Source: a bacterium
GTDB taxonomy: Bacteria > Sysuimicrobiota > Sysuimicrobiia > Sysuimicrobiales > Segetimicrobiaceae
Direction: 5' to 3'
Length of the DNA: 32,450 nt
Assembly: GCA_035307765.1 (NCBI GenBank)
Contig: DATGHU010000004.1
Coordinates: 1 to 32,450, forward strand
This document shows, in pieces, positions 1 to 32,450 of the stretch (within the stretch, counting starts at the first letter, position 1; every line of letters begins with the position of its first letter). The notes beneath the pieces were generated by a model. It saw nothing but the letters and a program-made list of their open reading frames with translations, was not told where the DNA came from and did no database searches. The position numbers and the translations under genes were made by a program.

Positions 1-2384
1 TTCTCATCGCCGCCCTCACCGCCACTGCCGCCCTTGCCACCGCCGCCCGCATCGCCGCCATCACCGCCACTACCGTTCCCGCCGATGCCGACCCCAACGC
101 TGTCCTTGGTATCGCCAACCCCGACGCCAGTGCCACCGAACCCGTTACCGCCGCTGCCCGCCGTATTGCTGCTCCCACTGCTCCCACCGTTCCCGCCGGC
201 GCCGCCGTTGCCGTTATCACTGCCGCCTGTGCCCGCGCCGATGCCGTTCCCGCCGTTGCCGCCGCCGGAGTTCTCATCCCCGCCGGCTCCGCCCGTGCCC
301 GTGCCGATCCCGTTGCCGTTCTCATCGCCACCGCTGCCGCCCTTCCCACCGTTGCCCGCGTTCCCGGCATCCCCACCATCGCCACCACTGCCATTGCCGC
401 CGATGCCGTTCCCGACACTACCTTCGGCGGCGCCCACACCGCTGCCGACGGATCCGGTCCCGTTCCCGCCGTTGCCCGCCGTATTGCTGCTCCCACTGCT
501 CCCACCGTTCCCGCCGTTGCCGCCATTGCCGTTATCACTGCCGCCCGTGCCCGTGCCGGTGCCGTTCCCGCCGTTGCCGCCGCCGGAGTTCTCATCCCCG
601 CCGGCCCCGCCCGTGCCCGTGCCGATCCCGTTCCCATTCTTGTCCCCACCGCGGCCGCCCCTGCCCCCACTCCCGCCGTTCCCGGCATCCCCACCATCAC
701 CGCCACTTCCGTTCCCGCCGATGCCGACACCAACACCACCATCGACGCCCACACCGACGCCGTCGCCGCCAGTCCCATTGCCGCCGGTCCCGGCCGAGTT
801 GCTATTGCCCGTGCTCCCGCCGGTCCCCCCATTCCCGCCGTTGCCGTTGTTGCTGCCCCCCGTGCCCGTGCCGCTCCCGGCCCCGCCGGTTCCGCCGCTC
901 GTGTTCTCGTCCCCACCGGCCCCGCCTGTGCCCGTGCCGATCCCGTTGCCGTTCTCGTCGCCGCCGCTGCCGCCCTTCCCGCCTTTGCCCGCGTTCCCGG
1001 CATCCCCACCTTCACCACCACTACCGTCACCGCCGATGCCCACACCGGTGCCGCCGCTGACGCCCACCCCGTCACCCAATCCGCCCTTGCCGTCGCCCCC
1101 GTTCCCGGCGGTGTTGGCGCCCCCACTTGTGCCGCCGTTCCCGCCGTTCCCGCCGTTCCCGTTATTGCTGCCGCCGTTGCCTACGCCCGTCCCGGACCCG
1201 CCGGTGCCGCCAACGAGGTTCTCGCTCCCGCCGGCCCCACCGCTGCCCGTGCCGATCCCGTTCCCGTTCTCGTCGCCGCCGCTGCCGCCCTTGCCGCCCC
1301 TCCCTGCGTTCCCCGCATCCCCACCACCACCGCTAATCCCCGTGCCCCCGACGCCATCGCCGGTCCCCTCATCGCTGAGGCTGGTGCTGCTGCCATCGTT
1401 GCTGTTGCCATCGTGGCCGGCGCTGTTGCTATTCCCGCTGCCGCCGCCGCTGCCGCCCGCGCCGCCGTTCCCGTTGTGGCTCCCGCCCGTGCCGGTGCCG
1501 TTCCCCGCACCGCCGTTGCCGCCGCCGGAGTTCTCATCTCCGCCGGCCCCGCCGCTGCCCTTTCCGATCCCGTTCCCGTTCTTGTCGCCGCCCTCACCGC
1601 CGCCGCCACCCTCGCCGGCGTTCCCGGCAGAGGTCCCGTCGCCGAACGCGGAATTGGCGCCTCCGCTGGTCCCACCGTTACCGCCCGCGCCCCCGTTCCC
1701 GTTGGTGCCGCCGCCCGTGCCCTTGCCCGTGCCGCTACCGCCGTTACCGCCAGAGAGGTTATTACTCCCGCCGGCGCCGCCGGTGCCCGTACCGTTGCCG
1801 TTCCCGTTCTTGTCGCCAGCCTCGCCGCCGTCCCCGCCGTCGCCACCGTTCCCCGCCGAGCTATCGTTCCCTACGGCTTCGTTGGAGTTTCCCCCGTTCC
1901 CGCCACTCCCGCCGACCCCGCCGTTGCTGTTACCACTCCCACCCTGGGCCGTGCCGCTCGCGCCGCCGCCGACGCCACCGGTGGTGTTGAAACTACCCCC
2001 GGCACCGCCCGTGCCTGTGGCCGTCCCGTTCCCGCTATTATCGCCACCATCTCCGCCATCGCCCGCGTCGCCACCGTTCCCGGCCCCAGCTCCGTTGTTT
2101 TGGCTGCCGCCGTTGCCCGCCGCAGGGCCACCGTTCCCCCCATTCCCATTGTTGTCCCCGCCAGTGCCTGTCGCGGTGGCGCTGGATCCGGTCGACCCGC
2201 CGTTAAACGAGCCGCCCGCGCCGCCCGTGGCGGTCCCCGTCCCATTGCCATTGCCGCTGTTCGTGGCGTGCGCTATGGGAACCGCGATCCCGATGTAGAA
2301 CATCGGCACCGCGAGTGCCAAAAACACCGTCACCAAAAAGTACAATGGACTCCGCACCTTCCGCCGCTTACGATCGCTACCCAC
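1..2384 (-). CDS. Secreted Gly/Asn-rich repeat protein, PGRS-like (3' end beyond window)
   Basis: The minus-strand frame starting at GTG 2384 has no stop down to base 1, giving at least 794 codons. A TAG lies two codons upstream and a G-rich stretch (GGGGGGG, about 2394-2400) can serve as ribosome binding site. The N-terminus is a signal peptide: a basic start (GSDRKRRKVR), a hydrophobic core, then a signal-peptidase-like AHA before TNSG. The rest is almost only Gly, Asn, Ser, Thr, Asp and Ala, as GNGGNGG runs. A core GTGGAGG[SD]xN recurs eight times, with its Asn codon at 2202, 1986, 1758, 1530, 1218, 903, 588 and 270, so units are 72, 76, 76, 104, 105, 105 and 106 codons. GGX-rich proteins such as PE_PGRS can form polyglycine-II bundles at the cell surface; a surface or extracellular role here is inference. 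The C-terminal anchor, if any, is outside the window. No enzymatic domain is seen. Confidence 0.8.
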   Translation of the reverse strand, partial: MGSDRKRRKVRSPLYFLVTVFLALAVPMFYIGIAVPIAHATNSGNGNGTGTATGGAGGSFNGGSTGSSATATGTGGDNNGNGGNGGPAAGNGGSQNNGAGAGNGGDAGDGGDGGDNSGNGTATGTGGAGGSFNTTGGVGGGASGTAQGGSGNSNGGVGGSGGNGGNSNEAVGNDSSAGNGGDGGDGGEAGDKNGNGNGTGTGGAGGSNNLSGGNGGSGTGKGTGGGTNGNGGAGGNGGTSGGANSAFGDGTSAGNAGEGGGGGEGGDKNGNGIGKGSGGAGGDENSGGGNGGAGNGTGTGGSHNGNGGAGGSGGGSGNSNSAGHDGNSNDGSSTSLSDEGTGDGVGGTGISGGGGDAGNAGRGGKGGSGGDENGNGIGTGSGGAGGSENLVGGTGGSGTGVGNGGSNNGNGGNGGNGGTSGGANTAGNGGDGKGGLGDGVGVSGGTGVGIGGDGSGGEGGDAGNAGKGGKGGSGGDENGNGIGTGTGGAGGDENTSGGTGGAGSGTGTGGSNNGNGGNGGTGGSTGNSNSAGTGGNGTGGDGVGVGVDGGVGVGIGGNGSGGDGGDAGNGGSGGRGGRGGDKNGNGIGTGTGGAGGDENSGGGNGGNGTGTGTGGSDNGNGGNGGNGGSSGSSNTAGNGGNGTGSVGSGVGAAEGSVGNGIGGNGSGGDGGDAGNAGNGGKGGSGGDENGNGIGTGTGGAGGDENSGGGNGGNGIGAGTGGSDNGNGGAGGNGGSSGSSNTAGSGGNGFGGTGVGVGDTKDSVGVGIGGNGSGGDGGDAGGGGKGGSGGEGGDE
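3..2210 (-). repeat. Tandem Gly-rich coding repeats, 72-106 codons per unit
   Basis: Eight copies of a core coding for GTGGAGG[SD]xN are spaced 216, 228, 228, 312, 315, 315 and 318 bases apart, counted from the N-terminus leftwards. Every spacing is a multiple of three. Units near the N-terminus are short and diverged, while the left-hand units are longer and nearly identical over long stretches. This suggests recent duplication at that end. Such DNA is prone to assembly collapse, so the copy number may not be exact. Confidence 0.75.
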
Positions 2385-2791
2385 GCACTACCACCCCCCC
2401 GATTGCCCCACACGCAACTATGGATAGAGCACGATGTCCTGTGGATAACAGAGACAGCGTCCCCCTCACGAATTGGCGCAGAACATGTCCAATTCATGAA
2501 TAGAGGTTCTTGCTCCCTATTACCTTCCACAATCTAAATATCGGCCTGGGCTCAAACGAAGCCTAATTGGACGTTGATCCTTCGTCGATGGGGACCTATC
2601 TGAATGGTGTCATTCGGGATCCTTGGTGAGATCCGTGATGCCGTTTAGGATCGAAGGGCGGTGGACGTTCATTCGATCGACTCCAGTTGTCCTGACGATA
2701 TGATGACTAGCCATACCACGTCATCGTCTGGGGTCTGTTGGGACTTACATCAGAGAGCTAACGGGGCAATCGAGAATCCGGGTTCTGTGTC
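2385..2791. other. 407-base intergenic region, no gene found
   Basis: This stretch is clearly less GC-rich than its surroundings and has no convincing coding frame. It must hold the promoter of the Gly-rich repeat gene, but I could not pick a clear -35/-10 pair. The one structured element is an inverted repeat, CACGAATTGG at 2467-2476 and CCAATTCATG at 2489-2498 (one G-T pair, 12-base spacer). It lies about 85-115 bases upstream of the gene start and could be an operator or an RNA hairpin. The part next to the tRNA would contain the tRNA terminator, but only a weak hairpin is visible. Confidence 0.5.
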
Positions 2792-2865
2792 TGGCTGGGG
2801 GGCCAGGATTCGAACCTGGACTCTCAGATCCAAAGTCTGATGGCCTACCGTTAGCCGACCCCCCA
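2792..2865 (-). tRNA. tRNA-Gln (anticodon UUG)
   Basis: Read on the minus strand the gene folds as a complete cloverleaf. The acceptor stem TGGGGGG/CCCCCCA is 7 bp, with discriminator G and an encoded CCA at 2794-2792. The anticodon stem TCAGA/TCTGA closes loop CTTTGGA with anticodon TTG (2833-2831). The T arm is CCAGG-TTCGAAT-CCTGG. The total is 74 bases. Anticodon UUG reads CAA and, by wobble, CAG. Confidence 0.95.
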
Positions 2866-2878
2866 TCGGGTCACCGCC

Positions 2879-2907
2879 ATCCTATCGCACCGGCCATCCG
2901 CCGACAA
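2879..2907 (-). promoter_or_regulatory. Putative promoter of tRNA-Gln
   Basis: On the minus strand TTGTCG (2907-2902) and TAGGAT (2884-2879) are separated by exactly 17 bases. Transcription would start near 2872, about 7 bases before the mature tRNA 5' end at 2865. Each box matches four of six sigma-70-type consensus bases, so the call rests mainly on spacing and position. Confidence 0.45.
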
Positions 2908-3036
2908 GCGCCCAAAGGGGGGTCAGCCAAATACGGAACACGGGCGAAACGGCGTTGGACCACGGGTCGACGTAGCCCCGGAGGGAGCCGTTTATGGCGA
3001 GGTGAGCAGAGTTCGGACCGAGCGGAGCCGCGATGG

Positions 3037-3417
3037 CTACGCCAGCGCCACGGCTTCGATCTCGACCGCGGCGTCCCGCGGAAGCTTGGCCACCTGGACG
3101 GTGGACCGCGCCGGAGGGCTTTCTTTGAAATACTCGCCGTAGATCTCGTTCATCGCTCCGAAATCGTTGAGATCGCGCAGGAACACGGTGGTCTTCACCA
3201 CCTTGTCCATCGAGGACCCGGCGGCCTCGAGGACGGCCTTCAGATTGTCCAGGACCCGCCGGGTCTGAACGCGGACGTCCCCCGGGACCGATTGCCCGGT
3301 GCGCGGGTCGAGCGGAATCTGACCGGCTGCGAAGACCATGCCACCGCCCACGACGGCCTGCGAGTAGGGGCCGATGGCCGGAGGAGCCTGTTCGGTTTTG
3401 ATTACCCGCTTCGTCAT
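3037..3417 (-). CDS. ridA: RidA family enamine/imine deaminase
   Basis: This 126-residue protein is full length for the RidA/YjgF/YER057c/UK114 family. These trimeric cytosolic enzymes hydrolyse reactive enamines and imines, such as 2-aminoacrylate released by PLP enzymes, to ketoacids and ammonia. Visible signatures are IGPYSQAV (15-22), FAAGQIPLDP (29-38) and the motif around Arg104 (PPARSTVQV), whose arginine binds the substrate carboxylate. A strong ribosome binding site (GGAGGTGAG) precedes the ATG. It lies 83 bases downstream of bioY on the same strand and is the last gene before the tRNA. In Bacillus the orthologue (yabJ) sits beside purR; here it is 9.5 kb away. Confidence 0.93.
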   Translation of the reverse strand: MTKRVIKTEQAPPAIGPYSQAVVGGGMVFAAGQIPLDPRTGQSVPGDVRVQTRRVLDNLKAVLEAAGSSMDKVVKTTVFLRDLNDFGAMNEIYGEYFKESPPARSTVQVAKLPRDAAVEIEAVALA

Positions 3418-3500
3418 TTACCCTCACCTCCACGGGGCTCGCCCAGAAATCAGAATTCCGCACCGCGACGCCGTACGGGCCGAATCGAGGCGGTGGCCCG

Positions 3501-4076
3501 CTACCGGCCCGGCTTCGACAACAGGGGGGCGGGGGCGATCGCCGCCCGGACGCGGGCGGCAATCACCGCTGCCAGGTAGGCCTTAATCAGATCCGCCCAG
3601 ACGAACGGCAGGACACCGACCTGAATCGCCCGAGTCAGCGTACGCACCGCCCTCGAGGCCACCAACCCGGCGGCCCCCAACCCGTAGATTACCGCGAGGC
3701 CGGCGACCATACCGGCATAGACTCCCCACCGGGCCACCCCCGGGGATCCCACCCGCGCCGCGGCATCGGCGCACCAGCCCACGATCAGCGCGGCCAGCGG
3801 GAACGCCCACAGATATCCGGCGGTCGGCCCCACCAGGATCGGCGCCCCCCCGTGCCAACCCGCAAACACCGGCAGCCCCGCCGCGCCGAGCAGCAGGTAC
3901 ACGATCTGGCTCAGCATCCCGCGCCGGGCCCCCAGCACCGCGCCGGCGGCGAGCACGGCGAAGACCTGCATGGTGAAGGGCACCCCCGAAAGCCCGGGGA
4001 GGGTCACGCTCACCTGCGCGCAGACGGCGGTAAGCGCGGCAAAAAATGCGATCGCCGTCAGGTCTCGCGTCGCCAT
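3501..4076 (-). CDS. bioY: BioY, biotin-specific S component of an ECF transporter
   Basis: A 191-residue integral membrane protein with about six hydrophobic segments that captures biotin at the cell membrane. The family signature is present around residues 70-95 (LPVFAGWHGG, then LVGPTAGYLW). The start is the ATG at 4076, with AAGGA seven bases upstream; longer open frame upstream lacks family similarity. No energising subunits (ATPases EcfA/BioM or transmembrane EcfT/BioN) are nearby, so it would use shared ECF modules elsewhere or act alone. Biotin uptake fits with the biotin-dependent acyl-CoA carboxylase encoded at 22.9-26.4 kb. I saw no obvious biotin operator in the 157 bases between this gene and tolC. 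Confidence 0.9.
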   Translation of the reverse strand: MATRDLTAIAFFAALTAVCAQVSVTLPGLSGVPFTMQVFAVLAAGAVLGARRGMLSQIVYLLLGAAGLPVFAGWHGGAPILVGPTAGYLWAFPLAALIVGWCADAAARVGSPGVARWGVYAGMVAGLAVIYGLGAAGLVASRAVRTLTRAIQVGVLPFVWADLIKAYLAAVIAARVRAAIAPAPLLSKPGR

Positions 4077-4233
4077 CGTCACGTCCTTGCCGGGGGTATC
4101 GAGCGGCAGTGCGCCGGAATCTGCGCGCGGCCTCGGTCCCATACCCCAGCCGCACCGGAGAATCCTGCCCAGCGCCGGAAGGGCCGAGAAAGCCGTTGCC
4201 CGCGAACGGATCAACCACTCCACCGCCGGGGGG

Positions 4234-5649
4234 TCAGATCTTGACCTGCACCCCGATCGCGCGGTCGAGTTGGGCCACGGCCACAAAGTACTGGAACGCG
4301 GCTTGGATGACGTTGCTGTCCGCCGTGGCGAGGTTCTGTTCGGCGGTGACGACCTCGAGCTGCGTCCCCACCCCCGCCTGGAACCGCACATTCGCGATTC
4401 GCAGCGCCTCCCGCGCCGAGGCCTGCGCCGTCTGGGCGGACCTCAACACCTCCGCGGCGTTGCCGAGCGACAGGTAGGCATTCCGCACGTCGAGTTCGAC
4501 CTGCTGCCGCGTCTGCTCCTCGCCCACCTTCGCCGACTCGAGTTGGGCGCGTGCCGCGTCCACCTTGGCGCGGGTGAGGCCGCCGTCGAGGATCGCGATC
4601 GTCAGGACGATGCTGCCGGTGAAGTTCACCGTATTCTTGTTGGTGGGGTCGGACGTCTGAATCTGCGGGCCGGCCTGGACGGAGATGTTCGGCCGCAATC
4701 CCGACGCGGCCAGGTCGATCGCCGCCTGGGCCGCCGTTTCGCTCGCCTGGGCCGCCACGATCTCCGGCCGGTTCTGCAGCGCCTGCTGGATCAGGGCGGT
4801 CACGTTCTGCGGGACTTGGGGAAGGCCGAGGAGCGCCACGAGTTGAAACGTGCTCGACAAGGGCGCCACCAGGGTCGCCGCCAGCGTCTGCTGGTCCTGC
4901 GACAGCACCGTCCGCGCCTGCGTCAGGGTCTGCGCGGATTGCGCGAGCTGCACCTGCGCCTGCAGCAGGTCAAACTGCGGCGAGCTGCCGACCTGCACCC
5001 GCGCTTGGGTGACCCGCACGTTTTCCTGCGCGGCGCTGACGGCACGCTGCGCGGCGTCGACGGTGGCGTAGGCGGCCTGCACGGCATAATACGCCTGCCG
5101 GACGGACAAGACCACCTGCTGCGCCGCCGTCGTGAACTGGGCCTGGGCCAGCGCGACGTTGGCCTGGGCGATCGCGATCTGGTCCTCCAGGGCGCCGCCC
5201 GTGTACAGGGGGTACTTGAGGGTCAGGCCAAACACCCAGCTCGTGGCGGCGGTGCCCCCGAGGCCGGTCGCGCTAAACGCTTGATCGGTGATCCCCGCGC
5301 CGGGGATGGAAATGCTGCCGGTCAGCGGCGCGCTGGTACAGCAGAGGGAGGAATCGGTGAAGCTTGCCGATCCCCCTAACGTCACCGCCTTGGCCGCTTC
5401 TGCCTCCCGCAGCTGGGCCCGGGCGCTGGCGACGCCGAGGGCCGCCTGGCGCATTTGATAGTTGTTCTGCAGCGCCGTCGTGACGGCATCGGCCAGCGAA
5501 AGCGGGCGGGGCCCCTGCGTCGGGACCTGCGGCACGGTCGGGATGGGACCGAGGTCGGGCGCCGGTGGGGGGACCTGTTGGGCGCCCGCCGGGAGCCCCA
5601 TGAAGAAGAACGCGGACGCGACGATCAGCGCAAGAAGCCGATTTCCCAT
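4234..5649 (-). CDS. TolC family outer-membrane efflux channel
   Basis: This 471-residue protein has a signal peptide (basic start, hydrophobic core, AGA before QQVPPPAP) and two homologous OEP halves, roughly residues 50-260 and 265-470. Each is rich in long Ala/Gln helices typical of the trimeric TolC barrel plus periplasmic tunnel. It would form the exit duct for the RND pump encoded just upstream. A good ribosome binding site (GGAGGG) precedes the ATG, 55 bases after the pump gene. An unusual Cys-Cys pair lies in the first half (SSLCCTSAPL, about residue 105). Its presence is the main evidence that the cell has an outer membrane. Confidence 0.92.
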   Translation of the reverse strand: MGNRLLALIVASAFFFMGLPAGAQQVPPPAPDLGPIPTVPQVPTQGPRPLSLADAVTTALQNNYQMRQAALGVASARAQLREAEAAKAVTLGGSASFTDSSLCCTSAPLTGSISIPGAGITDQAFSATGLGGTAATSWVFGLTLKYPLYTGGALEDQIAIAQANVALAQAQFTTAAQQVVLSVRQAYYAVQAAYATVDAAQRAVSAAQENVRVTQARVQVGSSPQFDLLQAQVQLAQSAQTLTQARTVLSQDQQTLAATLVAPLSSTFQLVALLGLPQVPQNVTALIQQALQNRPEIVAAQASETAAQAAIDLAASGLRPNISVQAGPQIQTSDPTNKNTVNFTGSIVLTIAILDGGLTRAKVDAARAQLESAKVGEEQTRQQVELDVRNAYLSLGNAAEVLRSAQTAQASAREALRIANVRFQAGVGTQLEVVTAEQNLATADSNVIQAAFQYFVAVAQLDRAIGVQVKI

Positions 5650-5704
5650 CCATCACCCTCCTCGAACGAGATCGAGCGTACGCAACCGCTCCCCCGTACG
5701 TTTC

Positions 5705-8700
5705 TTACGACGCGCCCCGTCCCCGCGCCTCCGCCTCGGGAAAATTCGCGGCCGGAGAGGTGGCGGACCGTCCTCGCCCCAGCGAGTGCGGAATCGTCGC
5801 CCACCCACGCCGGATGGCCGCAAGCCACCCGGCGATCCGAATCTTCCCCAGATCGTCAAACAGCGAGTACATCACCGGAATCGCCACCAGCGTCAGCAGC
5901 AACGACATCGTCTGGCCGCCGATGATCACCGAGCTCATCGCCCGGTTGGTCGCGGCGCCCACCCCGGTCGAGATCGCCAAGGGGATCATCCCGGCGACGA
6001 AGGCGATGGTGGTCATCAGGATCGGCCGGAGCCGATCCCGGCTGGCGGCGATGATCGCCGCGTTCCGGTCCAGCCCCTGCGCCCGCAGGTGGTTCGCCCG
6101 ATCGATCTGGAGAATGGCGTTCTTCTTGACCACCCCGAAGAGGACGAGGATGCCGAGCTGCGACAGAATATTCAGCGATCCGTGCAGGAACAAGATCGAC
6201 AGCAGCGCAAACGGGACGGTCAGCGGCAGCGAGAGCAGGATCGTCACCGGATGGATCCACGACTCGAACTGGGCAGCCAGCACCAGGTACATGAACACGA
6301 ACGACATCATAAACGCCTGCATGAACGCCGTGGCCTGGCGCCCCTGCTCCGCGGCCTGTCCGGTAAACGTCATGTCGTACTGCGGGCCCAAGTTCAGGGC
6401 GCGGACCTTTCGGTCCAATTGCTGCAGCACGGCCTGCTGCGAGATCCCGGGCAGGAGATTGGCGGTCAGCTCGACCTGGCGGCGGCGGTTGTAGTGGTCG
6501 ATCTCGCTGGGTCCCGTGCCCCGGCTGACGGTCACGACCTGCTCCAAGCCGACCACGCCTTCGGTCGACGAGAGCACGGGGAGCTGGGCCAGCACCTCCT
6601 GGTTCGAGCGGTGGAGCTTGTCGGCCCGGATGTAGATCTTGTACTGCTGGCCCGCTTCGGCGTACTTGGCCCCTTTGGCCTCGACCCCCTGGATCAGCAT
6701 GTACAGCGCATTCGCCGCGTCCACGGCGTTCACGCCCAGGTCCGCCGCCCGCGCGCGATCCACCTGCATCCCGAGTTGCGGCGCGCCGCTGATCAGCGAG
6801 GAGCGGGCATCAACGACCCCCGGGATGGAGTGCAGGATCTTGATGCCGGCGTCGCCGACGCGCGTCAGCACGCTCAGGTCGGGACCGCTCACCACGTAGT
6901 CCACCGGCTGGAACCCGCCGCTCCCGAAGTCGGAGACCGCCTCGATCTGGGTCTGCAATCCGAGGTAGGCGTACCGGGGCAGAATCGTGTCACGAACTTT
7001 GGCCTCCATCGCCTGCTGGCTGAGCGTGCGCTTGTTGAGGTCGACCATGCGCGCAAAGATCGTGAACCGGTTGGGGGTGTTCTGGGGATCATCACCCACG
7101 GTGACGATGGTGTAGTCGATGCCGGAAAGCTGCCGGATCTCGGACGCCAACTGCGTGCCGAACCGATCGGTCGCCTCGAGCGTCCACCCCTCCGGGGCGC
7201 GGACGACGACTTCGAACTGCGACTCGTCGTCCTCGGGGAGAAAGTTCTTGTTCACCGCCGCCCCGAGGGGGACGATCGCGACCAGCGTCAGCACCGTCAG
7301 CACGACGACGGCCCAGCGGCGGCGCAGCGCGTGCTCCAAGAGCCACCGGTACCCGCGGTCGACCGCCAGGTACGCCCGGCCGCGGTGCCGCTCCGGGGAC
7401 GCGCCGCCGTCCGCCGGCACCCCTCCGTCGTCCGCGCCTCCCCGCTCCCGCCCTCCCCGCCGGAGCCACCGGGAAGAGAGCGAGGGGGTGAGCGTGAAGC
7501 TCACCAGCAGCGAGACGGCGATCGAAAACGCCATCGTCCATCCGAAGCTGCGCATGAACCGGCCGACGATCCCGCTCATGAACGCCAGCGGCAGGAAGAC
7601 GGCGATCAAGCTCAGCGTGGTCGCGGTGACGGCGGGCCCGATCTCGCGCGTCCCCTCCACCGCCGCCTGAACGGGCGACAGCCCCTTCTCCCTCAGCAGA
7701 CGATAGATGTTCTCCAGGACCACGATCGCGTCGTCGATGACGATGCCGACCACCAACGCCAGCGCCAGCAGGGTGATCGTGTTCAGCGTCAGCCCGAGGG
7801 CGGCGATGAGGGTAAAGGTGCTGATGATCGAGGTGGGAATCGCCAGGGCGGCGATGATCGTGGACCGCCAGTTCCAAAGGAACGCCAGCACGACCAGCGC
7901 CGCGAGGATCGAGCCCACGATCAGATGCTCCTCGACCGCCCGGGTCGAGGCCTCCACAAACACGGACTGGTCCCGCACGATCCGAAGCCCGTATCCGGGG
8001 GCCAGCGTCGGCCCCATCGCCTTGAGGCGCGCCTTGACCGCGTGGACGACGTTGAGCGTGTTCGTGCCGGACTGTTTCACGATCTGGATCAAGACCGCCG
8101 GCGTCCCGTCCACGTTGGCGGTGGTGACCGGATCGGCCGCGCCGTCCTCGACCCGAGCGACATCGCCGATCGTGATCGCATGGTTGTCGCGCATCGCCAA
8201 CCCCACCCTCGTCAGCTCCTGGGGGGAGGTGAGGCGGCCGAGCGCCCGGAGGGTGAGCTGGGTATTGCCCTGATCCACGTGCCCGGCGGGGAGCTGCACG
8301 TTCTGATTCTGGACGGCCTGCAGCACCGAGGTGACCGGAAGGGCGTAGGCCGCCAGACGATCGGGGTCGACCCAAACGTTGATCTGCCTCGGCTCGTCCC
8401 CGATCAGCGTGACCTGCCCCACGCCCGGGATCCCCTCCAACTGCGGCCTCAGCACCTTGTCGGCGTACTCGGAGATGTCCCGAACCGAGCGGGGCGCGGA
8501 AAGCGCCAGTTCCATCACCGGCACCGCTCCCGGATCGAACTTGGACACGAGCGGGGGGTCGATCCCGGCCGGGAGATCGGGGATGGTGTTGATCTTGTTC
8601 TGCACTTCCTGCGCGGCGACGTCGACGTTCTTCTCCAGCACGAATTGCATCGCCACCAAGGATACGCCGTCGGCGGATGTCGAGGCGATGTGGTCGATGC

Positions 8701-8929
8701 CGCTGATCGAGTTGACCGCGTTCTCGATCTTGTTGGTGACGTCGGTCTCAATCTCTTCCGGGGAGGCGCCGGGATCGGTCACCGTGATCACGACGAAGGG
8801 GATATCGATATTGGGCCAGCGTTCGATGTTGAGGTGGGCATAGGAAAAGACCCCCAGAAAGACCATCGCCAGGGTGATGACCGAAGCGAGGACGGACCGG
8901 CGAACCGAGAGCGCGGCGAGCCACTGCAT
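5705..8929 (-). CDS. RND (AcrB/MexB-like) multidrug efflux pump subunit
   Basis: A 1074-residue inner-membrane transporter of the hydrophobe/amphiphile efflux RND type, driven by proton influx. TM1 is at residues 11-31, followed by a large periplasmic loop, the TM2-TM6 block (about 335-480), a second periplasmic domain and the C-terminal TM block. The proton-relay aspartates are seen in GIVIDDAIVV (Asp399-Asp400) and the partner lysine in FGVVKKNAIL of the C-terminal half. A cytoplasmic linker around residues 490-525 is Gly/Arg-rich and longer than usual, and the C-terminal tail is basic. The ribosome binding site AGGAGG overlaps the stop codon region of the upstream adaptor gene, indicating co-translation. 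Substrate range cannot be read from sequence. Confidence 0.95.
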   Translation of the reverse strand: MQWLAALSVRRSVLASVITLAMVFLGVFSYAHLNIERWPNIDIPFVVITVTDPGASPEEIETDVTNKIENAVNSISGIDHIASTSADGVSLVAMQFVLEKNVDVAAQEVQNKINTIPDLPAGIDPPLVSKFDPGAVPVMELALSAPRSVRDISEYADKVLRPQLEGIPGVGQVTLIGDEPRQINVWVDPDRLAAYALPVTSVLQAVQNQNVQLPAGHVDQGNTQLTLRALGRLTSPQELTRVGLAMRDNHAITIGDVARVEDGAADPVTTANVDGTPAVLIQIVKQSGTNTLNVVHAVKARLKAMGPTLAPGYGLRIVRDQSVFVEASTRAVEEHLIVGSILAALVVLAFLWNWRSTIIAALAIPTSIISTFTLIAALGLTLNTITLLALALVVGIVIDDAIVVLENIYRLLREKGLSPVQAAVEGTREIGPAVTATTLSLIAVFLPLAFMSGIVGRFMRSFGWTMAFSIAVSLLVSFTLTPSLSSRWLRRGGRERGGADDGGVPADGGASPERHRGRAYLAVDRGYRWLLEHALRRRWAVVVLTVLTLVAIVPLGAAVNKNFLPEDDESQFEVVVRAPEGWTLEATDRFGTQLASEIRQLSGIDYTIVTVGDDPQNTPNRFTIFARMVDLNKRTLSQQAMEAKVRDTILPRYAYLGLQTQIEAVSDFGSGGFQPVDYVVSGPDLSVLTRVGDAGIKILHSIPGVVDARSSLISGAPQLGMQVDRARAADLGVNAVDAANALYMLIQGVEAKGAKYAEAGQQYKIYIRADKLHRSNQEVLAQLPVLSSTEGVVGLEQVVTVSRGTGPSEIDHYNRRRQVELTANLLPGISQQAVLQQLDRKVRALNLGPQYDMTFTGQAAEQGRQATAFMQAFMMSFVFMYLVLAAQFESWIHPVTILLSLPLTVPFALLSILFLHGSLNILSQLGILVLFGVVKKNAILQIDRANHLRAQGLDRNAAIIAASRDRLRPILMTTIAFVAGMIPLAISTGVGAATNRAMSSVIIGGQTMSLLLTLVAIPVMYSLFDDLGKIRIAGWLAAIRRGWATIPHSLGRGRSATSPAANFPEAEARGRGAS

Positions 8930-8942
8930 GCGGGGGAGCCTC

Positions 8943-10265
8943 CTAGGGCCGGGGAGCGCTGGGCGCGACCGGTTGGTTGTCGGTGAGGCCGTCCTGCCCC
9001 TGCACGACGACCGTGTCGCCCCCGGCGAGCCCGGCGACGACTTCGATCAGCCCGTCGTGATGGTCGCCGAGGGTCAAATTCCGGTGGACCGCGCGTCCGC
9101 CCAGGACGACGAAAACCACGGGCCCCGAGGCCGCCGTCATCACGGCCTGTTCCGGAATCTGCAGGACGTTGTGGCGCACCCCGACGATGATGGCGCCGCG
9201 GGCGAACATCCCCGGCCGAAGGATTCCCTGGGGGTTCGGGACCCGCACCTTGACGCCGAACGTCCGGCTGGAAACGTCCGCCCCGGGCGTGATTTCTTCC
9301 ACCTGGCCGGCAAAGGTCTGCCCCCCCAGCCCGTCGACCGCCAGCTGCGCCTGCTGTCCCAGCCGGAGCTCCCCCCGGTGCTGCTGCGGAACGATGAACT
9401 CGACGTAGACGTCGTGAACCTCGCTGAGGACGAACAACGGACTCTGGGCCGAGGCCGCCACCGACGAAACGACTTCCCCGGGCTCGACGTTGCGCTGCGT
9501 GATGGTGCCGGGAAACGGCGCCGTGATGGTCGAATCGCGCAGCTGTACCTGGATGGCGGCCAGCCCCGCTTGAGCCTGGGCCAGCTGCGCGCGCGCCTGC
9601 TGGATGTCCTCCTCCCGCGATCCGATGTGCACCAGGGCGGCGTTTTGCACCGCCGAATCGTAGGCCGCCCGAGCCTGCGCGACCTGCGCCTCCGCGACCT
9701 GCGCCTGGGTCTGGGCGGAGTCGAGGTCCTGCCTGGAAACCGCGCCCTGACCGAACAAGGATCGGGCCCGCTGCAGGTTCGTCTGCGCGAGATCGAGCGA
9801 CGATTGGGCGGAGCGGAGGCCTGCCTGCGCCTGGTTGACCGCGTCGATACTCTGCTGCCGCTCCTGGGGGCGGGCTCCGGCCAGGACTTCCTGCAGCCTC
9901 GCCCGGGCGGCGGCGACGTTGGCCGCGGCCTGCGCCTGCTCCGCCGCCAGATCGCTGGTGTCAAGTTGCAGCAGCGGGGTGCCGGCGCTGACACGGGCCC
10001 CTTCGTCGACCAGAACCGCGGCGACCCGGCCGGAGAGCTTGGATCCGAGCTTCGCGTCCCGAATGCTTGTGACGGACCCGGAAGCCAGCACGCGCGAGAC
10101 CACGTCGGCGGGGGTCGCCGTCGCCACCACGACAGCCGCCGGGACGCTCTGAGCCGCAGCCGGGGTGCCGGGCGTCGGCTCGGCCCGACCGCGTCCCCGC
10201 CATGCCATGATCCCGCCGACAGCCAGCACGAAAATCACGCCGACCACAACGACACGCCACCGCAT
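8943..10265 (-). CDS. RND efflux periplasmic adaptor (HlyD/AcrA family)
   Basis: A 440-residue membrane-fusion protein linking the RND pump to the TolC channel. It has one N-terminal membrane anchor (about residues 4-22), two lipoyl half-motifs (around 80-100 and 240-265), a long Ala/Gln coiled-coil hairpin (about 105-235), and beta-barrel and membrane-proximal domains to the C-terminus. The start is taken as the ATG at 10265, with GGGGAGG nine bases upstream; a TTG at 10286 gives a seven-residue longer form without a good ribosome binding site. It lies 64 bases after tetR and 13 bases before the pump gene, so all are probably on one transcript. Confidence 0.93.
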   Translation of the reverse strand: MRWRVVVVGVIFVLAVGGIMAWRGRGRAEPTPGTPAAAQSVPAAVVVATATPADVVSRVLASGSVTSIRDAKLGSKLSGRVAAVLVDEGARVSAGTPLLQLDTSDLAAEQAQAAANVAAARARLQEVLAGARPQERQQSIDAVNQAQAGLRSAQSSLDLAQTNLQRARSLFGQGAVSRQDLDSAQTQAQVAEAQVAQARAAYDSAVQNAALVHIGSREEDIQQARAQLAQAQAGLAAIQVQLRDSTITAPFPGTITQRNVEPGEVVSSVAASAQSPLFVLSEVHDVYVEFIVPQQHRGELRLGQQAQLAVDGLGGQTFAGQVEEITPGADVSSRTFGVKVRVPNPQGILRPGMFARGAIIVGVRHNVLQIPEQAVMTAASGPVVFVVLGGRAVHRNLTLGDHHDGLIEVVAGLAGGDTVVVQGQDGLTDNQPVAPSAPRP

Positions 10266-10329
10266 TTGGATCGTCCTCCCCAACAAAGATCGCTTGGTGT
10301 TCAGGCGCCGGTCGAAGCCGGCAGCGGTA

Positions 10330-10953
10330 TCAGGCGCGGCCGTTCCGCCAGGCCGTCAACAGGTCGCCCGCCGCCTGCAGGGCCAATCCCCGCGCGCGAT
10401 CCCGCGCCTCGATTGGGATCCGGCCGGCCATCAGCAGGGCAATGAAGCCGTGAAACACGCTCCACAGGGTGAGGACTTTCCCCTCGAGATCGTCCGGGGC
10501 GCCGTCCACCGGCGGCACAGCGGCTGCCACCACCCCGCGGAACGTCTCGAAAACCTCCCGGGCTTCCGCGTGCGGATGCTGGTGCTCGGGTTCGCAGAAA
10601 TTCACACCGCCCAACCCGGAGATCACCTGGTAGAGTTCGGGGTGCTTCCAGACAAACTCCCAGTAGGCGTCCCCCATCGCCCGAAACGCCCCATCGGGGT
10701 CTCCGTGGGCATCGCGCGCCCGCCGCAGGGCGTCGAGGAGCAGGCGGAAGGCCTCTCTCGACACCTCAGCCAGGAGCGCTTCCTTGTTCTCGAAGTATTC
10801 ATAAATTGTCGGGGGAGTATATTCGATCTTCTCGGCCACCCGGCGGATCGTCACGGCCTGCCAGCCTTCCCGGGCGGCGATCCCTCTCGCCGCATCCAGG
10901 ATGGCGTGCCGCATTTCGAGGCGCTCCCGATCCCGCCGCTCCTTGATCCCCAC
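10330..10953 (-). CDS. TetR family transcriptional repressor of the efflux operon
   Basis: A 207-residue regulator. The N-terminal helix-turn-helix is at about residues 30-60 (VTIRRVAEKI, then TPPTIYEYFENKEALL), ending with the TetR YxYFxxKexL signature. The rest is an all-helical ligand/dimer domain with a TetR C-terminal (WHG-type) pattern. The start is a GTG at 10953, with AAGGTGA about ten bases upstream. It is the first gene of the tetR-adaptor-pump-tolC run, and its promoter contains repeats, so autorepression and control of the pump is the likely role (inference). The ligand is unknown. Confidence 0.9.
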   Translation of the reverse strand: MGIKERRDRERLEMRHAILDAARGIAAREGWQAVTIRRVAEKIEYTPPTIYEYFENKEALLAEVSREAFRLLLDALRRARDAHGDPDGAFRAMGDAYWEFVWKHPELYQVISGLGGVNFCEPEHQHPHAEAREVFETFRGVVAAAVPPVDGAPDDLEGKVLTLWSVFHGFIALLMAGRIPIEARDRARGLALQAAGDLLTAWRNGRA

Positions 10954-10979
10954 GAAGACATCACCTTCCCTTGATCAAT

Positions 10980-11020
10980 AACCTAACAACGTTCACTTAA
11001 CTTGTCAATAGATACCTAAC
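10980..11020 (-). promoter_or_regulatory. Promoter and candidate operator of the tetR/efflux operon
   Basis: On the minus strand a perfect TTGACA (11008-11003) is followed 17 bases later by TAGGTT (10985-10980), placing the transcript start near 10973, 20 bases before the GTG. Three direct heptamers GTTARGT flank or overlap the boxes: GTTAGGT (11020-11014), GTTAAGT (11001-10995) and GTTAGGT (10987-10981). Their overlap with both boxes is what a repressor site would look like. Binding by the adjacent TetR protein is inference. Confidence 0.55.
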
Positions 11021-11098
11021 GGTGTAAGGACAGCGATAGACTTTGGCCACAGGGGCCAGGCGAGCTGCCTGCGCCGACTTGATCAGGCTGAAAGGGGG

Positions 11099-12280
11099 TT
11101 AGACCTTTAGTTCCAGAACAGCATTGAGGCGGGCGAACCCCGCCTCGAGATCGGCGATGAGGTCCTCGAGGGCCTCGAGGCCAACGTGGAGGCGGAGGAG
11201 GATCCCCGGCTCCCGCCAGGGGCGCGCCGTGCGGCTCTCCTTCGGGCTGGCGGGGATGATCAGACTTTCGTAACCGCCGAAGCTTGCGCCGATCCTGAAG
11301 AGGCGGAGGCCGTCAAGCAGCGCCGCCACGGCAGGCCTGGAGTCTGTGCGCAGGAGCACGCCGAAGAGACTCGACGCGCCTAGAAAATCCCGCTCCCACA
11401 GCGCGTGCCCGGGATCGTCGGGGAGCGCCGGGTGCAGCACCCGGGCGACCTCAGGTCGCGCGGCCAGCCATTTCGCCAGTGTCAGCGCGGCGCGCTCGTG
11501 GTGACGCAGGCGGACGGCGAGGGTGCGAAGCCCGCGCAGGGTCTCGTAGCAGAGGTCGGGCGACACGCAGTCGCCGAATTCGCCCAGACCGTCCTTGACC
11601 CGCCGGAACACTTCCTCGCTGCGCGCGGTGATCACGCCGAGGAGCAGGTCCGAGTGCCCCGCCAGGTATTTCGTCGCGGCTTGGACCTCGAGGTCGACGC
11701 CGTGGTCGAACGCCCGGAAGTTGAGCGGAGTGGCCCACGTGTTATCGAACAGCACCAGCGCGCCTCGGGCGTGCGCCGCGCGGGCGATCGCGGGAACATC
11801 CTGCACCTCGAACGTCTGGGACCCCGGGGACTCCGCGTAGACGACCCGGGTGTGTGGGCGGATGAGGGACGCGATCCCAGCCCCAACGTGAGGATCGTAG
11901 AAGGTGGTCTCCACACCGAAGCGGGCCAGCACCGCGGTAGCGAAATGCCGGGTGGGACCGTACACGGTATCGGCCACCAAGAGATGGTCGCCCTGCCGCA
12001 GGCAGGCCGTCAGCGCCTGGGTGATCGCCGAGAGCCCGGATGACGTGACGAGCGATCGGTGGCCGCCGGAGAGCTCCGCCAGCGCCTCGGTCAGGGCGAA
12101 GGTCGTGGGCGTGCCGTGAATCCCGTAATAGAACCCGGTGTATTTCCGGTCCGTTCGGTGCTCAAACGCCTCCATCGTCGGGAAGAGGATCGTCGACGCT
12201 CGATAGACCGGGGGATTCACAACGCCGAAGTGGCCGTCGGGGTCCCGGCCGGCGTGCACCAGCCGTGTCTCAGGCTTCAT
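11099..12280 (-). CDS. metC: Cystathionine beta-lyase (MetC type)
   Basis: A 393-residue PLP enzyme of the Cys/Met metabolism family. It would cleave cystathionine to homocysteine, pyruvate and ammonia in methionine synthesis. Similarity to the proteobacterial MetC type is strong along the whole length, for example TRLVHAGR (5-12), DNTWATPLNF (179-188), the PLP lysine in AATKYLAGHSD (Lys204) and GGYESLI near the C-terminus. The start is set at the ATG (12280) with GGGAGG upstream at rather short spacing; an upstream ATG pair adds five residues. It follows the OsmC gene by 69 bases. The same reaction type can act on cysteine or other beta-substituted amino acids, so the in vivo substrate is not certain. 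Confidence 0.88.
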   Translation of the reverse strand: MKPETRLVHAGRDPDGHFGVVNPPVYRASTILFPTMEAFEHRTDRKYTGFYYGIHGTPTTFALTEALAELSGGHRSLVTSSGLSAITQALTACLRQGDHLLVADTVYGPTRHFATAVLARFGVETTFYDPHVGAGIASLIRPHTRVVYAESPGSQTFEVQDVPAIARAAHARGALVLFDNTWATPLNFRAFDHGVDLEVQAATKYLAGHSDLLLGVITARSEEVFRRVKDGLGEFGDCVSPDLCYETLRGLRTLAVRLRHHERAALTLAKWLAARPEVARVLHPALPDDPGHALWERDFLGASSLFGVLLRTDSRPAVAALLDGLRLFRIGASFGGYESLIIPASPKESRTARPWREPGILLRLHVGLEALEDLIADLEAGFARLNAVLELKV

Positions 12281-12349
12281 CGGTCCTCCCATCATGTCCC
12301 GCGGGCCGCGCCCACGTGAGGTCCCGCGTCCGCGATCTTCCCGGGGTGA

Positions 12350-12784
12350 TCACCCGGCGCGCGGGGTCCCGGGGTGCCCGACGACGTCGATCTTGACCTC
12401 GGTCGCGACCGCGACCGTCCGGTAGAGTGGTCAGCGACTCCGCCACACCTCGACGAGCCGGTCGGCCTCGGCCCCCTCGACCCCGTGGATCTCAAAGCGC
12501 ATGTCGATGCGCGCAAAGCGCGCCGGATCGGCGGCGGCCCGAATGCCCGAGATCGTCACCTCCATCCGGTGCACCGGCACCCCGCTGTCCCGGGCGTACT
12601 TCTCGATCAGGGTGACGCCGCACGACGAGATGCCGGCGAGGAACGCCTCGCTGTTCGTCATGTGCTCGCTGGGCCCCGACGATGAGTCCAACATCAGATG
12701 GTGCGTTCGGGCGGCGCTGAGCGCGCGCCCGGGGAACCCGGTGGAATAGGTCCTGACCGTGTCGGTGGTAAACGCGTCGGCCAC
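12350..12784 (-). CDS. OsmC/Ohr-family peroxide-scavenging protein, candidate selenoprotein (in-frame TGA as Sec)
   Basis: Up to the first TGA (12433-12431) the gene codes for 117 residues of an OsmC fold, including the first redox cysteine Cys55 (ISSCG). Normal family members then have a second cysteine in a CP[LV]YRT motif about 63-66 residues later. Here the codon at that exact place (118) is TGA, and the same frame continues PLYRTVAVATEVKIDVV to a TGA at 12352-12350, giving 144 residues, the usual family length. A hairpin with loop GGUC starts 20 bases after the TGA, as in bacterial SECIS elements, and the TGA is followed by C. OsmC-like selenoproteins have been reported from metagenomes (from memory). 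Start is GTG with GGAGGGGG six bases upstream. Alternative: a single C-to-A change creating a truncated 117-residue protein. A conventional gene finder would end this gene at 12431. The family reduces organic hydroperoxides with paired thiols. Confidence 0.72.
12396..12423 (-). promoter_or_regulatory. SECIS-like hairpin after the in-frame TGA
   Basis: Read on the minus strand, the 7-bp stem CGGTCGC/GCGACCG closes a tetraloop GGTC (12410-12407). A 3x1 internal loop and a lower 3-bp stem ACC/GGT (12423-12421 with 12398-12396) extend it. The loop begins 20 bases after the TGA, and its first two bases are G. Bacterial SECIS elements are known for a short apical stem-loop 16-37 bases downstream with a G in the first two loop positions. 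Hairpins are common in GC-rich DNA, so this is supporting rather than independent proof. Confidence 0.6.
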
Positions 12785-12909
12785 GGAAAACCCCCTCCGC
12801 GGTGTGGAGTGCCGATCTTGTCGGGAGATCCTTCGATGCGCTCACGCGGCTTATCCTGCCCCTGCGCCCACGCCCCGGGCCCTCCGAGAACGCGAAGGGC
12901 CGTCCGGGG

Positions 12910-12939
12910 CTCCGCACCGGACACGCTATCGGTGCGGAG
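12910..12939 (-). terminator. Perfect 10-bp inverted repeat at the end of purR
   Basis: CTCCGCACCG (12910-12919) pairs perfectly with CGGTGCGGAG (12930-12939) around a 10-base loop. The purR stop codon lies in the loop edge. There is no U-tract on either side, so it may be a weak or factor-dependent terminator, or an RNA-stabilising hairpin between purR and the OsmC gene. Confidence 0.4.
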
Positions 12940-13762
12940 GATGCCCGAGGGCCCACTGGCTCGGGCCCAATCGGATCGCCCCGCGGGCCTCGTCGATCCC
13001 CTCGAATACGAGCAGCGACACATACTCGTCGACGAGCTTCTCGCTGGGGTGGGCGGTCTCGATGAGGACCCCGATCCCGACGATCTCCGCCTGAAATTCT
13101 CGCATCAGGTCGAAGACGCCCCGCGCGGTGCCGCCTCCGCGCAGGAAGTCGTCGATGAAGAGCGCGCGCGCGCCGGGGGGAACGGCGCGCAGGGGAAGCG
13201 TCATCGACTGCACCGCCCGCGACGACCCCGAGACGTAGTTCACCCCTACGGTCGGTCCCTCCGTGCCCATGCCGCCCCGCCGGGCCGTGACCAGGGGCAC
13301 GTTGAATGCGCGGGCGGTCATGAGCGCGAGCGGGATCCCTTGGACCTCCATCGACAGCACCACGTCGGGGCGCCGGTCGGCAAAGAAGGTCGCAAAGACC
13401 CCACCCAGCGCGGACACCAAGCTGGGCAGCGAGAGCAGATCGGCGGTGTAGAGGAATCCCCCCGGGAGGATCCGCGACGGTTCGCGCAGGCGACGCGCCA
13501 GGTCCTCGGCGATCGCCCGGATCTGCCCGGGAGTACGGTGGGGGGTGAAGCGGACCCCGCCCGTCGCCCCCGCCAGTGTCTCGATCCTCCCGAGCTGGAA
13601 CTGCTCGCAGGTCTCCCGCAGGGATGAGATATCCTCGCTGATCGTGGACTTGGCCGCTCCCAACGCTTCGGTAAACGTCCCCAGCGGGAAGACGGTGTGC
13701 GGTTCCTGAAACAGCCGGTGGGCGATCGCCACCATGCGGTCGCCCCGCCGAAGCCGCCTCAC
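12926..13762 (-). CDS. purR: PurR, purine operon repressor (Gram-positive type)
   Basis: A 278-residue protein with an N-terminal winged helix (residues about 10-75; LGAAKSTISEDISSL at 34-48) and a C-terminal phosphoribosyltransferase-like domain. The PRPP-binding loop is visible as ALFIDDFLRGGGT (200-212), and GGFLYTADLL (101-110) matches PurR of Bacillus. In that family PRPP releases the repressor from purine-gene operators. B. subtilis PurR is 285 residues. The GTG start overlaps the stop of the preceding nucleotidyltransferase gene as GTGA, implying translational coupling. The ispE-purR association is typical of Firmicutes. It is unrelated to the LacI-type PurR of E. coli. Confidence 0.92.
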   Translation of the reverse strand: MRRLRRGDRMVAIAHRLFQEPHTVFPLGTFTEALGAAKSTISEDISSLRETCEQFQLGRIETLAGATGGVRFTPHRTPGQIRAIAEDLARRLREPSRILPGGFLYTADLLSLPSLVSALGGVFATFFADRRPDVVLSMEVQGIPLALMTARAFNVPLVTARRGGMGTEGPTVGVNYVSGSSRAVQSMTLPLRAVPPGARALFIDDFLRGGGTARGVFDLMREFQAEIVGIGVLIETAHPSEKLVDEYVSLLVFEGIDEARGAIRLGPSQWALGHPPHR

Positions 13763-14550
13763 CACCCCGCGATCCTCTGCGCGTGGCCCGAGGTCGACGT
13801 CCCCCGGTCCCGCCCCAATCGCTCGCGGACCAGCGCGAGCATTTCCGCGGTGTCGACATCCACGGCGATCTCGGGGGTCGGGCAGACGAGCGCGCGCACG
13901 CGCACGCCGGTCAGGGTGGTCCCCCGTCGCTCGAGAGCAGCGATGCGCAGGGTACCGGCGGCGAGGCCGGCGAGCGTCCCCAGTCCGAACAGCCCGGCCA
14001 GCTCCCACGGCCGCTTCCGAGCGCGGATCGCCCGCTCGACCGCTCCCCGCGCCCGGGCGAACGCCGTGGGGGACATGAGGATGAGGCTCCCGCCGGTGAA
14101 CGTGCCGTCGCGCAGGCGGACGAACGTCTTCCGGACCGTGGGGAACGCTCGCGCCACTTCCTCGCGCCGGACGATGCCGTAGACGATCTCCGCGTCGAGC
14201 GCCGCCGCCTCAGCCGCGAAGGCATCCACGGCCGCCGGGGTGAGCAGGGGAATGTCGGCGCCGACCGCCAGCACCGGCTCGTTATCCGGGAGCGCGGCGA
14301 GGCCGGCGGCCAGGTTCTCGATCAGCGCCCCGCGTTCTGGAACGGGTACGTCGACCGCGGCCGCCACGGACGGCGGAAGGGGCATTGGCCCGACCAGCGC
14401 GATCCGGCGGACAGCGGCGGCCCCGCGGAGCGCGTCGAGCACGAACTCCACCATCGAGCGGCCGAGCAGCGGGGCGAACGCTTTGTTCGGAACGCCCCCG
14501 GCCACGCCGGGATCGGGCCGTCCTCCCGCCAGCACGACCGCATTGGGCAT
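13759..14550 (-). CDS. MobA-like NTP transferase domain protein
   Basis: A 263-residue protein with a Rossmann-like nucleotidyltransferase fold. The N-terminal nucleotide loop is VVLAGGRPDPG (4-14), followed by NKAFAPLLGRSMVEFVLDAL, which is the pattern of MobA/GlmU/IspD-type enzymes, and a metal-binding acidic segment VGADIPLLTP. It lacks the canonical G-x-G-x-R-M of GlmU. The gene lies 10 bases after ispE and overlaps purR by four bases, so it is the middle gene of an operon. The transferred nucleotide and acceptor are not identifiable. Orthologues between ispE and purR are common in Firmicutes-like genomes (memory), where they are left as hypothetical NTP transferases. Start is the ATG at 14550; a longer frame to 14577 overlaps ispE. 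Confidence 0.85.
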   Translation of the reverse strand: MPNAVVLAGGRPDPGVAGGVPNKAFAPLLGRSMVEFVLDALRGAAAVRRIALVGPMPLPPSVAAAVDVPVPERGALIENLAAGLAALPDNEPVLAVGADIPLLTPAAVDAFAAEAAALDAEIVYGIVRREEVARAFPTVRKTFVRLRDGTFTGGSLILMSPTAFARARGAVERAIRARKRPWELAGLFGLGTLAGLAAGTLRIAALERRGTTLTGVRVRALVCPTPEIAVDVDTAEMLALVRERLGRDRGTSTSGHAQRIAGW

Positions 14551-14560
14551 CCCGCCGGAC

Positions 14561-15427
14561 CTACCGTTCCTCGGCAAACGTCCGGGTCACGATCACCTCA
14601 ACGTCCGCCGCGCTCCCGAGCGCCGCGGCGAGCTCCTTGGCCGCTGATTCGTTCGCGGCCATCGCGAACACGGCGGGCCCGGTGCCGGAGAGGGAAACCC
14701 CGAGCGGCCCCATCGCGGTCATCCGATCGCGGATCGTGCCCACGACCGGATGGTGGGCGATCACCACGTCCTCAAACACGTTGCAGAGCATCCGGCCGAC
14801 GCCGCGTGGGTCTTCCGCCTCCAGCGCTCGGACGACGCCTTGGGTGTTCGGGTGCCGACGCACGGCCTCATGGTCCAGCGCCTTGTAGGCCCATTCGCTG
14901 GTGATTTGCACGGTGGGCCTGGCGATGACCACCCAGGTGGTGGGGAGCGGCGGCAACATCCGCACCCGCTCCCCCCGCCCCAACGCCAGCGCCGCCCCGC
15001 CGATGAGGAAGAAGGGGACATCCGACCCGATCTTGCTGCCGAGCTCGATGAGTTGACCCTCGTCCAGCCGCAGCTTCCACATCTGGGCGAGGCCGAGCAA
15101 GGTGACGGCGGCGTCGCTCGAGCCGCCGCCGAGCCCGGATGCCACCGGAATCCGCTTGGAAAGTTCGATTTCGACCCCGCGCGGAATCTGGAAGGTCTCC
15201 CGGAGAAGTGTCGCCGCCCGGTGCACGATGTTTTGCGTCTCGACCGGGACGTCGGGGCTGGCGCAGCGGAGGCTGATCCCCTCGCCGTCCTCCCGAAGGA
15301 TGATCGTATCGTGGAGCTCAACCGTGTGGAGGACGGTTTCGATGTCGTGGTAGCCGTCGGGACGATCGCCGAGCACATCGAGGGTCAGGTTGATCTTTGC
15401 ATACGCGTTGAGGCGCAGCTGCTTCAC
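14561..15427 (-). CDS. ispE: IspE, 4-diphosphocytidyl-2-C-methyl-D-erythritol kinase
   Basis: A 288-residue GHMP kinase of the non-mevalonate (MEP) isoprenoid pathway that phosphorylates CDP-methylerythritol. Hallmarks are Lys11 in NAYAKINLTL, the ATP-binding glycine loop PVASGLGGGSSDAA (about 93-106), the catalytic aspartate region SKIGSDVPFFLIGG and the C-terminal SLSGTGPAVFA. The start is a GTG at 15427, with GAGGGGG nine bases upstream. It is the first gene of the ispE-nucleotidyltransferase-purR operon and is transcribed away from the LCP gene. A hairpin followed by a T-rich run sits just upstream of its ribosome binding site. Confidence 0.95.
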   Translation of the reverse strand: MKQLRLNAYAKINLTLDVLGDRPDGYHDIETVLHTVELHDTIILREDGEGISLRCASPDVPVETQNIVHRAATLLRETFQIPRGVEIELSKRIPVASGLGGGSSDAAVTLLGLAQMWKLRLDEGQLIELGSKIGSDVPFFLIGGAALALGRGERVRMLPPLPTTWVVIARPTVQITSEWAYKALDHEAVRRHPNTQGVVRALEAEDPRGVGRMLCNVFEDVVIAHHPVVGTIRDRMTAMGPLGVSLSGTGPAVFAMAANESAAKELAAALGSAADVEVIVTRTFAEER

Positions 15428-15454
15428 AGCGGCACACCCCCTCTGAAAACACAA

Positions 15455-15486
15455 CCCGCGGGGCCGCGAGATCGCGGCCTCGCGGG
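15455..15486 (-). promoter_or_regulatory. Leader hairpin with T-rich tail upstream of ispE (possible attenuator)
   Basis: Two 14-base arms (15486-15473 and 15468-15455) pair with a single mismatch around a 4-base loop. On the minus strand they are followed by TTGTGTTTTC, then the ispE ribosome binding site. The only neighbour upstream is the divergent LCP gene, so a terminator-like structure here would act within the ispE leader. It could also be a simple GC-rich hairpin. Confidence 0.4.
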
Positions 15487-15487
15487 G

Positions 15488-15529
15488 TCAACCGCGGGCG
15501 ATTCGTCGTGCCATTGGGGCTCCGTGCAT
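15488..15529 (-). CDS. Possible 13-residue leader peptide before ispE
   Basis: The minus strand reads ATG-CAC-GGA and so on, coding MHGAPMARRIARG and a TGA that ends two bases before the leader hairpin. AAGGGA lies nine bases before the first ATG and GGAG before the internal ATG. Three of the last six residues are Arg. The position directly before a hairpin with a T-rich tail resembles a translation-coupled attenuator. Short frames arise by chance, so this is tentative. Confidence 0.22.
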   Translation of the reverse strand: MHGAPMARRIARG

Positions 15530-15627
15530 GGCGATTGTTCCCTTCGCGATGCCGCCCCGGCCATCCTCCACCCGCTGCGCGCCCGCGTCCACCCGGGGCG
15601 CGCAGCCCGGATCGGGCGGGGGTTGAC

Positions 15628-15655
15628 TTGACACCCAAATGGAAACACCTATGAT
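15628..15655 (+). promoter_or_regulatory. Promoter of the LCP gene (leaderless arrangement)
   Basis: A perfect TTGACA (15628-15633) and TATGAT (15650-15655, five of six consensus bases) are 16 bases apart. Transcription would start about 7 bases after the -10 box, at 15662-15663, which is the ATG of the LCP gene. This rules out the upstream in-frame ATG at 15639, which lies inside the promoter. Confidence 0.7.
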
Positions 15656-15662
15656 GATGGTT

Positions 15663-16952
15663 ATGGCATCACCGCCCGGCGGGCCCACGCACCCCGGCCA
15701 GCCCCCCTCCGAACCCGCCGCCGTCGAGGCCACCCCCCAGCCTTCCAGAGGGCGCGGACGCTGGGCGGCCGCGGTGCGGTGGGTGCTCATCGCGACCCTG
15801 GCCGTCTTCGCCTGCCTCGTCCTCGCCGCCGTCGGGTTCATCAGCCTCCTCGCCACCCCGCTGCGGGAAGCGCTGAACTGGCCCTACCCGCTCACGCAGC
15901 GGACGAACGTCCTGATCATGGGTCTGGACCGCACCGTCAGCGACCGCAACCCCAACGTCGTCTACCCGGTGTCCAGGACCGACACGCTGATCGCCGCCAC
16001 CTTTGATCCCGCCGCCCGGCGCATCTTCCTGCTCAGCGTGCCGCGTGACACGCGGGCCGCGATCCCCCACCACGTCACGACCAAGATCAACGCGGCCCAC
16101 GCGTGGGGCGGAGTCCCGCTGACCCTGGAGACGGCGCAGAACTTCCTGGGGGTACGGTTTCCCTATTACATCGAAATCAACGAGCGCGGGCTGGTCCACC
16201 TGATCGACGCCGTCGGAGGCGTGAACATCCACATCGAGAAAGACCTTAACTACGACGACAATTGGGACGGCCTGCACATCCATCTGCAAAAGGGGTACCG
16301 GCGGCTCGGGGGCAAGGCGGCGATGGAGTACTCCCGATTCCGGCACGACCCGCTGGGGGATATCGGGCGAATCACCCGCCAGCAGCAGGTGATGAACGCG
16401 CTGCTCGACGAGCTGCGACGGCCGCGGATCGCCACGCACTTCTCGCGATTGCTGCGCGTGTTCCACGAGGACATCACGACCAACCTCAGCGACGATCAGC
16501 TCGTTACGCTCGCCTTGTTCGGCGCGCGCCTGCCCGCGGGGGCGCTGGTGCGCGAAACGTTGCCGGGCAACTTCGGCGGGGACGATTGGATCGCGGCGGG
16601 TCCTCAGGACCGCGGGGTGATCGCGCAGATGTTTTACGGGACCGACGCCGACGTCTTCGCCCGGACCACGGCCGAGGTGGTGGCGCGGTCGGTCAATCGC
16701 GATGCGGTGAACGATGCCGTGGCCCGTCTGCGTGCGCTCGGCATTCGAATCGAGCGAATCCGGACGGCGTCGTCCGATCCGCCGGCCACCGCCGTGCTGG
16801 TCCACCGCGGGGATCCGCGGGTGGCGAAAATCGTCGCCGCGCTCATCGGCGGCGCCCCCATCGTCGACGCCACGTCAACGGGGACCGCCGACCTCACGGT
16901 CATCCTTTCCGACGATGCATCGGGGAGCTCCGGGCCGACGCCACCTCGATAG
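15663..16952 (+). CDS. LytR-CpsA-Psr (LCP) family cell-wall glycopolymer transferase
   Basis: A 429-residue membrane-anchored protein with a short Pro-rich cytoplasmic start, one transmembrane helix (about residues 40-62) and an extracytoplasmic LCP domain (about 80-250). Family hallmarks are RTDTLIAATFDP, LLSVPRDTR and KINAAHAWGG, and later GGVNIHIEKDLNY and YSRFRHDPLGDIGR, including the arginines and aspartates that bind the polyprenyl pyrophosphate substrate. A C-terminal LytR_C-like domain is at about 335-420. LCP enzymes attach polymers from polyprenyl carriers to peptidoglycan. It is the only full plus-strand gene in the window. The start at 15663 follows from the promoter; there is no ribosome binding site, as expected for a leaderless mRNA. 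The stop is TAG at 16952. Confidence 0.9.
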   Translation: MASPPGGPTHPGQPPSEPAAVEATPQPSRGRGRWAAAVRWVLIATLAVFACLVLAAVGFISLLATPLREALNWPYPLTQRTNVLIMGLDRTVSDRNPNVVYPVSRTDTLIAATFDPAARRIFLLSVPRDTRAAIPHHVTTKINAAHAWGGVPLTLETAQNFLGVRFPYYIEINERGLVHLIDAVGGVNIHIEKDLNYDDNWDGLHIHLQKGYRRLGGKAAMEYSRFRHDPLGDIGRITRQQQVMNALLDELRRPRIATHFSRLLRVFHEDITTNLSDDQLVTLALFGARLPAGALVRETLPGNFGGDDWIAAGPQDRGVIAQMFYGTDADVFARTTAEVVARSVNRDAVNDAVARLRALGIRIERIRTASSDPPATAVLVHRGDPRVAKIVAALIGGAPIVDATSTGTADLTVILSDDASGSSGPTPPR

Positions 16953-17056
16953 GGCAGGCTCGGCGCCCCCCCCTCCCCTTCCGGCCGGGGCGCATACCGA
17001 CACGCCCCGCCGCCGCCCTTCGTGCCGGGCTCGCGTTCGGTATCGGTGACCGGACC

Positions 17057-18236
17057 TCAACACCGCAGCGTCTCCCGCGCATCCGGCCGATCGCCCCTCA
17101 GTCCGGACGACTTCGGCGGATCGTGTGGTGGCGCCCAATGCCCCCCGGCCGCGAGAAGCAAACCGACAAACGTCAGGCCCCACGCCGCGATCGCCACGGA
17201 GGTCAAGAAGCGGGCGACCGGGAGCAAGAACGGGACGGGCAGGTTGCCCGCGAGCGCGTAACTGGCGGTGGCGTACATCCCGATCGGAAACACCAGCGTC
17301 CAGTACTCGGGGTCGTAACCGACCGCCACCCTTCGGACGATGTGCCGCCAGATCCCCAGGATGACGAGCAGCGGGATCCACCAGGTGCCCATCGCCCACA
17401 GCGCCAGGGTGGCCCCCGCCAAGAATGGGTACAGCTCTTCGAGCAGCGACCAGGAGGCACGGTGCTCGATCAACAGGGCACCGGCAAGTGTAGAGATGGC
17501 CAGCGCCCCCATGTTCACCCAGTAGGGACGGCGTGAGCGCCTCGGGGATCAGCCGGACGAATAGGAGCCGGTGGAGGATCATGCCGATCAGCGGGACATA
17601 CAGCATCCCCCCCAGCAGATAGGTGGCGAGGGCGAAGAACAAGCCGATGTGCTGCCAGGTGTCGGTGCGCGACGCGACAAGCATCCCGAGGACCGACACC
17701 GATTGGGTGGCGACGACGACAATCAGCCATTCCCCGCTGAGCGCGCTCTCGAGCGGGGGCTTCGCCCCTTCCGTCGTCATCACGGTGAGAAATGCATAGA
17801 TGAGCAGAGCCCAGAGGGCGATCCCGAGGAGCCACAGCCCCCGCCCCGCCGCGGCGTCCCCCGCCAGGAGGACGAACTGGGTGCCGAGGACGCATGTGGC
17901 CGCGGGCACGGTGAGGAAGCCGGTGCCCCGCAGGCGATGGGTGAGGTCCTCGACGACGCCGGAGGGGAAGGTGATCACCCGGACGGCCGTCACCACCCAG
18001 AGCGCCGCGTACACCACCTTGTTCAGCTGAAAGAGCCCCCAGGACAGAGGGGAGAGCCCCGCGTCGAACGCCGCTATGGAGACGATCCCCGTGGCCATGA
18101 CCATGGCGAAGCGGCCAGGGTCCAGCGCGCGAATCCTCCGCAGGAGCTGCCTGCTCAGATGCCGTCCCTTCGATTTGTCGCGCGCCGACCCCACAGACAG
18201 CCGAGCATGGTGCCTCCACCCTCCGGTGGGACTCAC
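17057..18236 (-). pseudogene. TDT family transporter (SLAC1/malate-tellurite type), broken by one frameshift
   Basis: Two frames together code for a roughly 392-residue, ten-helix TDT (tellurite-resistance/dicarboxylate transporter) protein. The first frame runs from GTG 18236 and carries FAMVMATGIVSIAAFD, typical of the family N-terminus. At about 17524-17532 the family motif PYWxNMGA continues in another frame (PYWVNMGALAIST), which runs to a stop at 17057. One extra base in a TCCC run explains the shift. The first frame itself continues as nonsense well past the break. The start codon has AGGA five bases upstream. A second, stronger ribosome binding site (GGAGGGTGGAGG) instead leads to a 17-codon out-of-frame ORF at 18208. 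Either the gene is decaying or the base is a sequencing error; substrate is unknown. Confidence 0.75.
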
Positions 18237-18303
18237 GGGTTTCCTACCCCTACGGAGGCGCCCCGGTTTCGGGTTCGGGGGACCCCAAAGGGGACCGGCG
18301 AGA

Positions 18304-19206
18304 TTACGAGGAGGATGCGGTCTGCAGAATCGGGTCGAGCGCGCGAGCGAGGACCGCGAACGCCATCAGCCCGAGCGTTTCCGCGCGCGCGCGGGGATCG
18401 ACGCCGGCGGAGGCGCAGGCGCCCCCGACATCCTCCTTGGAGAGCCCCAGCCCGCTGGCCAGTGCATTCTGAAGGGTCTTTCGGCGCTGTCCGAAACCGG
18501 CGGCCACGATCCGGAAAAACCTCCGCTCATCGGGGACGCTCACCGGCGGCGTCCGGTGCGGCACGAGCTCCACAAGCGCCGAGTCCACCGCGGGCCTGGG
18601 CAGGAACGCGCCGGGGGGGATTCGCGCCAAAATCCTCGGGGTGGCGCGATACTGGATCGCGACCGACAAGATCCCGTACGCCCGGCCACCAGGGGCCGCG
18701 GCGATCCGCTCCGCCACCTCGCGCTGGACGGTCACCACCAGCACCCGGAGCCCGAGCGGAGCATCGAGCAGGCGCATCAGCACGGCCGAGGCGATGTTGT
18801 AGGGCAGGTTGGCGACGACCTTCCGCGGGGCGTCCGGCGGGCCGTCGAAAAGGGTCGCGGGCGGAAGCTCGAGGATGTCCCCGGCCACCACCCGCACGTT
18901 GGGTCGGCCCGCCACGATCGCCTGGAGCACTCGCACGAGGGCGCGATCGACCTCGACCGCCGTCACCCGCCCGGCGCGTTCGGCCAGCCCCAGGGTCAGC
19001 GTGCCGATTCCGGCCCCGACCTCAAGCAGGGTGTCGGCCGGGGTCACCGCCGCCGCGTCGAGGGTCCGGCAGAGGGCCTGCGTGCTAACCAGGAAATGCT
19101 GCCCCCACCGTTTGGCCGGGCGGATGCCGAACCGCTGAAGAACTGCCCGGGTCCCCGCGGGGGTCGCCAGGTCCTGCGCGGTGAACGAAGCCCGGCTCGC
19201 TTCCAG
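18304..19206 (-). CDS. rsmA: RsmA/KsgA, 16S rRNA adenine dimethyltransferase
   Basis: A 300-residue SAM-dependent enzyme that dimethylates two adenines in helix 45 of 16S rRNA. SAM motif I is LLEVGAGIGTLTL, the catalytic motif is NLPYNIAS, and the C-terminal domain carries FGQRRKTLQNAL. N-terminal family sequence (DLATPAGTRAVL, then RWGQHFLVST) is present upstream of the first in-frame GTG, so that GTG (19047) cannot be the true start. Between the in-frame TAA (19224-19222) and this sequence there is no ATG, GTG or TTG. The best candidate is a CTG at 19206 with GGGGGG five bases upstream. It follows the 3D/G5 gene by about 30 bases, the same order as yabE and ksgA in Bacillus. Confidence 0.9.
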   Translation of the reverse strand: MEASRASFTAQDLATPAGTRAVLQRFGIRPAKRWGQHFLVSTQALCRTLDAAAVTPADTLLEVGAGIGTLTLGLAERAGRVTAVEVDRALVRVLQAIVAGRPNVRVVAGDILELPPATLFDGPPDAPRKVVANLPYNIASAVLMRLLDAPLGLRVLVVTVQREVAERIAAAPGGRAYGILSVAIQYRATPRILARIPPGAFLPRPAVDSALVELVPHRTPPVSVPDERRFFRIVAAGFGQRRKTLQNALASGLGLSKEDVGGACASAGVDPRARAETLGLMAFAVLARALDPILQTASSS

Positions 19207-19237
19207 GGGATCCCCCCGACGTTACTGCGTGATCGCG

Positions 19238-20302
19238 CTACCGCCAGGCGAGGATGTACACCTTCACATTTCGGCGCCCGAACTGCATCGCCTCCTGGTA
19301 GGTGTTGAAGCAGAGGTCGACGCGGGTGCCGCGGATCGCTCCGCCGGTGTCTCCGGCCACCGCCGCCCCGTACCCTTCAATGAAGAGCCGGGTTCCCAGC
19401 GGGATCACCGACGGATCCACGGCCACCACGCCGTGCTGGGCGATCAACCCGATCGCGGTCTTGGGCCCGACCCCTCCACCGAAGTTGTTGGGCCCGGGGT
19501 AGTAGGCCGAAGCCTGCAGCACCATGATCTCCTTGCCGGCGTATGGTCCGGACGCCGCCAAAAGCGGTTTGGTGCCCACCGCAATCACGCGGGGGGTCGG
19601 GGGCGTGACGACGGCCTCGGCGAGCGTCTGCACGGTCACCGCGCGGCCGTCGGCATATTCCACGCGGACGGTTCGGTCCAAAAGGCCGGGCCGCCCGTCC
19701 GACCGGACGGCCCGAGTGCCCTTGAGCAGCGTGGGATCGGCGACGATCCTCGACGGGAACGCCACGGGACGGCGCACGACCCAGGTCCGGGTCTCACGCC
19801 GCTCGATCGTGATCCGCATGTCGGGTGCAAGGGCCGTGGAGGGGTCCGGATACACCCGATCCTCACCACGAACCTGGATGTTCAGGAGGGCGAGCGCCTC
19901 CCCCACCGTTTGAGCGGCCACGCGCGCGGATCGTGGGGTCCCGCCGACCGACATCACGAGGGGTAGGGCGCGGACGACGCTGATCTGGATCCCCGGCCAG
20001 ATCGCCGTCCCGACCGGAGGATCCACCCGATCCTCCGGGCTCAGGACGATCTTGTTCTCCTTGAGGACGTCGGCCACGGTCCGCCGGAGCGTGCTGTAGG
20101 CTCGGGTCTGCCGGTCGATGGAAAGGTAGACGTTCTGGCCGAGCACGAGGTGCCACAACCGGGGAACCGAGATGAATGGTGCGAGCAGGCCCGACACGAA
20201 ACAGGCCACCAGCAGGTAGGCCAGGTACGCCGACCCACACCGCCGTTGGTCTTTGAGGACTCGAATGTCACTGGCCGTCGATGGCGAAACAGCCGGCGCC
20301 AT
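19238..20302 (-). CDS. DUF348-G5-3D domain cell-wall protein (YabE-like)
   Basis: A 354-residue exported protein. It has a membrane anchor or signal segment at about residues 26-46, two ubiquitin-like DUF348 repeats (about 56-100 and 115-165), a G5 domain (about 165-245) and a C-terminal 3D domain (about 258-352). The three aspartates of the 3D domain are visible in VVAVDPSVIP, AVAGDTGGAI and GTRVDLCF. 3D domains are the catalytic fold of MltA-type lytic transglycosylases, and G5/DUF348 bind cell wall glycans, so peptidoglycan remodelling is likely. YabE relatives sit beside ksgA in Firmicutes, as here. The ATG start follows a G-rich run (AAGGGGGGAGGG). Confidence 0.9.
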   Translation of the reverse strand: MAPAVSPSTASDIRVLKDQRRCGSAYLAYLLVACFVSGLLAPFISVPRLWHLVLGQNVYLSIDRQTRAYSTLRRTVADVLKENKIVLSPEDRVDPPVGTAIWPGIQISVVRALPLVMSVGGTPRSARVAAQTVGEALALLNIQVRGEDRVYPDPSTALAPDMRITIERRETRTWVVRRPVAFPSRIVADPTLLKGTRAVRSDGRPGLLDRTVRVEYADGRAVTVQTLAEAVVTPPTPRVIAVGTKPLLAASGPYAGKEIMVLQASAYYPGPNNFGGGVGPKTAIGLIAQHGVVAVDPSVIPLGTRLFIEGYGAAVAGDTGGAIRGTRVDLCFNTYQEAMQFGRRNVKVYILAWR

Positions 20303-20445
20303 ACCCTCCCCCCTTCTGCAAGCCCAAGCTCGTCCCGCCGAGGCGGGACCCGCCGCCGCACGTCAGAAAAATGTCGGAAAGGATAAGGCCAGGTCAGGTC
20401 CAGTGGGGCGACGTAAGGCTGCAGCGGTTGGGAGGCGGATTATGT

Positions 20446-20475
20446 GATATAGACTTTATTCTACTTCAGCCACAA
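20446..20475 (-). promoter_or_regulatory. Putative promoter of the 3D/G5-rsmA unit
   Basis: The 228-base gap before the 3D/G5 gene contains an AT-rich island unusual for this window. On the minus strand TTGTGG (20475-20470) and TATATC (20451-20446) are 18 bases apart, each matching four of six consensus bases. Other pairings in the same island are possible. Confidence 0.35.
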
Positions 20476-20506
20476 TAACATATAGACAAAATTCAATGCA
20501 AGGGAA

Positions 20507-20524
20507 GATTCTCCTCCGCGGAGA
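20507..20524 (-). terminator. Possible terminator after the epimerase gene
   Basis: Minus strand TCTCC-GCGGA-GGAGA forms a short hairpin downstream of the methylmalonyl-CoA epimerase stop, followed by the pyrimidine-rich ATCTTCCCTT rather than a true T run. It lies between the long carboxylase/mutase cluster and the next promoter, where a terminator would be expected. Confidence 0.3.
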
Positions 20525-20530
20525 GCTACG

Positions 20531-20977
20531 TCAGAGGTCTCTTAGAGGAACTGGGTCGCCTTTCGTGCGCTCGACCAGCTCAAAGAGGACCCCGTGGGCG
20601 GAGGCGGGGTGGATAAAGGCGACCCTCGAGCCGTCCGCTCCGGGACGGGGGACCTCGTCGATCAGCCGCATCCCAGCCGCGCGGGCGCGGGCCAGCGCGA
20701 GCTCGATGTCGGGCACCTCGAGCGCCACGTGGTGGATCCCCTCGCCCCTTCCCGCGAGAAAACGACCGACCGGCCCCACGGCGGCAAGCGGTTCCAGCAG
20801 CTCGATCTCGCTCCCTCCGACCGGCACGAAAGCCGCGCGCACCCCCTCGCGCTCCAGGGTTTCGTGCCTCGCAGCCGCAAGCCCCAGCCGGCGGGTGAGC
20901 GCCTCGGCCGCCTCGATGCGCCGGACCACGATCCCAAGGTGGGCCAACCGGATCCCGCCGCGTGCGGGCTCACTCAT
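20531..20977 (-). CDS. mce: Methylmalonyl-CoA epimerase
   Basis: A 148-residue vicinal-oxygen-chelate protein that interconverts (S)- and (R)-methylmalonyl-CoA. The expected metal ligands are visible: His13 (LAHLGIVV), an acidic residue in SEIELLEPL (about 57-59), His82/83 (GIHHVALEV) and Glu133 (VLFELVE). GGGAGG lies five bases before the ATG, which decides the start; a much longer open frame upstream has no similarity. It is the last gene of the carboxylase-mutase cluster, 214 bases after the mutase gene, and that gap holds no other gene I can support. Context makes the epimerase call firm among the many VOC proteins. Confidence 0.9.
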   Translation of the reverse strand: MSEPARGGIRLAHLGIVVRRIEAAEALTRRLGLAAARHETLEREGVRAAFVPVGGSEIELLEPLAAVGPVGRFLAGRGEGIHHVALEVPDIELALARARAAGMRLIDEVPRPGADGSRVAFIHPASAHGVLFELVERTKGDPVPLRDL

Positions 20978-21191
20978 GCCGGCCTCCCAGGGTTTCGTCT
21001 CATCCTTCACGGCGAGGGGTTCGTCCGCCGGCATGCGGTGTGACGAGCAGCCGCTCCAAGACGATCTCGACGATTTCCCGCCGGTGGAGCCGTCTCGGGG
21101 GTCGGAACCGCTTCTCCGGCGCGGGTCTCCAGGGGCGAGATCGAGCCCGCCTGGGAGATCCTGGCCGGATCCCTTGGTAGGTGCACCCGGC

Positions 21192-22853
<1,662 letters not shown>

Positions 22854-22893
22854 CGGCGGACTCCCATCCCACGATCGGCGCGCGACCGCCGGC

Positions 22894-23391
22894 TCATTCC
22901 AGCGTGACCAGCACCTGGCCGGCGGCAAGCTCCTGGCCGGGTGCCGCGTGGACGCGTCGGACCACGCCGGCGTGGGGGGCGCGGATCTCCATCTGCATCT
23001 TCATCGCTTCTATTATAGCCAGCGGCTGACCGATCACCACCCGGGCCCCCTCGTCCACCTCGACGGCAACGAGCAGACCGGGCATGGGGGACCGCACCTC
23101 CAAGCTCCGTCCCGCCGCGGCGGCGCCGGGCTCCGCCCCGCGCCGCGTCCTCGCGGTCTCGGCGACGAAGGGAAGACCGTCGAGCAGCAGGGTCCACGGG
23201 CCGGCATGATCTCGAACCGACAGGGTGTGGGAGGCCCCGTCCACCAGCAGCGTAAAGTGCGCGGGGACCACCTCCACCAACTCGACTCGATGGACCTGAC
23301 CGGCGATCGTGACCGCCCACACCCCTCCCGTCTCCTCCACGCCGACCTCGATCTCTTCGTCGTCCCCCACCCGGACCCAGTAGGCTGTCAC
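22894..23391 (-). CDS. Biotin carrier subunit of acyl-CoA carboxylase
   Basis: A 165-residue protein with a C-terminal biotinyl domain. The biotin-accepting lysine is Lys131 in the classic EAMKM motif, inside a lipoyl-like beta-sandwich (about 92-165; [10 protein letters not shown], then GQEL). The first 90 residues form a separate beta-rich domain, which in related carboxylases contacts the other subunits. The GTG start overlaps the biotin carboxylase stop as GTGA, so the two are translationally coupled. It is larger than a typical AccB of fatty-acid synthesis and suits the propionyl/acyl-CoA carboxylase alpha chain split into two polypeptides. Confidence 0.93.
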
Positions 23392-24869
23392 GACACGCCC
23401 TCCCCACGCGCCGCCCGGCCCCAGGCGGAGAGACCCTGCGGCGGCAGGAGCGGCGTGCGCCGAGATTCGCGGTGCGTCAACACGGCGGCGGCGAGGGCGG
23501 CAAGCCGGCCGTGGCGTCGCGGGCGCGCGTCCCATTCGTGCTCGACGAACCGGGTGCCGTAATCTCCGGACTGGAACGCCGGGTGGGCAAGCGCCCACCG
23601 GTGGAAGGGGATCGTCGTGGGAACTCCGGTCACGATAATTTCCCGCAGCGCCATGCTCAGCCTGGCGATCGCCTCGCGGCGGGTCGGCCCCCACGCGATC
23701 ACTTTGGCGAGCAGCGGGTCGTAGAACCGGGTGACCTCCATCCCCGGGGCGAGCGCGCCGTCGATCCGGATCCCCGGCCCGCCCGGCAGCACGACCTGAC
23801 CGATCCGTCCGGTCCACGGGAGGAACTGCTGGTCGATGTCCTCGGCGGAGATCCGGCACTCGATGGCGTGGCCCCGCAGGCGGACCCCCTCCTGCCCGAA
23901 CGGAAGCGCATCCCCCGCCGCCAGGGCCAGCTGCAGTGCGACCAGGTCGCATCCGCAGACCATCTCCGTGACGGGGTGTTCGACCTGCAGCCGGGCGTTG
24001 ATTTCGAGAAAGAAGAAGGCTCCGTCCGACACGAGAAACTCCGCCGTGCCGGCGTTTTGGTACCCGACCGTCCGTGCCGCCGCGACGGCCGCCGCGCCGA
24101 TGGCGTCCCGAAGATCGTCCGAGAGGGCCGGCGAGGGGGCCTCCTCGATCAGCTTCTGGTGACGCCGCTGGATCGAGCACTCGCGCTCGCCGAGATGCAC
24201 GATCGCCCCGTGGGCGTCCGCCACGAATTGCACCTCGACGTGCCGGGGATGGTCGAGCCACCGCTCGAGATAGATGCGATCATCGCCAAACGCCCCCCGC
24301 GCCTCCCCGCGCGCCAGGCGCAGCGCGGCGGGCAGGTCGGTGGGCCGCTGCACGAGGTGGATGCCTTTCCCCCCGCCGCCCGCGGCAGCTTTGATCAGCA
24401 CGGGGAACCCGAGGCGATCCGCTGCGGCGATCGCCGCGTGGTCGTCGAGGGGATCCGTTCCCGCCAGCACGGGGATCCCGGCGGCCGCGACCGTGCGGCG
24501 AGCCGCGGCTTTGTCGCCGCAGAGCGCGAGCGCGGCGGGAGGTGGACCGACAAAGACCACGCCGGCCTGCGCGCACGCCTCGGCGAACGCGGGGTTCTCG
24601 GAGAGAAACCCATAGCCGGGATGAATCGCGTCGGCGCCGGACCGCTGGGCCGCTTCGACGATCGCCCCGATATTGAGATAGGATTCGGCGGCGGCGGCCC
24701 CGCCGACCCGGTAGGCTTCATCGGCCGCGCCGAGGTGGAGCGCGCCGCGATCCGCGTCGCTGTACACCGCCACCGTGGCGACCCCCAGGGTGCGGCACGT
24801 TCGGATCACGCGCAGGGCGATCTCGCCCCGGTTCGCCACCAGCACTTTCTTCAGGGACCGACCCGGCAT
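23388..24869 (-). CDS. Biotin carboxylase subunit of acyl-CoA (propionyl-CoA) carboxylase
   Basis: A 493-residue ATP-grasp enzyme that carboxylates the biotin carrier with bicarbonate and ATP. It contains the N-terminal LVANRGEIALRVIRT, the ATP glycine loop AAAGGGGKGIH (about 160-170), HVEVQFVAD, and the catalytic block EINARLQVEHPVTEMV. The start is taken as the ATG at 24869, 20 bases after the carboxyltransferase stop. Its ribosome binding site is weak, so downstream re-initiation is likely. The last 40 residues (Arg-rich, after EHEWDARPRR) are beyond the conserved domain. Confidence 0.93.
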   Translation of the reverse strand: MPGRSLKKVLVANRGEIALRVIRTCRTLGVATVAVYSDADRGALHLGAADEAYRVGGAAAAESYLNIGAIVEAAQRSGADAIHPGYGFLSENPAFAEACAQAGVVFVGPPPAALALCGDKAAARRTVAAAGIPVLAGTDPLDDHAAIAAADRLGFPVLIKAAAGGGGKGIHLVQRPTDLPAALRLARGEARGAFGDDRIYLERWLDHPRHVEVQFVADAHGAIVHLGERECSIQRRHQKLIEEAPSPALSDDLRDAIGAAAVAAARTVGYQNAGTAEFLVSDGAFFFLEINARLQVEHPVTEMVCGCDLVALQLALAAGDALPFGQEGVRLRGHAIECRISAEDIDQQFLPWTGRIGQVVLPGGPGIRIDGALAPGMEVTRFYDPLLAKVIAWGPTRREAIARLSMALREIIVTGVPTTIPFHRWALAHPAFQSGDYGTRFVEHEWDARPRRHGRLAALAAAVLTHRESRRTPLLPPQGLSAWGRAARGEGVS

Positions 24870-24889
24870 ACGCCCGGCGAGAGGAGGGA

Positions 24890-26446
24890 TCAGAGCGGGA
24901 TGTTTCCGTGCTTCTTCGGAGGATTGCGGTCGCGCTTGCCGGCGAGCATCCGGAGTGCGGAGATCAGGCGCGGTCGGGTCTCGTGGGGCTCGATGATGTC
25001 GTCCACGTACCCCCGCGCGGCGGCGACGTAGGGGTTGGCGAACCGCTGCCGATACTCGGCCGCCAGGCGAGCCCGGGCCTCCTCCCGGTCTTCGGTCCCG
25101 GCGAGCTCGCGGCGAAAGATGATATCGATCGCCCCTTCCGGTCCCATCACCGCGATTTCGGCGGTGGGCCAAGCGAGGTTCAAGTCTCCCCGGATGTGCT
25201 TGCTCGACATCACGTCGTAGGCACCGCCGTAGGCCTTGCGCGTGATCACCGCCAGCTTCGGGACGGTGGCCTCGCAGTACGCAAACAGCAACTTCGCCCC
25301 GTGCCGGATGATCCCGCCGTGCTCCTGGGCGGTGCCGGGCATGAAGCCCGGGACGTCCACAAACGTCACCAGCGGAATGTTGAAGGCGTCGCAGAACCGC
25401 ACGAAGCGGGCGCCTTTGACGGAGCTGTTGATGTCGAGGGTGCCGGCCAGCACCGCCGGCTGCTGGGCCACGAGCCCCACGGGCCGCCCGTCCAGCCGGG
25501 CCAGGCCGATGATGAGGTTTTGGGCGAAGTGCCGGTGGACCTCGAGGAACTCGCCATCGTCGACCACGCGCCGGATCACCTCGTGCATATCGTACGGCCG
25601 GTGGGGGTCGTCGGGGACCACCGCATCGAGCTCGGCGTCCATGCGGTCCGGCGGATCGGTGCAGGGGGTGCGGGGGGGATCGTCCTGATTGTTGAGGGGC
25701 AGGTACGCCAGGAGACGTCGGATCAATCGGAGGGCGTCGGGATCACTCTCGGCGATGAAGTGAGCCAGGCCGCTCTGACCGGCGTGCACCGTGGCTCCGC
25801 CCAGCTCCTCGAACGTCACGTCCTCGTGCGTGACGGCCTTGACGACCTGAGGCCCCGTGACGAACATGTAACTGGTGCCTTGGACCATCACCGTGAAGTC
25901 CGTGATCGCGGGCGAATAGACGGCCCCGCCCGCACAGGGGCCCATGATCGCCGAGATCTGCGGCACCACGCCGCTGGCCAGGGTGTTTCGGAGAAAGATC
26001 TCCGCGTACCCTCCCAGGCTGACCACGCCTTCCTGGATGCGAGCGCCCCCGGAATCGTTCAACCCCACGACCGGCGCGCCGTTACGAAGCGCGAGGTCCA
26101 TGATCTTGCAGATCTTCGCGGCGTGCCCTTCGCCCAACGATCCCCCGAGAACGGTGAAGTCCTGAGAGAAGACGTAGGCGAGCCTGCCGTGAATCGCCCC
26201 GTACCCCGTCACCACGCCGTCGGCGGGGGCGTCGACGTGGTCCATCCCAAACGCGGTCGCACGGTGGGTGACGAATCGATCGAGCTCGACGAAGGTCCCG
26301 GGATCGAGCAGCTCCGCGAGGCGCTCGCGGGCGGTCAGCTTTCCCGCGGCGTGCTGTCGGGCGATCCGGTCCGCCCCGCCTCCCTCCTCAACACGCGCAC
26401 GTCGCGCGGCTAAGTCGTCCTGCCGACCTCGGGGGCGCTCAGGCAC
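24890..26446 (-). CDS. Carboxyltransferase subunit of propionyl-CoA/acyl-CoA carboxylase
   Basis: A 518-residue crotonase-fold protein moving the carboxyl group from biotin to an acyl-CoA. It has the usual N-terminus ([20 protein letters not shown]), the two oxyanion glycine pairs ([11 protein letters not shown] and [10 protein letters not shown]) and the C-terminal [17 protein letters not shown]. In GGAYDVM the aspartate (Asp411) is the residue that favours propionyl-CoA over acetyl-CoA in Streptomyces enzymes. With the adjacent epimerase and mutase this supports propionyl-CoA as substrate. The start is a GTG (26446) two bases after the preceding gene's TAG, a stop-restart arrangement; the longer open frame above it only overlaps that gene. 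Confidence 0.93.
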
Positions 26447-26448
26447 GC

Positions 26449-27645
26449 CTACGCGCCCGCGGAGGGCGCAAGGGGCCGGATCGAGATGATCGCGTGCTTG
26501 TAGAGCAGCTCGGTCGCGCCCCCGGCTTCCACGAGGAGGGTGTAGGTCCCGACGTCGCGGAGCACCGCGTGGGCGACCTCGTACCCGTCGCGGCAGCGAA
26601 TGTGCACGGGCGTCCTCGCCTCCACCAAGGGGACGTAGAATCCGTCTTCGATCGTCTGGGGCTCGGCCCGGGGTGGGGCCACCCCCACCCTGGAGCCTTC
26701 GTAGTGTGCCGTCACCGCAGCGCCTCCCTTCTGTTCCGGGCGGATCTCCTGCAGGTCCTCCAGGACGTCCGGGTGCACGAGGCCCGGCTCTTCCGGCCCG
26801 TTGACCGACCGCGGCGTCGGGACGGGGGGAGCCGCGGACACGCCGGAGGGGTGCGGCGCTCCGCCGGAAGAGGGCCGGGGGCGCGCGCCGGCGTGCATGG
26901 AATGGCGCATCGCCTCGAGGTGGGCCCGCCGGTCCCCCCCCGCGGCCTGGGCGGAGTCGCCGGACGACGCATGGCGGATCCACTTGGCCACCGCGTCCAG
27001 CGCCGCGTGCACCGCCGCCTCCGGCGCGCGCTCGCGCTGCGGGGCCGCGCCGACAAAGACTTCCGGCCCCCGAGGCGTCTGGGCGCTGATCCCGACCAGG
27101 ATTACCGGGTGGTCCATGCAGGTGGCCGTGGACACCTGCTGGAGCGTGACCCGCCGGTGCTCGGAATCCAGCACGGAGCGGGCCGCATCCACGGTCGCCA
27201 TGACCAGGGTGCGCAGGCGGTGTTCGACCCCCAGCGGCCCTCGCGCCTGCCCGGTCCCCGCCCGCCGCTCACCCCACCGCTCCCAGACCACCTGGACGCG
27301 CGCCGCGGCCTCGGTTGCGGAAACGGTCTCTTCGAGGCGCACGACCTGGAGATCCGACCCTTCGCTGGCGTGGGCCCCCCGGAGGTGCGTGACATGAATC
27401 CGCCAAGGCTCCACCGGGATCCCGTACTCGGTCATGAGCGCGGCGACGATGGACCGCCGCGCAGCGCGGCCCTCAACAGCGTCGTCGGCCGTCACGTAGA
27501 TCTGATCGATCTCCCCGGAGGGGGACGTCAACAGCCGGATGGCGGCCACCCCCTCCACGGTCGCGAGGAATCGCTCGATATCTTCGGCCAGCACTTCTCG
27601 CGGCATCGGGGGGTATTTCTGCCAACGCCGGAGGGCCCCCTCCAT
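26449..27645 (-). CDS. Multi-domain protein with C-terminal Hfq-like (Sm) domain
   Basis: A 398-residue protein of unknown role. Residues about 15-95 form an alpha/beta domain ([20 protein letters not shown], then [15 protein letters not shown]). A second domain is at about 100-205 ([17 protein letters not shown], then [22 protein letters not shown]). A Pro/Ala/Ser-rich linker follows (about 206-330). The last 68 residues align by eye with Hfq: [17 protein letters not shown] over Hfq RERVPVSIYLVNGIKL, and [13 protein letters not shown] over the Hfq Sm2 motif VYKHAISTVVP. The first two domains resemble uncharacterised proteins I recall beside acyl-CoA carboxylase genes in Firmicutes-like genomes. 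The gene is immediately upstream of the carboxyltransferase (2-base gap), implying co-expression. Whether it binds RNA is unknown. Start ATG 27645 is uncertain; ATG 27606 is an alternative. Confidence 0.7.
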
Positions 27646-27680
27646 CAAAACGAATCATCACACCGGAGGAAGGCGGCGAC

Positions 27681-28198
27681 TCAGAAGGACGGGGGCGAGG
27701 CGGGCCGCCGGAGGGGCGATCCAATCTCGATCCCCTCCCCGCCCAGGGCCTCCACCCGTTTGTGGTCGATGAGGATCTGGGCCGCCGGCGCGTCGGCGAA
27801 CTGGGTCGCAGTATACACCACCTGCCAAACCCGCCCCAGCATGCTCGTGCTCCCGCCCCCCGCCGCGAAGGTCGCGGAGAGGTCGACGGTCGCGATCCCG
27901 CCGCGCACGTGCACGCCGAGGAGTGCCGTTCCCTGCGGGATCTCGGTGTGGAACTGGGGATCGCCCGGCCCGCGCAGGAGGGCGCGCAGGGCCGCATCCA
28001 GCCGGACGTCCGACGGGCCGGGCGGGGCGGCGCGGCGCACCGCCGCCAGTCCGCTGAGATGGTGGGACCCAACGGTGCGGACGAAATACACCTCGACGGA
28101 AGCCGGGCGCTGGCGGGCGACCCGAACGACCGCCACGACGGCGATCAGCAGGAGGAGAAGGAGCCACCAGGCGCGCCGGCGTGATCGGGCGCGTGCCA

Positions 28199-28199
<1 letters not shown>
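27681..28199 (-). CDS. GerMN-domain membrane-anchored protein
   Basis: A 172-residue protein with a basic N-terminus, one transmembrane helix (about residues 11-28) and an extracytoplasmic GerMN domain (about 35-155). The pattern matches the family: VEVYFVRT, a helix ALRALLRGP, LLGVHVRGGIATVDLSATF, and QVVYTATQFADAPAAQILI. GerMN domains occur in the spore germination protein GerM but also in non-sporulating bacteria, in lipoproteins linked to the cell envelope, so this alone is no evidence for sporulation. The ATG overlaps the ligA stop (TGATG), with GGAGG seven bases upstream inside ligA. Confidence 0.85.
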
Positions 28200-32010
<3,811 letters not shown>

Positions 32011-32079
32011 CTCTCCCCTCCCCCATCGCCGCCGGACGACCTCCGGTGTGATACGTCCGGCGCCAGGATATCGCGCCAA

Positions 32080-32109
32080 CAAAAATCCCCCGCCAACTCC
32101 GCGAGGGGG
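32080..32109 (-). terminator. Intrinsic terminator of the SAM riboswitch expression platform
   Basis: Minus strand CCCCCTCGC (32109-32101) pairs with GCGGGGG (32093-32087) around GGAGTTG with a two-base bulge, and is followed by ATTTTTG. It lies 8 bases after the aptamer P1 stem and 70 bases before the start codon. This is the classic off-switch that forms when SAM is bound. Confidence 0.85.
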
Positions 32110-32117
32110 TATCAGCC

Positions 32118-32228
32118 CTCTTATCTACCGGAATTGGATCTTCCGCGGGAATTAGCACCACGCCAGGTGGGCACCTGGTAGGCTGCCGGGTTTCATCGGG
32201 CCCGTCCCTCAACCGCTCTGGATAAGAG
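32118..32228 (-). promoter_or_regulatory. SAM-I riboswitch (S-box) aptamer
   Basis: Read on the minus strand, P1 is CTCTTATC (32228-32221) with GATAAGAG (32125-32118). Conserved S-box elements occur in order: AGAGCGGTTGAGGGA, the kink-turn and pseudoknot block GGGCCCGATGAAACCCGGCA, a P3 hairpin CCAGGTGCCCACCTGG and the invariant GGTGCTAATTCC. The length of 111 bases is normal. S-boxes sense S-adenosylmethionine and turn off methionine and sulfur-assimilation genes, here the threonine-synthase-like and sulfur-carrier genes. Confidence 0.96.
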
Positions 32229-32248
32229 TTGCTATTCAGTTTGAGCCC

Positions 32249-32277
32249 ACGGTAGCATAGACCCCCCCTGGTGTCAA
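32249..32277 (-). promoter_or_regulatory. Promoter of the SAM-riboswitch operon
   Basis: On the minus strand TTGACA (32277-32272, perfect) and TACCGT (32254-32249) are 17 bases apart. The transcript would start near 32242, 14 bases before the aptamer P1 helix, which is the usual spacing for an S-box leader. Confidence 0.65.
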
Positions 32278-32289
32278 GGCGACGAATCA

Positions 32290-32450
32290 ACTCGCCTAAA
32301 ATCTTACTACGCGGCGTATCGTCACCTCATCGAAAATCTTACCGGGCGCTATACCCTCGCCCCACGGCGCGCGAAGCCCGCCATCCTCGACGAATTCTGT
32401 GCCACAACGGGATACCATCGCAAGTACGCCATCAGGCTCCTCAACTGCCC
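32290..32450 (+). mobile_element. Transposase N-terminal region (integrase-core type), start missing, runs off window
   Basis: The plus-strand frame codes YYAAYRHLIENLTGRY and then ILDEFCATTGYHRKYAIRLL, which matches the N-terminal DNA-binding region of IS transposases that have an rve integrase core (ILDEFCxxTGYHRKYAIRLL type). The frame is open back to a TGA at 32242 but contains no ATG, GTG or TTG before the similarity begins, so the 5' end is truncated or uses an unusual start. Two AAAATCTTAC copies (32298-32307, 32333-32342) lie in it. The rest of the element is outside the window. Confidence 0.65.
32298..32342 (+). repeat. 10-bp direct repeat AAAATCTTAC, two copies
   Basis: Copies at 32298-32307 and 32333-32342 are exactly 35 bases apart, at the start of the transposase-like region. 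They could be transposase-binding repeats near the element end. With only one end in view this cannot be confirmed. Confidence 0.35.

Follow-up and report, generated by a model that had tools for sequence, protein, structure and literature searches.

The thiol peroxidases Ohr and OsmC rely on two essential cysteines and are reduced by lipoyl systems (PMC8945050). These organic hydroperoxide peroxidases (PF02566, TIGR03561) share their fold and the same two redox positions with the protein described here, but carry cysteine at both of them. Cysteine likewise occupies both positions in the YhfA-type OsmC proteins (E. coli YhfA; PDB 1ml8), whose biochemical role is unknown (PMC8945050); the likeness to our protein lies in a comparable spacing near the first cysteine and in a remote sequence match. 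A cysteine/selenocysteine pair in which selenocysteine (Sec) comes second is found in the CxxU selenoproteins (AhpD-like, SelW-like), but their folds are unrelated and the two residues are near-adjacent, whereas those of the protein under study are 63 residues apart.

An OsmC-like selenoprotein with the motif UxxT is known from the Sargasso Sea and GOS surveys (PMC1088965, PMC2398784, PMC13188914), and a 2026 catalogue that recognises 119 subfamilies of prokaryotic selenoproteins and splits them by Sec position lists OsmC only once, as UxxT (PMC13188914). The curated model NF041052 ('OsmC-related (seleno)protein') describes proteins that resemble ours in possessing the OsmC fold, two redox positions and one Sec, and both kinds are present in the phylum of the organism studied here. 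Eight TGA-bearing NF041052 members from this phylum score above the cut-off of the model; in those that were read (L026-L033), Sec occupies the first position, either as FUILT/FULLT, which is the UxxT of the literature, or as FUEEV/FUEGV, and cysteine the second (CYTE, CYVL) wherever the match is complete. The family to which our gene belongs shows the reverse arrangement, with cysteine first and Sec second (UPLYRT), and forms a clade separate from NF041052 in the phylogenetic tree. Since the catalogued OsmC selenoproteins have Sec first, the gene belongs to a different subfamily, one with Sec at the second position. The initial annotation, made without database searches, had mentioned that OsmC-like selenoproteins were listed in metagenome surveys, but it missed that the catalogued UxxT/NF041052 proteins have Sec first. 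The placement of Sec at the first position in the published UxxT members rests, in our analysis, on the NF041052 members of this phylum. The catalogues and papers that we could read list no OsmC protein with Sec at the second position, the most relevant papers giving the UxxT form only, and none of the curated models scanned covers such a family.

In three genomes of the collection (G001, G002, G026), the first-position kind and the second-position kind occur together. Three further OsmC-like frames with one TGA each (L042, 1501-1878; G020:C1:203543-203938; G042:C154:7980-8342) score 53-58 bits with the NF041052 model and fall short of its cut-off; the TGA of L042 is at the first position, and these frames may represent another Sec subfamily.

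The gene lies within a window (the whole stretch of DNA that was analysed) of 32,450 nucleotides. Its reading frame and the two redox codons are placed as follows:

12350 to 12784, minus strand: Sec-containing OsmC-family gene; GTG start at 12784, 144 residues, final stop TGA at 12352-12350
12620 to 12622, minus strand: codon of Cys55 (TGC), the first redox cysteine, counted from the GTG start and placed by alignment
12431 to 12433, minus strand: in-frame TGA, codon 118, the second redox position and the U of RUPLYRT, placed by comparison with homologues

Beyond the TGA at codon 118, the frame stays open up to the second TGA at 12352-12350. When the first TGA is read through, the score against the Pfam OsmC model (PF02566) rises from 32.3 bits for the truncated product to 48.3 bits, above the gathering score of 27.5 bits, and the match (residues 39-132) extends into the part beyond the TGA. 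Codon 118 aligns with the second cysteine of the solved OsmC proteins 1lql (RCPAHNT) and 4mh4 (TCPYSKA). Both Cys55 and U118 are invariant in the 13 homologues from the same phylum, in all of which Cys55 is encoded by TGC, and their spacing of 63 residues meets the criterion for OsmC/Ohr peroxidases (about 63-66). The claims of the initial annotation that an OsmC-family gene carries a TGA (12433-12431) at its second redox-cysteine position, and that the frame continues to 144 residues with Cys55 and position 118 as the pair, were both confirmed.

An AlphaFold model of the protein (pLDDT 83.7) finds its closest counterparts in the PDB among OsmC/Ohr proteins. Arg26 and Glu46 are invariant in the alignment, and this glutamate precedes Cys55 by nine residues; in Ohr proteins, an acidic residue lies ten residues before the first cysteine. 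The equivalence of these two residues with the catalytic Arg/Glu pair of Ohr has not been shown. The score against the Ohr model (TIGR03561) is 21.6 bits, far under its cut-off of 88.85. We also weighed an assignment to NF041052 and rejected it, as the gene scores 21.8 bits against a curated cut-off of 95 and does not have Sec at the first position. With both the Ohr and the known Sec-OsmC models so far under their cut-offs, membership in a peroxidase clade is not shown.

The main alternative raised by the initial annotation was a nonsense mutation or a sequencing error in which TGC is read as TGA, two codons that are a single base apart. A strong homologue is present in 13 of 43 genomes of the same phylum, and each of the 13 has TGA at the equivalent of codon 118. 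An alignment-based scan through roughly 85,000 species genomes yielded 45 loci, of which 43 carry TGA, L099 carries TGC and L108 is a generic OsmC; an earlier scan of the same contigs with a single-sequence query had found no match. Four of these loci duplicate ones from the own phylum, leaving 53 distinct homologous loci, 52 with TGA and one, L099, with the cysteine codon TGC. When 95 genomes from the Rokubacteria phylum were searched at the protein level, an approach independent of any DNA pattern although some genomes are shared with the large scan, 40 had strong homologues, every one of them with TGA. The TGA form occurs in at least eight phyla, as assigned by record titles, which can be wrong for metagenome-assembled genomes: Rokubacteria/Methylomirabilota, Chloroflexota/Thermomicrobiota, Actinomycetota, Gemmatimonadota, 'Deltaproteobacterium', Acidobacteriota, Poribacteria and the own phylum of the gene. 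In the tree, the second-position Sec proteins form a single clade (support 100/97) within which the cysteine form L099 is nested, while the first-position families fall elsewhere.

That TGA recurs at this codon in 52 distinct loci, drawn from independent assemblies of at least eight phyla, rules out a read error; together with the strong selection on the downstream codons and the frozen hairpin described below, it leaves next to no room for a nonsense mutation, a pseudogene or a misread base as a general explanation. One point in favour of this alternative is a Rokubacteria contig (L090, 6352-6399) whose downstream frame is broken by a TAA three codons past the TGA, which points either to decay of this copy or to an error in assembly. 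The initial annotation had held that relatives with TGA and a decayed downstream frame would refute its reading; none were found apart from this draft contig.

L099 (6334-6381) is the only cysteine form found; at 41% identity, its frame runs uninterrupted across the codon. Its genome retains SelB, which means that Sec gave way to Cys in this lineage without prior loss of the machinery. The existence of a cysteine homologue, a criterion for bacterial selenoproteins, is met by L099 and by the solved OsmC proteins, which have cysteine at this position as well.

The codons that follow the UGA are under a selection regime that changes over short distances. Codons +1 to +4 (PLYR) combine a pS of 0.44-0.64 with a dN/dS of only 0.03-0.04. 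Over codons +5 to +10, which contain the putative Sec insertion element (SECIS), pS drops to 0.00 within the organism's own family and to 0.11 in Rokubacteria, compared with 0.39-0.64 in the flanks on either side, and at codons +11 to +16 ordinary coding values return (dN/dS 0.31-0.53). The identity of codons is 0.90 in the SECIS stretch versus 0.55 in the remaining gene (p = 0.0007). Values of dN/dS upstream of the UGA were set aside because small indels were ignored in calculating them. This pattern indicates that the message is translated beyond the UGA and that a local RNA constraint operates inside the translated region; the selenoprotein criterion of an in-frame UGA followed by protein-coding selection is thereby met.

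These data bear on a second alternative, in which the UGA is a true stop, the 117-residue product is functional and the downstream codons merely represent a conserved regulatory hairpin. In its favour, the truncated frame alone passes the Pfam cut-off (32.3 against 27.5 bits). Against it stand the low dN/dS directly behind the UGA, the coverage of the read-through part by the Pfam match, the uninterrupted frame of L099 and the gene arrangement in two relatives, and we regard it as very improbable. The genes that border osmC in the window are:

11099 to 12280, minus strand: cystathionine beta-lyase, the downstream neighbour (TIGR01324, 476 bits; cut-off 365.9)
12926 to 14008, minus strand: PurR-type purine repressor gene, just upstream of the osmC gene (TIGR01743, 298 bits)

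In the relatives L019 and L020, the start of the cystathionine beta-lyase gene overlaps the read-through stop of osmC (ATGA), which argues that ribosomes reach this stop. A conserved operon partner was sought, but the cystathionine beta-lyase neighbour is limited to the organism's own family, and a gene resembling DNA-3-methyladenine glycosylase (identified by eye) lies downstream in Rokubacteria; since the downstream neighbours differ between these groups, no functional partner is claimed.

The element that would direct Sec insertion is located just behind the recoded codon:

12400 to 12417, minus strand: SECIS hairpin; 7-bp stem formed by 12417-12411 with 12406-12400, GGUC apical loop at 12410-12407

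Its stem begins 13 nucleotides, and its loop 20 nucleotides, past the UGA; the initial annotation had let the hairpin itself begin at 20, which is true of the loop only, and had correctly placed it inside the bacterial SECIS window. The published bacterial SECIS model (PMC13188914) demands a loop of 3-9 nucleotides with a G among the first two of them, a distance of 16-37 nucleotides from UGA to loop, a stem of 4-16 bp and a folding energy of -7.5 kcal/mol or lower. Across 51 sequences of the family these criteria are met, with a four-nucleotide NGNN loop, a spacing of 20 nucleotides, 5-7 contiguous pairs and an energy of -7.5 kcal/mol or below in each of the 51. The second loop position is G in all of them, although the amino acid specified by the loop codon varies among Val, Ala, Gly and Asp.

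Taken by itself, the hairpin of the window is not beyond chance, as 22% of synonymous-codon shuffles pair equally well, and a single-sequence fold of the 62 nucleotides around the TGA is uninformative (z = -0.37). The argument for the hairpin rests, for this reason, on the comparison across genomes. In the alignment, 95.5% of the cells are paired, a level reached by none of 500 shuffles, and stem pairs average 6.69 over the 51 sequences, whereas 300 shuffles average 3.76 and reach 4.49 at most. Four stem pairs show double-sided changes: C-G to U-A in L094, L095 and L107, U-A to C-G in L104, and both G-C to C-G and C-G to G-U in L100. In the cysteine homologue L099, the hairpin has decayed in its stem as well as in its loop (CAAUCGC CACG GCGACGC).

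The genome from which the window derives (3.82 Mb, 51 contigs) contains the complete set of genes for Sec synthesis and insertion (selA, selB, selC and selD), by which a further selenoprotein criterion is met. The tRNA-Sec has a TCA anticodon and was found at 72.1 bits (tRNA-SeC by ARAGORN), and it shares a contig with selA (458.7 bits) and with selB, whose product possesses winged-helix domains. The selD gene lies on another contig (392.7 bits; G000:C34:292205-293125, locus L109) and has one in-frame TGA; SelD is a selenoprotein family in its own right, and in all probability this selD is itself a selenoprotein gene. The genome search proposed in the initial annotation thus found every component, and the absence of selB or tRNA-Sec, which would have refuted its reading, did not occur. 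SelB is present in all 13 holders of the gene in the own phylum, compared with 20 of 30 other genomes (Fisher p = 0.016), and in 10 of 10 holder genomes tested from other phyla. Co-occurrence is uninformative in the Rokubacteria phylum because 84 of its 95 genomes have SelB; the search gave no match in five of the 40 holders there, plausibly because these are draft genomes.

Read-through by itself does not identify the inserted residue, and a third alternative would have the UGA read as another amino acid, for instance Trp, or by plain suppression. The full Sec machinery and a hairpin of the bacterial SECIS type at the right distance speak against it, as does the fact that cysteine is the only alternative seen in this column of the family and is the residue of the solved OsmC proteins; we consider it highly unlikely. 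The recoded UGA, the coding selection past it, the conserved SECIS element and the machinery are shown by the sequence evidence. That Sec is inserted at codon 118 of an OsmC-fold redox protein, as the initial annotation had proposed, is supported by them and is nearly certain, but it remains an inference from sequence alone, without proof at the protein level.

In the mechanism that we envisage, SelB and Sec-tRNA would bind the hairpin just past UGA 118 and insert Sec, and translation would go on for 26 residues after Sec118, completing the fold. Cys55 would then be oxidised to a sulfenic acid by an organic hydroperoxide or a similar oxidant, Sec118 would attack this sulfenic acid to form a Cys-Sec selenenylsulfide, and a cellular dithiol would reduce the latter. 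Peroxidase-type chemistry on organic hydroperoxides or a similar oxidant is a likely function; the activity and the reductant are both inferred.

The division of labour between Cys55 as the peroxidatic and Sec118 as the resolving residue is drawn by analogy and homology with Ohr/OsmC, and the evidence does little to tip the balance either way. The roles might be swapped, so that Cys55 resolves and Sec118 is the residue that attacks the peroxide or some other substrate. In redox selenoproteins it is usually Sec that makes the attack, and its near-obligatory presence at position 118, with one cysteine form found, favours this alternative. Against it, the first cysteine is the peroxidatic one in Ohr/OsmC, as is established for the family with its two essential cysteines (PMC8945050), Cys55 is invariant, and the known Sec-OsmC family has its Sec at just that first position. 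We rank swapped roles slightly behind a resolving Sec118, by a margin too narrow to dismiss them.

Gene callers halt at UGA, so that public annotations of members of this family are likely truncated, and with this finding the selenoproteins of soil and groundwater phyla gain a further subfamily. A bolder reading, which may prove right or wrong with much the same chance, is that of a widespread, uncatalogued family with a peroxidatic Cys and a resolving Sec 63 residues apart, the reverse of the known Sec-OsmC proteins, Sec having been gained independently at each active-site position of one fold. As this fold occurs with Sec first, with Sec second, or with Cys at both positions, sometimes within a single genome, it would allow the benefit of selenium at the attacking place to be compared directly with that at the resolving place.
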